Shown one piece after another: positions 1-64,000 of a stretch of 64,000 nucleotides of DNA (position 1 is the stretch's first letter; every line of letters starts with the position of its first letter). Origin of the DNA: Lutibacter sp. A64 (GTDB taxonomy: Bacteria; Bacteroidota; Bacteroidia; Flavobacteriales; Flavobacteriaceae); contig NZ_CP092487.1 in the NCBI RefSeq assembly GCF_022429565.1, positions 2,498,001 to 2,562,000 on the forward strand, written 5' to 3'. The notes beneath the pieces are model-generated. The model was not told the origin of the DNA. It worked only from the letters and a program-made list of their open reading frames with translations, and searched no databases. The translations under genes and the position numbers were made by a program.

Positions 1-796
1 CAATACCAAAAGAAAATAACTTTCCTGAATTACTAACTACTGTATTCTGAATTTCTGCAAGAATCTTTTTGCCCTCTTCAAGACCATTTACTTTAACTAA
101 AACATCCAATGCTTTTTCTGGCTGAGATTTTAACACCAAAGACCTTGGAGTATCAGGTACCATAAATAACATTATTAAAAATAAGGTTGCAGGAATAATT
201 TCTGAAGCAAACATCCAACGCCATCCAACAGTATTCAACCAGGTATCGTCTCCCTGTTTTGCAATAAAATAATTTACAAAATACACCACTAACATACCAA
301 AAATAATAGCAAATTGATTCATTGACACCAATTTACCTCGTATTTTTGCAGGTGCAATTTCAGCAATATATAAAGGTGATAGCATTGATGCTAACCCTAC
401 TCCAATACCTCCAATAATTCTATAAACAATAAATATGTAAATAAAAGTATGATCTCCTTCTCCAACAGGTTTTATCAACATTTCTGGCATTGATGATCCA
501 ATGGCTGAAAATAAAAACAACACTGCCGCTAAAATTAACCCATTTTTACGTCCTAGTTTTTTACTAATAACACCACCAAAAACACCACCAATAATGCATC
601 CAATTAAGGCACTGGAAACAACAAATCCTAAACGGGCATTTGCTCCCAACTCATCCAAACCAAAAGGCAGAACAAAAAAACTTTCTAACGAACTTACAGT
701 TCCAGAAATAACTGCGGTATCGTATCCAAATAACAGTCCGCCCAATGTAGCGACTAAAGTTAGTTTCAATAAATATTTAGAATTTGCTGTTTCCAT
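1..796 (-). CDS. xylE: D-xylose:H+ symporter (MFS sugar transporter), 3' end cut by window edge
   Basis: Major facilitator superfamily sugar porter that would import xylose with a proton across the inner membrane. Only the first 265 residues are in the window; the frame is open to base 1 on the minus strand. The start METANSKYL is followed by the family signature GGLLFGYDTAVISG in helix 1. Several hydrophobic helices follow, with a conserved YIAEIAPAKIRGKLVS loop and PDTPRSLV, the counterpart of PESPRYL that closes the first six-helix half. It begins 11 nt after the xylA stop and is the last visible gene of a xylose operon, which is the main reason to call the substrate xylose. Another hexose or pentose is possible from sequence alone. 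Confidence 0.88.
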   Translation of the reverse strand, partial: METANSKYLLKLTLVATLGGLLFGYDTAVISGTVSSLESFFVLPFGLDELGANARLGFVVSSALIGCIIGGVFGGVISKKLGRKNGLILAAVLFLFSAIGSSMPEMLIKPVGEGDHTFIYIFIVYRIIGGIGVGLASMLSPLYIAEIAPAKIRGKLVSMNQFAIIFGMLVVYFVNYFIAKQGDDTWLNTVGWRWMFASEIIPATLFLIMLFMVPDTPRSLVLKSQPEKALDVLVKVNGLEEGKKILAEIQNTVVSNSGKLFSFGI

Positions 797-807
797 ACTA
801 CTAAAAA

Positions 808-2133
808 TTAAATGTATTGATTAATAATATTTTCAAATAATTCTTGCTTACCACTTTTTAGCGGTAACTCTCCGTTTTCTTGTGCAATTTTATACAAGTC
901 TTCCATAGATAATTTTCCTTCTTCAAAAGCTTTTCCTTTTCCTGAATCAAAAGAAGCATAACGTTCTGCTCTTAATTTTGTATAGGGAGATGAAGTTATA
1001 ATTTTATCTGCAATTAACAAGGCTCTTGCAAAGGTATCTGCTCCACCAATATGTGCGTGAAATACATCTTCTAAATCTGTTGAATTTCTTCTAATTTTAG
1101 CATCAAAATTAACACCTCCACCTTGTAAACCACCAGCTTTTAAGAATACCAACATTGCTTCTGTAGTTTCTTGAATATTGTTAGGGAATTGGTCTGTATC
1201 CCATCCATTTTGGTAGTCTCCACGGTTAGCGTCTAAACTTCCTAACATTCCTGCTTTGGCAGCAACTTCTAATTCGTGTTGGAATGTATGTTGCGCTAAC
1301 GTAGCGTGATTTACTTCAATATTTATTTTAAAATCTTTGTCTAAACCATATTCTTTTAAAAATCCAATAGCCGTAGCTGTATCAAAATCATATTGATGTT
1401 TCATTGGCTCCATTGGTTTTGGCTCAATAAAAAAGTTACCCTTAAATCCTTGTGCACGCGCATAATCTCTTGCCATTCCTAAAAAGCGCCCCATATGGTC
1501 TAATTCACGTCCCATATCTGTATTTAACAACGACATATAACCTTCTCTACCTCCCCAAAAAACGTAGTTTTCACCACCTAATTTAATGGTTGCATCTAAG
1601 GCTAATTTAATTTGTCCACCAGCTCTTGCAAGTACATCAAATTCTGGATTTGTTGCAGCTCCATTCATATAACGTGGATTTGAAAAACAATTGGCTGTTC
1701 CCCATAATAATTTAACTCCACTTGCTGCTTGTTTTTCTTTTATATAATCGGTAATTGTATGTAATCTAGCTTCTGATTCTGTAAAAGTTGCTGCTTCTTG
1801 TACTAAATCATAATCGTGAAAACAAAAATAATCGAATCCCATTTTTGTAATAAATTCAAAAGCGGCATCTGCTTTATCTTTTGCTGCCTGAATTGGATCT
1901 GATGATTTATCCCACTCAAAACTCTGAGTTCCTGGTCCAAATGGATCGCCTCCTTGCCCACAGAATGAATGCCAATAGGCAATTGCAAATTTAAAATGCT
2001 CACGCATTGTTTTTCCTGCTACAACCTGATCTGGATTGTAATATTTAAATGCTAAAGGATTGTCTGATTCTTTTCCTTCAAACTTAATTTCACCAATGCC
2101 TTTGTAGTATTCTTTGTTTCCTAATAGTGCCAT
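808..2133 (-). CDS. xylA: Xylose isomerase
   Basis: Converts D-xylose to D-xylulose in the cytoplasm, the first step of the isomerase pathway. The product is 441 aa, the usual length of the longer class II enzymes. Visible signatures are VFWGGREGY, the metal-binding FIEPKPMEP with its Glu, [14 protein letters not shown] and SLDANRGD, all part of the TIM-barrel active site that binds two divalent cations. It lies 21 nt after xylB and 11 nt before the transporter gene, all on the minus strand, so it is the third gene of a four-gene operon. Identification is secure. Confidence 0.97.
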
Positions 2134-2154
2134 TTCTATATATTTTTTTTGTTA

Positions 2155-3642
2155 TTATTTTTTATACATTTTTTCTAAATCTTGCTTCCAAAGTAGGTAA
2201 GCATCCATATATATTTTTTTATCATTTAATGGATGATAAGTCATTACGTGTTCACTATCTGAAAACGCATCATTCAAAGTTTTAAAATCTCCAAAACTTA
2301 CCCCAGCTGCTCGCGCTGCTCCAACTGCTCCAGTTGTATCAATTATTCTAATATCTGCGCCTACCAATGTTGCAATTGTGTTTGAAAATATTTCTGAACG
2401 GAATAAATTATCGTTTCCTGCTTTAATTGCATTCACATCAATTCCATCATTTTTTAAAATATCAATGCCATAGACAAAACTAAAAGCAATACTTTCTAAA
2501 GCGGCTCTTAACAAATGCGGTTTGCCATGTCTATTAAAATTTAAGTTTAAAAAGCTTGCGCCAATATTTTCATTATTTAACATACGCTCTGCTCCATTTC
2601 CAAATGGTAAAATTCGTAAGCCATCTGAACCAACGGGAATAGATGCTGCCAAATTATTCATGTCATTATAAGAGTCTGTTGCAGCTACAATATTATTTTT
2701 CATCCAACTATATTGAATTCCTGCGCCATTAATATTTAGCAGTTTTCCAATTCTTGGTTGTTCTTTCTTATAATTTACGTGTGCAAAATTATTAATACGC
2801 GTATTTTCCTTCGTTTTTGAACTATCTGTTACCGCATAAACAACTCCCGATGTTCCTCCAGTTGCAGCAATTTCTCCAGGCTCAAAAACATTTAAAGACA
2901 TTGCATTGTTTGGCTGATCGCCAGCTCTGTATAAAACCGGAATTCCTTCTGGCAACCCTATTTCTTCTGAAGCTTTTTTAGTTACTATTCCTTGATTTGA
3001 AAATGTTGGAACTATGGTTGGAATTACATCAGTAGCAATTCCCATATAATCGAACAACCAATCTGCTAATTTGTTTTGTTTAAAATCCCACATAATTCCT
3101 TCTGAAAGTCCAGAAATTGTGGTAGTTGCTTCTCCAGTTAATTTTAGAGCGATAAAATCGCCTGGTAATAACAATTTAGTTACTTTTTCAAAAATTTCAG
3201 GTTCATTTTCTTTTACCCATTTTAGTTTTGAAAGTGTAAAATTTCCTGGTGAGTTTAATAAATTAGCTACACATTTATCTTCTCCTGCTTCTTTAAAAGC
3301 TGCATTTCCAATTTCAACAGCTCTACTATCGCACCAAATAATCGAAGGTCTTAAAACTTCATTGTTTTTATCAACCACCACCATTCCGTGCATTTGATAA
3401 GCAATACCAATACCTTTTATTTCGTTTGAAGAAATACCTGTTTCTGCAAGTAGTTTTTTAGTGACTTTACATATATTTTCCCACCATAAATTAGGGTCTT
3501 GCTCTGCCCAACCTATTTGCTCAGCAACTATTGCCATTTCGGTTTCCGGATAATGCGTTATCCCGACTGATTTTCCTGTTTTTGCTTCAATTAAAGCTGC
3601 TTTAACTGATGAGCTTCCTAAATCAAATCCTATATAATACAT
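2155..3642 (-). CDS. xylB: Xylulokinase (FGGY family)
   Basis: Phosphorylates D-xylulose with ATP to xylulose 5-phosphate, feeding the pentose phosphate pathway. The 495-aa protein has the two actin-like FGGY lobes: an N-terminal phosphate-binding loop GFDLGSSSVKAAL, the central YRAGDQPNNAMSLN region with the catalytic Asp, and GGTSGVVYAVT in the second ATP loop. It starts 3 nt after the regulator stop and is followed 21 nt later by xylA, so the genes are probably co-transcribed. FGGY kinases are hard to split by substrate; the xylA neighbour makes xylulose the clear choice. Confidence 0.95.
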   Translation of the reverse strand: MYYIGFDLGSSSVKAALIEAKTGKSVGITHYPETEMAIVAEQIGWAEQDPNLWWENICKVTKKLLAETGISSNEIKGIGIAYQMHGMVVVDKNNEVLRPSIIWCDSRAVEIGNAAFKEAGEDKCVANLLNSPGNFTLSKLKWVKENEPEIFEKVTKLLLPGDFIALKLTGEATTTISGLSEGIMWDFKQNKLADWLFDYMGIATDVIPTIVPTFSNQGIVTKKASEEIGLPEGIPVLYRAGDQPNNAMSLNVFEPGEIAATGGTSGVVYAVTDSSKTKENTRINNFAHVNYKKEQPRIGKLLNINGAGIQYSWMKNNIVAATDSYNDMNNLAASIPVGSDGLRILPFGNGAERMLNNENIGASFLNLNFNRHGKPHLLRAALESIAFSFVYGIDILKNDGIDVNAIKAGNDNLFRSEIFSNTIATLVGADIRIIDTTGAVGAARAAGVSFGDFKTLNDAFSDSEHVMTYHPLNDKKIYMDAYLLWKQDLEKMYKK

Positions 3643-3645
3643 AGT

Positions 3646-4647
3646 TTATAATGAATCTCTAATTGTTAGTTTTGTTGTAATATATTTTTGCATTGGTTTA
3701 TCTTCTGTAATAAATGCTGCTGCTTTTGTTCCTAATTGTTTAAAATCTGTTGAAACCACAGATATTCCTTTGTATATAAACTTTTTCATAGGTGTATCGT
3801 TATATGATAAAAGCCCAACATCGGTTCCTGGCTCATATTTTTTACTTCTACATTGCTCTAAAAACAAGCCCAAAACCCGATCACTTACACTTATATACGC
3901 CTTATTTTTTTGAATATTATATGTTTTTGAATTGGTTAAAATTTGATATTTAAAATCGAAATCAGTACAAAATTTCTTAAAATATTCTATTGTTTCTATA
4001 GGATGATTTGTGTATTCTGGATATAAAAAAATTATATCTTCATACTTTCTAAACAAATGATTAGCTTCTTGAAGTGACTCATAAAAGGCTTTTCCAAAAT
4101 CTTGAAAAACATAATTATTAGTTGATTTTGAATATATATTCCAATCAATTAATAATAACTTCTCCTCATTTATTTTTGAAACAACTTTTGGAACCTCTTT
4201 ATGATTAAAGTTCATTACTATATACTTATAATATTTACCAAGACTATTGTTTATAATAGTTTTAAAATTTTCAATATTATAATGATGAAATTGAACATCA
4301 GTTATTATATTATCTGGTAAATTATTTATAAATGAATGGTATAAAACTTCTTTATAAGCTTTAAATGTATCTAACAGCAACAACACTTTTCTTGTTTCAC
4401 TAGCCACATAATACCCTTTATTTGGAACAGATTCTATAACGCCATTTTCTTTTAAAATAGAATACGACTTAAAAACTGTATCTCGTGATAATTTAGTTGT
4501 TTTACAGATATTATTAACAGAAGGAAGCAAATCGCCTTCAGTTAAAACATTGTTTCCAACTGCATTGTTTATAGCATTTACTAATTGTTGATATTTTGGT
4601 ATATCACTGCTATGTTGAATTGTTAGTATAATTTTACTTTTACCCAT
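3646..4647 (-). CDS. GntR-family transcriptional regulator of the xylose operon
   Basis: 333-aa regulator. Residues about 10-75 form a winged helix of GntR type (DGDLLPSVNNICKTTKLS, then SYSILKENGVIESVPNKGYY). The rest resembles the periplasmic-binding-protein-like sugar-sensing domain of LacI-type regulators (DVGLLSYNDTPMKKF, GISVVSTDFKQLGTKAA). This GntR plus sugar-binding architecture is typical of Bacteroidota xylose regulators often called XylR. It is the first gene of the xylose operon, 3 nt before xylB, so it probably controls its own transcription together with xylB, xylA and the symporter; xylose or a derivative is the inferred effector. I found no convincing operator in the 168 bases upstream. 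Confidence 0.85.
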   Translation of the reverse strand: MGKSKIILTIQHSSDIPKYQQLVNAINNAVGNNVLTEGDLLPSVNNICKTTKLSRDTVFKSYSILKENGVIESVPNKGYYVASETRKVLLLLDTFKAYKEVLYHSFINNLPDNIITDVQFHHYNIENFKTIINNSLGKYYKYIVMNFNHKEVPKVVSKINEEKLLLIDWNIYSKSTNNYVFQDFGKAFYESLQEANHLFRKYEDIIFLYPEYTNHPIETIEYFKKFCTDFDFKYQILTNSKTYNIQKNKAYISVSDRVLGLFLEQCRSKKYEPGTDVGLLSYNDTPMKKFIYKGISVVSTDFKQLGTKAAAFITEDKPMQKYITTKLTIRDSL

Positions 4648-4815
4648 ACTGTTCTGTTATGGTATGCTAAGGTACTAAAAAAATAAGAAATTATATTAAT
4701 AATATTAAAGAATTTTAATTTTGAAACTCAGCAATAAAGAAACATCACCAACATACTTAATTTTATAAGTTCTGCAAGTAAATACATTGCTTTAAGAAAA
4801 TAGAAAACAATTAAT

Positions 4816-5478
4816 TTATAGTTTTTTAGAAATGGTTTTAGAACTTTTATTATTTATTGTTTTATTCATAAATATTTTCATTGAATATCCAAAAACAAGT
4901 CCACCAATTGTCCAAATAACAAGTCCCAACAATAATGTTTTTAGCGTAATTTCTTGTCCTTTAAAATATGGAAAACCTACGGACATTGTAAGAAACATAA
5001 AAGCTCCCCAACTTAATCCCATTCTAATCCAACCTTTTTTGCCAAATGGAGTTGGTAAAATTTCAATATTTATATTCTTATACCTTTCTGGTTGTTTTTT
5101 TAACCAAGTATCTTTTAGTTTATTTTTAAACCAGCCCCAAATAGGAAAAGGTAAAGTTAGGATTATAAAACTAAATACATTTATAATACACGGAATTATT
5201 TTACCACAATTAGAACAGTAAAGTCCATACCAATTTTTAAAAGCAGTTCCGTTTTGAGTTGCCCATGTTCTGCCATCATGTAATTTTCCACAATGTGGAC
5301 AAGGAACAAAAGTCCTTTCAATTTTAGGTTTATTTGAAGTTTTATCTTCTAAAGTAATTTTTGGAATTCTTTGTCCCAAAAATAGCTCATTTATAGCTAA
5401 ACCTGGATTTAAAATCCAATGTAAAATCATCCAGTTTTTCCATGTATAGATTTTATATTTTTCTTTATTAAATTCCAT
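4816..5478 (-). CDS. Zinc-ribbon integral membrane protein of unknown function
   Basis: Not recognised as a named family. The 220-aa product (a longer reading frame starts at 5514) opens with a conserved-looking stretch that includes MILHWILNPGLAINEL. A rubredoxin-like zinc knuckle follows, made of CPHCGKLH and CSNCGK about 27 residues apart. Three hydrophobic segments come next: one beginning IIPCIINVFSFIIL, one around GLSWGAFMFLTMSVG and one around TLLLGLVIWTIGGLV. The start at 5478 (MEFNKEKYK) is preferred because the upstream 12 codons add only an AT-rich tail. It is monocistronic, between the xyl operon and a hydrolase gene. The role is unknown. Confidence 0.7.
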   Translation of the reverse strand: MEFNKEKYKIYTWKNWMILHWILNPGLAINELFLGQRIPKITLEDKTSNKPKIERTFVPCPHCGKLHDGRTWATQNGTAFKNWYGLYCSNCGKIIPCIINVFSFIILTLPFPIWGWFKNKLKDTWLKKQPERYKNINIEILPTPFGKKGWIRMGLSWGAFMFLTMSVGFPYFKGQEITLKTLLLGLVIWTIGGLVFGYSMKIFMNKTINNKSSKTISKKL

Positions 5479-5558
5479 TATATTTTGATTAATCAATATT
5501 GATACTAATGGCATTAGTATGTTTTAATTGAGCAACGAATTTAGTAAATACATCTTAA

Positions 5559-5582
5559 TATACCTACCTATAGGCAGGTGTA
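5559..5582. repeat. 24-nt near-perfect palindrome
   Basis: TATACCTACCTA followed directly by TAGGCAGGTGTA. The two halves are inverted complements except for two positions that become G-U pairs in RNA. It sits between two minus-strand genes and has no T-tract, so it is a hairpin-forming intergenic repeat rather than a classic terminator. Confidence 0.5.
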
Positions 5583-5661
5583 AAATTTGTTAAATTTTTA
5601 TAAACATGCTCTAATAAAGCAATTAATTATTTACGATTTAAATTTGTAAAATGTTTTTCTT

Positions 5662-6699
5662 TTAACCTTTTAATTTAATTGTTTCAGCCATTAAAAGTAT
5701 TTCATTATTAATTATTTCAGCATTTTCTTTTTCTGTAATAATAGAACCATGACTTCCATTAATAACAAATTGGATTCCATTTGTAGATAGTTCTTTCAGT
5801 TCTTTTTGCATTTCGTACCATAATTGAATTTGATTATCGGGATCAATTCCTTGATTTCTATAACTTTCTTTTTGAGATTCTCTATATTGTTCTGTAGCGG
5901 TAAAAACTAAAACAGGTAATGAATCTAAACTACTTGATTGACCTGAACGCAAAAGAATATTATCATTTATGCAATTTTCTTTTAGGTACCGGTTATATAC
6001 TTTACCTGAATAACTTGCAAGATTAAGATTACGAATGTGGCAATCTTTAGGTAAACCATCTTCTTTAGCTTTTGGGTTAGTAATTTTATTATAAACCCCT
6101 CTTATTCCCAAATCTGAAAGCACCGCAATAAGTTTCGTAAATTTAATTTGATTTTTTGGAATCAATTCTTTTTGAGCTAATCGTTTCCATTGTTCTGGAT
6201 GGCTAGAATCTAGAAAAACCATACCTACTACTTCATTCGGATATAAATCTCTAAATATTCTTTGGTAAACACCACCCATAGAATGACCCACCAATATGTA
6301 AGGAGGTTCTTCTCCACTTTTTTTTAGTAATTCGTGTAATTGGTATGCATAAAATTCTGTTGTAATACTATCTTTACTTGACTCGCTAAACCATTTTCCC
6401 TCCCTATCATAACGTATAACTCTTAAATCATCCTTTAGTCCTTCTGCAATCCAATGAAACATATCTGTATGACTGTTTGCACCTGATTCGAGAATAATAG
6501 TTGGTAAATCATTTTTATCACCTTCTGCTCTTATATGAAGTTTTGTTCCATTAACATCAATTAATTTACCTGGTGGAACTGGTTTTGAACTAAATAATCG
6601 AAAGCATAATCCTGACATTAATAGTAGAATTACAAATCCAGCTAAAATTTTACCAATCCATTTGAATATTTTCAGTATTAATTTCATCGTTATTTTCAT
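5662..6699 (-). CDS. Membrane-anchored alpha/beta hydrolase
   Basis: 345-aa serine hydrolase of the alpha/beta fold. Residues about 8-32 are a hydrophobic signal anchor (LAGFVILLLMSGLCF), so the enzyme is probably tethered to the envelope. The nucleophile elbow is GHSMGG with Ser near residue 140. The oxyanion-side strand is LESGANSHTDMFHW, RVIRYDREGKW precedes it, and NGSHGSII near the C terminus supplies the likely catalytic His. A second in-frame Met lies four codons downstream of the first. The substrate cannot be told from the sequence; similar proteins are annotated simply as alpha/beta hydrolases. The gene stands alone. Confidence 0.85.
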   Translation of the reverse strand: MKITMKLILKIFKWIGKILAGFVILLLMSGLCFRLFSSKPVPPGKLIDVNGTKLHIRAEGDKNDLPTIILESGANSHTDMFHWIAEGLKDDLRVIRYDREGKWFSESSKDSITTEFYAYQLHELLKKSGEEPPYILVGHSMGGVYQRIFRDLYPNEVVGMVFLDSSHPEQWKRLAQKELIPKNQIKFTKLIAVLSDLGIRGVYNKITNPKAKEDGLPKDCHIRNLNLASYSGKVYNRYLKENCINDNILLRSGQSSSLDSLPVLVFTATEQYRESQKESYRNQGIDPDNQIQLWYEMQKELKELSTNGIQFVINGSHGSIITEKENAEIINNEILLMAETIKLKG

Positions 6700-7014
6700 A
6701 AATGTTTTACAATGGTTTTATATAAGAATAATAAGGCTGAAGATGAGCGCAAATCATTCGGATGAACACAAGCCAAATTTAAAACTTGGCGACCTTATAA
6801 AGGAATTTTAACATTTTGTATAAAAAAAGCTCATTTTATAAAAAATGAGCCTCTAGTTTATTGTGTTGACTATTTAAGTCAGTTATTAACCGTAGTTAAA
6901 TTACTTATTTAAGAACAAAATATTAATTAGCCAAATATCATTAAAAATACATTATATATTTATTTTATGAAAATATCTTATTCACAAGATATTAACATTT
7001 ATTTTTAATTTTAT
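6700..7014. other. Intergenic region downstream of nrdA
   Basis: No gene seen. It holds the nrdA terminator at 6822-6850 and a short AT-rich dyad (AATATCTT at 6972-6979, AAGATATT at 6986-6993) just after the nrdA stop. The remainder, about 120 bases ahead of the hydrolase gene start, shows nothing clear. Confidence 0.6.
6822..6850 (-). terminator. Intrinsic terminator of the nrdBA operon
   Basis: On the minus strand the stem GCTCATTTT / AAAATGAGC is closed by a short loop and followed by seven T residues (6822-6828). It lies about 165 nt after the nrdA stop. This is a textbook rho-independent structure. Confidence 0.85.
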
Positions 7015-9396
7015 TTAAGAACCACACATTTCACAATCATCAGGATTGTTTTGAGAGGCAATTAACATTGCTTTAAGTTCTTCTGGGCTAAGTGGCACGT
7101 CTTCTGCTTTCTTTTCCTTAGAAACTGTAAATTGTATTGCATTTACAGCACTTTTAGTACGTAAATAGTACATTCCAGTTTTTAATCCGCTTTTCCAAGC
7201 GTAAAAGTGCATAGATGTAAGTTTAGAATAATTAGCATCTTGCATAAATAAGTTTAAAGATTGCGATTGATCTATAAAGTAACCTCTTTGTCTAGACATG
7301 TCTATAATATCTTTCATACTCATTTCCCAAACAGTTTTATACAAGTCTTTTAATTCTTGAGGAATTACATCTATATGTTGAATAGAACCATTAGCACGCA
7401 TAATATTTTCTTTCATTTCATTATTCCACAAGCCTAATTCTACTAAATCTTCTAATAAATGCTTATTTACAATAATGTATTCACCACTTAACACTCTTCG
7501 CGTATAAATATTAGACGTATACGGTTCAAAAGCCTCATTGTTTCCTAATATTTGCGATGTAGATGCAGTTGGCATTGGAGCTACTAATAAAGAGTTTCTA
7601 ACCCCATGCTCCAATACTTTTTTACGCAATGCTTTCCAATTCCAACGACCGCTTAAATCATCTTCTGAAACGCCCCACATATTAAATTGGAATTCTCCTT
7701 TAGACATTGGAGAGCCTTCGTAAGTAGAATATGGTTCTTTTGCTTTTGCAATTTCCATAGAAGAAGTTACTGCTGCAAAATAAATAGTTTCAAAAATTTC
7801 TTCATTTAATTTCTTAGCTTCATCACTAGTAAAAGGCATACGTAGCATAATAAAAGCATCTGCCAAGCCTTGAATTCCTAATCCGATAGGTCTATGGCGT
7901 AAATTAGAGTTTTCAGCTTCTTTAACCGGGTAATAATTACGATCTATAACTGTATCTAAATTTCGTGTAATTTTTTTAGTTACTTTAAACAGTTTTTTAT
8001 GATTGAAGAATTTCTCACCTTCTTTACTTTCTTCAACAAACATAGGAATAGCAATAGATGCTAAGTTACAAACTGCAACCTCATCTTTTGCTGTATATTC
8101 CATAATTTCGGTACATAAATTTGAAGAACGAATGGTTCCTAAATTCTTTTGATTTGATTTTCTATTGGCTGCATCTTTATACAGCATATACGGATTTCCA
8201 GTTTCAATTTGAGCTTCTAAAATCTTTTCCCAAAGTTCTCTAGCTTTAATTGTTTTTCTTCCTTTTCCTACTTTCTCGTAGCCTGTATATAATTTTTCAA
8301 ACTCATCTCCATAGGTGTCAAATAAGTGCGGACATTCATTTGGGCACATTAAGGTCCAATCTCCATTTTCTTCAACACGTTTCATAAATAAATCTGGAAT
8401 CCACATAGCATAAAATAAATCTCTTGCTCGTTTTTCTTCAGCTCCAGTATTTTTACGAAGGTCTAAAAAGTCGAAAACATCGGCGTGCCAAGGTTCCATA
8501 TAAATTGCAAAAGATCCTTTTCTTTTTCCACCACCTTGGTCTACATAGCGCGCTGTATCATTATAAACTTTTAACATTGGTACAATTCCGTTAGAAGTTC
8601 CATTGGTACCTCTAATATAAGACCCAGTTGCACGTACATTATGAATAGACAAACCAATTCCACCAGCAGATTGCGAAATTTTAGCGGTTTGTTTTAAGGT
8701 ATCATAAATTCCATCTATACTATCGTCTTGTATTTGTAATAAGAAACAAGAAGACATTTGAGGTTTCGGTGTTCCTGAGTTGAAAAGTGTAGGTGTTGCG
8801 TGTGTAAATATTTTTTTAGACATTAATTCGTAGGTTTCTATGGCTTCATCAATATCATTTTGATGAATACCAATAGCAACACGCATTAACATATGTTGCG
8901 GACGTTCTGCAATTTGTCCGTTTAATTTTAGTAAATAAGAGCGTTCTAATGTTTTAAATCCAAAATAATCGTAGCCAAAATCTCTGTTGTAAATTATTGT
9001 TGAATCTAGTTTTGCAGCATTATCCATAATTACCTTATACGTTTCGTCAGATAATAAAGGAGCCTTTTTTCCAGTTCTAGGATTTACATAATTGTATAAA
9101 TCCGTCATCACCTCAGAAAAAGTTTTTTTGGTATTTTTATGTAGGTTAGAAACTGCAATTCTAGCAGCTAAACGCGCATAATCTGGGTGTTGTACAGTCA
9201 TTGTAGCTGCAGTTTCAGCGGCTAAATTATCGAGTTCGGAAGTAGTAACACCATCGTAAAGCCCTTCAATAACACGCATAGCAACCTTAACAGGATCTAC
9301 TAAACTGTTTAAGCCATAACACATTTTTCTTACTCTTGCTGTAATTTTATCGAACATTACAGGTTCTTTTCTTCCGTCTCTTTTTAGTACAAACAT
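7015..9396 (-). CDS. nrdA: Ribonucleoside-diphosphate reductase, alpha (large) subunit, class I
   Basis: Reduces ribonucleoside diphosphates to deoxy forms for DNA synthesis, together with NrdB. The 793-aa protein starts with an ATP-cone ([18 protein letters not shown]), which suggests allosteric activity control by ATP/dATP. The active site is visible as SSCFLLQ (redox Cys), [10 protein letters not shown] with the catalytic Asn-Cys-Glu, AVCNLASIA (second redox Cys) and TGMYYLRT with the paired radical-transfer tyrosines. The C-terminal tail ends in CEMCGS, the cysteine pair that re-reduces the active site. It lies 96 nt after nrdB and ends before a strong terminator. Identification is secure. 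Confidence 0.97.
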
Positions 9397-9492
9397 ATTT
9401 TAGTTTTTAGTAGTTGCTAACTGGTTATTGGTGCCAGATATCACTTATTTTAATAATAAAGAATTGCTTTTGGTTAAAAGCCTATTGCCGTT

Positions 9493-10464
9493 TTAAAAGT
9501 CGGCATCGAAACTGATACTGCCAGTTCCACCAGATTTTACTCCTGCTTTTTGATAATCTGAAACGCGTTTTTCAAAGAAGTTAGTTTTACCTTCTAAGGA
9601 AATCATTTCCATAAAATCAAATGGGTTTGTTGAATTGTAAACTTTTTCACAACCAAATTCTAGAAGTAATCTATCTGTTACAAATTCTAAATATTGGGTC
9701 ATTAATTTAGCATTCATTCCAATTAAGCTAACAGGAAGTGATTCGGTTATAAATACACGTTCTATATCAAGCGCATCGACTAAAATTTCTGTAATACGCT
9801 CTTTTGGAACTTTTTGTACAATGTGGTTGTTGTGTAAGTGCACTGCAAAATCACAATGTAAACCTTCATCACGAGAAATTAATTCGTTAGAAAAAGTTAG
9901 GCCAGGTAATAAACCACGTTTTTTTAACCAAAAAATTGAACAAAAACTACCAGAAAAGAAAATACCTTCAACGGCAGCAAAAGCAATTAAACGTTCTGCA
10001 AAACTTGGGCTTTCAATCCATTTTAAAGCCCAATCAGCTTTTAATTTTATAGCAGGGAATACTTCAATAGCTTTAAATAAATCGTCTTTTTCAGCTTCGT
10101 TTTTAACATAGGTGTCTATTAATAATGAATATACTTCAGAGTGTATATTTTCCATCATAATTTGAAAACCATAAAAGAATTTTGCTTCAGAATATTGAAC
10201 TTCACTTACAAAGTTTTCAGCTAAATTTTCATTAACAATTCCATCTGATGCAGCAAAAAACGCTAAAATGTGCTTAATAAAATAACGTTCGTCGTCATTT
10301 AATTTATTTTCCCAATCTATTACATCTTGATGTAAATCAATCTCTTCTGCAGTCCAAATACTTGCTTCTTGTTTTTTATACCATTCCCAAATATCTTGGT
10401 GTTGAATAGGAAAAATTACAAATCGGTCTTTGTTTTCTTGCAAAATAGGTTCAATAAACGACAT
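9493..10464 (-). CDS. nrdB: Ribonucleoside-diphosphate reductase, beta (radical) subunit, class I
   Basis: Supplies the stable radical used by NrdA. The 323-aa ferritin-like protein shows the iron-ligand helices: DVIDWENKL, an ENIHSEVY motif in which Glu, His and the radical Tyr have the same spacing as in the well-studied E. coli subunit, [11 protein letters not shown], and [13 protein letters not shown] near the end. Because the tyrosine is present, this looks like an ordinary tyrosyl-radical diiron subunit and not a tyrosine-less subclass. It is the first gene of the nrdBA operon; the order beta then alpha is the reverse of that in many bacteria. Confidence 0.96.
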
Positions 10465-10813
10465 TATAAGTGTTTTTTTAGGATTGTTAAATTAAGCTTG
10501 ATTTTCGTAAAAACGAGAGAAACAAAGATTAGAAAAAAACAAACAAAAAAAAAGGGTACTTATTCACATTTGTAAGTAAGTTTTTAACATTTTGAGTGTT
10601 TTTAGATAAACGATTAATTAGTCCTTGAAGCTGAAAATCAGTAAAATATAAATTTTAATTCTTGCTCGCTTGTTGGTTTTGTTAGCTTTAGATTAAAATG
10701 TCGTAGAAAGAGAACTAAATGGAAAAAAGTTCAAGTTTTTAGACTTGAACTTTTAATGTTAGTAGAAATTAATCAACAATAAATTACCTCAAATTCTAAA
10801 AGGTAAGTATGTT
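10465..10813. other. Intergenic region upstream of nrdB
   Basis: No gene seen. It contains the terminator of the envelope cluster (10723-10754), a long A/T-rich tract at about 10530-10555, and a TTATTCACA 9-mer at 10560-10568 that fits the DnaA-box consensus but is expected several times by chance in DNA this AT-rich. A near-match to the flavobacterial -7 box lies at 10523-10530 in minus orientation, which may drive nrdB. Confidence 0.4.
10723..10754 (-). terminator. Intrinsic terminator of the envelope-protein cluster
   Basis: Perfect 12-bp stem: AAAAGTTCAAGT (10725-10736) pairs with ACTTGAACTTTT (10743-10754) across a 6-nt loop. Minus-strand reading gives a T-run at its end. It lies about 60 nt after the collagen-like gene stop, so it closes the cluster. 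Confidence 0.85.
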
Positions 10814-11707
10814 TTATTTTTTAGATATTCCGTAATAGTCGCAAACTGCATTGTAATCTTTAACATCAACACCTGCAGCTTCTAATTTATTTAGTATTAT
10901 TTGTCGTTTTGTTTTACTACTGTCTTTACCTGCAGTATTTCCATCTGTTTCAGTCAAACTTGATGAAGGTATGATAACACATTTAAACCATTCCATAGGC
11001 AGTAAATCTGCGTAAGGCGTTAAACTCCCATCCAATTCAAATGAATAAATAAAGATATTTAATTGAGCCGATATTTCCATAGTGTAATTTTTCCAGGCCA
11101 AAGGACCACGATAAAGTCCTGGTATTGAATAAACTGAAATCCTATTTCTATTTTTTACGTAACCTAATATTACATCTTCTTTAATATTGTGTTCTGTTAA
11201 AAAACTCCCCAAGGATAATTTCATATATGAAAATTCCGTCCAAGTAGGGTTATTAAACACATACGTACTAACATTTGCATTCCCATCTGCTCCGTCAGCA
11301 CCGTCTTGTCCATCAATACCGTCTGCTCCGTCAGCACCGTCTTGTCCATCAACACCATCTGCTCCATCAGCACCGTCTTGACCATCAATACCATCTGCTC
11401 CATCAGCACCATCTTGTCCATCAATACCATCTACTCCATCAGCACCGTCTTGTCCATCAATACCATCTACTCCATCAGCACCGTCTTGTCCATCAATACC
11501 GTCTTGCCCATCAGCACCATCTTGTCCATCAATACCGTCTGCTCCGTCAGCGCCATCTGCTCCGTCAACACCATCTACTCCGTCAGAACCAGTTACCCCA
11601 ACAGGTCCTTGTAGTCCATCTATTCCATCATCTCCTGTACAGGAGCTAATATTTGCTATTAAAAATAAAGCGATAATTGCGTAACTTACTAATTTAATTT
11701 TTTTCAT
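10814..11707 (-). CDS. Collagen-like Gly-X-Y repeat lipoprotein
   Basis: 297-aa surface-type protein. Residues 1-23 are a lipoprotein signal peptide ending in NISSC. Residues about 25-143 are uninterrupted Gly-X-Y triplets very rich in Asp, mostly built from the 12-residue unit GADGADGIDGQD. The C-terminal 150 residues form a separate domain (YVFNNPTWTEFSY to the end) that closes with EAAGVDVKDYNAVCDYYGI. Bacterial proteins of this kind can form collagen-like triple helices, but without hydroxyproline; here the role is unknown. It is the last gene of the cluster, just before a strong terminator. The DNA repeat makes length variation between strains likely. Confidence 0.8.
   Translation of the reverse strand: MKKIKLVSYAIIALFLIANISSCTGDDGIDGLQGPVGVTGSDGVDGVDGADGADGADGIDGQDGADGQDGIDGQDGADGVDGIDGQDGADGVDGIDGQDGADGADGIDGQDGADGADGVDGQDGADGADGIDGQDGADGADGNANVSTYVFNNPTWTEFSYMKLSLGSFLTEHNIKEDVILGYVKNRNRISVYSIPGLYRGPLAWKNYTMEISAQLNIFIYSFELDGSLTPYADLLPMEWFKCVIIPSSSLTETDGNTAGKDSSKTKRQIILNKLEAAGVDVKDYNAVCDYYGISKK
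11273..11640. repeat. Minisatellite encoding the Gly-X-Y region
   Basis: Tandem array of 9-bp triplet-of-codon units organised into a dominant 36-bp higher-order unit (four Gly-X-Y triplets). Copies differ mainly at third codon positions. The alternative frames on both strands stay open because of the period, which produces spurious reading frames. Confidence 0.85.
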
Positions 11708-11757
11708 AATTTTTAATTTGTCTTTTTGTTCATTTTTATGAACTTTAATATTGATAA

Positions 11758-12399
11758 TTATTTTTTGTATTCTCTAAATTCAACAGTTTCAATCATATAT
11801 TTAAACACAGGCTCAAGTGTTTTGACATCTTTTTCAAATGCAGTTATAGGAGAGCTTTTTGCTTGATCTATATAAAATAGTGCGGTTGTGTTATGATGCG
11901 GAATTATATAACCAAGCCTATAATACACACAAGAATAATCGTTTCTACTAAAATTAGAGGAAACAAGAAATCTTTTACATGTTTTACCTGCAATTACAAC
12001 ATCACTGTACTGTTCTACAACATTTTCTTTTTTTAGTAATGGCCTTAAAATACTGGATTTTTTAATGTTTTCAAGTGCCGTATTGATAGTAGTATTTTCA
12101 CCTTTTATAAACGGATTTGTAGATAAATCACTATATTGGTATATATGTTGTCCAAGATATTTACTAGTTGGGACTTCTTCTCCAGCATCATTGCGAGATC
12201 CGCCATATTCTTGCTTGCTAAACCCTTCACCTTGATACGGCGTTTGAAGTGATGCAAAACCTTGATAATTAGTAATTTCAGTAAATGTGATACCTACTGG
12301 TGGAACTGGGTCTGGTTTACTTGCTGTTGTAGTTTTTTTATTTGTTGAACAAGAGCCTAAAAAGGCTACTGTTATTAATAAATATACTATACGTTTCAT
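11758..12399 (-). CDS. Putative lipoprotein, unknown function
   Basis: 213 aa with a lipoprotein signal peptide (LLITVAFLGSC, Cys at residue 17), so it is predicted to be lipid-anchored in the periplasm or on the surface. The mature part has motifs such as EITNYQGFASLQTPYQGEGF and KKENVVEQYSDVVIAGKTCKRF. The last resembles the V-AGKTCKRFLV strand seen in proteins that measure or carry post-translational cargo, but I cannot assign a family. It lies 50 nt upstream of the collagen-like gene and 15 nt downstream of the next cluster gene, so it is probably co-transcribed with both. Confidence 0.7.
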   Translation of the reverse strand: MKRIVYLLITVAFLGSCSTNKKTTTASKPDPVPPVGITFTEITNYQGFASLQTPYQGEGFSKQEYGGSRNDAGEEVPTSKYLGQHIYQYSDLSTNPFIKGENTTINTALENIKKSSILRPLLKKENVVEQYSDVVIAGKTCKRFLVSSNFSRNDYSCVYYRLGYIIPHHNTTALFYIDQAKSSPITAFEKDVKTLEPVFKYMIETVEFREYKK

Positions 12400-12414
12400 A
12401 ATTTTAAGCTTTAT

Positions 12415-13857
12415 TTATTCTACTTCAATTTCAATTTTTATTTTTCCCAAAGCATTTTTTGTGTCTTCAGATCCATTTTTTAGTAAAAAGTATTCATAGG
12501 TATGAAACTGATTTTCTAAAGCCGCACCAGGGATTCTTTTAGTGAAAGGTGAATCTATGGATGTACCTGCATACATACCTGCATCTTCCCCATCTCGTTG
12601 GGTAAGTATCCAAGCACCTGCTGCATTTACCATATTGGCATCAAAACTGATTTCGACATATAAATCTTCTCCTTGTTTAACTTTAACTTTAGTTGTGGTA
12701 GGTTGTTCTAATTTAAATTTATAATCTACTTTATAATTAGGATCTTTCATTTTTAAACGTAGGATACTTTCTTCTGAAATGATGGCATATTCTATATAAG
12801 AAACTTTGTTTTTATCATCTACTATTAAAATATATCCGTTTAAATCGTCAAAACGTTTTTCTCTAACAAAAAACCACATATTGTCTTTTTTGTAAAAAGT
12901 TTTTAGTTCTATATCAAATTGACTAACAGGTGAAAGATCATCTAATACATTCTGGAACAATAGAGCGTCATCTTCTGTTTTTAAAGTGTATTTTTCTTGT
13001 AAACTATTTAAAAATATTGGCATTTCCAGCAAACCATCAATTGTAGATTTTATGTATTCATTGTTGTTAGAAATTAACATAAAAGGAATGTTATTCGTCC
13101 AGCTATTACCTGCTTCACCTTCGGTAATTTTTAAGTTGCATTTGTTTAGAGAAATAGTAGAAATTTTATTTAGTGAATGAAAATCAAGAGGGGAAACCTC
13201 AAATTCATAATTTGTGTTTTCAAATAAATAATTGCGCATAAAATCACTATCTTTTGTTGAAATACTAGCTTCAGAATTTGTATAGTCTATGTTTTCATCT
13301 GCTTTCAAAAGTGTTTCAGGCAAGGTTTTTTTCAATTCATCTTCGTAAACTATTGATAAGATTTGACCTCTATTATCTGTAGTAACTACATACGCTTTTA
13401 TATCATCAAAAAAATTATCTCTTATAAAATACCAGGTATTATCTTCAGTAAAAAAACCTAAACCACGTTCAAAATCTAATAATTTTAATACGGATTGAAA
13501 GGCTACACCATCTTCTTCTGTATTTAATTTGAATTTTTTAGCTTTTATGCATTCAATAAACTCGTTTGAAGCCAATAGATCTATTCTATCTCTAAAAGGC
13601 ATAAGTTGATCTCTTGTTTTTATAAAATATTCTGTGCGTAATATATCATAACCATCGTGATGATTTGTACTAAAATTTAATTGACTTTCAATAATATCTG
13701 CAGCCATTACGTTTTGCGAAGTGCTACTAATTAATAGCGTATTCTTGTTTAGTATAGTGCTTTCTAAATAGTCTTTAATTTTTGTTTGTTCTGTATTGTT
13801 TTGAGAAAAGGAAACAATACTTATTAATAATGAAATTGCTATAAGTAAGGTTTTCAT
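12415..13857 (-). CDS. Exported protein with two internal repeats, unknown function
   Basis: 480 aa with a classical signal peptide (LLIAISLLISIVSFSQ). Two copies of one module can be seen. Residues about 95-172 contain KLNTEEDGVAFQSVL, then WYFIRDNFFDDIKAYVV. Residues about 281-360 contain TLKTEDDALLFQNVL, then MWFFVREKRFDDLNGYIL. The final 115 residues are a different domain, beginning near TTTKVKVKQGEDLYVEI. The repetition suggests an ancient duplication, with the first 95 and the middle 100 residues also loosely alike. No known family recognised. The gene lies in the envelope cluster between two lipoprotein genes. Confidence 0.75.
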   Translation of the reverse strand: MKTLLIAISLLISIVSFSQNNTEQTKIKDYLESTILNKNTLLISSTSQNVMAADIIESQLNFSTNHHDGYDILRTEYFIKTRDQLMPFRDRIDLLASNEFIECIKAKKFKLNTEEDGVAFQSVLKLLDFERGLGFFTEDNTWYFIRDNFFDDIKAYVVTTDNRGQILSIVYEDELKKTLPETLLKADENIDYTNSEASISTKDSDFMRNYLFENTNYEFEVSPLDFHSLNKISTISLNKCNLKITEGEAGNSWTNNIPFMLISNNNEYIKSTIDGLLEMPIFLNSLQEKYTLKTEDDALLFQNVLDDLSPVSQFDIELKTFYKKDNMWFFVREKRFDDLNGYILIVDDKNKVSYIEYAIISEESILRLKMKDPNYKVDYKFKLEQPTTTKVKVKQGEDLYVEISFDANMVNAAGAWILTQRDGEDAGMYAGTSIDSPFTKRIPGAALENQFHTYEYFLLKNGSEDTKNALGKIKIEIEVE

Positions 13858-13922
13858 AGTTGTGTTGTTTTTTATTTAATTTCTAGCTCTTATCAAAGAG
13901 TTCATCAATAAATTTTATAGTG

Positions 13923-14411
13923 TTACTTCTCTAAGTAGTTTTTATACTTTTCGTTAATTTGATCAAGTCTAGCATTAAAGGTTGTACCAACTTGTTCCAA
14001 TGCTTTTAACTGTGTATCGTTAATTAAACCTTGTTCTTGTCTGTCATTCATATATGTATCAAACTCTTCAATAAGCGTTGCCATTTGCGTACTATTTGAT
14101 ATAAATTGAACCATTAATTTCCCTGATTTTAAGCCATCCATTAAGGTTTGATCTTCCTCTTTTTTACTTAATACATCTTTGCCTTCAATGACTAATTGTT
14201 CTATATTGTCTGAAAATTCATTCATTGCTTTTTCAGAAGATTTTATAACTTCAACTAGCTCTGCATCTCCACTAATTTCTGTAGCTATTGGAATACTTAG
14301 AGGTGGCAAAAAGCTGGCGTTTCGTTTGTTTTCTGTTGAACAGGTAATAAGCACAAGGCTAAAAATTGCTAAAACTGTAATTTTTTTTATTAGATTTTTC
14401 ATGCTATACAT
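13923..14411 (-). CDS. Small helical lipoprotein, unknown function
   Basis: 162 aa. The signal peptide ends in LVLITC, giving a lipidated N terminus. The mature part is mostly charged helix with a heptad look (ELVEVIKSSEKAMNEFSDNIEQL), so a coiled-coil bundle is likely. The start at 14411 overlaps the stop of the upstream gene as TAATG, suggesting translational coupling; a second Met at 14402 would give an equally good signal peptide. No family recognised. It is part of the envelope cluster. Confidence 0.72.
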   Translation of the reverse strand: MYSMKNLIKKITVLAIFSLVLITCSTENKRNASFLPPLSIPIATEISGDAELVEVIKSSEKAMNEFSDNIEQLVIEGKDVLSKKEEDQTLMDGLKSGKLMVQFISNSTQMATLIEEFDTYMNDRQEQGLINDTQLKALEQVGTTFNARLDQINEKYKNYLEK

Positions 14412-15586
14412 TATTTAATTTCTTCTAACTCAATTATTGAATATTCTAGTTCTTCAAATGGATTTAAACTTTCTCGAATTATTTTAGCATACACACCTGG
14501 TTTATCTATAATCATCCAATATTTAATTTTGGTTTCACCATCAAATCCTTCAAAAACCTTACAGTTAAATTCACCGGCTGGAACTGTTATAATTTCAGTA
14601 GTTACTAATCTAAACGGACTAGGTTCTTCTTGTGGAAAAAAGTTATTGTAGCTATTCATCAAGTCTCCTTTAACACTCTCAGAATACTGCATGGTATCTT
14701 TTTTAGAAATGCTTAAATTGGCTAAATTTATTCTTTTATCTTCAGAATTTATATTGATTTCAGACAACAACGTATTGTATTTAAAAGCTGTAGTATTGGG
14801 TATTAACCTACTTTGTTTATACTTTATATATTTTACCGTTTTTAAGCCGTTTAATAAAGCATCAAAATCTTGCCAAGGTGAATTTTCGATTTGTTCTTCA
14901 GGAAAATCTTCATATTCAAAAGACAGTCTTTCAATTGGTGTTGTTAAAGCTTGTTTATTAGCAATAATTTCTATTCCATTTTTTTCTAACACAAATTTAT
15001 TTTCTGAAAGCTCTTTTATAGTACTTACCCCTTTCAGCAATGTAGATCTTCCAATAAATAAAACAGTTTTTTCTTTAGAATTATATGCCCAGCTTCCTTT
15101 TGATTTAGTTGTATGACCGACAGCAGCATTTGTAAAATAAAAAGTATCTGGAAGTTCAATTTTTAACAATTGAGTTTCACCTAAATCATTTTTTAAATTC
15201 CATTCACCTACTAATTTTGATGTTTTGTTCTCTTTGCTAATTTGTTCAAAATCTAGTTTTAAGTAAGTTACTTTTGTACCGTCTTTATCAGCAATAAGCT
15301 CTTTATCTGTGAGGGTTAAAATTTTATCGTTACCATTAAAATCTTTATCAAAATCTGAAAGCATTTCAATTTCATTGGTTTTTTTGTTGTAATTCCAAGT
15401 TCCAATTTCCATCCCCATCATTACCATTTTTCCTTCTTTGGTATATTCTTTAATCACATATGGATTTTGAATTTCACCAGCAATTTCAACTTTAGTTGCA
15501 AGCCAACTTCCAATAATTTTAGATTCTTGAGCTTTTAATGTAAATCCGCTTAGGATTATGATGTATATAATTATAATTTTTTTCAT
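14411..15586 (-). CDS. Exported protein with two lipocalin-like domains
   Basis: 391 aa with a signal peptide (IIIIYIIILSGFTLKAQ). Two successive domains begin KIIGSWLATKVEI and KLVGEWNLKND. Each has a later GTWNYN or GSWAYN strand, which is the pattern of lipocalin-like beta-barrels common in flavobacterial secreted proteins. The C-terminal 170 residues are a third region containing TVPAGEFNCKVFEGF and KYWMIIDKPGVYAKI, which resembles the domain often found after such barrels. Ligand and role are unknown. Its stop overlaps the start of the next small lipoprotein gene by one base, and it starts 6 nt after the upstream gene. Confidence 0.72.
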   Translation of the reverse strand: MKKIIIIYIIILSGFTLKAQESKIIGSWLATKVEIAGEIQNPYVIKEYTKEGKMVMMGMEIGTWNYNKKTNEIEMLSDFDKDFNGNDKILTLTDKELIADKDGTKVTYLKLDFEQISKENKTSKLVGEWNLKNDLGETQLLKIELPDTFYFTNAAVGHTTKSKGSWAYNSKEKTVLFIGRSTLLKGVSTIKELSENKFVLEKNGIEIIANKQALTTPIERLSFEYEDFPEEQIENSPWQDFDALLNGLKTVKYIKYKQSRLIPNTTAFKYNTLLSEININSEDKRINLANLSISKKDTMQYSESVKGDLMNSYNNFFPQEEPSPFRLVTTEIITVPAGEFNCKVFEGFDGETKIKYWMIIDKPGVYAKIIRESLNPFEELEYSIIELEEIK

Positions 15587-15592
15587 AATATT

Positions 15593-16699
15593 CTATTTTC
15601 TATAAAATTTTGGTATTTCTAAGTTTTTTGACCTGCTTGGTTTTAGTAAAAAAACACTGATATTGTTTTTATGAATTATTGTTGCATTTTTATACATAAA
15701 ATCGAATTCAGATTTTTCAGATTTTTTATAAGTGATATTATCCATATTTACCATTGAGCTATCTTTAATTTTATAAGAATCTCTAGAATCTAACTCAAAA
15801 CCATTGTTATTATAGAGTAGATATTTAATGGTTAAATTATTTTGATCAATGTCTAAAACTTGAAGCTTCCCAGTAGCTAGTTTGGTGGTTACAAACAATA
15901 AAATGTCATTTTTTTTAATTTTAAAATCGATATTATTTTCTGCTTGAATAAGTAATTCTTGACGTCCATCCATTAATTCAACAATTTTTTGTTGATTTAA
16001 AGAGTTATATAGTGTTTCACGTTTTAACCAAATAGGATTGAACAGTTCTTTATTTATTGCTGAAATAGTATCAATTTCTACAGCCACTTTAGCTCTCTCA
16101 ATAGTGTTTCTCGGACCGCTTGATCCTCTTGTGGAAAAACTTTCATCTTTTAAAACCAATCCTTTCCAAGCATATAGGTCATGGTAATTATCTATTCTAT
16201 AATAATCAGTTTCTTTACCCAATAATTCTTTAGTTCCAGATTTTTCAGTTCCCATATAAAGCGTCTCTATCCAAGAACCTATAATTTGATAATATTGAAA
16301 ATGTTGTTTGCATTTTATTCTTAAATGATATGGATCATCGCTTACTGTATTTTTTTCAAAACTGAAATAATAGCGATGCTCATCAACCCAAAAACGTTCC
16401 GCTATTTTAACTTTTTCGGGAAGTAATTTCCCTCCAAATTCTGAAACTTGATACACTTCTTCAAAAGCGATATCTCCATATTCATCCCAATAATAAACTA
16501 CCTGTTGATCTATGTGGGGAACTTGTTTACTATAACTTGTTTCAACGCCATTATGATTGGAATATCCAGAAACAGTTGAATATTTTAATATTTCATAAGT
16601 AATCTTCCCAGATTTAACTTTGTAAGGTTTAAAATCTTGAGCTTGAACTACAGCGTTTACAGTAAAAATTATTAACACAAACAACATTTTACTTTTCAT
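15593..16699 (-). CDS. Exported two-module protein related to two cluster neighbours
   Basis: 368 aa with a signal peptide ending VVQAQ. The N-terminal part (YKVKSGKITYEIL, WDEYGDIAFEE, then YAWKGLVLKDE) looks homologous to the lipoprotein encoded at 18135-19031, which has YEVKSGIINYKL, FKDWGNIELVEE and WMYKGAVLKLE in the same order. The C-terminal part, about residues 262-355 with GKLQVLDIDQNNLTIKYLLY, matches the C-terminal region of the OmpA-domain protein at 19048-20781 (GKMQILDIDKN, LTIKYVTYNYDG). This gene therefore looks like a combination of modules from both neighbours. Function unknown. Confidence 0.75.
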   Translation of the reverse strand: MKSKMLFVLIIFTVNAVVQAQDFKPYKVKSGKITYEILKYSTVSGYSNHNGVETSYSKQVPHIDQQVVYYWDEYGDIAFEEVYQVSEFGGKLLPEKVKIAERFWVDEHRYYFSFEKNTVSDDPYHLRIKCKQHFQYYQIIGSWIETLYMGTEKSGTKELLGKETDYYRIDNYHDLYAWKGLVLKDESFSTRGSSGPRNTIERAKVAVEIDTISAINKELFNPIWLKRETLYNSLNQQKIVELMDGRQELLIQAENNIDFKIKKNDILLFVTTKLATGKLQVLDIDQNNLTIKYLLYNNNGFELDSRDSYKIKDSSMVNMDNITYKKSEKSEFDFMYKNATIIHKNNISVFLLKPSRSKNLEIPKFYRK

Positions 16700-16798
16700 A
16701 GCTATTTATTTATCAATTATTATCAGTTTATTGTTTTCTGAATTACTCTGAAGTTTTCAGAATATTAAAGAATCTCAACTCAACAATTATTATACTTA

Positions 16799-17566
16799 TT
16801 ATTCTAATAAGCTGTTTAATAATCCTCCACTTTCTTCTTTATGACTGTTTGAACCTCCAGTAGATAATTGGCTAATTAATTTACTAATTGGCATTGACTG
16901 TAGCCAAACTTTTCCGGTTCCTTGTAAGGTTGCTAAAAACAGTCCTTCACCTCCAAAAACCATAGATTTTAAATTTCCTGCACGTTGTATGCTAAAATCT
17001 ATTCCTTCTTGAAAACCAACTACACAACCTGTATCAACCCGTAGTGTTTCGCCGTTTAATTCGTGTTCAATTACTGTTCCACCAGCGTGGATAAATACAT
17101 TTCCATCTCCTTGTAGTTTTTGTAAAATAAAACCTTCACCTCCAAAAAAACCAGCGCCTAATTTTTGGTTAAAATGGATGCTGATTTTTGTACCGAGAGC
17201 TGCACATAAAAACGCATCGCGTTGCACAATAATAGTACCACCAACATCATCTAAATCTAAAGGAATTATAGTTCCAGGGTAGGGTGCTGCAAAAGCCACA
17301 TGGCTTTTACCTGATCCTTGATGTGTAAAATGAGTGATAAAAATGGATTCTCCAGTTATTTTGCGTGCTGCTGCTGAAAGCAATTTACCAAACAAGCCTT
17401 TTTCAGGTTCTGAACCATCGCCCATTTTGGTTATAAAATTGATACCTTCTTTCATATAAAGCATCGCGCCAGCTTCAGCAATTACTGTTTCTTGTGGGTC
17501 TAATTCAATTTCTACAAATTGAATATCATGTCCTTTTATTTTGTAATCTATTTCGTGTGATTTCAT
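16799..17566 (-). CDS. AIM24 / TIGR00266 family protein
   Basis: 255 aa, cytoplasmic (no signal peptide). It matches the family once called DUF124 and related to yeast AIM24: repeated beta-strand motifs [28 protein letters not shown] and [16 protein letters not shown] make a tryptophan-RNA-binding-attenuator-like double beta fold, and VWLQSMPI closes the second half. The biochemical role of the bacterial family is not established. It is found here among envelope-protein genes, 99 nt after the gene at 15593-16699 on the map and 24 nt downstream of the DUF3592 gene in transcription order. Family assignment is confident, function is not. Confidence 0.88.
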
Positions 17567-17590
17567 AATTATTTTATGCTTTTTATTGAT

Positions 17591-18115
17591 TTAATTTCTG
17601 CTACTTAAAAAAAGAGCAAGTATTAATACTCCAATCTTTTTTACTAATTGTAATAGCATTAACACTCCAATAAAACCTAAGCAATAAGGACCGTACTTAA
17701 CAAAATAAATAAAGAAGTCTGCTCCAGGTTTTAATACAGCATTATTTGGTAATTCTGGATCGTAATAAACAGTTACCTTTGAATTAACAGGGTAAGTTTG
17801 GAGTGTTTTTTTTACTTTTCCAATATTACTTGTTGAGGTGTTATTACTTGAAAGAGATATTCTATCTCCAATGTAAGATTTGTTATTAACTAAAAATTCG
17901 TAGTTAATAGCTGCGGTATACATTTTTTTTCCGTCACTTATACTTTGCGAAATATCAGAGTAGGTTACTATTCCAGATGTGGTTGGCCAATTTTCAGAAG
18001 CTTCTGATTCTTCAATCATAGGCACACTAATATTACTATACACCACCCAACTAGTAATAATTAATACCATACCCATAATAAATGTCCCTATTGGAGAATT
18101 ATTTTGATTTGCCAT
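17591..18115 (-). CDS. DUF3592 membrane protein
   Basis: 174 aa. One membrane helix near residues 10-30 (IMGMVLIITSWVVYS) and another near 133-170 (FIYFVKYGPYCLGFIGVLML, then LVKKIGVLILALFL) flank an extracytoplasmic beta-rich region. In that region GIVTYSDISQS, AAINYEFLVNNKSYIGD and KVTVYYDPELPNNAVLKPG are the hallmark of the DUF3592 family. Function unknown. It lies between an AIM24-family gene and a lipoprotein gene, 19 nt from the latter, so it belongs to the same transcript. Confidence 0.85.
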   Translation of the reverse strand: MANQNNSPIGTFIMGMVLIITSWVVYSNISVPMIEESEASENWPTTSGIVTYSDISQSISDGKKMYTAAINYEFLVNNKSYIGDRISLSSNNTSTSNIGKVKKTLQTYPVNSKVTVYYDPELPNNAVLKPGADFFIYFVKYGPYCLGFIGVLMLLQLVKKIGVLILALFLSSRN

Positions 18116-18134
18116 AATGCTGTTTGTTTAGAAC

Positions 18135-19031
18135 TTATTTCCCTTGACGCATTTTTATCATTTTCTGAATCATATCATACGTTTTACGTAATTCTTCTTC
18201 ACTCATATTTTGCATTTCTTCATCAGATTTATCTGCCAATGATATTTTTTTCCATTCTTCAAAAGACATTTTACTTAGCATATCCATTTTCTCGTCCATA
18301 TCTTCCATTTCATCTTGGTATTCATCATTGTCCATAAAGCCTTCTTCTTTTATAATAGGGAAATCAGGAAGTTTAAAATGACTATCAGAAACATTTACAT
18401 TAAATTTGGCGCTAGTAGCTTCTTTAATAGTCACTATTCCCATTACTGTCATTTCTAATTTTAAAACAGCTCCTTTATACATCCATTGTTTGGCTCCCAT
18501 TACATCCCAAATTTCACAATTGTAACCTAAAAAGCTTTCGGTACCAATTTTTTTTCCACCCATGCTTTCAAGCATTTGCATTCCTGTTTTATTTACATCA
18601 CCTCCAGCAAAGGTCTTAGTCATTTCCATTGCCATATCTCTACGTAAGTAAATTTGTTTTTTATCAAAATCTACATGGTAACTTTCACCATTATTTAATT
18701 TATTTATTGCGTGTACATTAGCAACATCAGTATTTGTTTTACCAAAAATTTTTGTAACTGTTTTTGTTGTAGATTTTTCTTCAACAAGTTCAATATTACC
18801 CCAATCTTTAAAATATAAGTTTTCGGTTCCGCTACCTGTTGTTGTACTACCCATTATTTTACCATTGGTGGTTAATTTGTAGTTGATTATACCCGATTTT
18901 ACCTCGTACCGTTTTAATTTAGGATCTTGTTGATCTGTGCTTATAGATAAACTATCTGCGGGTTTGTTTTCGTTACCTTTGCAACTTATAGTTACTATAA
19001 ATAATGCAAGTATGATGCTTAGTTTTTTCAT
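18135..19031 (-). CDS. Lipoprotein with flavobacterial KSG-module
   Basis: 298 aa; lipoprotein signal peptide with the lipobox at VTISC. The mature protein starts with a module (YEVKSGIINYKL, YFKDWGNIELVEEKS, IGTESFLGYNCEIWDV, QWMYKGAVLKLE) that is shared with the gene at 15593-16699. The C-terminal 60 residues are acidic and Met-rich (DEMEDMDEKMDMLSKMSFEE) and end in a basic helix. No enzymatic motif is visible. It lies 16 nt after the OmpA-domain gene and 19 nt before the DUF3592 gene. Function unknown. Confidence 0.75.
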   Translation of the reverse strand: MKKLSIILALFIVTISCKGNENKPADSLSISTDQQDPKLKRYEVKSGIINYKLTTNGKIMGSTTTGSGTENLYFKDWGNIELVEEKSTTKTVTKIFGKTNTDVANVHAINKLNNGESYHVDFDKKQIYLRRDMAMEMTKTFAGGDVNKTGMQMLESMGGKKIGTESFLGYNCEIWDVMGAKQWMYKGAVLKLEMTVMGIVTIKEATSAKFNVNVSDSHFKLPDFPIIKEEGFMDNDEYQDEMEDMDEKMDMLSKMSFEEWKKISLADKSDEEMQNMSEEELRKTYDMIQKMIKMRQGK

Positions 19032-19047
19032 TTTTTATGATTTTATG

Positions 19048-20781
19048 TTATTTAAGAACTTTCAAAATTGTGGTTTCATACGGATAAAGTGTCTCACCAC
19101 CATTTCTAAAATCTGCTTTGTTGCGTTCTACACCTTCATTTCCGGTGTCTAAATCACAAGTAAAAGTTCCTCGAATTTCCAAATTATTAGATTCACTGTG
19201 AACGGATCCATCGTAATTGTATGTTACATATTTAATGGTAAGTTTATTATTGTCGTTTTTATCAATATCTAGAATCTGCATTTTACCCATATTGCCATCT
19301 GAAGTTGCATAAATTATAACAGTGCCTGGTCCGTTTATAATACCAGTATTATTTGACATTGGAATATTAAAACTATCTGGGAGCGATTCTAACTTTGCTC
19401 CAATTGTTTTTTTATCTAACTGATCAAAATTAGAATTTCCATTATTGCTATTTGAATTGTTAGAATTTGAATTAGAATTTCCTGAAAATTTCACAAATTC
19501 TACACGTCTATTATTTGCTTTTCCTTCTGGAGAGTTATTGTTGTCTATGGGTTTACTTTCACCAAAACCATCAAATTTAAGTCTGTTTGAAGCAATTCCC
19601 ATTTCAATTAATTTATTCATAACAGTTTTTCCTCTTTCTTTTGAAAGTGTCATGTTTGTAACATCGCTACCATCACTATCTGTATGTCCTTCAACACTAA
19701 AATTAATTGTAGGATTGTCAACCATTAATTTATAGATTTCATTAATTGGGCCCATACTTTCGGCTTTTAGAGTAGCCTTGTTTACATCGAATTTGATACC
19801 GTTTACCACAATTTTTCCATCTGAAAGAACTCGATCGTAGTATTTTACACCGCCTTTAGCAATGCGGATGTTTTTGATATATGTGTATGAACCAGACTCA
19901 GACCTGATAGTCATACCTGTAGGGTTTCCTTCGAGACGAGGAATATTAATCAATCGCGTGTCATCCATATAGGCTTTAAATTTACCTTTTGTATAAGCTA
20001 TAGAAATATGTCTCCATTGTGGTTCATCTACTATACCCCAATTTACGTTCTCTCTTCCAGGGTATCTCTTACTTGAGTTTCCATATTCTAATCCATTAGG
20101 ATATAATTCTAAATCTGTAGTTTCACCTCTTCTTTGATTCTTTTTATCAAAAAAATCAATCCAATATCTCTTATACTCTTGTTCTTCACCAAACCATACA
20201 TCCATTTCTACAGTGAAAACTTCGGGTAAATAATCTTCGTTTGAGTTTTTTAAATAGGGTATTATTGATCCACCATGGTCAAGAAACATTATAACTGGTG
20301 TTCCATTAAATTCGGCAACTTCAGCACCTCCTTCATATAAATCCCAACGGCTTGGAAACTCACCATTTTCTTCATCGGTACTTGGGCTGTCTTCAAAAAT
20401 AACTTCATCGCCAGGTATAAAATCAAACTTACTCCAAACTACGTTTGGTTTATTTACTGTAGTTCCATTTTGTTGTGAAGTATCTTGATTATTAGGATTG
20501 TTGGCTTGTGTGTTTTGGTTGGTATTTTCATTTCCTTTACCATTATTAGTGTCGTTTTTAGTTTTACCATCTAATACATCTTCGGCCTTATCAAATTGTT
20601 TGTCGATTTTTTTGTTCATTCGGCGTTCAGCACGTTTTTCGGCTTCGCGTTCAATTTTCTTTTCAGCTTTTTGTTTTAGTTTTTTTAAAAATTGCGCTTC
20701 TACATGCTGAGGAGCTGCAAAAAAGAGTCCTATTAGTATTAGTAATTTAAATAGGAGTTTGTTTTTAGTTACGTTTTCCAT
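19048..20781 (-). CDS. OmpA-domain envelope protein with coiled coil and C-terminal flavobacterial module
   Basis: 577 aa. Domain order: signal peptide to about residue 30 (PQHVEAQ); basic coiled-coil region 31-70; Asn/Gln-rich linker; a concanavalin-like jelly roll at about 115-310 (VEMDVWFGEEQEY, WRHISIAYTKGKFKAYMDD); an OmpA/MotB peptidoglycan-binding domain at about 325-433 (INFSVEGHTDSDG, LSKERGKTVMNKL, GFGESKPIDNN, NNRRVEFVKF); a Ser/Asn linker; and a last module, 460-577, shared with the gene at 15593-16699. It probably links the cell wall to the outer envelope. It is the first structural gene after the TPR-LuxR regulator, 200 nt away, and heads the long cluster. Confidence 0.85.
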   Translation of the reverse strand: MENVTKNKLLFKLLILIGLFFAAPQHVEAQFLKKLKQKAEKKIEREAEKRAERRMNKKIDKQFDKAEDVLDGKTKNDTNNGKGNENTNQNTQANNPNNQDTSQQNGTTVNKPNVVWSKFDFIPGDEVIFEDSPSTDEENGEFPSRWDLYEGGAEVAEFNGTPVIMFLDHGGSIIPYLKNSNEDYLPEVFTVEMDVWFGEEQEYKRYWIDFFDKKNQRRGETTDLELYPNGLEYGNSSKRYPGRENVNWGIVDEPQWRHISIAYTKGKFKAYMDDTRLINIPRLEGNPTGMTIRSESGSYTYIKNIRIAKGGVKYYDRVLSDGKIVVNGIKFDVNKATLKAESMGPINEIYKLMVDNPTINFSVEGHTDSDGSDVTNMTLSKERGKTVMNKLIEMGIASNRLKFDGFGESKPIDNNNSPEGKANNRRVEFVKFSGNSNSNSNNSNSNNGNSNFDQLDKKTIGAKLESLPDSFNIPMSNNTGIINGPGTVIIYATSDGNMGKMQILDIDKNDNNKLTIKYVTYNYDGSVHSESNNLEIRGTFTCDLDTGNEGVERNKADFRNGGETLYPYETTILKVLK

Positions 20782-20925
20782 AATTTTTGTTTTAGAATTT
20801 TAAGCAATTGTCTTGTTGATTTTTCTAATGCTAAATTATGTTGAAGTGAAGAAATTTACTTCATAAAAAAGGATGATTTATATAACCCTTTAGGGTGATA
20901 TTAATGTGTTAAGCTATTGATTTTA

Positions 20926-20941
20926 TTAACAACGTTGTTAA
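20926..20941. promoter_or_regulatory. Perfect 16-bp palindrome upstream of the envelope cluster
   Basis: TTAACAACGTTGTTAA, an exact inverted repeat without spacer, in the 200-nt gap between the LuxR-type regulator gene and the OmpA-domain gene. It has no T-tract and its position, 145 nt ahead of the structural genes, fits an operator for a dimeric DNA-binding protein. Confidence 0.4.
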
Positions 20942-20981
20942 ATGAAGGTGAAGAGTGTAAAAAACTAATTATTTAAAAAAG

Positions 20982-22565
20982 TTAAATACTATTTACTTTT
21001 TTTATTGCTTGAATTCTGTTTTTCACATCTAATTTTGAGTAAATATTTTTGATGTGAGTTTTAATAGTGTTTTTTGAAACGAACATTTTTTCAGCAATTT
21101 CATCGTTGCTTAATCCAAATGTAATATGGTTGAAAACTTCTATTTCTCTTTTAGAAAGATTGTATTCTTCAAAATTATCTGGAGAAATATCAGATTTATT
21201 TTTAGCTTTTTCTTTTAATTCTTTAATTTGATGTAAATAATTTTGAAGTTCACTATTTTTATTTTCTATTTCTAAATCTGAGTTTCTTCTATATAAATAA
21301 AGTAAATAACCTAAAACAGATACTAGTAATAAACCAATTATTGAAATAATAATTAACCTATTAAAATTGGTTTTTGCATTAAGCTCACTTAAATCTTTTT
21401 CTTCGGCTAATTTCTGAATTTGCTCATCTTTTTTAGATGTTTCATAAGCTATTTGCGTGCTTATAATTGTGTTTTGAGAAGCTTCATTAACAATACTGTC
21501 ATGAAAAGCTGTTGCATTTTTATGTGCATCTAATGCTTTTTTATAATTATTAGTTAATGTATAGTAATCTACTAAAGCGGCATAACCAAGCATGATGTTT
21601 TCTTTAGAATTAATTTCTTTTGCACCGTTTAATCCTAATAGAATATTTTCTTTTGCTTTATCATATCTCTTTAGGTGAAGTTGATTTTTACCAATGTTAA
21701 TGAGGCTATTGCTTAAATAGCGTACATTATTATATTTTTCGAATAATGGAATTGATGATTTATAGTAGTCTAACGATTTTTGATATTCTTCTTTTGCTTG
21801 ATATAGCAAACCGAATTTAGAGAATTTAATAGCCAAACTTTCTCTACGGGGATTTTCTATTGCCAACATTAATGACCTATCAAAATAGGAATACGCAGAA
21901 TCGTATTGCTTCATTTTTAAAAAAGTCTCTCCGATATTTAAAAGTCCATATTCTTCTCCTCTAGGGTTTCCTGCTTTAATTTCAACTTCTAATGCTTTTT
22001 TTAAATAATACAAAGCCTTGTCATATTGTTCGGTGTTTAAAAATACATTTCCAATGCCGTTTAATGATATAGTGACTCCAATTCTATCATCAATTTTTTC
22101 AGAAAATTTTAAGGCTTTAAAGTAGTATTCAAATGCTTCTTTTTCTAGATTTAGTTTTCTATAGGTAACTCCTAAATTTAAAAGGCATTTAGCTATTAGT
22201 AAAGAATCGGTACTGTTATTTAGGTAATTTAATGCTCTTTTATGGTATAAAACAGAATTGGAGTAATCAAATGCAACTCTAGCAGTAATCCCCTTTCTAT
22301 TGAAACATTTTGCTAAGCCATCAAAATAAGAAATATCTTCAGAAATACTTTTAGCTTCATCTAAAATAGCTTCATTTATAAACCTACTTTTAATTGATTT
22401 TTTATATAAAGAGATTAAATCGTCTACTTTTTGAGTAGTATTAGGTAATACTTTTAGTGCAATAAAAGCACTGTCTATTTCTTTTGACGTTAAATTTTGA
22501 GCGAGACCATTTTGAATACTAAAAAGTACAATAAGAATACTTAAAAAGTTGCGGGTTTTAAACAT
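20982..22565 (-). CDS. Membrane-anchored TPR sensor with C-terminal LuxR-type HTH
   Basis: 527 aa. Signal peptide to about residue 23; then a row of tetratricopeptide repeats (ALNYLNNSTDSLLIAKCLLN, AFEYYFKALKFSEKI, ALYYLKKALEVEIKAG, AYSYFDRSLMLA, SLDYYKSSIPLFEKY, then AKENILLGLNGAKEI). A transmembrane helix at about 403-425 follows, then a charged coiled coil and a LuxR/GerE helix-turn-helix at about 470-525 (LSKREIEVFNHI, GLSNDEIAEKMFVSKNTIKTH). The domain order places the TPRs outside the cytoplasm and the DNA-binding domain inside, a frequent Bacteroidota design. It is the first gene ahead of the envelope cluster and is its likely regulator. Confidence 0.88.
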   Translation of the reverse strand: MFKTRNFLSILIVLFSIQNGLAQNLTSKEIDSAFIALKVLPNTTQKVDDLISLYKKSIKSRFINEAILDEAKSISEDISYFDGLAKCFNRKGITARVAFDYSNSVLYHKRALNYLNNSTDSLLIAKCLLNLGVTYRKLNLEKEAFEYYFKALKFSEKIDDRIGVTISLNGIGNVFLNTEQYDKALYYLKKALEVEIKAGNPRGEEYGLLNIGETFLKMKQYDSAYSYFDRSLMLAIENPRRESLAIKFSKFGLLYQAKEEYQKSLDYYKSSIPLFEKYNNVRYLSNSLINIGKNQLHLKRYDKAKENILLGLNGAKEINSKENIMLGYAALVDYYTLTNNYKKALDAHKNATAFHDSIVNEASQNTIISTQIAYETSKKDEQIQKLAEEKDLSELNAKTNFNRLIIISIIGLLLVSVLGYLLYLYRRNSDLEIENKNSELQNYLHQIKELKEKAKNKSDISPDNFEEYNLSKREIEVFNHITFGLSNDEIAEKMFVSKNTIKTHIKNIYSKLDVKNRIQAIKKVNSI

Positions 22566-22589
22566 TGTTTAAAATGGCTATTATAGTCC

Positions 22590-22605
22590 TTTGTAAAATT
22601 ACAAA
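22590..22605. promoter_or_regulatory. Dyad at the regulator gene promoter
   Basis: TTTGTAA and TTACAAA separated by two bases form a perfect 7+2+7 inverted repeat, 25 nt upstream of the TPR-LuxR start codon. In minus orientation it overlaps a TAATTTTA box, a near-match of the -7 consensus, so it could be an autoregulatory site. Confidence 0.35.
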
Positions 22606-22645
22606 ACAGCACACCTAACTAAGAAACTTTAGTTACATAAGCAGT

Positions 22646-23212
22646 TTAAAATTTATGATTTTCAGCTACTTTTTCTAATTCAGCATACCAATCCTTACCA
22701 AATTTTCTAATTAATGCTTCTTTTACAAATTTATATACAGGAACCTGAAGTTCTTTTCCTAATGTACATGCATCGTCACAAATAGGCCATTTATGATAAT
22801 TTACAGCAGAAAATTCGCTATAATCCATAATTCTAATAGGGTATAAATGACAAGAAATAGGTTTCTTCCATTTAATTAAACCCTGATTATAAGCCTCTTC
22901 AATTCCGCATTTAGCAGTATTATTATCATCAAAAGTAACAAAAGCACAATCTTTACCATCTATTAAGGTTGTTTCGTATTCACCTTCATTGGTAATAAAT
23001 AAGCCTTGATCTTCAATAGCTTTTATACCTTCTTCGCGTAAAAAAGGTTTTACTTTTGGATAAATATCCAATAAAACTTGAAGTTCACTTTCTTCTAATG
23101 GTGCTCCAGCTTCACCATCTATACAACACTTGCCCTTGCAAGCATTTAAATTGCAGACAAAATCTTTCTCGATAATGTCTTCTGAAACTATTGTCTTTCC
23201 TAATTGAAACAT
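22646..23212 (-). CDS. DUF3109 family cysteine-rich protein
   Basis: 188 aa, cytoplasmic. Contains the conserved cysteine pattern NACKGKCCIDGEAGAPL near the N terminus, then KDCAFVTFDDNNTAKCGIEEAY, SCHLYPIRI and WPICDDACTLGK, which identify the DUF3109 family common in Bacteroidota. The cysteine arrangement resembles that of CxxxCxxC-type metal or Fe-S proteins, but the function is not established. It is divergent from marC, with a compact -7 box (TAGTTTTG, 23217-23224) only a few bases before the ATG, so the mRNA is probably near-leaderless. Confidence 0.85.
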   Translation of the reverse strand: MFQLGKTIVSEDIIEKDFVCNLNACKGKCCIDGEAGAPLEESELQVLLDIYPKVKPFLREEGIKAIEDQGLFITNEGEYETTLIDGKDCAFVTFDDNNTAKCGIEEAYNQGLIKWKKPISCHLYPIRIMDYSEFSAVNYHKWPICDDACTLGKELQVPVYKFVKEALIRKFGKDWYAELEKVAENHKF

Positions 23213-23216
23213 TTTG

Positions 23217-23224
23217 CAAAACTA
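23217..23224 (-). promoter_or_regulatory. -7 box of the DUF3109 gene
   Basis: TAGTTTTG in minus orientation, an exact match to TAnnTTTG, four bases before the start codon. No -33 TTG at the right distance. Confidence 0.45.
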
Positions 23225-23242
23225 AACTTTTTTATGCTAATT

Positions 23243-23275
23243 TTGTTATTATTACTAAAGGATTATCTACTTTTG
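23243..23275 (+). promoter_or_regulatory. Promoter of marC
   Basis: TTG (23243-23245), 22 nt, TACTTTTG (23268-23275). Its position decides the marC start: the open frame extends upstream to 23204, but the promoter lies inside that extension, so translation starts at 23303. Confidence 0.65.
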
Positions 23276-23302
23276 CCGACCCTTAATTTAAATAGTATTA
23301 TT

Positions 23303-23893
23303 ATGTTAGTTAATTTTAAAGAAATACTTACTGCAACAATGGTATTATTTGCGGTGATAGATGTTATTGGTAATATTCCAATTATTATTGATTTACGTGC
23401 AAAGTTTGGACAAATTCAGTCTGAAAAAGCCTCTATTATTGCAGGTGTAATAATGATTGCCTTTTTATATTTAGGAACAAGCATCTTAAATTTAATTGGC
23501 ATTGATGTAAATTCTTTTGCTGTTGCAGGTGCCTTAATTCTATTTTTTATTGCATTAGAGATGATTTTAGGTGTTTCGCTTTATAAAGAAGAAGAAACAA
23601 ATGCAAGAACAATTTCTGTTTTCCCATTAGCATTTCCTTTAATTGCGGGTCCTGGAAGTTTAACAACCTTACTTTCTTTACGTTCCGAATTTGCAACTAT
23701 TAATATTTTAATTGCAATAATTATTAATTTGTTTTTTATGTATACAGTGCTTAAAACTTCAAATAAATTAGGTCGATTAATTGGAGACAATGGTATTTTA
23801 ATTATTAGAAAAGTTTTTGGTGTAATTTTACTTGCTATTTCAGTAAAATTATTTACTTCAAACATTCAAGATTTAATAAATTTAAATTTATAG
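23303..23893 (+). CDS. MarC family integral membrane protein
   Basis: 196 aa with six hydrophobic helices. Motifs LFAVIDVIGNIPI, FFIALEMILGVSLY and VFPLAFPLIAGPGSLTTLLS are typical of the MarC/UPF0056 family. Despite the name, the family has no proven role in antibiotic resistance; an inner-membrane transport function is assumed. The start MLVNFKEIL at 23303 is chosen because a good promoter lies at 23243-23275, inside the longer reading frame, and because the first 33 codons of that frame are not conserved-looking. The next gene follows after one base. Confidence 0.88.
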   Translation: MLVNFKEILTATMVLFAVIDVIGNIPIIIDLRAKFGQIQSEKASIIAGVIMIAFLYLGTSILNLIGIDVNSFAVAGALILFFIALEMILGVSLYKEEETNARTISVFPLAFPLIAGPGSLTTLLSLRSEFATINILIAIIINLFFMYTVLKTSNKLGRLIGDNGILIIRKVFGVILLAISVKLFTSNIQDLINLNL

Positions 23894-23894
23894 T

Positions 23895-24506
23895 ATGAAA
23901 AATTTCGATGTTTTAATTATTGGTGGAAGTGCAGCTGGTTTATCTAGTGCTTTAATATTAGGGTCTGCAATTGGAAAACCGTTTGCAGAAGGAAAAAAAA
24001 TTGGAATTATAACACATCAAAAATCTTCAGCATTAAATACTGCAGAATTAAATAATGTATTGGGTTTTGATAAAGGAACCAAAGGAAGTGACATTCTTAA
24101 AAAAGGATTGTTACAATTAGCAAAAGATTTTCCTCATGTTGCGCAAATAGAAAAAGAAAAAGTGGTTTCTGTAATAGGCTCAACACCTAATTTTATAGTT
24201 AAAACCAATAAAAATGAATATACCTCTGCAATTGTTGTTATGGCAATTGGACCTTCAAATTTATTTAATATTGAAGGCTTAACAGAGTATGTAACACCAC
24301 ATACCAGTATTCCTCCACAAAAAGAGAAAATAATGCTAAAAAACAACAATCATTTAGTTAAAGACGGACTTTATGTTGCAGGTGTGTTAGCAGGTTGGAG
24401 AAGTCAATATGCAATTGCTGCAGGAAGTGGCGCTTTGGTTGCAACAGATATTTTAACTCTTTGGAATAACGGAAACCACACTATGGTTCACGATGTTATT
24501 GAGTAA
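23895..24506 (+). CDS. Thioredoxin-reductase-like FAD/NAD(P) oxidoreductase, short form
   Basis: 203 aa. FAD-binding Rossmann motif at the start (FDVLIIGGSAAGLSSAL) and a second flavin contact near the end (DGLYVAGVLAGWRSQYAIAAGSGALVA, where the FAD-binding Asp-Gly motif is recognisable). Ordinary thioredoxin reductases have about 310 residues and an inserted NAD(P) domain with a CxxC; here both are missing, so this is a flavin-domain-only relative of unknown substrate. The stop of marC is one base upstream, so the two are probably an operon. The gene ends just before an inverted-repeat element. Confidence 0.8.
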   Translation: MKNFDVLIIGGSAAGLSSALILGSAIGKPFAEGKKIGIITHQKSSALNTAELNNVLGFDKGTKGSDILKKGLLQLAKDFPHVAQIEKEKVVSVIGSTPNFIVKTNKNEYTSAIVVMAIGPSNLFNIEGLTEYVTPHTSIPPQKEKIMLKNNNHLVKDGLYVAGVLAGWRSQYAIAAGSGALVATDILTLWNNGNHTMVHDVIE

Positions 24507-24511
24507 AAATT

Positions 24512-24613
24512 AAGCTGTTAAAAAGTACAGTTTTCGTCACCCTGAACTTGATTTAGGGTCTCATAGTGATTGATTATAATCTGATGAGATTCTGAATCAA
24601 ATTCAGAATGACG
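24512..24613. repeat. MITE/REP-like inverted repeat, copy A
   Basis: Outer arm GCTGTTAAAAAGT at about 24514, then two 30-nt inner arms (24535-24564 and 24584-24613), both starting CGTCA and pairing with each other over a 19-nt loop; each arm also contains a small palindrome of its own. It lies between a plus-strand gene end (24506) and a minus-strand gene end (24705), so it can terminate both. It belongs to the same family as elements at 48092, 52044, 53322 and 56916. Confidence 0.75.
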
Positions 24614-24652
24614 CACTTCTAAATTTAATAGGCTACCTTCTTTATAAGAAAA

Positions 24653-24686
24653 GATTACTTCGTCGCAAATGCTTCTTGCAATGACG
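24653..24686 (-). repeat. GTCATTGC-type dispersed repeat
   Basis: Read on the minus strand it is CGTCATTGCAAGAAGC, then GCGACGAAGTAATC, a relative of the widespread bacterial intergenic repeat whose core is GTCATTGCGAG and GAAGCAATC. It adjoins copy A in the convergent gap. Confidence 0.55.
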
Positions 24687-24704
24687 ATTTAAACATTAAT
24701 ATTT

Positions 24705-26027
24705 CTAAAAATCAAACCCTAAATTAACACCCAAATTTTTGGCAATTAACTTAGTAATTCTTGTTTTTAGTTGTGGAATTTTAATTTTTTCAACAACTTC
24801 ATTTCCAAATGCGAATAACAATAATGCTTTGGCTTCTTTTTTAGGAATACCTCTAGATTGCATATAAAACAAAGCACTTTCATCTAATTGACCAATAGTA
24901 CACCCGTGAGAACATTTTACATCATCTGCAAAAATTTCTAACTGAGGTTTAGAATTAATACTAGCACCATCATCAATTAAAATATTATTATTTTGCTGAA
25001 AAGCATTTGTTTTTTGTGCTGCTTGTCTCACAATTACTTTTCCATTAAACACACCTGTAGATTTATCGGCATAAATACCTTTGTACAACTCGTGACTTTC
25101 ACAGTTAGGGAATTTATGATCTACTAAGGTATGATTGTCTACATGTTGTTTATCATTTAAAATTGAAATACCATTTAAATTAGATGTAATATATTCACCT
25201 TCTTGGTAAAATTCTAAATTGTTTCTAGTTAATTTTCCTCCAAAAGAATACGTATGTACCGAAGCTACACTCTGTTGTTTTTGCGAAACAAAAGTACTGT
25301 CTATTAACGAAGAATTTTCAGTATCGTTTTGAATTTTGTAATAATCTACAATCGCTCTTTTATGGGCAAAAACCTCTGTAACTGCATTTGTAAGCACCGC
25401 ATTTTTAGATAAATTTTGGTGACGCTCAATAATTTGAACATGTGAATTTTCACCAACAACTACCAAGTTTCTAGGCTGAAGCATTACTTCTTTCTCGCTT
25501 CCAGTAGAAAAATGTAGAATCTGAATAGGTTTTGGTACAACGGTGTTTTTTGGAATATTAATAAAAGCTCCTTCAACCGAAAAAGCAGTATTTAATTCTG
25601 TTAAACTATTATTGTCTTTAGCAATGGTATTGAAATAATTATCTACAACCATTTTATATTTTGGACGCGTAAAAGCAGAAGATAATACACAAACATCGCA
25701 CTCATCGTGTGTTGTGTTTGATAAAAAAGAGCTAAAAGCACCATCAATAAAAACTAAGGTATAAGATTCTATTTCGTTTATTGAATATTCTCTTACATGT
25801 TTAAATTCAACAGCTTTTTTTGTTTCAGGAAACAAACTATAATCGCTTTTTAATAACGCGTTTAAACTTGTATATTTCCATTCCTCATCTTTTTTAGTTG
25901 GAAAACCTTTTTTTTCAAAATTATGAATAGCTTTAGTTCTAATACTATGCGATTTAGAGTCTAAATCTAATCCACCTTTATTTTCAAATGCTAAGAATGA
26001 AGAAACTAATTTTTCTTTTAAATCCAT
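24705..26027 (-). CDS. sufD: Fe-S cluster scaffold protein SufD
   Basis: 440 aa. Partner of SufB and SufC in the cytoplasmic SUF iron-sulfur assembly complex; the SufBC2D scaffold builds Fe-S clusters. The C-terminal SufBD core is visible as GKVIVRQAAQKTNAFQQNNN, the catalytic region DDVKCSHGCTIGQLDES, and the motif FYMQSRGIPKKEAKALLLFAF, all typical of SufD. It is the last suf gene in the window; the cysteine desulfurase gene sufS, which often follows, is absent here. The operon ends at a repeat element 90 nt downstream. Confidence 0.94.
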   Translation of the reverse strand: MDLKEKLVSSFLAFENKGGLDLDSKSHSIRTKAIHNFEKKGFPTKKDEEWKYTSLNALLKSDYSLFPETKKAVEFKHVREYSINEIESYTLVFIDGAFSSFLSNTTHDECDVCVLSSAFTRPKYKMVVDNYFNTIAKDNNSLTELNTAFSVEGAFINIPKNTVVPKPIQILHFSTGSEKEVMLQPRNLVVVGENSHVQIIERHQNLSKNAVLTNAVTEVFAHKRAIVDYYKIQNDTENSSLIDSTFVSQKQQSVASVHTYSFGGKLTRNNLEFYQEGEYITSNLNGISILNDKQHVDNHTLVDHKFPNCESHELYKGIYADKSTGVFNGKVIVRQAAQKTNAFQQNNNILIDDGASINSKPQLEIFADDVKCSHGCTIGQLDESALFYMQSRGIPKKEAKALLLFAFGNEVVEKIKIPQLKTRITKLIAKNLGVNLGFDF

Positions 26028-26040
26028 TGTGATATGAGTT

Positions 26041-26099
26041 TTCAGTGTTCAGTGTCAGTATTCAGTTTTAACTGTTTACTGTAACGGCAACTGTTTACT
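26041..26099. repeat. Short direct repeats in the sufC-sufD spacer
   Basis: TTCAGTGTTCAGTGTCAGTATTC-like tandem near-copies followed by AACTGTTTACT at 26070-26080 and again at 26089-26099. Similar simple intergenic sequence recurs in the sufB-sufC spacer (AACTTT-rich). Nothing coding is visible in either. Confidence 0.4.
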
Positions 26100-26107
26100 T
26101 TAATATT

Positions 26108-26845
26108 TTATTTTAACCAATCGTATCCTTTAGCTTCTAATTCTAGAGCTAGTTCTTTTCCTCCAGATTTTACAATTTTACCATTGTGTAAAACGTGTAC
26201 AAAATCTGGAACAATATAATCTAATAAACGTTGATAATGTGTAATAACTAACACAGCATTGTCTTTACTTTTAAGTTTGTTTACACCATTTGCAACAACT
26301 TTTAGAGCATCGATATCTAAACCAGAATCTGTTTCATCTAAAATAGCCAATTTAGGTTCTAACATTGCCATTTGAAAAATTTCGTTACGTTTTTTCTCTC
26401 CTCCAGAAAAACCTTCGTTTAAAGAACGTGATAAAAATTTTCTATCAATTTCTAATAAATCGGCTTTTTCACGAATAAGTTTTAGCATATCTTTTGCTGG
26501 TAAATCTTCTAAACCTTTAGATTTACGAGTTTCATTAATAGCTGTTTTAATAAAGTTTGTAACGGTTACTCCAGGAATTTCAACAGGATATTGAAAAGAT
26601 AAGAAAATACCTTTATGTGCTCTATCTTCAGGAGCTAAATCTTCTAAATCTTCATTATTTAAAATTACAGACCCTTCTGTAACTTCAAATTCTTCTTTTC
26701 CTGCAATAACAGCCGAAAGTGTACTTTTACCAGAACCATTTGGTCCCATAATGGCGTGTACCTCGCCTGCTTTTATGTCAAGATTTATACCTTTTAAAAT
26801 CTCTTTATCGTTGATACTTGCGTGTAAATTTTTTACTTTTAACAT
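26108..26845 (-). CDS. sufC: SUF system ATPase SufC
   Basis: 245-aa ABC-type ATPase that powers the SufBCD scaffold. Walker A GPNGSGKSTL, Q-loop near FLSFQYPVEIPG, ABC signature FSGGEKKRNEI and Walker B LAILDETDSGLD are all present, with the downstream His switch in ITHYQRL. The specific signatures (EKKRNEIFQMAMLEP, LDIDALKVVANGVN) separate SufC from ordinary transporters. It lies between sufB and sufD on the minus strand. Identification is secure. Confidence 0.97.
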   Translation of the reverse strand: MLKVKNLHASINDKEILKGINLDIKAGEVHAIMGPNGSGKSTLSAVIAGKEEFEVTEGSVILNNEDLEDLAPEDRAHKGIFLSFQYPVEIPGVTVTNFIKTAINETRKSKGLEDLPAKDMLKLIREKADLLEIDRKFLSRSLNEGFSGGEKKRNEIFQMAMLEPKLAILDETDSGLDIDALKVVANGVNKLKSKDNAVLVITHYQRLLDYIVPDFVHVLHNGKIVKSGGKELALELEAKGYDWLK

Positions 26846-26935
26846 CTTAATTTATAATTTGAATGTTTTAAAGTTGAGAGTTTTATAAGTTATAATTAGA
26901 ACTTAAAACTTCGAACTTTTTAACTTTATGAACTT

Positions 26936-28384
26936 TTAACCTACTGAACCTTCTAAACTTATTTCTAGTAATTTTTGAGCTTCAACAGCAAATTCCATAG
27001 GTAATTTATTTAATACTTCTTTTCCAAATCCGTTTACAATTAATGCAATAGCTTTTTCAGTATCTATACCACGTTGGTTGCAATAAAAAAGCTGGTCTTC
27101 ACCAATTTTACTTGTTGTTGCTTCGTGCTCTATTTGAGCTGTTTTATTTTTAGCTTCTATATATGGAAATGTATGTGCTCCACATAAATCTCCCATTAAA
27201 AGCGAATCGCATTGCGAAAAGTTACGTGCATTTTTTGCTCTTGCTCCAACTTGCACTAAACCTCTGTATGAATTTTGTGAATGCCCGGCTGAAATTCCTT
27301 TAGAAATAATGGTACTTTTAGTATTATTTCCTAAGTGAATCATTTTTGTTCCGGTATCTGCTTGTTGGTAATTATTGGTAACGGCAATTGAATAAAACTC
27401 ACCAACCGAATTATCTCCTTTTAATACACAACTTGGGTATTTCCAAGTAACAGCACTACCTGTTTCTACTTGTGTCCAAGAAATTTTTGCATTTTTCTCG
27501 CACAAACCTCTTTTTGTTACAAAGTTGTATACACCACCATTTCCATCTTTATCTCCAGGGAACCAGTTTTGTACGGTAGAATATTTTATTTCGGCATCGT
27601 CTAAAGCAATAAGCTCAACAACAGCGGCGTGCAACTGATTTTCGTCACGTGCAGGTGCTGTACAGCCTTCTAAATAACTAACATAACTTCCTTTATCTGC
27701 AATAACTAATGTACGTTCAAATTGACCAGTACCTCCTTCATTAATTCTAAAGTAGGTTGAAAGTTCCATTGGACAAGTAACGCCTTTTGGTATGTAACAG
27801 AAAGATCCATCAGAAAACACTGCTGAATTTAATGCTGCATAAAAATTATCTGTTTTTGGAACAATGGTTCCTAAATATTTTTTTACCAATTCTGGATGCT
27901 CTTGAATGGCTTCAGAAATTGGCATAAAAATAATACCCTTTTCTTTCAATGTTTTTTTGAAGGAAGTTGCAACAGAAACCGAGTCAACTACAACATCAAC
28001 AGCTACATTTGACAAACGTTTTTGCTCATCAATTGAAATACCTAACTTTTCAAAAGTTTTTAGTAATTCTGGATCTACCTGATCTAAACTGTCTAATTTT
28101 GGTTTTTGTTTTGGAGCAGAATAATAACTTATATCTTGAAATTTAGGCTTTTCATAATTAACATTTGCCCAATCTGGCTCTTCCATTTCTTTCCAAACTT
28201 TAAAAGCTTCTAAACGCCATAAAGTCATCCATTCAGGTTCATTTTTCTTTTTAGAAATTGCAATTACAACTTCTTCATTTAAACCCACAGGAAACTTATC
28301 AGCTTCAATGTCTGTATAAAAACCGTATTCGTATTCTTTGGTTTCTAATTCTTTTTTTAAATCGTCTTCAGTAAATTTACTCAT
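26936..28384 (-). CDS. sufB: Fe-S cluster scaffold protein SufB
   Basis: 482 aa, the central scaffold subunit on which the Fe-S cluster is built. Diagnostic stretches include [67 protein letters not shown] and the C-terminal [20 protein letters not shown] with the conserved Cys. The final core motif [21 protein letters not shown] parallels SufD. Follows a small four-helix-bundle gene by 36 nt and precedes sufC by 90 nt. Confidence 0.97.
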
Positions 28385-28420
28385 ATTTATTTAAAGATTT
28401 AAATATTGAATGATTAAAAA

Positions 28421-28780
28421 TTAATCAATATTACTGTTTTTAAGAAAGTTAATAAATTTAGATAATTGCTTCGAAATATCTTCAACCTCATTAATTAAAG
28501 TAAAAACTGTGTTTTTTTCTAATATATGTAATTCTTCACAAATTCTCAATAAACTTCTAACTTCACCACTTGATCCTTTTGAAATGTACAAAAACTTAAC
28601 AAATTGTCTGTTAGATTGTAATTCAAAACCTTCTGCAATATTTAGTGGAATAGAAAGTGCTGCTCTTTGAATTTGATTTTTTATGTTATTATTGAAAGAT
28701 TTCTCATTGGTAAGTTTATAAATGGTAATTGAAAAATTGAATGCTTTTTTGTAAACTTCTAAATCTTCAAACCTTTTCAT
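28421..28780 (-). CDS. Four-helix-bundle protein (IVS / TIGR02436 family)
   Basis: 119 aa, all helical. RFEDLEVYKKAFNFSITIYKLT at the start, then QIQRAALSIPLNIAEGFE, FLYISKGSSGEVRSLL and a terminal helix are the pattern of the four-helix-bundle family first noticed in 23S rRNA intervening sequences. Its function is unknown. It interrupts the suf operon between the sufA-like gene and sufB, where no suf gene of this type belongs, so it is probably a late insertion. Such genes are scattered singly through flavobacterial genomes. Confidence 0.85.
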   Translation of the reverse strand: MKRFEDLEVYKKAFNFSITIYKLTNEKSFNNNIKNQIQRAALSIPLNIAEGFELQSNRQFVKFLYISKGSSGEVRSLLRICEELHILEKNTVFTLINEVEDISKQLSKFINFLKNSNID

Positions 28781-28825
28781 AAACCGACTCCTTCAATCTT
28801 TTAATTATTTAATTTTTTAATAACC

Positions 28826-29155
28826 TTAAAGCGAAAACGACTCCCCGCAACCACAAGTACGTTGTGCATTTGGGTTGTTAAATACAAAACCGGTACCGTT
28901 TAAACCACCAGAATATTCTAATGTTGTACCGACTAAATACAAAAAGCTTTTTTTGTCAACAATAATTTTTATACCATTATCTTCAAAAACCTTATCGCCT
29001 TCCTTATTTTCTTTGTCAAATTTTAAATCGTATGAAAGTCCTGAGCAACCACCACTTTTAACGCCAACTCTCACAAAATCAACTTGTGGGTCAAAGCCAT
29101 CTTCAGTCATAAGTTCTACAACTTTCTTTTTTGCTATTTCTGAAACTTTTATCAT
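28826..29155 (-). CDS. sufA: A-type Fe-S carrier protein (HesB/IscA/SufA family)
   Basis: 109 aa. The three conserved cysteines are visible: one in VGVKSGGCSGLSYDL and two in RTCGCGESFSL at the C terminus. These bind the transferred Fe-S cluster. It heads the suf operon, with a good -7 box 20 nt upstream. The name sufA is based on position in the suf cluster; sequence alone cannot distinguish it from IscA or ErpA. Confidence 0.9.
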   Translation of the reverse strand: MIKVSEIAKKKVVELMTEDGFDPQVDFVRVGVKSGGCSGLSYDLKFDKENKEGDKVFEDNGIKIIVDKKSFLYLVGTTLEYSGGLNGTGFVFNNPNAQRTCGCGESFSL

Positions 29156-29174
29156 TCTTCTATAAATTAATATG

Positions 29175-29207
29175 CAAAGGTAATCCTTAAAATATGATAT
29201 TTATCAT
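29175..29207 (-). promoter_or_regulatory. suf operon promoter with operator-like dyad
   Basis: Minus-strand -7 box TACCTTTG (29175-29182), matching TAnnTTTG, with the predicted start of transcription about 14 nt before the first codon. Just upstream is a dyad, ATGATA-TT-TATCAT (29194-29207), placed where an iron- or redox-responsive repressor could bind. No -33 TTG found. The dyad resembles half of a Fur box but is too short to be sure. Confidence 0.5.
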
Positions 29208-29308
29208 AAAATGAATCAAAATTCTATATATTTCTATAAATAGAATCAATATTACAAAAATACTATATTTCTATTGATTTGTAATTGTTTTTAAGTTAAT
29301 CTTAACTA

Positions 29309-29340
29309 TTGATTTCTAAATATTAAATTCAATATCTTTG
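29309..29340 (+). promoter_or_regulatory. thiL promoter (near-leaderless)
   Basis: TTG (29309-29311), 21 nt, TATCTTTG (29333-29340), an exact -7 consensus. The start codon is only four bases beyond, so the transcript begins at or next to the ATG. Confidence 0.7.
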
Positions 29341-29344
29341 CAAA

Positions 29345-30388
29345 ATGATAGAAGATAAAAACCAAGCACGTACAAGTTTGTCTGAATTAGGCGAATTTAA
29401 ACTTATAAAACACTTAACTCAAAACTTTAAAATAGCTCAACCTACTACGGTAAAAGGAGTTGGTGACGATGCAGCTGTGTTAGATTTTAAAAACAAACAA
29501 GCCTTAGTTACCACAGATTTTTTGATTGAAGGTGTACATTTTGACTTAACTTATATGCCTTTAAAGCATTTGGGATATAAGGCTGTTATGGCTAATTTAT
29601 CTGATGTTTATGCCATGAACGGTACAGCAACGCAAATAACAGTTTCTATAGCTGTTTCTAACCGTTTTCCTTTAGAGGCTGTTGAAGAATTATACGAGGG
29701 AATTTACTTAGCTTGTAAAAATTATGCTGTTGATTTAGTGGGCGGAGATACCACATCTTCAGTTAAAGGTTTATTAATTAGTATTACAGCTATTGGCGAA
29801 GCAAATGCAGAAGATATTGTATATAGAAACGCTGCAAAGCCAAACGATTTACTTGTTGTAACAGGAGATTTAGGTGCTGCATATTTAGGATTACAAGTAC
29901 TAGAACGAGAAAAACAAGTTTTTGAAGTAAATCCGAATTCGCAACCAGATTTAACAGATTACTCCTACTTAATTGAGCGTCAATTAAAACCTGAAGCGAG
30001 AAAAGATATTGTAAAATTATTGAAAGATCTAAACGTAAAACCTACTTCTATGATTGATATTTCGGATGGACTTTCTTCTGAAATTTTACATATTTGCGAA
30101 CAATCTGAAGTTGGATGTAATTTATACGAAGATAAAATTCCGCTAGATCCTCAGGTTATTTCTACGTGCGAAGAATTTGAATTAAATAGCACCACTATTG
30201 CCTTAAGTGGAGGTGAAGATTACGAGTTGTTATTTACAATTTCTCAAGAAGATTTTCCTAAAATTAAAGGGAATCCACATTTAACAGTTATAGGGCATAT
30301 TGCTGATAAAAGTATTGGTGCAAATTTAGTAACCAGAGCTGGGCAACAAATAAAATTAACAGCTCAAGGCTGGAATGCAATTAAATAA
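29345..30388 (+). CDS. thiL: Thiamine-monophosphate kinase
   Basis: 347 aa. ATP-dependent phosphorylation of thiamine monophosphate to the active coenzyme. Motifs: GVGDDAAVLDFKNKQALVTT (metal and phosphate site), DLVGGDTTSSVKGLLISITA, VTGDLGAAYLGL, MIDISDGLSSEILHI and ALSGGEDYELLFTI, the full set of the AIR-synthase-like ThiL fold. The mRNA seems near-leaderless, because the -7 box ends four bases before the ATG. The gene stands alone between the suf operon and the CRISPR region. Confidence 0.95.
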   Translation: MIEDKNQARTSLSELGEFKLIKHLTQNFKIAQPTTVKGVGDDAAVLDFKNKQALVTTDFLIEGVHFDLTYMPLKHLGYKAVMANLSDVYAMNGTATQITVSIAVSNRFPLEAVEELYEGIYLACKNYAVDLVGGDTTSSVKGLLISITAIGEANAEDIVYRNAAKPNDLLVVTGDLGAAYLGLQVLEREKQVFEVNPNSQPDLTDYSYLIERQLKPEARKDIVKLLKDLNVKPTSMIDISDGLSSEILHICEQSEVGCNLYEDKIPLDPQVISTCEEFELNSTTIALSGGEDYELLFTISQEDFPKIKGNPHLTVIGHIADKSIGANLVTRAGQQIKLTAQGWNAIK

Positions 30389-30720
30389 TTGAAAAATTTA
30401 ATTTAACAAATTATCGATTAAAAGTTAGAACATAGCTTAATTCTAGATCTTTAATGCGACAATAATTATTTAGGTTTTTTATATTTAAGTGTTTCTATTA
30501 AATTGATGTTAGTCATGTTATGTATGTGATAAGTGTTATATATGTAATATGTATTATATAAATAAATTATCCAGGAAGAACTTTTTCCCTTTTCCTAAAA
30601 AAATAATTGAATTAATTAATTGGGGTGTGCAATTACGCATTCTCAATAAATACATCAAAAATTTATAGTAAAAATTTGAGATAAGTATCATTTTTTACTA
30701 CTTATATAAAAATTTTACAG
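30389..30720. other. Gene-free AT-rich region after thiL
   Basis: No gene, terminator or clear repeat was found. A stretch around 30505-30565 is low-complexity (TATATGTAATATG-like). The region leads directly into the gene remnant upstream of the CRISPR locus. Confidence 0.5.
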
Positions 30721-30903
30721 TACACAACCTTTTCTACAGGGAACAGACCCCCTAGTCAAAAAGAATTTTTACAAAATATTGAAGAAAAAGAGCAAGACCC
30801 AAATTTTACAGGAGACATGGAAGCTCTTTTGAGACCAGAAATAACATACAACCAAGAAGCTGCTTTTAAGTGGCTTAAAAGTGAATTGATAGAAAAAATA
30901 TAA
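30721..30903 (+). pseudogene. C-terminal remnant of a gene, possibly AbiEii-type nucleotidyltransferase toxin
   Basis: An open frame of 60 codons ends in TAA at 30901-30903 but has no plausible start: the frame is closed by a stop at 30682 and only one internal ATG exists. The product reads TGNRPPSQKEFLQNI, then FTGDMEALLRPEITY and AAFKWLKSELIEKI. This looks like the C terminus of an AbiEii/AbiGii-type nucleotidyltransferase, whose tail often has F-x-x-D-x-x-x-L-L followed by a Tyr and a terminal helix. The similarity is from memory and weak. A broken gene next to a CRISPR system is consistent with a defence island. Confidence 0.4.
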
Positions 30904-31000
30904 GTTTAAATATCTAAAAAAACTGTTTTAAATAAATTTAACCCATTTATACCCCTAGTATAATTTTATTAAACTAATTCAATAATTTTAATTAAACGTT

Positions 31001-31086
31001 AAAAAAAAGACACTCAAATTAATGAGTGCCATTTTAAATGTTTTCACAACGGAATAATCCTTATTGTGAATTGCTTTCTGATTTGT
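31001..31086 (-). ncRNA. tracrRNA of the type II-C CRISPR-Cas system
   Basis: About 86 nt on the minus strand. The anti-repeat (31064-31086) pairs with the first 23 nt of the crRNA repeat: 15 bp, one A-A mismatch, then 7 bp. Next comes a small nexus-type hairpin (GGATTATTCC). The 3' end is a stem CACTC / GAGTG followed by eight T residues, which is an intrinsic terminator. A -7 box TATATTTG (31091-31098) places the 5' end within a few bases of the anti-repeat. It is transcribed away from cas9, in the cas9-upstream gap. Tracr identity is well supported by pairing and terminator; exact ends are inferred. Confidence 0.88.
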
Positions 31087-31090
31087 AATT

Positions 31091-31098
31091 CAAATATA
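31091..31098 (-). promoter_or_regulatory. -7 box of the tracrRNA
   Basis: TATATTTG in minus orientation, exact TAnnTTTG. The nearest upstream TTG is 28 nt away, longer than at other promoters here, so the -33 element is weak or absent. Confidence 0.5.
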
Positions 31099-31179
31099 CA
31101 CAAAAAGAGAATACTATTTAATGACACAAATCATTTTTGATAAAAATTTTTTTTAGTAAATTCAAAGTTTAAAATTGTT

Positions 31180-31210
31180 TTGAAATTAATCTTTATCTAT
31201 TCTATCTTTT
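31180..31210 (+). promoter_or_regulatory. Candidate cas9 promoter
   Basis: TTG (31180-31182), 20 nt, TATCTTTT (31203-31210), one base off the -7 consensus. It would leave a leader of roughly 45 nt before the cas9 ATG. Confidence 0.45.
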
Positions 31211-31258
31211 TTTAGAATTAGATAAGGGTTTCTTCTTATAAAAAAAGTTGTATTACAC

Positions 31259-34200
31259 ATGAAAAAAATATTAGGCTTAGATTTAGGGACTAACTCTATT
31301 GGTTGGTCATTATTACAAACAGATTTTAACAAAAAAGAAGGAAGTATATTAGGTTTAGGAAGTAGAATAATTCCAATGAGCCAAGATGTATTAGGGAAAT
31401 TTGATTCAGGAGTTTCTATTTCTCAAACAGCTGAAAGAACTGGCTATAGAGGTGTGCGTAGGCTGCTAGAACGCAATATGTTAAGGCGAGAACGACTACA
31501 CAGAGTTTTACATGTTTTAGATTTTTTACCAAAACATTATGCAGATTCAATAGATTTTGAAAAACATTTTGGGCAATTTAAAAATAATACAGAAGAAAAG
31601 TTGAATTATCGCAAAAATTCAGCAGGTAAACACGACTTTATTTTTATGGATTCTTTTAATGAAATGGTTAAAGAATTTGAAGAAAATGGAGTTAAAATAA
31701 AAATACCTTATGATTGGACACTCTACTATTTACGTAAAAAAGCATTGTCCAAAAAAATAACTAAAGAAGAATTAGCTTGGATTATTCTTAACTTCAACCA
31801 AAAAAGAGGTTATTATCAATTAAGAGGAGAGGAAGAAGAAATTATTGAAGGAAAAACAAAGGAGTTTATTGCTTTAAAAGTAAAAGAACTGGTAGCTACT
31901 GGTGAGGTAATAAAAAAAACTGGAGATAAATTATATGATGTTATTTTTGAAAATGGTTGGAAATATGATAAGCAAATTGTCAAAAAAGAAAGTTGGATAA
32001 ACAAAACGAAGGAATTTATTGTAACAAGTACCATTAAGAAAGATGGTAATATAAAAAGAACATTTAAAGCTGTAGATTCTGAACAGGATTGGATCGCCAT
32101 AAAGACAAAAACAGAACAAGATATTGCAAAAGCAAATACAACTGTTGGTCAATACATTTATGATACTTTATTACAAAACCCAACACAAAAGATAAGAGGT
32201 AAATTAGTAAAAACCATTGAACGTAAATTTTATAAAGAAGAATTTCAACAAATACTAAAAACCCAAATTACAAAACATCCCGAATTACAAGATAGAAAAC
32301 TATATGCAGCTTGCATAAATGAGCTCTATCCAAGAAATGAAGCACATCAAAACAACATTAAAGATAAAGGGTTTGAATATCTTTTTATGGATGATATTAT
32401 ATTTTATCAAAGACCTTTAAAAAGCAAAAAATCTACCATATCGGGTTGTACATACGAAACAAGAAGGTATAAGAAATCAATTATTGATAAATTAACCAAG
32501 GAGGAGAAACAAGTTTGGGTAAATGAACCTGTCAAGGCAATACCTAAATCACATCCTTTATTTCAAGAGTTTAGATTATGGCAATTTTTACAGAATTTAA
32601 AAATATATAAAATTGAAGGGAAAGAAGATATAGATATAACAACAGAATTATTAAAAACAGAAGATGATTGGGTTGTCTTATTTGATTTTTTAAATGATAA
32701 AAAAGAAATAGAGCAACATCAATTATTAAAATATTTTAGTGATTTAAAACTGATTCCAAAACAAAAAAAAGATGATAAAAATTATCGATGGAATTATGTT
32801 GAAGATAAAAAATATCCTTGTAATGAAACTAAAGCTCAATTTATTTCAAGACTTAAAAAAGTAAAAGGTATTAATGTTAATACTTTTTTAACTCCAGAAA
32901 TGGAATATAAGTTATGGCACATTATATATTCTGTAACAGACAAGGTAGAGTTTGAGCGAGCAATTGAAAACTTTGCCAAAAAACATAATCTAGATCAAGA
33001 CTCTTTTGAAAAAAACTTTAAAAAGTTTCCACCATATAAATCTGATTATGGAGCGTATTCGGTAAAAGCAATAAACAAGTTAATACCTTTAATGCGTAGA
33101 GGAAAATATTGGGATAAAAGTGTTATTTCAGAAAAAGTAATAAACAATATTAACAATATAATGGAGCGTGTAAATGCCCTAAAACTCAAAGTAAACTATT
33201 CTAAAAAAGATTTGAATACAGCTTTACTTGAAGTTGTAGATGATGATATTTCAACCCAGTTAGTGAAAAGTTTTATCCCTTTTAAAAACAAAAATCATTA
33301 TACGGGTTTAAATACTTATCAAGCTTGTTATGCTGTTTATGAAAGGCACTCTGAAGCAAGTGATTTAGCGCAATGGAGAATTCCAGAAGATATTACACAA
33401 TATTTAATCAATTTTAAGCAGCATAGTTTAAGAAACCCTATTGTAGAACAAGTAGTTACAGAAACGTTACGCACAGTACGTGATATTTGGTTGTATTATG
33501 GAAATGGTAATGAAAATTTCTTTGATGAAATTCACATTGAGTTAGGAAGAGAAATGAAAAATCCAGCAGATAAACGTAAAAGAATATCTGCTCAAATTTC
33601 TGAAAATGAAAATACAAATCAACGTATTAAAGCTATTTTAAAAGAACTTAAAGAGGATGGTGTTTCAGATATAAAGCCATACTCTCCAAGTCAACAAGAA
33701 ATTTTAAAAATTTATGAAGAAGGTGTTTATCAAAGTGTTGATATTTCTGATGAGATTGAGAAAATAAGAAAAAACACAGCTCCTTCAAAAGCTGAAATTA
33801 GCAAATATAAATTGTGGTTAGAACAAGGATATATTTCACCATATACAGGACAAACAATACCTTTAAGCAAGTTATTTACACACCAATATGAAATTGAGCA
33901 TGTGATTCCACAATCTAGGTATTTTGACAACTCTTTAAATAATAAGGTTATTTGTGAAAGCGAAATAAATCAAGATAAAAGTAATATGACTGCTTATGAG
34001 TACATACTTCAAAAGGGAGGTAGTATTGTTGAAGGCATTAAAATATTAAGTAAAGAGCAGTACCAAAATCATTGCGAGAACTATTTTAAAAAGAATAGAA
34101 CCAAACTTAAAAACTTATTAAGTGAAGAGGTTCCTGAAGGATTTATTAACAGACAACTAAACGACAGTCGCTACATAAGTACGTTAATTAAAGGCTTGTT

Positions 34201-35866
34201 AAGTAATTTGGTAAGAGAAGATAACGAAAAAGAAGTCACCTCTAAACATATAGTACCAGTTACAGGTGCTATTACTTCAAAATTAAAACAAGATTGGGGA
34301 TTAAATGACAAATGGAATGAGCTGGTCTTACCAAGATTTTTACGTCTAAATAAATTAACTAACACCAATAATTTTACAACTAAGAACACAAATGGAGTTA
34401 TAATTCCAACAGTACCTGATGAGCTTTCAAAAGGATTTAATAAAAAACGAATCGATCATAGACACCACGCTTTAGATGCATTAGTAATTGCTTGTTGCAC
34501 AAAAAAACACACAAATTATTTAGGAGCTTTAAATGCCGAAAATAAAAATTATGGTTTACGTGATGCATTATTAATAAAAAGCAAGGAAGGGCATTATACC
34601 AAACATTTTTTAATGCCTTGGAAGGGGTTTACTTCAGATGCTAAAGCACATTTAGAAAAAATTGTTATTAGTTTTAAAAAGAATACACGTGTTATTAATA
34701 AAACGAATAACAAAACTATGCAATGGGTAAAAAAAGAAGGAAATTGGAAAAAGCAGTTAGTACCACAAACTAAAGGTAATAATTGGGCCATACGAAAACC
34801 AATGCACAAAGAAACAGTATCTGGAAAAGTACTGTTAAAAAGAGAAAAGGGATTGGTGAGTTTCAATTTGGCGATTGCAAATTATGAAATGATTGTAAAT
34901 AAAAGCATTAAAAATAAGATTAAGAGTGCTTTTAATTTGTTTGAAAATGATGTAAAAAAAGTAAAGGCACATTTTAAAAATAATCCTATAATAGTAGATG
35001 GCAAAGCAGTCAATAAAATAGCTGTATATGAAAATATAGAAGCCACAGCTACACGTACTGCTTTAACTGATAAATTTACACGTAAACACTTAGAAAGTGT
35101 TACAGATACAGGAATTCAAAAAATATTAGAAAATCATATAAAAAATTATATTGATGATACTGGAAAAGAAAAATTCGATGTTGCTTTTTCTCCAGAAGGA
35201 GTAGAAGAATTAAATAAAAACATTGTTGAATTAAATGGAAACAAAAAACACCAACCAATTTATAAAGTGAGACTCTCTGAAGTAGGAAATAAATTTAATG
35301 TTGGTTTAAGAGGAAATAAAAAAGATAAATATGTAGAAGCTGCTAAAGGCACGAACCTCTTTTTTGCCATATACCAAGACGAAGAAGGGAATAGAAAATA
35401 CGAAACTATCCCATTAAATGAGGTAATAGAACACCAAAAACAAGTGGCTCACTTACCTAAAAGTGAACGCACAGAAATACCTATAAAAAATATGTTAGGG
35501 ACTAAGGGAAAAGAACAGCCTGTAAAGTTTTTATTCTCACTCTCTCCAAACGATTTGGTGTATGTACCAACAATTGAAGAACTGGAAAAACCCAATTCGG
35601 TTAATTTTGATAAGTTAAGTAAGGAACAAATTAAAAGGATTTATAAAATGGTAAGTTGTACAGGTGTTGAATGTCATTTTATCCCTAATCAAATAGCCAG
35701 TGAAATACAGAAAAATGAAAATGGTACAAATAGTAAAAATGAGCGTATTCAAGATTTTTTCGATGAAAAAACTATTTTTGATATAAAAATGAAGCCGATA
35801 ATGATAAAAAATCAGTGTTGGAAACTTAAAATTGATCGACTGGGGAATCTAGCACTAGCAAAATAA
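31259..35866 (+). CDS. cas9: CRISPR-associated endonuclease Cas9, type II-C
   Basis: 1535 aa, RNA-guided DNA endonuclease. RuvC-I is at the N terminus (ILGLDLGTNSIGWSL, Asp8), followed by the Arg-rich bridge helix (GYRGVRRLLERNMLRRERLH). RuvC-II has IHIELGREM with Glu761; the HNH domain has QYEIEHVIPQS with His881; RuvC-III has RIDHRHHALDALV with His1070 and Asp1073. All catalytic residues are therefore intact. The remaining C-terminal 450 residues form the PAM-interacting part. At 1535 aa it is much longer than the compact II-C enzymes of about 1000-1100 aa and is near the size of other large Bacteroidota Cas9s. No csn2 or cas4 follows, hence type II-C. Confidence 0.97.
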   Translation: MKKILGLDLGTNSIGWSLLQTDFNKKEGSILGLGSRIIPMSQDVLGKFDSGVSISQTAERTGYRGVRRLLERNMLRRERLHRVLHVLDFLPKHYADSIDFEKHFGQFKNNTEEKLNYRKNSAGKHDFIFMDSFNEMVKEFEENGVKIKIPYDWTLYYLRKKALSKKITKEELAWIILNFNQKRGYYQLRGEEEEIIEGKTKEFIALKVKELVATGEVIKKTGDKLYDVIFENGWKYDKQIVKKESWINKTKEFIVTSTIKKDGNIKRTFKAVDSEQDWIAIKTKTEQDIAKANTTVGQYIYDTLLQNPTQKIRGKLVKTIERKFYKEEFQQILKTQITKHPELQDRKLYAACINELYPRNEAHQNNIKDKGFEYLFMDDIIFYQRPLKSKKSTISGCTYETRRYKKSIIDKLTKEEKQVWVNEPVKAIPKSHPLFQEFRLWQFLQNLKIYKIEGKEDIDITTELLKTEDDWVVLFDFLNDKKEIEQHQLLKYFSDLKLIPKQKKDDKNYRWNYVEDKKYPCNETKAQFISRLKKVKGINVNTFLTPEMEYKLWHIIYSVTDKVEFERAIENFAKKHNLDQDSFEKNFKKFPPYKSDYGAYSVKAINKLIPLMRRGKYWDKSVISEKVINNINNIMERVNALKLKVNYSKKDLNTALLEVVDDDISTQLVKSFIPFKNKNHYTGLNTYQACYAVYERHSEASDLAQWRIPEDITQYLINFKQHSLRNPIVEQVVTETLRTVRDIWLYYGNGNENFFDEIHIELGREMKNPADKRKRISAQISENENTNQRIKAILKELKEDGVSDIKPYSPSQQEILKIYEEGVYQSVDISDEIEKIRKNTAPSKAEISKYKLWLEQGYISPYTGQTIPLSKLFTHQYEIEHVIPQSRYFDNSLNNKVICESEINQDKSNMTAYEYILQKGGSIVEGIKILSKEQYQNHCENYFKKNRTKLKNLLSEEVPEGFINRQLNDSRYISTLIKGLLSNLVREDNEKEVTSKHIVPVTGAITSKLKQDWGLNDKWNELVLPRFLRLNKLTNTNNFTTKNTNGVIIPTVPDELSKGFNKKRIDHRHHALDALVIACCTKKHTNYLGALNAENKNYGLRDALLIKSKEGHYTKHFLMPWKGFTSDAKAHLEKIVISFKKNTRVINKTNNKTMQWVKKEGNWKKQLVPQTKGNNWAIRKPMHKETVSGKVLLKREKGLVSFNLAIANYEMIVNKSIKNKIKSAFNLFENDVKKVKAHFKNNPIIVDGKAVNKIAVYENIEATATRTALTDKFTRKHLESVTDTGIQKILENHIKNYIDDTGKEKFDVAFSPEGVEELNKNIVELNGNKKHQPIYKVRLSEVGNKFNVGLRGNKKDKYVEAAKGTNLFFAIYQDEEGNRKYETIPLNEVIEHQKQVAHLPKSERTEIPIKNMLGTKGKEQPVKFLFSLSPNDLVYVPTIEELEKPNSVNFDKLSKEQIKRIYKMVSCTGVECHFIPNQIASEIQKNENGTNSKNERIQDFFDEKTIFDIKMKPIMIKNQCWKLKIDRLGNLALAK

Positions 35867-35952
35867 TGTTTTAAGGTTGTAATGATGAAATAGTATTATT
35901 GGAAATATACTCTACTTAGAAAAGCCTAGAGTTAATTTGTGATTAGAACAAG

Positions 35953-36849
35953 ATGATAAAAAGAACGCTGTTTTTTAGTAATCCAGCTTATTTAAGCACC
36001 AAAAACAATCAATTAGTTGTTAAATTTCCTGATTCAGAAAAAAAACAAAAAACAATACCAATTGAAGATATTGGTATGTTAGTATTAGAGAATCAGCAAA
36101 TCACTATTACTAATGGCTTGTTATCTAAATTAATAAATAATAAAGCTGCAATTATAAATTGCAATGAGTTTCATATGCCTATTAGCTTATTACAACCCTT
36201 AGTTGGGCATAGTGAACAGGCAGAACGATTTCGAAATCAATTAAATGCCAGTATTCCATTAAAAAAGAATTTATGGCAACAAACCATCAATGCTAAAATC
36301 ACAAATCAAGGGCATGTTTTAGAAGAGCTAAATATTCCAGCTCGTAAATTATTCAAATGGGCAAATGATGTTAAAAGTGGAGATTCCGAAAATCATGAGA
36401 GTAGAGCTGCTGTTTATTATTGGAAACATTTTTTTGGACTAAATGATTTCACAAGAAATCAAGATGGTATTGCACCCAATAATTTATTAAACTATGGGTA
36501 TGCCATATTAAGAGGTATTACCGCAAGGGCATTGATCAGTTCGGGAATGTTACCAAGCGTAGGTATTTTTCATAAAAACAAATACAACGCCTATTGCTTA
36601 GCCGATGATATTATGGAGCCTTATAGAGTATATGTAGACGTATTAGTTAATGACATAGTTCAGCGTAAAGCAGATATCACAGAATTAACTACAACCTTAA
36701 AAATGGAATTGTTAAGGTTTCCAACTATAGATGTTTATATAGATGGTAAAAACAGTCCTTTAACAATCGCAATGAGTAGAACAACAAATAGCTTATACAA
36801 ATGTTTTTTAGGAGAAAGTAGAAAAATTGTATATCCATTATATAAATAA
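35953..36849 (+). CDS. cas1: CRISPR integrase Cas1, type II
   Basis: 298 aa; with Cas2 it inserts new spacers. The metal-binding residues are visible: Glu in ENHESRAAVYYW, His in VGIFHKNKYNAY and Asp in LADDIMEPYRVYVD. The start MIKRTLFFSNPAYL is the common type II Cas1 opening. It begins 86 nt after cas9 and 33 nt before cas2 and is transcribed with them. Confidence 0.96.
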   Translation: MIKRTLFFSNPAYLSTKNNQLVVKFPDSEKKQKTIPIEDIGMLVLENQQITITNGLLSKLINNKAAIINCNEFHMPISLLQPLVGHSEQAERFRNQLNASIPLKKNLWQQTINAKITNQGHVLEELNIPARKLFKWANDVKSGDSENHESRAAVYYWKHFFGLNDFTRNQDGIAPNNLLNYGYAILRGITARALISSGMLPSVGIFHKNKYNAYCLADDIMEPYRVYVDVLVNDIVQRKADITELTTTLKMELLRFPTIDVYIDGKNSPLTIAMSRTTNSLYKCFLGESRKIVYPLYK

Positions 36850-36876
36850 CTACTATAATGGGCAAAAAAATTATAA

Positions 36877-37224
<348 letters not shown>

Positions 37225-37332
37225 AATTTAAAAACGCATTAAGTTTAATAAAGTTAATGTGGAATAGGAATATATTTTAATTTCTAGTAGATTACTTAAC
37301 TTGCAGGTTATTAGATTTTTAGAGTCTAATAC
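37225..37332. other. cas2-proximal flank of the array (candidate leader)
   Basis: 108 nt, about 75% A+T, between the cas2 stop and the first repeat. It carries a hairpin (ATTAGA at 37310-37315, TCTAAT at 37325-37330) two bases before the first repeat. Since the opposite end of the array has the degenerate repeat, this side is probably where new spacers enter. Confidence 0.55.
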
Positions 37333-40300
37333 CCTGCGAATGCTAAGTAAAAATACAAATCTGAAAGCAATTCACAACGAATATTTCTCTTGATACGCGA
37401 ACAGATACCTGCGAATGCTAAGTAAAAATACAAATCTGAAAGCAATTCACAACCGTGCGCTGTTAATACTCTTTCATTAGGTTCCTGCGAATGCTAAGTA
37501 AAAATACAAATCTGAAAGCAATTCACAACGTGTTTCATCAAAGTATTTTTTTAATTTGCCTGCGAATGCTAAGTAAAAATACAAATCTGAAAGCAATTCA
37601 CAACAAGTTTTATCTATAGAAAGTTTTATTTGTTCCTGCGAATGCTAAGTAAAAATACAAATCTGAAAGCAATTCACAACCGTATCGTCTTAATTTTATA
37701 GCAATACGGCCTGCGAATGCTAAGTAAAAATACAAATCTGAAAGCAATTCACAACCGTGTTTTAATTATTAAAGTATCGTTAACACCTGCGAATGCTAAG
37801 TAAAAATACAAATCTGAAAGCAATTCACAACTAAATGGTTGTTTTGCCATTTCAACTAAATCCTGCGAATGCTAAGTAAAAATACAAATCTGAAAGCAAT
37901 TCACAACTTTAAATCATTTAGGTAGAATTCGTAGTATCCTGCGAATGCTAAGTAAAAATACAAATCTGAAAGCAATTCACAACATAAAGTAATTTGCTTT
38001 TACATAGGCTTTTCCTGCGAATGCTAAGTAAAAATACAAATCTGAAAGCAATTCACAACTTGTAATTGATATTGCAGATTTACACATTACCTGCGAATGC
38101 TAAGTAAAAATACAAATCTGAAAGCAATTCACAACGGTGTGTTTCTTTGTTTAACTCATTTGAAACCTGCGAATGCTAAGTAAAAATACAAATCTGAAAG
38201 CAATTCACAACTACGGCTTCTAATTGTATTATTATACCTACCTGCGAATGCTAAGTAAAAATACAAATCTGAAAGCAATTCACAACACTGATCCTGCTCC
38301 TTGCTTTTTAGCAGCACCTGCGAATGCTAAGTAAAAATACAAATCTGAAAGCAATTCACAACAAAACGGAAATATTTCTTATTTTTAACAGACCTGCGAA
38401 TGCTAAGTAAAAATACAAATCTGAAAGCAATTCACAACGAGTTAGCAGTATTGTATATGGATGAGTTGCCTGCGAATGCTAAGTAAAAATACAAATCTGA
38501 AAGCAATTCACAACACAGATCGCTATCGCTTTTACAACAACGTCCTGCGAATGCTAAGTAAAAATACAAATCTGAAAGCAATTCACAACAGAACCAGCTG
38601 TTATCTTGCTCTCTTTCAACCTGCGAATGCTAAGTAAAAATACAAATCTGAAAGCAATTCACAACAGTTTCTAATTAGGAAATTTAACACATTTTCCTGC
38701 GAATGCTAAGTAAAAATACAAATCTGAAAGCAATTCACAACTCCATATTCAATACCAATCAATATTTGATTCCTGCGAATGCTAAGTAAAAATACAAATC
38801 TGAAAGCAATTCACAACAAAGATGATAATGTAAACAAATATTTAAACCTGCGAATGCTAAGTAAAAATACAAATCTGAAAGCAATTCACAACAAGTCAAA
38901 AGCCATATCAGGAATATAATTCCTGCGAATGCTAAGTAAAAATACAAATCTGAAAGCAATTCACAACTAAACTTTGACGCTCACTTTCAAATGTTAACCT
39001 GCGAATGCTAAGTAAAAATACAAATCTGAAAGCAATTCACAACGCTATTTCTTCTAAAGATGTGTTTTTGAAACCTGCGAATGCTAAGTAAAAATACAAA
39101 TCTGAAAGCAATTCACAACTAATACATCTAGTAGATTAAAAATTACAACCTGCGAATGCTAAGTAAAAATACAAATCTGAAAGCAATTCACAACAAGCAC
39201 AATTTTTATACATTCCTTTTTTAACCTGCGAATGCTAAGTAAAAATACAAATCTGAAAGCAATTCACAACATAATATCTCACTTCCATTTTTCCAATATC
39301 CTGCGAATGCTAAGTAAAAATACAAATCTGAAAGCAATTCACAACCCTGTGCTGTGATAAGTCTTGCTTATTCAACCTGCGAATGCTAAGTAAAAATACA
39401 AATCTGAAAGCAATTCACAACAAGCACAATTTTTATACATTCCTTTTTTAACCTGCGAATGCTAAGTAAAAATACAAATCTGAAAGCAATTCACAACATA
39501 ATATCTCACTTCCATTTTTCCAATATCCTGCGAATGCTAAGTAAAAATACAAATCTGAAAGCAATTCACAACAAGTTATTGACTTATATCTAACACACTT
39601 TCCTGCGAATGCTAAGTAAAAATACAAATCTGAAAGCAATTCACAACTATGAAACAACGGATTAATTATGTGGTTTGCCTGCGAATGCTAAGTAAAAATA
39701 CAAATCTGAAAGCAATTCACAACCCTCTTCTTCTGTTATCAATTCTTGCGCTTCCTGCGAATGCTAAGTAAAAATACAAATCTGAAAGCAATTCACAACA
39801 AGCGATTGACAATATATTTATTATGACTGCCTGCGAATGCTAAGTAAAAATACAAATCTGAAAGCAATTCACAACGGTATTCTTTTGCTAACTTTTCGCA
39901 AACACCTGCGAATGCTAAGTAAAAATACAAATCTGAAAGCAATTCACAACCGTGCGCTGTTAATACTCTTTCATTAGGTTCCTGCGAATGCTAAGTAAAA
40001 ATACAAATCTGAAAGCAATTCACAACTAGAGACTTAAATTAACATCACCCCATCTACCTGCGAATGCTAAGTAAAAATACAAATCTGAAAGCAATTCACA
40101 ACCCAACGAGCACAGGAGGTACAAACACTATTCCTGCGAATGCTAAGTAAAAATACAAATCTGAAAGCAATTCACAACATAATCAAGTAGAAAGCTACGC
40201 TAAAACAGCCTGCGAATGCTAAGTAAAAATACAAATCTGAAAGCAATTCACAACCTCCCAGTGATTTAATATATTATAGTCTCCCCTGCGAATGCTAAGT

Positions 40301-40938
40301 AAAAATACAAATCTGAAAGCAATTCACAACTACTGCTTATACTGAATATTTACCAATTATCCTGCGAATGCTAAGTAAAAATACAAATCTGAAAGCAATT
40401 CACAACCAATTAATACCTTTCCATTATAATCGTCATCCTGCGAATGCTAAGTAAAAATACAAATCTGAAAGCAATTCACAACTGATATTTTATTATTGTA
40501 TTCTTTGCATAACCTGCGAATGCTAAGTAAAAATACAAATCTGAAAGCAATTCACAACGTGCTTTTAATTTAGCACGTCCCATTAACCCCTGCGAATGCT
40601 AAGTAAAAATACAAATCTGAAAGCAATTCACAACACACCATTCTTTTATATTTTCAAGTCCTTGCCTGCGAATGCTAAGTAAAAATACAAATCTGAAAGC
40701 AATTCACAACAGCTTTTACGAGTTATCACCGAATGACCTTCCTGCGAATGCTAAGTAAAAATACAAATCTGAAAGCAATTCACAACCAGTATAGAATAAT
40801 AGCATTACCTCGCCCACCTGCGAATGCTAAGTAAAAATACAAATCTGAAAGCAATTCACAACACTGTATGGCATCCGTTGGTAGTAGACGGACCTGCGAA
40901 TGCTAAGTAAAAATACAAATCTGAAAGCAAAGCCAACA
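37333..40938 (-). CRISPR. CRISPR array, 48 repeats of 46 bp, 47 spacers
   Basis: On the plus strand the repeat starts CCTGCGAATGCTAAG and ends AAGCAATTCACAAC; in crRNA sense (minus strand) it starts GTTGTGAATTGCTTTC, the usual type II-C start in Bacteroidota. Spacers are 29-30 nt, units 75-76 nt, and all internal repeats look identical. The last repeat (40893-40938) is degenerate in its final 8 bases. Spacer 2 (37454-37483) is identical to spacer 35 (39951-39980); spacers 25 and 26 recur as 28 and 29. Minus-strand transcription is inferred from the anti-repeat of the tracrRNA. The repeat carries a promoter-like TTG-N19-TATTTTTA. Confidence 0.98.
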
Positions 40939-41034
40939 TTAAAACAGAAACATAAAGCATTCAAAAAAATAGAAAACTATATTAAAAAAAAAATTTACCG
41001 TACAAAACCGTACAACTTGAACCTTATAAAAACC

Positions 41035-41072
41035 AAAAAACTCTTGAAAATCAAAAGATTAACAAGAGTTTT
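41035..41072 (-). terminator. Terminator after the two tRNA genes
   Basis: On the minus strand AAAACTCTTG pairs with CAAGAGTTTT and the 3' side runs into a T-tract. It lies immediately beyond the tRNA-Leu 3' end and separates the tRNA transcript from the CRISPR array, which is read in the same direction. Confidence 0.75.
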
Positions 41073-41074
41073 AG

Positions 41075-41160
41075 TACTCGAGATGGGACTTGAACCCATA
41101 CGGACATTACTGTCCACTGGATTTTAAGTCCAGCGTGTCTACCAATTCCACCACTCGAGC
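41075..41160 (-). tRNA. tRNA-Leu (anticodon TAA)
   Basis: 86-nt long-variable-arm tRNA. The acceptor is GCTCGAG paired with CTCGAGT (one G-U), the T arm is GGGTTCAAGTCCC, the anticodon arm is CTGGACTTAAAATCCAG with anticodon TAA, and a long variable arm follows, as expected for Leu. No CCA is encoded. It is the second gene after tRNA-Gly. Confidence 0.95.
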
Positions 41161-41182
41161 ATTGGTATTTTATATGTTGTAG

Positions 41183-41254
41183 AGCGAAAGACGGGATTTG
41201 AACCCGCGACCCTCACCTTGGCAAGGTGATGCTCTACCCCTGAGCTACTTTCGC
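41183..41254 (-). tRNA. tRNA-Gly (anticodon GCC)
   Basis: 72 nt. Acceptor GCGAAAG / CTTTCGC, D arm AGCTCAGGGGTAGAGC, anticodon stem CACCTTGGCAAGGTG with GCC, T arm GGGTTCAAATCCC. No CCA encoded. It precedes tRNA-Leu by 22 nt and has a strong promoter upstream. Confidence 0.96.
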
Positions 41255-41303
41255 AGTCATTATTTTTATATGAACGTGGCACTTAATATCTCAAATGCGA
41301 GTG

Positions 41304-41332
41304 CAAATTTAATACATTTTTATTAACCACAA
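41304..41332 (-). promoter_or_regulatory. Promoter of the tRNA-Gly/tRNA-Leu operon
   Basis: In minus orientation TTG (41330-41332), 18 nt, TAAATTTG (41304-41311), a complete consensus promoter. It is divergent from the ctaB promoter. Confidence 0.7.
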
Positions 41333-41384
41333 AGACTTTTTTGATTTTTATTTAAATTATTTTTTTAATCTCCTTATTTTAAGG

Positions 41385-41414
41385 TTGTAAATGTGCAATA
41401 ATAAAATATCTTTG
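41385..41414 (+). promoter_or_regulatory. Promoter of ctaB
   Basis: TTG (41385-41387), 19 nt, TATCTTTG (41407-41414). It lies inside the longest open frame (from 41391), showing that the true start is the ATG at 41469. Confidence 0.75.
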
Positions 41415-41468
41415 CAGAGATTCAAAACAAAAAAGAATACAGCTAACTTTAAAAGTTTTAAAAACAAA

Positions 41469-42341
41469 ATGAATTTCTCTGCCATTTTTAGTGACTTTAA
41501 GCAATTAACAAAAGTTGGTCTATCGCTTAGTGTTGTATTTTCTTCAATAGCTGGTTATTTACTCGCTGTTGAAAAAATTGATATTACGATACTTATTTTA
41601 TTAGCTATTGGAGGCTATTTAATGGTAGGAGCTTCAAATGCCTTTAATCAAATTATTGAAAAAGAAACAGACGCTTTAATGAAACGTACTAAAAACAGAC
41701 CTCTGCCAACAGGTAGAATGCACGTTTCTATGGCGCTTGTTATCGCTATTTCATTTACAATTGTTGGATTGGCTATTTTATATAGTATCAACCCTAAAAG
41801 CGCCTTATTTGGAGCAATCTCAATATTTCTGTACACAAGTATTTATACACCTTTAAAAGCAGTAACTCCTTTAGCTGTTTTTGTAGGCGCTATTCCAGGT
41901 GCAATCCCTTTTATGTTAGGTTGGGTAGCAGCAACAAATACTTTTTCTATAGAGCCAGGTATGCTATTTCTAATTCAATTTTTTTGGCAATTTCCACATT
42001 TTTGGGCAATAGCTTGGTTACAATACGATGAATATAAAAAAGCTGGTTTTAACCTTATGCCAATGGGTAAAAAAAACAAAAAAGCTGTTATTCAAATAAT
42101 AATTTACACTTGTTGCTTAATTATTGTTTCTATAATACCAGTTTTAAAATTAACTGGAAGTTTTTATATTTACCCAATTACAGCTTTAATTTTAATTGCC
42201 TTAGGTAGTTTAATGCTTTATTATGGAGTTAAATTATACAAACATCAAACTAATAAAGAAGCTCGACAATTAATGTTATCTAGCGTTTTATACATTACAC
42301 TAATTCAAGTAATTTACGTAGTTGATAAGTTTTTACACTAA
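41469..42341 (+). CDS. ctaB: Protoheme IX farnesyltransferase (heme O synthase)
   Basis: 290 aa from the chosen start MNFSAIFSDFKQL; a longer frame begins at 41391, but a complete promoter lies within it. UbiA-family membrane enzyme that adds farnesyl to heme b for cytochrome oxidase. The prenyl-diphosphate site is in NAFNQIIEKETDALMKRTKN and the second Asp-rich region is WLQYDEYKKAGFNLMP; several membrane helices surround them. It is the first gene of an oxidase assembly cluster. Confidence 0.94.
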   Translation: MNFSAIFSDFKQLTKVGLSLSVVFSSIAGYLLAVEKIDITILILLAIGGYLMVGASNAFNQIIEKETDALMKRTKNRPLPTGRMHVSMALVIAISFTIVGLAILYSINPKSALFGAISIFLYTSIYTPLKAVTPLAVFVGAIPGAIPFMLGWVAATNTFSIEPGMLFLIQFFWQFPHFWAIAWLQYDEYKKAGFNLMPMGKKNKKAVIQIIIYTCCLIIVSIIPVLKLTGSFYIYPITALILIALGSLMLYYGVKLYKHQTNKEARQLMLSSVLYITLIQVIYVVDKFLH

Positions 42342-42353
42342 AAAAATTAAAAA

Positions 42354-42935
42354 ATGAAAGTAACTTTAGACGAAGAATACAAACAAGCTAAAAGAAAATC
42401 AGCAAAACCCATGCTTTGGGTTTCTATGATTAGCATGACAATGATGTTTGCCGGCTTAACAAGTGCCTATGTTGTTAGTAGAAAAAGAGCCGATTGGGTT
42501 TCTTTTGACTTACCAAACGCCTTTTACACAAGTACTATTTTAATTATTTTAAGTAGTATTACATTTTTATTGGCTAAGTATTTTATAAAAAAGGACAACC
42601 GACAACTAACAACCATAACTCTTTTAAGTACGTTAATTTTAGGAGTTGGTTTTGTCTATTTTCAATTTGAAGGTTTTAATCAACTATTTAATGCTGGATT
42701 TGTTTTTGCTGGCGAACAAAGTACTGTAAAATCATCTTTCATTATTGGTATTTCTCTTGCACATATTGCACATGTTGCCGCTGGAATTATTGTTCTTATA
42801 GTAGTAACTATTAACCACTTCAATAAAAAATACACATCTAAAAATACTCTTGGGCTAGAACTAGGTGCAATTTTCTGGCATTTTGTAGATATCCTGTGGA
42901 TTTATCTGTTTTTATTTTTCTATTTTATCAGATAA
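42354..42935 (+). CDS. Cytochrome c oxidase subunit III family protein
   Basis: 193 aa, five or so membrane helices. Belongs to the heme-copper oxidase subunit III family (FAGLTSAYVVSRKRADW, GISLAHIAHVAAGIIVLIV and the final WHFVDILWIYLFLFFY). It is shorter than the next gene product and probably represents a second, compact subunit III as commonly found in flavobacterial caa3 clusters. Starts 12 nt after ctaB. Confidence 0.88.
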   Translation: MKVTLDEEYKQAKRKSAKPMLWVSMISMTMMFAGLTSAYVVSRKRADWVSFDLPNAFYTSTILIILSSITFLLAKYFIKKDNRQLTTITLLSTLILGVGFVYFQFEGFNQLFNAGFVFAGEQSTVKSSFIIGISLAHIAHVAAGIIVLIVVTINHFNKKYTSKNTLGLELGAIFWHFVDILWIYLFLFFYFIR

Positions 42936-42993
42936 TAAAAAAAAAATGTATTTTTGGCACAACTAAACTAAAAAAATCAAAACAAAAACTTAT

Positions 42994-43974
42994 ATGGAAG
43001 CAACTGTTGCTACTAAAACTAATGGAAAAATTTGGGATGGTGGGTCTAGCAAACCATTAGGCACAAGTTATGGTAAAATGATGATGTGGTTCTTTATTTT
43101 ATCAGATGCACTTACATTCTCTGGATTTTTAGCCGCTTATGGTTTAATTCGATTTAAATTTATTGAGTCTTGGCCAATTGCCGATGAAGTATTTACGCAT
43201 TTCCCGTTTTTACACGGAGTACATGCACCAATGTACTATGTGGCATTAATGACCTTTATTTTAATATTTTCTTCAGTAACAATGGTGTTAGCCGTTGACG
43301 CAGGTCACCAAATGAATAAAAAGAAAGTAACATTTTATATGTTTCTTACAATAATTGGAGGTTTAGTGTTTTTAGGTTCTCAAGGTTGGGAATGGAAAAA
43401 CTTTATCAATGGTTCTTACGGAGCTGTACAATTAAACGATGGTAAAATTGTTCAATTTGTTGATGCTACAGGACATCAAGTTTCTTTAGAAAGTTTTGCC
43501 AAATCTTCAAATTCGGAAAGAGTTCAACATACAAAAGATAAAGGATTATGGTTTGTTGAAGAATCTGCACTAGCAGCTTTTACAGTAAAAGAAGTAATAG
43601 ATGGATTTAATGCAAATCCAGACATTTCAATAAGAACTGAACTTATCAATCCAGAAACAAAAAAGAAAACTATTATACCGCGTGAAAATGCAATGGCCTA
43701 CTTAAACGAAGCTAAAATGGTAGTTAATGGAGCTAATTTAAAAGTAAATGAATACGGTAAAACTATATTTGCCGATTTCTTTTTCTTTATAACTGGTTTT
43801 CATGGATTTCACGTATTTACAGGGGTTTTAATTAATATTATTATCTTTTTTAATGTAATTATAGGAACTTACGAACGTAGAGGACATTATGAAATGGTTG
43901 AAAAAGTAGGTTTATACTGGCACTTTGTAGATTTAGTTTGGGTATTTGTATTTACATTTTTCTATCTAGTTTAA
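42994..43974 (+). CDS. Cytochrome c oxidase subunit III
   Basis: 326 aa. Same family as the previous gene but with an extra soluble loop of about 130 residues (NGSYGAVQLNDGKI to GANLKVNEYGKT). The ends carry the family motifs MMWFFILSDALTFSGFLAAY and GLYWHFVDLVWVFVFTFFYL. It forms part of the inner-membrane terminal oxidase. A -7 box (TATTTTTG, 42949-42956) precedes it, so it may have a second promoter in addition to read-through. Confidence 0.92.
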   Translation: MEATVATKTNGKIWDGGSSKPLGTSYGKMMMWFFILSDALTFSGFLAAYGLIRFKFIESWPIADEVFTHFPFLHGVHAPMYYVALMTFILIFSSVTMVLAVDAGHQMNKKKVTFYMFLTIIGGLVFLGSQGWEWKNFINGSYGAVQLNDGKIVQFVDATGHQVSLESFAKSSNSERVQHTKDKGLWFVEESALAAFTVKEVIDGFNANPDISIRTELINPETKKKTIIPRENAMAYLNEAKMVVNGANLKVNEYGKTIFADFFFFITGFHGFHVFTGVLINIIIFFNVIIGTYERRGHYEMVEKVGLYWHFVDLVWVFVFTFFYLV

Positions 43975-43993
43975 TTCATTAAAATTATTAAAA

Positions 43994-44350
43994 ATGACAA
44001 CACACTCTCAAGAACATACATCGCACACAAAATTAATTTGGAAAGTATTTGGCATCCTTTCATTTATAACAATTATTGAAGTTGTTTTAGGTATTATAAA
44101 ACCAGATTCACTTCATTTAACTACAATTTTAGGAACAAGCCCTTTAAATATTATCTTTTTAGTACTTACATTAGTAAAAGCATACTATATTACTTGGTAC
44201 TTTATGCATATGGTAGAAGAAAAAAAGAGTTTAAGACGTTCCGTTGTCTGGACAGCCGTTTTTCTAATATTATATTTAGCAACTTTATTATTAATTGAAG
44301 GTAGCTATTTAAACGATGTTTTAGCACCGCTAGTAAAGTGGAATTACTAA
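43994..44350 (+). CDS. Cytochrome c oxidase subunit IV family protein
   Basis: 118 aa with three hydrophobic helices. Starts with His-rich TTHSQEHTSHTKLIWKVFG, followed by FIFLVLTLVKAYYITWYFMH-like helices, the pattern of the small bacterial subunit IV of caa3 oxidases. Its stop is followed by a strong terminator (44377-44405), so it closes the first transcript. Confidence 0.9.
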   Translation: MTTHSQEHTSHTKLIWKVFGILSFITIIEVVLGIIKPDSLHLTTILGTSPLNIIFLVLTLVKAYYITWYFMHMVEEKKSLRRSVVWTAVFLILYLATLLLIEGSYLNDVLAPLVKWNY

Positions 44351-44376
44351 TAACGCTATTTTTTTTTAAATTAAAG

Positions 44377-44405
44377 AAGGTGGTTTTATTAACCACCTTT
44401 TTTTT
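44377..44405 (+). terminator. Intrinsic terminator after the subunit IV gene
   Basis: AAGGTGGTT pairs with AACCACCTT across a 5-nt loop and runs into eight T residues. It sits between subunit IV and the next gene, which has its own -7 box (TATTTTTG, 44405-44412). Confidence 0.9.
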
Positions 44406-44412
44406 ATTTTTG
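44405..44412 (+). promoter_or_regulatory. -7 box for the SCO-like gene
   Basis: TATTTTTG, an exact TAnnTTTG match, directly after the terminator T-run and 11 nt before the next start codon. No -33 TTG because the upstream bases belong to the terminator. Confidence 0.4.
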
Positions 44413-44423
44413 TAAAAAACACG

Positions 44424-45071
44424 ATGAAAAAATTCTGGGTACTTTTTAGCTTATTTATTTTACCATTAATATTTTATATCTTTCTTTCAAAAGGAATTTA
44501 TAAATACGCAAATTTACCAATATTAACAGAAGACGTTCAAAATGTAAACGAACTTTCTAAAGATGCTGAAGTTACTTTTAATAACAAATTAACTGTTGTT
44601 TGTTTCTTAGGAAATGAACTAAATACTGCAAAAGGCAGTATGTTCAATTTAAATCAAACAATTTACAAACGTTATTACCAAAAACCATATTTTCAAATTG
44701 TTGCAATAATTCCAAAAGAATCTAAAGAAGCATACAAAGAATCCATTGCAGAACTTTCAGCTTTTACAGACATTAGTCAATGGAATTTTATTTATACCGA
44801 TAAAACCGATATTAACAACTTATTTAATAGCTTTAACACGCCTTTTTCTTTAAATGAAGCATTGTATTCTGAAAACGCCTATATTGTAGATATGGAATTG
44901 CGTTTAAGAGGCAGAAAAGATGATGAGGATACTAAAGATGGAAAATTATACGGATATAATATGAAGTCTGTTGCAACGTTAAAAAATAAGATGAAAGATG
45001 ATATTGACATTATCTACTATCAATTAAAAAAATCTGCTGAAAAAGAAAAACGAAGAAAAAGAGAAATCTAA
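44424..45071 (+). CDS. Membrane-anchored thioredoxin-fold protein, SCO-like without cysteines
   Basis: 215 aa. An N-terminal hydrophobic anchor (VLFSLFILPLIFYIFLSK) is followed by a domain of about 170 residues with the layout of the SCO/thioredoxin fold (TFNNKLTVVCFLGNE, YYQKPYFQIVAIIPKES, WNFIYTDKTD). Where a SCO protein would have CxxxC, this one has LGNELNTAKGSMFNLN, so it cannot be redox-active in the usual way. It lies immediately before the SCO gene and is probably an oxidase assembly factor. Function is inferred only from context. Confidence 0.65.
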   Translation: MKKFWVLFSLFILPLIFYIFLSKGIYKYANLPILTEDVQNVNELSKDAEVTFNNKLTVVCFLGNELNTAKGSMFNLNQTIYKRYYQKPYFQIVAIIPKESKEAYKESIAELSAFTDISQWNFIYTDKTDINNLFNSFNTPFSLNEALYSENAYIVDMELRLRGRKDDEDTKDGKLYGYNMKSVATLKNKMKDDIDIIYYQLKKSAEKEKRRKREI

Positions 45072-45164
45072 TCTTATGAAACGAGCATGTTAAAAAGTTT
45101 ATCACCCAACAAAATAACTAATAGCAAACAACAGGTGACCTTAAAAAAACAATAATATAGACAC

Positions 45165-45791
45165 ATGAAAAAATATTCGTACATAGGAATTGCTTTTATA
45201 GTTTTAATATTTGGAATTTACGCTGTTCCAAAAATTGTAAACAGATTTAAAACACACGAACTTGTAACAATTGGTACAGTTCCTTCTTATGAATTTACAA
45301 ATCAAGATGGAAAACAAATTTCAGACGCATTTTACAAAGACAAAGTATATGTAATAGAATTTTTCTTTACCACCTGCCCTACCATTTGTCCAAAAATGAA
45401 TGCAAATATGGTAAAACTTCAAAACGAATTCTACGGAAATTCAGAATTTGGAATTGCCTCTTTTAGTATAAATCCAGAATACGATACTCCAGAAATTTTG
45501 AAAGAATATGCGAAATTACACGGAGCAACTTTAAAAAACTGGAACTTTTTAACAGGTGATAAAGAAACCATCTACAACCTTGCAAATAAAGGAATTGCCT
45601 TGTATGCAGGTGAAAATAGTGAAGCCGAAGGCGGTTTTGAACATTCTGGAATGTTTGCTTTAGTAGACAAGCAAGGAACTATTCGTTCTAGATTAGATGA
45701 ATATGGAAATCCCATTGCTTTTTACGATGGATTAGATGCCAAAAACATTCAAATGTTAAAAGAAGATATCGCAATTTTATTAAAAGAATAA
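45165..45791 (+). CDS. SCO family copper chaperone
   Basis: 208 aa, tethered by one N-terminal helix. Thioredoxin-like fold with the copper-binding FFFTTCPTICPKMNAN (CxxxC) and the conserved C-terminal His in EHSGMFALVDK. It delivers copper to, or reduces, the CuA site of cytochrome c oxidase during assembly. The stop overlaps the next start (TAATG), so translation of the two is coupled. Confidence 0.93.
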   Translation: MKKYSYIGIAFIVLIFGIYAVPKIVNRFKTHELVTIGTVPSYEFTNQDGKQISDAFYKDKVYVIEFFFTTCPTICPKMNANMVKLQNEFYGNSEFGIASFSINPEYDTPEILKEYAKLHGATLKNWNFLTGDKETIYNLANKGIALYAGENSEAEGGFEHSGMFALVDKQGTIRSRLDEYGNPIAFYDGLDAKNIQMLKEDIAILLKE

Positions 45792-46306
45792 TGAGTACAG
45801 AAATTAAAAAATATAATAAATGGATTGTAATTTTATCAATTGCAATTCCTGTAGTTGTAGCAATTTTATTTGGTGTTAAAATCGATGCTGAATTACCTAT
45901 TTTTTTACCACCAATTTATGCTAGTATAAACGCATTTACAGCTTTACTTTTAATTGTAGCTGTATGGGCAGTAAAAAATAAAAAAATAAAATTGCATGAA
46001 AAATTAATGAAAACTGCTATTACTTGCTCTGTGCTTTTTTTAGCAATGTATGTTGCTTATCATATGACTTCAGAATCTACTAAATTTGGCGGTGAAGGAG
46101 CTATAAAAACAATTTATTTTGTTATTTTATTCTCACACATTCTGCTTTCTATTGCCGTAATACCTTTTGTTCTTATAACTTATGTTAGAGCAATTACCAA
46201 CAACATAGAACTTCATAAAAAAATAGCTCGTATTACATTTCCTTTATGGTTATATGTTGCTATTACCGGAGTTATAGTGTATATTATGATTTCCCCATAT
46301 TATTAA
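45791..46306 (+). CDS. DUF420 family membrane protein
   Basis: 171 aa with four or five helices. Motifs LLIVAVWAVKNKKIKLHEKLM, YVAYHMTSESTKFGGEG and LHKKIARITFPLWLYVAITG identify the DUF420 family, which regularly accompanies cytochrome oxidase genes; the His residues on the cytoplasmic side are conserved. Probably an assembly or electron-transfer factor. The start overlaps the SCO stop by one base. Confidence 0.9.
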   Translation: MSTEIKKYNKWIVILSIAIPVVVAILFGVKIDAELPIFLPPIYASINAFTALLLIVAVWAVKNKKIKLHEKLMKTAITCSVLFLAMYVAYHMTSESTKFGGEGAIKTIYFVILFSHILLSIAVIPFVLITYVRAITNNIELHKKIARITFPLWLYVAITGVIVYIMISPYY

Positions 46307-46331
46307 AATAAAGTTGAATACAATTATTTAG

Positions 46332-46550
46332 ATGAAAAAAATAAGCATTATACTTCTCTTAATTCTAGCTTTTGTAAATAAAGCAAATGCACAGTGTGCT
46401 ATGTGTAAAGCCGTTGTAGAAAGCGGTGGAGATACCTCTCAAGCAGAAGGCTTAAATAGTGGTATTCTATATTTAATGGCTTTTCCCTATCTTTTAGTTG
46501 GTGTACTTTTATTTTTTATTTTTAAATACAGACGAAAATTTAAACTTTAA
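46332..46550 (+). CDS. Small secreted or membrane-anchored protein with CxxC
   Basis: 72 aa. Signal-like segment (SIILLLILAFVNKANAQ), followed by CAMCKAVVESGGDTSQAEGLN and a C-terminal helix with a basic tail (FPYLLVGVLLFFIFKYRRKF). A small protein of this shape commonly ends the oxidase cluster in flavobacteria. The CxxC suggests metal or thiol chemistry, perhaps heme-copper assembly; not proven. Confidence 0.7.
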   Translation: MKKISIILLLILAFVNKANAQCAMCKAVVESGGDTSQAEGLNSGILYLMAFPYLLVGVLLFFIFKYRRKFKL

Positions 46551-46701
46551 CGCTTCTATATTTAACTTAATATGTAACAAATAATAATTTTAGTCGTCTT
46601 ATAATAGAATTAACTAAACCGCTAGATTGAAGTGTTCTAAATTAATGCTCCTATTCGGTTTTATTTATTACAATAAACTAAAAACTAATAAACGCTTTTA
46701 A

Positions 46702-48069
46702 ATGAGAACTAAAATTATTACTATTCTAGTACTAGCATTCTTTTTTACTACCAATGCACAAGATAAAAAATGGACTTTACAAGAATGCATTAATTACGCA
46801 GTAGAAAATAATATTTCTATAAAACAGCAAGAGTTAAGCAAAGAACTAATTAAAGAAGATATAGTTACTGCAAAAGGAAGTTTTCTACCTTCATTAAGCG
46901 CTTCAGCATCACAAAATTTTAACTTCGGATCTTACATCGATAATTATGGAGGTCGTGTTTCTAGAGATAGCCGTTCAAATAGTTTTGGAATTAGTTCTGG
47001 AGTAACATTATACAACGGAAATATCAACAAAATAAACTTATTACAAACGCAAAAAAATCTAGAAGCAGCTGGTTTTGATTTAGAAGAAAATAAAAATAGT
47101 ATTATGTTATTTGTAGTAAATTCTTACTTAAACGTACTATTAAATAAAGAAAGTATTGTAATTGCTGAAGAACAAATTTTAATAAGCAAAAGCCAAGTAG
47201 AACAAACAAAAGCTTTGGTAGATGCTGGAGAAGTACCAAGAGCTAATTTATTAGAAGCTGAAGCAACTTTAGCTTCTAACGAACAACAACTAACATCTGC
47301 TCAAAATACTTTAGATTTAGCACTTTTAAATTTAGCACAATTATTACAAGTTTCTCACAAAGGGTTTGATATTGAAAGTGTAACTCTAAATATTGATTCT
47401 GCTTCATTAATTTATAATGATACAGATGCTATTTTTAATACTGCATTAACAAGTTTACCTGAAATTAAAAGTGCAGAAATTGCAGTAGAAAACTCAGAAT
47501 TATCTGTTGATAGAGCTAAAGCAGGTTTTTTACCTTCACTTTCTTTTGGGGCCGGAGTAGGAACATCATACCAACACAACCAAGGCTCTAAAGATGTACG
47601 TGCTATTTTAGATGAAAATAACAACGTTGTTTATGTTCCTAATGGTTTTGGCCAGCAACTTGAAGATAATCTAGGATTTAACGCTGGCTTTTCTTTAAGT
47701 ATTCCAATCTTTAATAGGTTTCAAACAAAAACTGCTGTAGCAAAAGCCGAAATTAATCAGCAAAGAGCCGAATTAGCATTATTAGATAAGCAAATTAAAT
47801 TAAGAGAAACCATTGAGCAAGCTTACGCCGATGCTAAAGCTGCTTTAAATCAATATATTTCAGCTGAAAAAAGTTTATACGCTCAAAATGAATCTTTTAA
47901 AAATGCCCAAGAAAGTTATAATGCTGGAGTAATGACTTCTTTTGATTTTGATCAAGTTAGAAACAGATTAGTTAATGCACAATCTTCAATGGCAAATGCA
48001 AAATATAATTTTGTATTTAGAACTAAGTTACTAGAATATTATTTAGGCATTCCAATTGTTTTAAATTAA
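46702..48069 (+). CDS. TolC family outer-membrane efflux channel protein
   Basis: 455 aa with a signal peptide. The repeated OEP motifs are visible: WTLQECINYAVENNISIKQQ at the start, SLSASASQNFNFGSYI, LLEAEATLASNEQQLTSAQN, then GAGVGTSYQHNQ and GVMTSFDFDQVRNRLVNAQS at the end. It forms a trimeric channel through the outer membrane for a tripartite pump, but no pump or adaptor gene is adjacent. The gene stands 151 nt after the small cysteine gene. The direct partner is unknown. Confidence 0.92.
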   Translation: MRTKIITILVLAFFFTTNAQDKKWTLQECINYAVENNISIKQQELSKELIKEDIVTAKGSFLPSLSASASQNFNFGSYIDNYGGRVSRDSRSNSFGISSGVTLYNGNINKINLLQTQKNLEAAGFDLEENKNSIMLFVVNSYLNVLLNKESIVIAEEQILISKSQVEQTKALVDAGEVPRANLLEAEATLASNEQQLTSAQNTLDLALLNLAQLLQVSHKGFDIESVTLNIDSASLIYNDTDAIFNTALTSLPEIKSAEIAVENSELSVDRAKAGFLPSLSFGAGVGTSYQHNQGSKDVRAILDENNNVVYVPNGFGQQLEDNLGFNAGFSLSIPIFNRFQTKTAVAKAEINQQRAELALLDKQIKLRETIEQAYADAKAALNQYISAEKSLYAQNESFKNAQESYNAGVMTSFDFDQVRNRLVNAQSSMANAKYNFVFRTKLLEYYLGIPIVLN

Positions 48070-48091
48070 AACTTATATAAATCGCTAATTA

Positions 48092-48215
48092 AAAAGGCTT
48101 TTTAGAGAATAAATTACGTCAACCTGGACTTATTTCAGGCTCTCATAATAATTGATACTCAGTGCAATAAGATTCTGAAACAAGTTCAGAATGACGGTAT
48201 TAAAACTTTTTTAAG
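48092..48215. repeat. MITE/REP-like inverted repeat, copy B
   Basis: Inner arms 48117-48146 (start CGTCAACCTGG) and 48167-48196 (ends GAATGACG) face each other; the outer arm sequence on either side (AAAGGCTTTTTAGA, AAAACTTTTTTAAG) is degenerate. Situated just after the TolC-family gene and before tsaB. Confidence 0.7.
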
Positions 48216-48224
48216 TTGGATGTT

Positions 48225-48252
48225 TTGTTTTATAGCACATTAATTATCTTTG
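48225..48252 (+). promoter_or_regulatory. Promoter of tsaB
   Basis: TTG (48225-48227), 17 nt, TATCTTTG (48245-48252). It supports the TTG start codon at 48271. Confidence 0.6.
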
Positions 48253-48270
48253 CTTTAAAATATCTAAATT

Positions 48271-48945
48271 TTGGCATATATCTTAAATATTGAAACAGCA
48301 ACAAAAAATTGCTCGGTTAGCTTAGCTAAAGATGGTAAAACTATTGCTTTAAAAGAATTAAACGACGGTGGTTATTCACACGCCGAAAAACTTCATGAGT
48401 TTATTCAATTAGTTATAGATGAATCCAAAATCTCTTTGTCCGATTTAAATGCAATAGCTGTTAGTAAAGGCCCAGGTTCTTATACAGGCCTTCGTATTGG
48501 AGTTTCTGCAGCAAAAGGCCTTTGTTTTGCTTTAAATATACCGCTTATTTCAATTAACACATTACAATCTTTAGCACAATCAATTACTGTTTCCGAAGGA
48601 TATATAATTCCGCTTTTAGATGCTAGAAGAATGGAAGTTTACAGTGCTGTTTACGCTAATAATAAAAATGTAAGAGATGTACAAGCTGAAATTATTGACG
48701 AAACATCTTTTGATGACTATTTAAGCAAAGACACTGTTTATTTTTTAGGTGATGGTGCTGAAAAATGTAAAAATAGTATTATCCATAAAAACGCAAATTT
48801 TATTGATAATAAGTTTCCTTCAGCAAATGAAATGTCAGCACTATCTTATATAAAATACAAAAAAAACGACATCGAAGATGTCGCTTATTTTGAACCTTTT
48901 TATTTAAAAGATTTTGTAGTTACAACAGCTAAAAAAAAGGTTTAA
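48271..48945 (+). CDS. tsaB: tRNA threonylcarbamoyladenosine biosynthesis protein TsaB
   Basis: 224 aa, TTG start. An ASKHA-fold partner of TsaD needed for the t6A37 tRNA modification. Motifs MAYILNIETATKNCSVSLA, SVSKGPGSYTGLRIGVSAAKGL and LLDARRMEVYSAVY are specific for TsaB. Convergent with the MscS-like gene, 32 nt away, without a visible terminator. Confidence 0.93.
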   Translation: MAYILNIETATKNCSVSLAKDGKTIALKELNDGGYSHAEKLHEFIQLVIDESKISLSDLNAIAVSKGPGSYTGLRIGVSAAKGLCFALNIPLISINTLQSLAQSITVSEGYIIPLLDARRMEVYSAVYANNKNVRDVQAEIIDETSFDDYLSKDTVYFLGDGAEKCKNSIIHKNANFIDNKFPSANEMSALSYIKYKKNDIEDVAYFEPFYLKDFVVTTAKKKV

Positions 48946-48977
48946 TTAGCTGCGTAAACTACAAATACTATAATTTA

Positions 48978-49784
48978 TTATTTCTTAATTTCAACTTGAT
49001 GAGGATAAGGAATCTCAATACCTGCTTTATCTAATGCAATTTTTGCAGCTTCCATAACATCAAAATAAACCGTCCAATAATCTTCAGATTTACACCAAGG
49101 TCTAACAGCAAAATTAACTGAACTATCTGCTAATTCAGAAACATTAACTGATGGTGCTGGTTCCCTTAAAACATTTGGATGATTTTTAATAACTCCCATT
49201 AACACTTCTTTAGTTTGTTTAATGTCTGCGTCATAACTTACTCCAAATGTAAAATCTACTCTTCGAGTACCAAGCACTGTGTAATTAACAATATTTCCAT
49301 TAGATAAAGTACCATTAGGAATGATAATTTGTTTATTAGAAAGTCCAGTAAGTTTTGTTGTAAAAATTTCAATTTCTTTTACAACACCAATTTCACCTTG
49401 TGCTTCAATTAAATCTCCAACTTTAAAAGGTTTAAATATCATTATTAAAGCCCCTCCAGCAAAATTAGCTAAAGAACCTTGTAAAGCTAAACCAACAGCT
49501 AAACCTGCGGCTCCTAATATTGCAATAAACGAAGTTGTTTCAACTCCAACTTGAGATATAGCTGTTATAAAAATTAATATTTTTAAGGTCCAACCAATTA
49601 AATCTCCTAAAAATTTTTGAAGCGTAACGTCTACACCTCTTTTATCCATAACTTTTCTAATAACTTTCACAACTTTTTTAACAAGCCATAAACCTATTAT
49701 TAAAATTAATAATGCAACAATTACATTGCCTATATTTTTGTTTACAAAGTTAATTACTAAGTTTAAATACTTTTGATAATCCAT
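48978..49784 (-). CDS. Mechanosensitive ion channel family protein (MscS-like)
   Basis: 268 aa with one N-terminal hydrophobic region (IVALLILIIGLWLVKKVV) and a second helix before the pore (FIAILGAAGLAVGLALQGSLA), followed by the beta domain (FKVGDLIEAQGEIGVVKEIEIF, IIIPNGTLSNGNIVNYT). Opens under membrane tension to release solutes. The Gly/Ala-rich pore helix is well conserved. Confidence 0.92.
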   Translation of the reverse strand: MDYQKYLNLVINFVNKNIGNVIVALLILIIGLWLVKKVVKVIRKVMDKRGVDVTLQKFLGDLIGWTLKILIFITAISQVGVETTSFIAILGAAGLAVGLALQGSLANFAGGALIMIFKPFKVGDLIEAQGEIGVVKEIEIFTTKLTGLSNKQIIIPNGTLSNGNIVNYTVLGTRRVDFTFGVSYDADIKQTKEVLMGVIKNHPNVLREPAPSVNVSELADSSVNFAVRPWCKSEDYWTVYFDVMEAAKIALDKAGIEIPYPHQVEIKK

Positions 49785-49972
49785 TATATTTATAATATTT
49801 AATTATTATTAAAAAATTCTAAAATTTGTAAGAAAAATAACCCTATAACCAGTTTTATCTTTCTAATTATATATGACACAAAAACACCTGTAATTGTCAC
49901 ACAAATATTATACAAAGTAAAAGAAAAGTAATATTTCTTCAAAATTATAACTCATTGATTTAATTATAACTT

Positions 49973-52018
49973 TTAAAAATTAATTTTCAGCTTATTTAAA
50001 GCTTCTTCTACATTTTCTATTGGCAATTGGCAAGTACCATCAACACATACATAAATTAAATTTTTAGTTTCAACAAACCTATTTTTCATTAATGGAATTG
50101 TACTTTTTTTTGTACTTGCTGCAATTATTTTATTTGGTATATAATTTTTATTTATTTCTAAAATGTTATTTTTTGAAGCTTTACCTAAAACTGCTATTTG
50201 ATAAAAATCACCTGAAAAATTACACATTAATTGTAACCAATTAGAATATCCAGACCCATAACTTACTATTCTGTTTTCTACATTTTGAAGCATTTGTTTA
50301 CTTGTTTCAAAAAAATAATTATTAGAAAAATAAAAACTTAATTTAAACAAGTTATTTGCCATTATAGAGTTTGAAGCAGGCATAACATTGTCTTCAATTT
50401 CCATTTTACGAGTTATTAAATCGGCATCTTTATTAGAGGTAAAGTAAAACATCTTTCTTTTTTCATCGAAAAAATGATCTAAACTATAATCGGTTAATTG
50501 TTTTGCTACATTTAACCAAAATTCATTTGAGGTAACTTCAAATAAAGAAATATACGCCTCAATTACAGCTCCATAATCTTCTAAAAATCCGTTTATGATA
50601 CTCTTTCCATTTTTATAACTGTGATTTAAACTTCCGTCTTCTTGTATTTGCTTTGTATAAATAAAACGTGCATTATTTATTGCAACTTCTAAAAAATGAG
50701 GCTCATTAAATACTTTATAAGCATCTATATAACCTTTTAGCATAAGCGCATTCCAAGAAGTTAAGGCTTTATCATCTAATCGAGGTCGTTCTTTTTTTGA
50801 ACGTTCTTTTAATAGTAGTTTTTTCCAAGAAGCAACTTTTGTTTCTAATTCTAAAATAGCTATTGCATTATTTTTTGCAATTTCTTCATCACTATTTTTT
50901 CTAATTAACACATAATTATCATGTTCCCAAAAACCATAATAATTTACATTATAATATTCTGAAAACAATTGAAAATCACCCTTTAAAATTGCTTTTAACT
51001 CATTTTTAGTCCAAACATAAAAGGCACCTTCTTCTAATTTTCCCTTTAAATTTATACTATCTGCATCTAATGAAGAATAGAAAGCCCCTTCATTACTAGT
51101 TAATTCATTTTCAATAAATTGCAAGGTCTCATATACTATATTTTTGTATAATTTATTTTTAGTAGCTAAATAAGCTTCTGAATATAAGCTCACCAACTGC
51201 CCATTGTCGTACAACATTTTTTCAAAATGAGGCACATGCCATTTTTTATCTACCGAATATCTTGAAAAACCTCCACCAATTTGATCGTAAATACCACCAT
51301 ATGCCATATTAGTTAATGATGTATTTACATAATCTAATAGTTCTTTATTATTAGCTTGAAAAGCGTAACGTAATAAAAAAAGATAATTGTTGGGCATTGG
51401 AAATTTTGGAGCTCCTTTTCTACCGCCTAAATCAAAATCCATATGCTGTTTCCATTCATCAACAACATTTTCTAATTCTGAAACCGTAAATTCTTTTTTA
51501 TTGGTGTTTAAAGAAATTAAATCTGTGTTTTTTATACCTTCAGTAAGTTTTACCGCATAGTCGATTACCTCTTCTGGTTTTTCTATAAACATAGAACTTA
51601 ATTGATTTAAAACTTGTATCCAATTTCCTTTTGGTACATAAGTACCACCCCAAATTGGTCTTCCGTCTGGCAATGCAATACAATTTAATGGCCAACCCCC
51701 TCTTCCAGTCATTAATTGAATTGCATTCATATATACTTGATCAACGTCTGGACGTTCTTCTCTATCTACTTTTATGTTTATAAAATTTTGGTTCATAACC
51801 GCTGCAACTCCCTCATCTTCAAAGCATTCATGTTCCATAACATGACACCAGTGACAAGATGAATAACCTATAGAAATTAACAATAGTTTATTTTCTTTTT
51901 TTGCTAATGCCAATGCTTCATTATTCCAAGCATGCCAATCTACAGGATTGTGAGCATGTTGCAATAAATAAGGGCTTGTTTCATTTATTAAACTATTGGT
52001 GAATTTATGGTTATTCAT
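49973..52018 (-). CDS. Thioredoxin domain-containing protein (DUF255 / YyaL family)
   Basis: 681 aa. An N-terminal thioredoxin-like DUF255 domain ([40 protein letters not shown] with CHWC) is followed by a long (alpha/alpha)6-barrel part ([30 protein letters not shown]) related to N-acylglucosamine epimerases. The C-terminal part includes [17 protein letters not shown]. The physiological role is uncertain. It is downstream of the dodecin gene, with an inverted repeat between them. Confidence 0.9.
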
Positions 52019-52043
52019 AATTTTTAATATGACTTATTTAAAT

Positions 52044-52107
52044 AAAAGAAGAGGGTGTTTAAAAAATTAAAGTATATAAATTCAACTTTTTAAACAACCT
52101 CTTTTTT
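52044..52107. repeat. Minimal copy E of the MITE/REP family
   Basis: Only the outer arms: AGAGGGTGTTTAAAAAATT (from 52050) pairs with AACTTTTTAAACAACCTCT on the right. It forms a strong hairpin with a T-run on the dodecin side, thus acting as its terminator. Confidence 0.7.
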
Positions 52108-52125
52108 AACTGATGAAATAATTAT

Positions 52126-52326
52126 TTATTTTACTTCAAAAGTAATTTTTACATTTACTCTAAATTCTGAAACTTCATTACCGTCAACCACTACACTTTG
52201 TGATTGCACAAAAGCAGATTTAATATGCTTTACACTTTTTGAAGCATGCGATATTGCATTTTTAGTAGCATCTTCCCAACTTTTGTTAGAACTTGCCATT
52301 ACTTCAATAACTTTCATTACTGCCAT
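52126..52326 (-). CDS. Dodecin family flavin-binding protein
   Basis: 66 aa, the usual dodecin length. The sequence KVIEVMASSNKSWEDATKNA and ASKSVKHIKSAFVQSQSVVV is the dodecin fold; the dodecamer stores riboflavin or FMN or buffers flavins. It stands alone, ended by the inverted repeat at 52044-52107. Confidence 0.93.
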   Translation of the reverse strand: MAVMKVIEVMASSNKSWEDATKNAISHASKSVKHIKSAFVQSQSVVVDGNEVSEFRVNVKITFEVK

Positions 52327-52412
52327 AATTTTTTGTTTTAAATTAATAATACTTAAATATACAAAATATACTTAAAACTAACAATCGTCATTTTTTATCC
52401 TGTTATAAATAG

Positions 52413-52420
52413 TAAATTTG
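52413..52420 (+). promoter_or_regulatory. -7 box of the DUF2490 gene
   Basis: TAAATTTG, exact TAnnTTTG, 20 nt before the start codon. No TTG at -33, only T-rich sequence. Confidence 0.45.
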
Positions 52421-52439
52421 TACGTTTAAAAATTTACCC

Positions 52440-53186
52440 ATGAAATATATTATTTCAACAATTCTACTTTTAATTACCATTAATTATACAAATGCTCAAA
52501 CAGAAATATTAAAAGATAATGGCTCTTGGTTTACATTAACAAATAAAGTTAAAGTTTCTGAAAAATTTTACATTACTAATGTAACGCAACAACGTAGGGT
52601 TAACTTTTTAAAAAACACGCAAGCTTTTTTACTTTCACCAAGTATTAATTACCAACTGACAAAAAATGTAAGTTTTGGTGTTGGATATATGCATTATACC
52701 TACTTTACAAACGGTGTTTCACATGCTTCTATTAAAAAAGATGAAAGCCGTTTTTTTCAAGATTTAGTGGTAAATTCTAAGCTTGAAATTTTTAAAATTA
52801 GTAACAGATTTAGATTTGAAGAACGCGTAATTGATGTAATTAATACTAGCGTTACTCCTAATATAATAGATGGTTCTAAATATGTTAATCGTTTTAGATA
52901 TAGAGTTCAGGCTACAACTAATTTATTTAAATTAAAGAATGAAAAATATATTTTAGGAAAATTATCTAATGAAATTAGAATTCGTTTTGCTGGTGGTGGA
53001 ATAAATGAACCTGATTTTGATCAAAATAATTTTGCTGCTTTAATAGGCTATAAACTTTTACCAAACTCAACAATTTGGATGGGTTATGGCAGGTATTATT
53101 TCAAAAAAAATGCTGCGCTTTATATTTCAAACAATATTTTACATCTTAATTTAAGTTACAATTTTGATTTAACAAAAAGAACTTAA
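52440..53186 (+). CDS. DUF2490 outer-membrane beta-barrel protein
   Basis: 248 aa; signal peptide ending NYTNAQ. Alternating beta strands (KFYITNVTQQRRVNF, SFGVGYMHYTYFTN, NRFRYRVQATTNLF, FAALIGYKLLPNSTIWMGYG) and a final aromatic strand (LHLNLSYNFDL) fit a small beta-barrel of the DUF2490 family. Function unknown. It converges on the aminotransferase gene, with element C between. Confidence 0.85.
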   Translation: MKYIISTILLLITINYTNAQTEILKDNGSWFTLTNKVKVSEKFYITNVTQQRRVNFLKNTQAFLLSPSINYQLTKNVSFGVGYMHYTYFTNGVSHASIKKDESRFFQDLVVNSKLEIFKISNRFRFEERVIDVINTSVTPNIIDGSKYVNRFRYRVQATTNLFKLKNEKYILGKLSNEIRIRFAGGGINEPDFDQNNFAALIGYKLLPNSTIWMGYGRYYFKKNAALYISNNILHLNLSYNFDLTKRT

Positions 53187-53321
53187 AATCAGTACAGATA
53201 AACACATCATATTTCCACAGGAAAATAACGCTAAATTACAACACATCTTTACATTCTTAAAAATTATAGAATAATGTTAGTAATTTAATGGCTGTTATTG
53301 AGATAGCAATTAAAATAGAAA

Positions 53322-53460
53322 TAAAAAAACTGTTTAAAAAGTTAAACTTACGTCAACCCGAATTTAGTTCAAGCCTTCACAATAATTATTTATTAATGTG
53401 ATAAGATACTAAAACTAAATTCAACAGACGAGTTTGTTACTTTTTAAACAGCTTTTTTTT
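53322..53460. repeat. MITE/REP-like inverted repeat, copy C (complete)
   Basis: Outer arms AACTGTTTAAAAAGTTAA (53328 onwards) and TTACTTTTTAAACAGC (to 53452) plus inner arms starting CGTCAACCCG at 53351 and ending CAACAGACG at 53430. This is the most complete copy. It fills a convergent gene gap and ends in a T-run, so it can terminate from both sides. Confidence 0.75.
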
Positions 53461-53479
53461 ATATAAAACAAGAGTTGTA

Positions 53480-54667
53480 TTAAGCCAATGCTTTTTCAAC
53501 TCTAGAAACAGCTTCTCTTAAGTTTTCTTCAGATGCAGCATAAGAAATTCTTATACAATCTGGCGCTCCAAAAGCTTCTCCAGTTACGGTAGCAATATTA
53601 GCTTCTTCTAATAAAAATAAAGAAAAATCTGTTGCATTTTCAATTTTATGACCTTTTATTTCTTTTCCAAAAAATGCAGAAACATCTGGGAAAATATAAA
53701 AAGCTCCACCCGGTGTATTCAATTTAAACCCTTCAATTTTACCTAATAAATCCAACATCATATCTCTACGTTTATGAAATTCATCAACCATATATTGAAT
53801 TTTAGAAACAGGTGCATCTAAGGCTGCAATTGTGGCTCTTTGCGCAATACAGTTAGCTCCTGAAGTAATTTGCCCTTGCAATTTATTACAAGCACGTGCA
53901 ATCCATTCTGGAGCACCAATATATCCAATTCTCCAACCAGTCATTGCAAAAGCTTTTGCTACACCATTTACAGTAATTGTTCTATCGTACATACTTTCAA
54001 TTGCTGCAAAACTAAACATTGGTTCACCATAGTTTATATGCTCGTAAATTTCATCTGAAAGAATATAGATGTTTGGATATTTTTCTAAAACAGCTGCTAA
54101 AGCTCTATATTCGGCTTCACTATAAATAGAACCACTTGGGTTATTTGGTGAATTAAATAAAATCAATTTAGTTTTAGGCGTAATTGCTGCTTCTAATTGC
54201 TCTGGCGTAATTTTAAAATCTGTGTCTACAGATGAAGGAATTTCTTTATATGTTGCTTCAGAAAAAATTGCCAATGCAGAATAGCTTACCCAATATGGTG
54301 CAGGTAATAACACTTCATCTCCAGGGTTTAACAAAACTTGTAATGCATTTGCAATAGATTGTTTAGCTCCTGTTGAAACCACAATTTGACTAGGTTTATA
54401 GTCTAAACCATTATCACGTTTAAATTTATTGATGATAGATTCTTTTAAATCTGCATATCCATCAACAGGACTATAAGAGTTGTAATTATCATTTATAGCT
54501 TGTATTGCTGCTTCTTTAATAAATTCAGGAGTATTAAAATCTGGCTCTCCTAAACTTAAACTAATAATATCTTTTCCTGCAGCTTTTAATTCTCTTGCTT
54601 TTGCTGCCATTGCTAAAGTTGCCGATACTGGTAAACTGTTAATTCTGTTTGATAATTGATCTTTCAT
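53480..54667 (-). CDS. Pyridoxal-phosphate aminotransferase, aspartate-type, class I
   Basis: 395 aa. SLSLGEPDFNTPEFIKEAA, then the PLP pocket NSPNNPSGSIYSEAEY, SDEIYEH and the Schiff-base Lys in TVNGVAKAFAMTGWRIGY. It belongs to the Ib group near aspartate/prephenate aminotransferases; the substrate, aspartate versus other amino acids, is not fixed by the sequence. The transcript ends at element C. Confidence 0.9.
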   Translation of the reverse strand: MKDQLSNRINSLPVSATLAMAAKARELKAAGKDIISLSLGEPDFNTPEFIKEAAIQAINDNYNSYSPVDGYADLKESIINKFKRDNGLDYKPSQIVVSTGAKQSIANALQVLLNPGDEVLLPAPYWVSYSALAIFSEATYKEIPSSVDTDFKITPEQLEAAITPKTKLILFNSPNNPSGSIYSEAEYRALAAVLEKYPNIYILSDEIYEHINYGEPMFSFAAIESMYDRTITVNGVAKAFAMTGWRIGYIGAPEWIARACNKLQGQITSGANCIAQRATIAALDAPVSKIQYMVDEFHKRRDMMLDLLGKIEGFKLNTPGGAFYIFPDVSAFFGKEIKGHKIENATDFSLFLLEEANIATVTGEAFGAPDCIRISYAASEENLREAVSRVEKALA

Positions 54668-54764
54668 GTGTTTGTAATTATGGTTTTTTAACGGTGACTT
54701 ACTGTCTGTTTTTAATCTTTATTTTATACAAAACTTTTAGCTAGCCCGTTTCATAAAAAATTAT

Positions 54765-55865
54765 TTAAGCATGTGCTGGTTTAATCCCTAATGTTTTTAA
54801 TTGGTTAAAATGTTCTACGAATGCTTTTCGCATGGTTTTATATTCATTGTAAGGCAAATTAAATTCAGTTGCCGTTTCTTTTACAATTTTAGCAATTTTA
54901 CCATAATGAATATGTGAAATATGCGGAAAAATATGATGTTCTACTTGATGATTTAATCCTCCTGTATACCAAGAAATAAAGTTGTTTTTTGGTGCAAAAT
55001 TAGAAGTGGTATATAATTGATGGATTGCCCAGGTATGCTCTAAATTACCTTCTTTATCTGGCAATGGCATTTTAGTATTTGGAACAACATGTGCTAACTG
55101 AAAAACAACACTTAATATCATTCCTGCTGTATAATGCATTACAAAAAATCCAATTAATACTTTCCACCAAGCTATATCTAAAACAGTTAATGGTAATACT
55201 ATCCAAAGTAAATAATAGATTATTTTAGTAACTATTAAAATAGTCCATTCTTTAGCTGGATTTGGAAATTCTCCATAAGAAAGTTTACGCTTTAAATAAC
55301 TGCGCATTTGTTTAAAATCTGTAGTAATGGCCCAATTAATAGTTAATAAACCATATAAAAATATGGAATAGTACTTTTGAAATTTATGCACTCTAAACCA
55401 TTTTGAATGTTTAGAGAAACGAATAATTCTACCTGCATCTATATCTTCATCATGGCCTTGAATGTTTGTAAATGAATGGTGCAATACATTGTGTTGTACT
55501 TTCCAATTATAAACATTACCTGCCAAAATATACATACTGCTTCCCATTAATTTATTCACCCACTTTTTACTCGAAAAAGATTCGTGATTACTGTCGTGCA
55601 TTACATTCATACCTACACCTGCCATACCAACTCCTATAACAACAGTTAATAAAAGTAATGCCCATTGTGGCATTTGCACTGTTAAAATTAGTACTAATGG
55701 CACTAAAAAAACTGAAAACATAATAATTGCTTTCGTATATAATTTCCAATTTCCGGTTCGTTTAATTTTATTTTCTTTGAAATAAGAATTCACCCTTTTA
55801 TTAAGAGTTCTAAAAAATTTAGCTTTATCATTACGAGAAAAGCTTATTGTTTTATTATTATTCAT
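54765..55865 (-). CDS. Acyl-CoA/acyl-lipid fatty acid desaturase
   Basis: 366 aa membrane diiron enzyme. The three histidine boxes are seen as NVMHDSNHESF, QHNVLHHSFTN and LNHQVEHHIFPH, with a set of hydrophobic segments between them. The QVEHH box is that of front-end or linoleoyl-CoA-type desaturases; the position of the double bond is not known. A TAATTTTG -7 box is seen at 55897-55904. Confidence 0.9.
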   Translation of the reverse strand: MNNNKTISFSRNDKAKFFRTLNKRVNSYFKENKIKRTGNWKLYTKAIIMFSVFLVPLVLILTVQMPQWALLLLTVVIGVGMAGVGMNVMHDSNHESFSSKKWVNKLMGSSMYILAGNVYNWKVQHNVLHHSFTNIQGHDEDIDAGRIIRFSKHSKWFRVHKFQKYYSIFLYGLLTINWAITTDFKQMRSYLKRKLSYGEFPNPAKEWTILIVTKIIYYLLWIVLPLTVLDIAWWKVLIGFFVMHYTAGMILSVVFQLAHVVPNTKMPLPDKEGNLEHTWAIHQLYTTSNFAPKNNFISWYTGGLNHQVEHHIFPHISHIHYGKIAKIVKETATEFNLPYNEYKTMRKAFVEHFNQLKTLGIKPAHA

Positions 55866-56018
55866 ACTTTTTTTATCTATACTAAAACGTATATGCCAAA
55901 ATTACACCATTTTAGGTATTTAAATTAATTTTTGGGAAAAATATAACAATTTTTGAAAAGATGTTAATTTAATTTTTGAAATAGTAATTTTACACCGTAT
56001 TTTTTTACACAATTATTT

Positions 56019-56645
56019 ATGAAGACACTTTTGAACTATTTTACCGATATTACTGAAACCCAAAAAGAACAATTTTACAAATTAGAAGAGTTGTACAAAT
56101 TTTGGAATGCACAAATTAATGTTATCTCTAGAAAAGATATTGATGAATTATACACTAAACATGTACTACACTCGTTAGGTATAGCCAAAGTACAAGCTTT
56201 TAATCCTGAATCTAAGGTCTTAGATGTTGGCACAGGTGGTGGTTTTCCTGGAATTCCTTTGGCTATTTTATTTCCTGAAACCGACTTTTATTTAGTTGAT
56301 TCTATAGGAAAAAAAATAAAAGTTGTAAATGAAGTTGCAACTGCTCTAAAATTAAAAAATGTAAAAGCTGAACAAATTAGAGCTGAAAATGTAAAAGGAG
56401 AATTCGACTTTATTGTTAGCAGAGCTGTTACTAAAATGGACGATTTTGTAAAATGGACCCGTAAAAAAATTGCTAAAAAACAGCAACACCAACTTAAAAA
56501 TGGAATTTTATATTTAAAAGGTGGTGATTTAACTGACGAATTGGCAAATTTTTCAAATGCAACACTCTATAATTTAACCGACTATTTTGATGATGAATTT
56601 TTTGAAACTAAAAAAGTAGTGCATATTCCGTTGAAGAAACGTTAA
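56019..56645 (+). CDS. rsmG: 16S rRNA (guanine(527)-N(7))-methyltransferase RsmG
   Basis: 208 aa. SAM-dependent methylation of G527 in 16S rRNA. Typical sequence: FYKLEELYKFWNAQINVISR, VLDVGTGGGFPGIPLAILFP (SAM motif) and FIVSRAVTKMDDFVKW. Length and motifs match the family. Precedes a small Cys-rich gene by 70 nt. Confidence 0.95.
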   Translation: MKTLLNYFTDITETQKEQFYKLEELYKFWNAQINVISRKDIDELYTKHVLHSLGIAKVQAFNPESKVLDVGTGGGFPGIPLAILFPETDFYLVDSIGKKIKVVNEVATALKLKNVKAEQIRAENVKGEFDFIVSRAVTKMDDFVKWTRKKIAKKQQHQLKNGILYLKGGDLTDELANFSNATLYNLTDYFDDEFFETKKVVHIPLKKR

Positions 56646-56683
56646 ATATGACATTTGTTATAATTTATAATTAAAATAAAAGA

Positions 56684-56691
56684 TATTTTTG
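56684..56691 (+). promoter_or_regulatory. -7 box of the small zinc-type gene
   Basis: TATTTTTG, exact TAnnTTTG, 24 nt before the start. The nearest TTG is 26 nt upstream, slightly too far. Confidence 0.4.
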
Positions 56692-56715
56692 TCTTAAATT
56701 AAAATTATAATAGAT

Positions 56716-56895
56716 ATGAGTCAAGTTAAAGCATGTTTAGTTTGTAAAAAAACTGCTACAGAAATACCGGTAACAAAGTTTTATTATCAAGAAAGTGAAT
56801 TTTATATCTGCCCACAACATATGCCAACCATAATTCACAATCCACAAGAATTAATTGGCCTTTTAGATGGAGCTGAGGATTTTGAAGCAGTTTAG
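56716..56895 (+). CDS. Small (59 aa) cysteine-motif protein, unknown function
   Basis: Starts MSQVKACLVCKKTATEIPV. Two Cys pairs or halves can be seen, CLVCKK near the N terminus and CPQHM in the middle, suggesting one zinc site of CxxC...CxxH type. The acidic tail DGAEDFEAV follows. It has its own -7 box. The coding frame is intact and the gene sits alone between rsmG and a terminator-like repeat. Conserved-looking small protein without a known family. Confidence 0.7.
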   Translation: MSQVKACLVCKKTATEIPVTKFYYQESEFYICPQHMPTIIHNPQELIGLLDGAEDFEAV

Positions 56896-56915
56896 TTTAC
56901 TTTCAAAATAAAAAA

Positions 56916-56991
56916 GACTGTCTAAAAAGTCTATAAATTCGTTAACCTGAAACAAGTTTGGTTTGACGAAAATTTCACTTTTTAGACAGCC
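56916..56991. repeat. Short copy D of the MITE/REP family (bidirectional terminator)
   Basis: Left arm GACTGTCTAAAAAGT (56916-56930) pairs with ACTTTTTAGACAGCC (56977-56991). It lies between the small plus-strand gene and the minus-strand pruA gene. Confidence 0.75.
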
Positions 56992-57013
56992 TAATTATTC
57001 AATAATATTGAAT

Positions 57014-58735
57014 TTATTTTTTCTTAAATCTATCTGATAAATCTTTACCAAATTCTTTTAATTTTTCAACTGCACTTTCAACCTCTTTTTCAACAGTTTC
57101 AATTGTAGTTTCCCCTAAAAACGGATATCTATAATCTGTTGGCGACACAAAAGTTTCTTTAATTGTACGGTTGCTTACCCAACGTAATAAATTCCATACA
57201 GAACCAGCTTTATCATTAGTTCCAGAACCTCTAGCACCTCCAAAAGGTTGTTGTCCAACAACAGCTCCTGTTGGTTTATCATTTATATAAAAGTTACCCG
57301 CAGCATTTTCTAATTTATTAGTAGCAATGTCAATTACATATCTATCTCCACTAAAAATAGCTCCTGTTAAGGCAAATTCGCTTGTTTTATCTACAATATC
57401 TAAAATTTCTTCCCATTTTTCATCTTCATAAATATAAATGGTAATAATTGGGCCAAATAATTCAGTACTCATTGTTTTGTACTGTGGATTTGTAGTAACA
57501 ATTACAGTTGGCTCAATAAAATAACCAATACTATCATCATAACCTCCACCAATAATAATTTCGGCATCAGCATCTGCTTTTGCTTGATCTATATAGCTAG
57601 ATAATTTTTTGAACGCTCTATCATCAATCACAGCATTTATAAAGTTTGTAGTATCTTCTGGAGTTCCCATTTTAAAAGATTTTACATCTTTTATTACAGC
57701 TTCTTTAATTTCTGGCCATAAACTTTTTGGCAAATAAGCCCTTGAAGCTGCAGAACATTTTTGTCCTTGATATTCAAAAGCACCTCTAGAAATGGCCGTA
57801 GCTACTTCTTGAGCATTTGAACTTGGGTGTGCCCAAATAAAATCTTTTCCTCCTGTTTCACCTACAATTCTTGGGTATGTTTTGTAGGTATTCATATTTT
57901 TACCTATTGTTTCCCAAAAACTATTAAATACTGGTGTAGATCCTGTAAAGTGCACTCCAGAAAAGTCTGGACTGTTTAACAATACGTCTGTAATTGTTCC
58001 AGAATTACCTGTAACCATATTTATAACACCATCAGGTAAACCAGCCGCTTTAAATAATTCCATAATTACTTGTGCAGAATATACTTGAGAACGTGCAGGT
58101 TTCCAAATAACTACATTCCCCATAAGTGCTGGAGCTGCAGGTAAATTTCCTGCAATTGCTGTAAAATTAAATGGTGTAATAGCATATACAAAACCTTCTA
58201 ACGGACGGTATTCCATTCTGTTCCAAACACCTGGTGAAGATACTGGTTGATTACTGTAAATCTCAGTCATAAATTCTACGTTAAAACGTAAAAAATCGAT
58301 TAATTCACAAGCTGAATCTATTTCTGCCTGATACACATTTTTAGATTGCGCAATCATTGTTGCTGCATTCATTTTATAACGAAAAGGTCCTGCTAATAAA
58401 TCTGCTGCTTTTAAGAAAATTGCAGCTCTGTGCTCCCAACTTGTAGCTGCCCATTTTACACGTGCTTCAGCAGCTTTTTTAACAGCCAACTCAATATGCT
58501 CTTTATCTGCAGTATGATAGTGTCCAACACAATGTTTATGGTCATGTGGTGGATGAATATCTACCGTATTACCAGTTCTAAATTCTTTTCCTCCAATATA
58601 AAATGGAATATCCACTTTTTGGTTATACATTTTTCGGTAAGTTTCCAATAAAAGTCTACGCTCTACAGAACCTGGAGCATAATTTTTAACTGGTTCATTT
58701 ACCGCCTTTGGTACATTATAAAATCCTGAAGCCAT
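57014..58735 (-). CDS. pruA: L-glutamate gamma-semialdehyde dehydrogenase (delta-1-pyrroline-5-carboxylate dehydrogenase)
   Basis: 573 aa. Oxidises glutamate semialdehyde from proline breakdown to glutamate with NAD+. Catalytic Glu near 293 (RIVGETGGKDFIWAHPSS) and Cys327 (EYQGQKCSAASRAYLP) are conserved, as are KPARSQVYSAQVIMEL and NFYINDKPTGAVVGQQPFGG. Compared with the usual enzyme of about 542 residues it carries an extra C-terminal, Glu/Lys-rich coiled-coil tail of about 31 residues after the conserved end. No proline dehydrogenase gene is adjacent. Confidence 0.94.
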   Translation of the reverse strand: MASGFYNVPKAVNEPVKNYAPGSVERRLLLETYRKMYNQKVDIPFYIGGKEFRTGNTVDIHPPHDHKHCVGHYHTADKEHIELAVKKAAEARVKWAATSWEHRAAIFLKAADLLAGPFRYKMNAATMIAQSKNVYQAEIDSACELIDFLRFNVEFMTEIYSNQPVSSPGVWNRMEYRPLEGFVYAITPFNFTAIAGNLPAAPALMGNVVIWKPARSQVYSAQVIMELFKAAGLPDGVINMVTGNSGTITDVLLNSPDFSGVHFTGSTPVFNSFWETIGKNMNTYKTYPRIVGETGGKDFIWAHPSSNAQEVATAISRGAFEYQGQKCSAASRAYLPKSLWPEIKEAVIKDVKSFKMGTPEDTTNFINAVIDDRAFKKLSSYIDQAKADADAEIIIGGGYDDSIGYFIEPTVIVTTNPQYKTMSTELFGPIITIYIYEDEKWEEILDIVDKTSEFALTGAIFSGDRYVIDIATNKLENAAGNFYINDKPTGAVVGQQPFGGARGSGTNDKAGSVWNLLRWVSNRTIKETFVSPTDYRYPFLGETTIETVEKEVESAVEKLKEFGKDLSDRFKKK

Positions 58736-58775
58736 ATTAATATTATTTTATAAATTTTTACTTTAAATTTGCCTA

Positions 58776-58783
58776 CAAAGTTA
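58776..58783 (-). promoter_or_regulatory. -7 box of pruA
   Basis: TAACTTTG in minus orientation, about 40 nt before the start codon. No -33 element seen. Confidence 0.35.
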
Positions 58784-58842
58784 CAAAATAGTATTCATTT
58801 ATTATTTTTGAAACTAATACTGATTATTCAAATTTTGATAGT

Positions 58843-59544
58843 ATGTGTACCGTTACTTTTCTACCATTAAAAAATAATGGCTTTATTTTAACTTCCAATC
58901 GCGATGAAACGCCACTTAGAGCTACATTTCCTCCTAAAAAATATCAAGAAGATGGTGTGAAATTGGTTTTCCCAAAGGATAAATTAGCTGGTGGCACTTG
59001 GATTGGTACAAGCTCTAATAACAGATTGGTTTGTGTTTTAAACGGTGCTTTTAAAAAACATAACAGAAAAGAAAGCTATAAAAAAAGTAGAGGAATTATT
59101 GCTAAAGATATTTTAAAAGCCTCTAATTGTAATGCGTATATTAAAAACTTAGATTTAGATGGAATTGAGCCGTTTACTATGGTTATAGTTGATTGGAATA
59201 ATAACAACCTAAATTTACTAGAACTTGTTTGGGATGAAAACACAAAACATTTTAATAGTTTAAAAAACGAACCTAAAATATGGTCTTCTGCCACTTTATA
59301 TTCTGAAACCTCAAAAGAAACAAGACAACATTGGTTTAAAACATGGGTTTCTGAAAACAACTTTACAACTTCAACCATTTTAAATTTTCATCATTCTGAA
59401 ATTGGAGATAAAGAACAATCTATTTTAATGAAACGTCCAAAAGTTGAAACTGTTAGTATTACTTCAATAAAAAAAGAAGATCAAAAAATTGAGATGCTAT
59501 ATAAAGATATAATTCGTAATTTAATACACAAAACAAGTATTTAG
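58843..59544 (+). CDS. NRDE family protein
   Basis: 233 aa. The opening MCTVTFLPL, followed by FILTSNRDETPLRATFPP with the NRDE motif, is the hallmark of the NRDE/TANGO2-like family; the N-terminal Cys suggests an Ntn-hydrolase-like fold. Function unknown in bacteria. It overlaps the 3' end of the apaG gene by four bases, the two being convergent. Confidence 0.9.
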   Translation: MCTVTFLPLKNNGFILTSNRDETPLRATFPPKKYQEDGVKLVFPKDKLAGGTWIGTSSNNRLVCVLNGAFKKHNRKESYKKSRGIIAKDILKASNCNAYIKNLDLDGIEPFTMVIVDWNNNNLNLLELVWDENTKHFNSLKNEPKIWSSATLYSETSKETRQHWFKTWVSENNFTTSTILNFHHSEIGDKEQSILMKRPKVETVSITSIKKEDQKIEMLYKDIIRNLIHKTSI

Positions 59545-59927
59545 TTATGAATATTAGAAACCATTAATTGAAATGTTGGTATATAAACTTTAAACATTTT
59601 TGAAGTGGTAAAGTTTACCATATTATAATAACCTTTCATAGCACCAATTGGTGAAGTTAAAAAACAATTTGAAGTATATGTATGAGATTCAGCAGGTTTT
59701 ATAATTGGTTTTTTACCAATAACACCAGATCCTTCAACAATTTCGGTATTGTTTAACGAATCAAATATTTTCCAGTGACGTGCCAATAACTGCACCGTTT
59801 CATTACTTTGATTTTCTATAGTGACTTGATAACTAAACGCATAATACAACCTATAATTTCGATAGTTTGTACCTTCAAAATTAGATTTTACTGAAATTTT
59901 AATGCCATTTGTTACTTGTTGCACCAT
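59541..59927 (-). CDS. apaG: ApaG domain protein (Co2+/Mg2+ efflux-associated family)
   Basis: 128 aa, single beta-sandwich domain. Motifs YAFSYQVTIENQSNETVQLL, RHWKIFDSLNNTEIVEGSGV and IKPAESHTYTSNCFLTSPIG, then GYYNMVN are typical. Named from the E. coli apaG locus; the role is not settled. It converges on the NRDE gene with a four-base overlap. Confidence 0.92.
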   Translation of the reverse strand: MVQQVTNGIKISVKSNFEGTNYRNYRLYYAFSYQVTIENQSNETVQLLARHWKIFDSLNNTEIVEGSGVIGKKPIIKPAESHTYTSNCFLTSPIGAMKGYYNMVNFTTSKMFKVYIPTFQLMVSNIHN

Positions 59928-60052
59928 AACAACTTACTTGTTGAGTTTCTTCAAAGATACAAAATTTCTGAAATTATTTAAAACTTGTTAATTGTTAAAA
60001 TTGTCTAAATAAAGTAGTTATCACACACTCTATTTAAACAAAAAATTAGAAT

Positions 60053-60739
60053 TTAATTCATTTTAGGATCAGATCTAAGCACACCAGCATTAGTATGTAC
60101 ATTTCCTACTTCTGTAATAACCGCACCTTCTGGTCCAGCTATTTGCCAATGTGGCGACTCTACTTTTTCTAATTTTGCAAAATCACCTTCGTTTGCTTCA
60201 ATAATATGATTTGTAGTTACTTTACCATCCCAATGCGATTTTGGCACTACAACTTGAGGAAATTGATCTCTATTATTTTCTCCAACTCCTACTATATAAC
60301 TTTTACCGTGCCTTACAAGCCAACCTTCCATTTTTGCAGGATTGCCGTCTGCTGCAAAATGCATGTGTTCTCCTAGCATTTGGCCTGGCAATAAAAATAT
60401 ATCCATCAGCATATATTGATCTTCTTCATTATTTACATACATAACCGAAGCCAACCCTAATTCGGCATAATTGCCTTTATTATAATCTGTAAGCCAAATT
60501 TTTTCTCTTAAACCTTCAAAAATAGGATAATCATGGTATTCTAGCATTTCAATTAAAGCGTCTTTTGCCTTTTCTTCTAAAAAATTTCCTTCAGTATCAT
60601 AAAATTGGTCATTTGTAAATTTTAATTCTTTTTTAATTTCTTCTTTTAGAACTTCTGCCTGTTTTTTTTCAGTTTTTTTAACACAACTACTAAAAAGAAT
60701 AACAATTATTAAAGAACACAATAGACTTAATTTTCTCAT
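60053..60739 (-). CDS. Putative cupin-like lipoprotein
   Basis: 228 aa. Signal peptide with lipobox ending SSC at residue 19. Mature part starts with a helical segment, then HMHFAADGNPAKMEGW, VVPKSHWDGKVTTNHI and SPHWQIAGPEGAVITEV, which look like cupin-barrel strands with His residues that could bind a metal. The family is not recognised exactly. Likely located in the periplasm or on the envelope. A -7 box TAGTTTTG is at 60816-60823. Confidence 0.65.
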   Translation of the reverse strand: MRKLSLLCSLIIVILFSSCVKKTEKKQAEVLKEEIKKELKFTNDQFYDTEGNFLEEKAKDALIEMLEYHDYPIFEGLREKIWLTDYNKGNYAELGLASVMYVNNEEDQYMLMDIFLLPGQMLGEHMHFAADGNPAKMEGWLVRHGKSYIVGVGENNRDQFPQVVVPKSHWDGKVTTNHIIEANEGDFAKLEKVESPHWQIAGPEGAVITEVGNVHTNAGVLRSDPKMN

Positions 60740-60933
60740 AAAATGAATTTATTTTTTTAAAAACTTAACAATTAATATTTAACTAGTTTAGTATTATTCA
60801 GCTAAAATTAAAGCACAAAACTATTAAGATTAAACTAAATAAAACGTATTTTATTAAATATTTTTCATCAATTTCCAATACTTAACATTTTATTCACAAT
60901 AAAATCAACGATTGGCTGAATATTATATTTTTG

Positions 60934-62178
60934 TTAATTATTCATTTTTTCAGAATTTCCATAACCAACACCAATTACTTTGGTATATCTACTTCCAAAT
61001 TTATTATAGTACACTAAAACGGTATAATCGTTTTCCGTTTGAAAAAAAGAGCCATCAATATCGCTATTATTTATAATACCATCGGCAGTTTTAGTAACAA
61101 ACTGATAATTATAAAAACCTTGTTTAAATAATATAGAGGCTTCATAAAGCCCATTTTCAGCATTGTATGTAAGTTTATTAGTTTCATTTAACTGCCAATT
61201 ATTAAAATTACCACTAACATAAATATCTTTACCATCTAAATTTTCTAAACAACTTAATGAAAAATGCACCCAGCTATAATCTGCATCCGTATTACTATCA
61301 TCTCCAGTTAAGGTTCTAACAACAAAATTTCCATTAATATCTTCAAACAACGTATACGGTTTATCTATTCTTTCTTCGTTTGTATATAAGTAAGTATGGT
61401 ATAAATCTCTACCCTGCTCCACTTTTGCAATATTTAACGTAGAATTTCTAATAGATTTTGAATCGAAATACAAAAACTCATTACCCGCTAAAAAGCTAGT
61501 TTCTTTATTGTATTTATATAATAATTGTGTACCTCTATAAAATTGTGGTTTTAAACCTTCAATAGCCGTTTGCCAATTATTATTTTGAATTACAACTGGC
61601 AAAATTTCTTCTTTTGGATTGTTAATTCTTAAACTAGGATGATTTATTATAAATTCTACAGATTGGTGAGAATTTATGGTTGAAATATCTCTACTTTTAT
61701 AAATTGTTACTCCAACCGTTACTTTAGATTCGTACACTACAAATCTGCGTTCAAAAACCACTTCATCATAATCATTTAAAACATAGATTTTATAATTTCC
61801 AGAAATTTTTATTCTTGTATTATCATTAGGCAGCGTTAAGGAATAGTTTGTATAAGGCTGCAAGGTGTTAAAAGAATTTTCGTAGCCTCTAATTCTATCT
61901 TCTGCATAACCATCTATAAACTCAGAATCTGCTAAATTTGAAGAATTCCAATTATAATCGCAATGTTCAATTTTATAGGTATAATCGTGTTCGTCGGCAT
62001 TTAAATCATCAAAAATCAACTGAATAGATTCTCCTAATCTAATAATTGGCGCATAATTATTAGCTAAAGTTGGCTGTAAAATAATTGTTTTTATATGTTC
62101 GGCATCTTTAATTTTCTGTTGAGCATAATTTAACTGAAAAATTAAAAATGTAATAAAACAAGTGTAAAATAACTTCAA
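60934..62178 (-). CDS. Type IX secretion system plug protein domain (DUF5103)
   Basis: 414 aa with signal peptide ending NYAQ. Contains EHIKTIILQPTLANNYAPIIRLG, YTYKIEHCDYNWNSSNL, RGYENSFNTLQPYTNYSL and DADYSWVHFSLSCLENLDGKDIYV, then a jelly-roll end. This is the pattern of the DUF5103 family, which plugs the SprA translocon of the type IX secretion system in flavobacteria. It supports the phylum assignment. A TATATTTG -7 box is at 62220-62227. Confidence 0.88.
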   Translation of the reverse strand: MKLFYTCFITFLIFQLNYAQQKIKDAEHIKTIILQPTLANNYAPIIRLGESIQLIFDDLNADEHDYTYKIEHCDYNWNSSNLADSEFIDGYAEDRIRGYENSFNTLQPYTNYSLTLPNDNTRIKISGNYKIYVLNDYDEVVFERRFVVYESKVTVGVTIYKSRDISTINSHQSVEFIINHPSLRINNPKEEILPVVIQNNNWQTAIEGLKPQFYRGTQLLYKYNKETSFLAGNEFLYFDSKSIRNSTLNIAKVEQGRDLYHTYLYTNEERIDKPYTLFEDINGNFVVRTLTGDDSNTDADYSWVHFSLSCLENLDGKDIYVSGNFNNWQLNETNKLTYNAENGLYEASILFKQGFYNYQFVTKTADGIINNSDIDGSFFQTENDYTVLVYYNKFGSRYTKVIGVGYGNSEKMNN

Positions 62179-62322
62179 AATATAATGGTTTTAACAGTGT
62201 TTAACATCAAAAATTAAACCAAATATAAAATTGTAAATACAAATAAAACGATTTCGGATTGAAAACTTATTTACAAAAGTTAAAAAATTTATTAAAAACT
62301 GTATAATAAAATTATAAATTCA

Positions 62323-62330
62323 TATTTTTG
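62323..62330 (+). promoter_or_regulatory. -7 box of the nqr operon
   Basis: TATTTTTG, exact TAnnTTTG, 37 nt before the nqrA start. No clear -33 TTG, so only the -7 part is supported. Confidence 0.45.
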
Positions 62331-62367
62331 CACCGTTTTTAAAGGACTATCTAAATAAACTCAAAAT

Positions 62368-63717
62368 ATGTCACAGGACATTCAAATTAAAAAAGGTTTG
62401 GATATTAAGCTAAAAGGTATTGCCGAAAAGGTTACCGAAAAAGCTGACCCATGTAGTGTCTACACACTAAAACCTGAAGATTTCCACAGTATCATTCCTA
62501 AATTATCTATTAAAATTGGCGCTAAAGTAAAAGCCGGTGAAGCCGTTTTTTACAATAAAGCTAATGAAGATATGAAATTTCCATCACCAGTAAGTGGTGA
62601 GTTGGTTGATATAATTCGTGGTGAAAAAAGAAAAATATTAGCAATTAAAATTAATGCTAGTAATGTACAAGAATTTGCAGATTTTGGCATAAAAGATCCA
62701 AAAGCTATGAAAGCTGAGGAGATTAAAAGTCATTTATTAGCTGCTGGTTGTTGGCCATTTATTAAACAAAGACCTTATGATGTAATTGCAAATCCTGCAA
62801 ATACACCTAAAGCTATTTTTGTTTCTGGCTATGCAAGTGCTCCTTTAGCCGCTGATTACGATTACGTTTTGGCAGGTAAAGAAAAAGAGTTACAGGCTGC
62901 AATTACAGCTTTAAGTAAATTAACGCCAGGAACTGTACATGTTTCGGTTGGAAAAAATTCCAATTCGCCTTTAGCAGGTTTAAACAATTGTACTTTGCAT
63001 AAAGTTTCAGGACCACATCCTTCTGGAAATGTTGGTACTCAAATTGCAAAAATTGACCCTGTTAATAAAGGTGAAACTGTTTGGACAATTTCTCCGCAAG
63101 ATTTAGTAATTATTGGTGAATTATTACTTACCGGAAAATTTAATGCTGAACGAATTATTGCATTGGCTGGTTCTTCTGTTAAAGCACCAAAATATTATAA
63201 AACAATTATTGGAGCTACAACTGCTTCTATTGTTGGTAATAAATTGGCAGGCGATAACACTAGAATTATTAGTGGAAATGTACTAACTGGTAAAGCTATA
63301 ACCTTAAAAGGATGTTTAGGCTATTACGATAATATAATTACTGTAATTCCTGAAGGTAACGATTATGAATTATTTGGTTGGAACAAACCAGTTTTCAATA
63401 AAATATCAGCCACAAGGTCCTTAACTTTTTCTTGGTTAAATCCTAAAAAGAAATACGACTTAAACACAAATACAAATGGAGAACACCGAGCGTTTGTTGT
63501 TACAGGTCAATACGAAAAAGTATTTCCTTTAGATATTTTCCCAATGCAAATTTTAAAAGCTTGTATGTATAAAGATCTTGATGAAATGGAAGCTTTAGGA
63601 ATGTACGAAGTTGCTCCTGAAGATTTTGCTTTAACCGAGTTTGTTTGTATTTCTAAACAACCACATCAAGAAATTATTAGAAAAGGCTTAGACTTAATGT
63701 TAAAAGAAATAGGATAA
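62368..63717 (+). CDS. nqrA: Na+-translocating NADH:quinone reductase subunit A
   Basis: 449 aa. Subunit of the respiratory Na+ pump Nqr in the inner membrane. The sequence SQDIQIKKGLDIKLKGIAEK at the start, KIGAKVKAGEAVFYNKANED, HPSGNVGTQIAKIDPVNKG and VFPLDIFPMQILKACMYKD are typical. It is the first gene of the nqr operon and is followed, after four bases, by nqrB. Confidence 0.96.
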   Translation: MSQDIQIKKGLDIKLKGIAEKVTEKADPCSVYTLKPEDFHSIIPKLSIKIGAKVKAGEAVFYNKANEDMKFPSPVSGELVDIIRGEKRKILAIKINASNVQEFADFGIKDPKAMKAEEIKSHLLAAGCWPFIKQRPYDVIANPANTPKAIFVSGYASAPLAADYDYVLAGKEKELQAAITALSKLTPGTVHVSVGKNSNSPLAGLNNCTLHKVSGPHPSGNVGTQIAKIDPVNKGETVWTISPQDLVIIGELLLTGKFNAERIIALAGSSVKAPKYYKTIIGATTASIVGNKLAGDNTRIISGNVLTGKAITLKGCLGYYDNIITVIPEGNDYELFGWNKPVFNKISATRSLTFSWLNPKKKYDLNTNTNGEHRAFVVTGQYEKVFPLDIFPMQILKACMYKDLDEMEALGMYEVAPEDFALTEFVCISKQPHQEIIRKGLDLMLKEIG

Positions 63718-63721
63718 GGTT

Positions 63722-64000
63722 ATGGGAGTAAAAGAAAAATTACATAATTTCAGAGAAAAGAACAAGGATAAAAAATGGCTTCCAGCCTTTTCCGCTTTTC
63801 ACACATTTTTATATACACCTAATGAAACAACACATTCAGGTGGGCACGTAAGAGCTGCAGACGATTTAAAAAGAACAATGAACATGGTAGTATTAGCTAT
63901 GATTCCTTGTTTAATTTTTGGAATGTTTAATACCGGATACCAACATTACCTTGCTTTTGGTGAGGCTGTTGATTTCTTATCTTGGGATGCATTTTTAGTT
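63722..64000 (+). CDS. nqrB: Na+-translocating NADH:quinone reductase subunit B, 3' end outside window
   Basis: The first 93 residues are present: MGVKEKLHNFREKNKDKKWL, HTFLYTPNETTHSGGHVRAADD and a first membrane helix NMVVLAMIPCLIFGMFNTGY. Flavin-carrying membrane subunit; continues beyond base 64000. Four bases after nqrA, so translationally close. Confidence 0.94.
   Translation, partial: MGVKEKLHNFREKNKDKKWLPAFSAFHTFLYTPNETTHSGGHVRAADDLKRTMNMVVLAMIPCLIFGMFNTGYQHYLAFGEAVDFLSWDAFLV

Follow-up and report, generated by a model that had tools for sequence, protein, structure and literature searches.

The CRISPR locus described here lies within a 64,000 nt stretch of the Lutibacter sp. A64 genome (contig NZ_CP092487.1, positions 2,498,001 to 2,562,000; hereafter the window, whose own numbering is used throughout). 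Its cas genes, identified with NCBIfam models and their cut-offs, are found on the plus strand between a predicted tracrRNA gene and a long repeat array:

31001-31086, minus strand: predicted tracrRNA with anti-repeat, hairpins and, directly before a U run, a terminator hairpin (ends predicted)
31091-31098, minus strand: TATATTTG, a consensus -7 box just upstream of the anti-repeat, predicted tracrRNA promoter
31259-35866, plus strand: cas9, 1535 aa (TIGR01865, 422.6 bits, cut-off 100)
35953-36849, plus strand: cas1 (type II Cas1 model TIGR03639, 298.9 bits, cut-off 120)
36883-37224, plus strand: cas2 (TIGR01573, 73.4 bits, cut-off 24.5)
37225-37332: leader, separating cas2 from the crRNA-3' end of the array (assigned by position, putative role)
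37333-40938, minus strand in crRNA sense: CRISPR array, made up of 47 exact repeats of 46 nt and a single degenerate copy
41037-41072, minus strand: hairpin with a U run behind it, resembling an intrinsic terminator and separating the array from the tRNA pair (-14.7 kcal/mol, z -6.1)
41074-41254, minus strand: tRNA-Leu(taa) and tRNA-Gly(gcc), directed towards the array

No fourth adaptation gene was found between cas9 and the array, where cas1 and cas2 are the only plus-strand ORFs of at least 90 aa, and the presence of cas9, cas1 and cas2 with no further adaptation gene at the locus identifies it as type II-C. Among named relatives, the nearest one found is a Lutibacter MAG, with 82% identity in the best Cas9 segment. 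The exact repeats span 37333 to 40862 and the degenerate copy occupies 40893-40938, with spacers of 29-30 nt, three of which are present twice. A genome-wide search with repeat positions 1-31, allowing up to 3 mismatches, returned 47 places, all within the array; a plasmid search with the array DNA gave no match, and Rfam reported for the region the two tRNAs and otherwise only two weak hits to microRNAs and an opposite-strand match to CRISPR-DR50 that fell short of the gathering score.

The anti-repeat (31064-31087) is located upstream of cas9, is identical to repeat positions 2-25 at 23 of 24 nucleotides (one mismatch) and is accompanied by the hairpins and U run of the predicted tracrRNA: from this layout it follows that the crRNA sense is the minus strand and that the leader lies at the 3' end of the transcript. 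The crRNA sense used in the earlier note on this DNA, with reading from the degenerate end of the array to the leader and cas2, is supported by the anatomy. The same arrangement is found in relatives, where 61 of 62 loci have cas9 on the crRNA-3' side and on the opposite strand, with the array reading towards the leader and against the cas genes; this orientation was taken from the tracrRNA-pairing 5' part and hence from anatomy, not RNA. As the terminator-like hairpin separates the tRNA genes from the array, read-through from the tRNAs is unlikely to supply it (this hairpin is not among the results of another scan, whose loop limit was 8).

A promoter-like box in the repeat

Within the repeat, here given for the leader-proximal copy, the following elements can be placed:

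37375-37377, minus strand: TTG, candidate -33 element (repeat positions 2-4, N19 from the box)
37348-37355, minus strand: TATTTTTA, -7-type box (repeat positions 24-31)
37343, minus strand: predicted transcription start (repeat position 36), from the placement of the Flavobacterium psychrophilum sigmaA box

This layout (TTG at 2-4, 19 nt, TATTTTTA at 24-31), as originally described in the earlier note, is present in crRNA sense in all 47 exact repeats of the 48, with the box recurring at repeat start +15 to +22. The box matches five of the six fixed bases of TAnnTTTG and carries A as last base: a host-type promoter motif is found at a fixed place in each repeat, though its last base departs from the host consensus. 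The N19 distance fits the approximately 18-21 nt expected of a -33 element, but the TTG may serve tracrRNA pairing instead, and since it lies within the pairing part its invariance proves nothing. In Bacteroidota the -33 element recognised by sigmaA/sigmaABfr is weak and was not found in F. johnsoniae (PMC7366714). A scan of the region for sigma70-type promoters (27 sites versus 18.8 in shuffles) was uninformative for this phylum and was not used.

The claim that unrelated genes of the window carry TTG-N17-22-TAnnTTTG upstream was confirmed for ctaB (TTG-N19-TATCTTTG, box end at 41414, 54 nt upstream of an ATG), thiL (N21, position 29340) and the tRNA-Leu/Gly pair (N18, minus strand, 41304); an ORF near 23300 also has the pattern upstream, at N21 and N22. 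Scanning all 64 kb gave 16 matches, mostly without a long ORF start within 160 nt, so that the pattern alone yields many false positives. In the Lutibacter genome itself (175 upstream regions in a 464 kb sample, from which the array and the tracrRNA region were masked), TTG-N18-21-TAnnTTTG is enriched five-fold upstream of genes (9 seen versus 1.8 expected), while the form ending in TTTA is at background (7 seen versus 6.1 expected). Whole-genome counts, which cover 28 of the 100 genomes searched, gave 7791 versus 5573 in the control for TTTG and 9995 versus 9894 for TTTA. The statement that the box differs from the consensus only in its last base is correct, but the mismatch is not trivial: the repeat, taken alone, would be a doubtful promoter. 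A first count of upstream regions over the family loci was set aside because tracrRNA promoters, which run antisense through the stretch upstream of cas9, seemed to be mixed into it; the own-genome counts and a direct analysis of tracrRNA genes were used in its place.

Conservation of the box and decay of terminal repeats

For comparison with relatives we used a family set (Cas9 loci from 397 genomes, 83 over the cut-off) and a phylum set (395 genomes, 65 Cas9 loci over the cut-off), from which 142 stretches were examined, a few fragments and already covered genomes being left out. Arrays were present in 109 of these stretches; after a length filter and the addition of the window, 64 arrays belonged to the long class and 45 to the short (36-nt) class. 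A second scan took the best 80 of 595 named loci, of which 55 had arrays, 13 of them with a repeat already seen, and both scans together provided 101 distinct long repeats. An exact TAnnTTTR starting at positions 18-29 is present in 67 of these, where 3.8 were expected and the maximum in 500 shuffles was 12; the spacing from TTG to box is N18-20 in 63 of the 67, compared with 24% in shuffles, so that the comparison with other II-C arrays suggested in the earlier note returns the same spacing. Bases 3-4 of the box vary, and on the antisense strand an exact TAnnTTTR occurs in none of the 101 repeats. Across relatives, box and spacing are beyond chance as judged from these sequences, whereas within one window of 30% GC a match could be chance; since the repeats are related by descent, the shuffles overstate the significance. 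Control arrays that are not of type II had the box on neither strand (6 arrays in 8 stretches, a small sample whose non-type-II status was taken from the repeats and weak cas2 scores). The promoter-like -7 box seen in each repeat of the window appears to be a feature of most long repeats examined.

The 34 long repeats without the exact box include many with TAnnTTAG, several from outside the class that have TTTCTTTG, and 9 that are two mismatches away, among them Ignavibacteriales and Sphingobacteriales repeats. Four of 31 distinct repeats of the 36-nt class have the exact box; the orientation of this class is less sure, as anti-repeat matches fall elsewhere, and we make no claim on it. As for the last base, the named set shows TAnnTTTG in 6 of 10 Bacteroidales loci and TAnnTTTA in 21 of 29 Flavobacteriales loci, so that most Flavobacteriales repeats have A where the sigmaA/sigmaABfr consensus has G. 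The association of this base with the host is suggestive: a tree-based pairs test on the second set gave 4.2 versus 0.9 pairs (median p 0.375, not significant). An earlier pairs test (5.4 versus 0.1) is not relied on, three loci (L139, L147 and L176) having been called TTTA outside the allowed place, and single-linkage clustering of the repeats was dropped after it collapsed to 4 groups.

These data bear on another explanation, in which a single promoter upstream of the degenerate end gives a long pre-crRNA whose duplex with tracrRNA is cut by RNase III, and the box is an AT-rich by-product. Type II-A arrays usually rely on a single upstream promoter, the background frequency of the final-A box upstream of genes agrees with this account, and weak minus-strand boxes do occur upstream of the array, one of them being TAGTTTTC (window position 40979), which a TTG precedes by 23 nt. 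However, no TAnnTTTR was found on the array strand in the 242 nt scanned upstream, the start would lie as much as 3.5 kb away from the newest spacers, and neither the one spacing shared by nearly all exact-box repeats nor the retention of the box in degenerate terminal repeats, described below, is explained; a single upstream promoter seems to us unlikely.

The terminal repeat at the crRNA-5' end provides the strongest evidence on what the repeat is needed for:

40893-40938, minus strand: degenerate crRNA-5' terminal repeat, changed only in positions 1-8, with the box at 40908-40915 intact

As the first repeat in crRNA sense has no preceding spacer, its tracrRNA-pairing part is never used, and only its service to the following spacer is open to selection. 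In the window this repeat retains TTG (shifted by one)-N18-TATTTTTA, as had been noted. We extended the analysis to the 64 long-class loci, of which two were dropped (fewer than four repeats) and nine had the terminal repeat at the edge of the stretch: of the remaining 53, 27 have a degenerate terminal repeat, defined by at least 3 changes in positions 1-19. These 27 repeats have a mean of 9.1 changes in positions 1-19 and of 0.48 in the remaining 27 or so, and the box is unchanged in 25 of them; judged by eye, one of the other two (L103) is altered at a free base of the box alone, and in the second (L167) the box call was misplaced. The leader-side repeat, on the other hand, is unchanged in 60 of 62 loci of the first set and in 40 of 42 of the second. 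This second set consists of 42 further named loci (40 distinct long repeats and the 36-nt repeat of L232) and has 27 readable ends, 11 of them degenerate, with 11.3 versus 1.82 mean changes; L232, whose poor fit at either end increases the mean, was retained in this count.

Retention of the TTG did not prove general: it is found at N17-22 in 11 of the 27 degenerate terminal repeats, compared with 16 of 81 control windows further upstream, and is at most partly kept. The weight that the earlier note had placed on the TTG is hence not supported, the element lying in the tracrRNA-pairing part and 16 of these 27 repeats lacking it at this distance; it is the -7 box that forms the conserved core. 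It could be argued that decay of the outer side is the neutral outcome of recombination with inner repeats and has no functional meaning, since decay at the outer end of terminal repeats is common in CRISPR arrays and the changes are indeed graded from the outside, with the last change within the first 30 positions falling at any point between 4 and 26. If crossover or mutation were unconstrained, however, the inner half should be affected as well, whereas past position 19 hardly any change is seen, and the 36-nt class likewise has 73 of 81 changes in positions 1-14 (39 loci), which makes a neutral origin quite improbable in our view. The pattern rather suggests selection on a function upstream of the spacer, which would need positions 20-46 and not necessarily the TTG.

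Pairing with tracrRNA does not explain the position of the box either, as in 81 of the 95 loci with a match (105 examined, with the query cut at 32 nt) the anti-repeat match extends no further than repeat position 25. The tracrRNA genes also allowed the final A to be examined independently of the repeats: 8-18 nt upstream of the anti-repeat, these 95 loci have TAnnTTTG in 43 cases, TAnnTTTA in 20, TAnnTTTC in 4 and TAnnTTTT in 1, with TAnnTTTR absent from this position in 32, while 11 control windows of the same width out to 139 nt gave means of 0.9 for G (range 0-5) and 1.5 for A (range 0-6). The presence of TAnnTTTA at 20 of 95 tracrRNA genes speaks for the final A of the repeat box being acceptable: the CRISPR RNA genes of these hosts apparently employ boxes ending in A as well as in G, and not those ending in T or C.

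The occurrence of the box at tracrRNA genes, where it has no repeat function of any kind, also speaks against the idea that it is kept together with positions 20-46 for some other job, either in the RNA, as a hairpin or a signal for 5' processing, or in the DNA, as a motif for integration by Cas1-Cas2. The sequence TAnnTTTA does form a partial palindrome, several repeats (e.g. CCTAATTTTAGG in L110) have inverted repeats at this place, and dyad scores of 44 distinct 46-nt repeats against column shuffles point to weak symmetry across the box (z 4.0 for i+j=53, z 3.6 for i+j=55); the repeat of the window shows a weak end-to-end fold (z -1.8). Pairing outside the box is nonetheless poor (positions 23-32 in 17 and 22-33 in 11 of the 44 repeats) and, by eye, the hairpin register shifts (L044, L156) yet the letters of the box stay constant. 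Spacer integration, moreover, acts at the leader end of arrays, whereas retention is seen at the far end, and such a role for the box appears very improbable.

Probable separate transcripts per spacer and comparison with known systems

Given the anatomy of the locus, the conservation of the box, its persistence in decayed terminal repeats and the use of such a box, with A or G as last base, at tracrRNA genes, the best explanation is likely to be that each repeat holds a Bacteroidota-type promoter core, which would allow a separate short transcript for each spacer. Every spacer would probably be separately readable from a repeat-borne promoter, in this flavobacterium and in most of the relatives examined. 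With the box placed just beyond the tracrRNA-pairing stretch, RNA polymerase and the primary sigma factor would start near repeat position 36: the sigmaA box TAnnTTTG of F. psychrophilum spans -12 to -5 (PMC9723704), which would put +1 at this position, 11 nt before the spacer. The transcript would comprise a repeat tag of approximately 11 nt, the spacer of 29-30 nt and the next repeat, whose first 20-25 nt would pair with tracrRNA, with processing presumably to follow. Reading would run from the degenerate end to the leader and cas2, and new spacers at the leader end would be independent of a start 3.5 kb away; newly acquired spacers could, if this is true, be expressed in spite of their position at the far end.

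Repeats of up to 48 bp are found only in II-C systems, especially in Bacteroidetes, which is stated without explanation in PMC5704556 (citing Chylinski 2014). A promoter core of its own may be the reason why these repeats are some ten bases longer than usual, a proposal that can be tested. We hold the following extension, taken as one, to be evenly balanced between right and wrong: the 46-48-nt II-C repeats of Bacteroidota would be long because the box of this phylum cannot fit the repeat end as in Neisseria, so that it is placed after the pairing part and the start is pushed into the repeat; every crRNA would have a constant 11-nt 5' tag and the terminal repeat would be a bare promoter; and the Flavobacteriales box would be one step below consensus (TTTA or TTAG), perhaps keeping dozens of tandem promoters weak.

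Repeat promoters have been considered in related arrays before. In the II-C array of Flavobacterium columnare a repeat promoter was proposed from a TTG located 33 bp upstream of each spacer, and array reads (8 only) run towards the leader or variable end (Hoikkala et al. 2021, PMC8092290); the repeat there is 36 nt long, the proposal as described names no -7 box, and the TTG on which it is built is the part more often lost from long-class terminal repeats. For the F. psychrophilum Fp2Cas9 array, which is transcribed according to RNA-seq, a promoter element within each repeat is claimed in PMC10309648, where the sections on the array name TAnnTTTG for the cas9 promoter, do not assign it to the repeat and give no mapped start sites. 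The flavobacterial form of a repeat promoter, offered as an inference in the earlier note, is thus supported by the conservation of the box but is not wholly new, a TTG version being present in these two publications. Riemerella anatipestifer CRISPR1 resembles the Lutibacter locus in its 47-nt repeat, its leader beside cas2 and its anti-repeat (TGAAAGCAATTCACAA); in the account of this array no potential promoter is reported in the repeats, and promoters are predicted in the leader, which implies the opposite reading direction (PMC5006608). Bacteroidota II-C arrays have accordingly been published in opposite directions (PMC5006608 versus PMC8092290), for which our data offer an orientation rule. 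Repeat-borne promoters in Neisseria are themselves cited in PMC10309648 and PMC7038990. In the main texts of the open-licence literature searched we found no report of a TAnnTTTG-type box in a repeat or of evidence from terminal repeats. The repeat promoter proposed here predicts specific start sites, and terminal-repeat decay offers a general tool for mapping the part of a repeat that serves the adjacent spacer.

Repeat-borne promoters are established in the II-C systems of Neisseria and Campylobacter, and an array of this kind in Neisseria meningitidis was reportedly described by Zhang and colleagues in 2013. The Lutibacter array and that of N. meningitidis are alike in being type II-C and in having a promoter element per repeat and separate short crRNAs, which are proven in Neisseria only and predicted here. 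They differ in where the element is placed: in Neisseria, an extended -10 box of sigma70 type ends the 36-nt repeat and the RNA starts in the spacer, whereas in Lutibacter the TAnnTTTR box lies in the middle of a 46-nt repeat and the predicted start falls approximately 11 nt before the spacer.

Window array and leader

Three spacers of the window array occur twice and two of these three adjoin each other, so that a segment of the array has probably been duplicated. By eye, a short inverted repeat is also seen in the leader.
37454-39980: part of the array that holds the three spacers present twice
37310-37330: leader inverted repeat ATTAGA...TCTAAT, adjoining the first repeat

A dyad upstream of the tracrRNA promoter

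The dyad TTACGG-N3-5-CCGTAA, taken in its strict form, was found upstream of the tracrRNA -7 box (TAnnTTTR) at 10 of 63 loci, and is absent at the tracrRNA of the window itself. Its distance from the box is constant, at 21-23 nt upstream with the centre at approximately -41, a position that resembles an activator's site. Across 10 genomes, 6-14 dyad sites were counted per genome (≤1 mismatch), compared to 3-30 for the reversed control pattern.
Loci with the dyad: L045, L101, L103, L143, L156, L160 and others

Repeat boxes and host lineage

Within the Cas9 tree, the lineages of three loci from hosts outside the class (L147, L149 and L167) sit nested among those of the Flavobacteriaceae, which suggests that the locus was transferred between hosts, with the repeat box following the host. 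In the genome of one family member (G023, locus L108), TTG-N19/20-TAnnTTTG occurs genome-wide at 6.9 times the control, an excess far above that in the other 27 genomes compared; its repeat bears the consensus box TAGTTTTG.

Ends of the 36-nt repeats

Many II-C repeats of the 36-nt class were seen by eye to terminate in TACATT, TAGATT or GATATT, placed 19 nt past a TTG at positions 9-11.
Example loci: L117, L118, L121
From sequence, such an end could possibly represent a truncated -7 box, the spacer supplying the remainder, an arrangement that would be a nearer match to the Neisseria layout.
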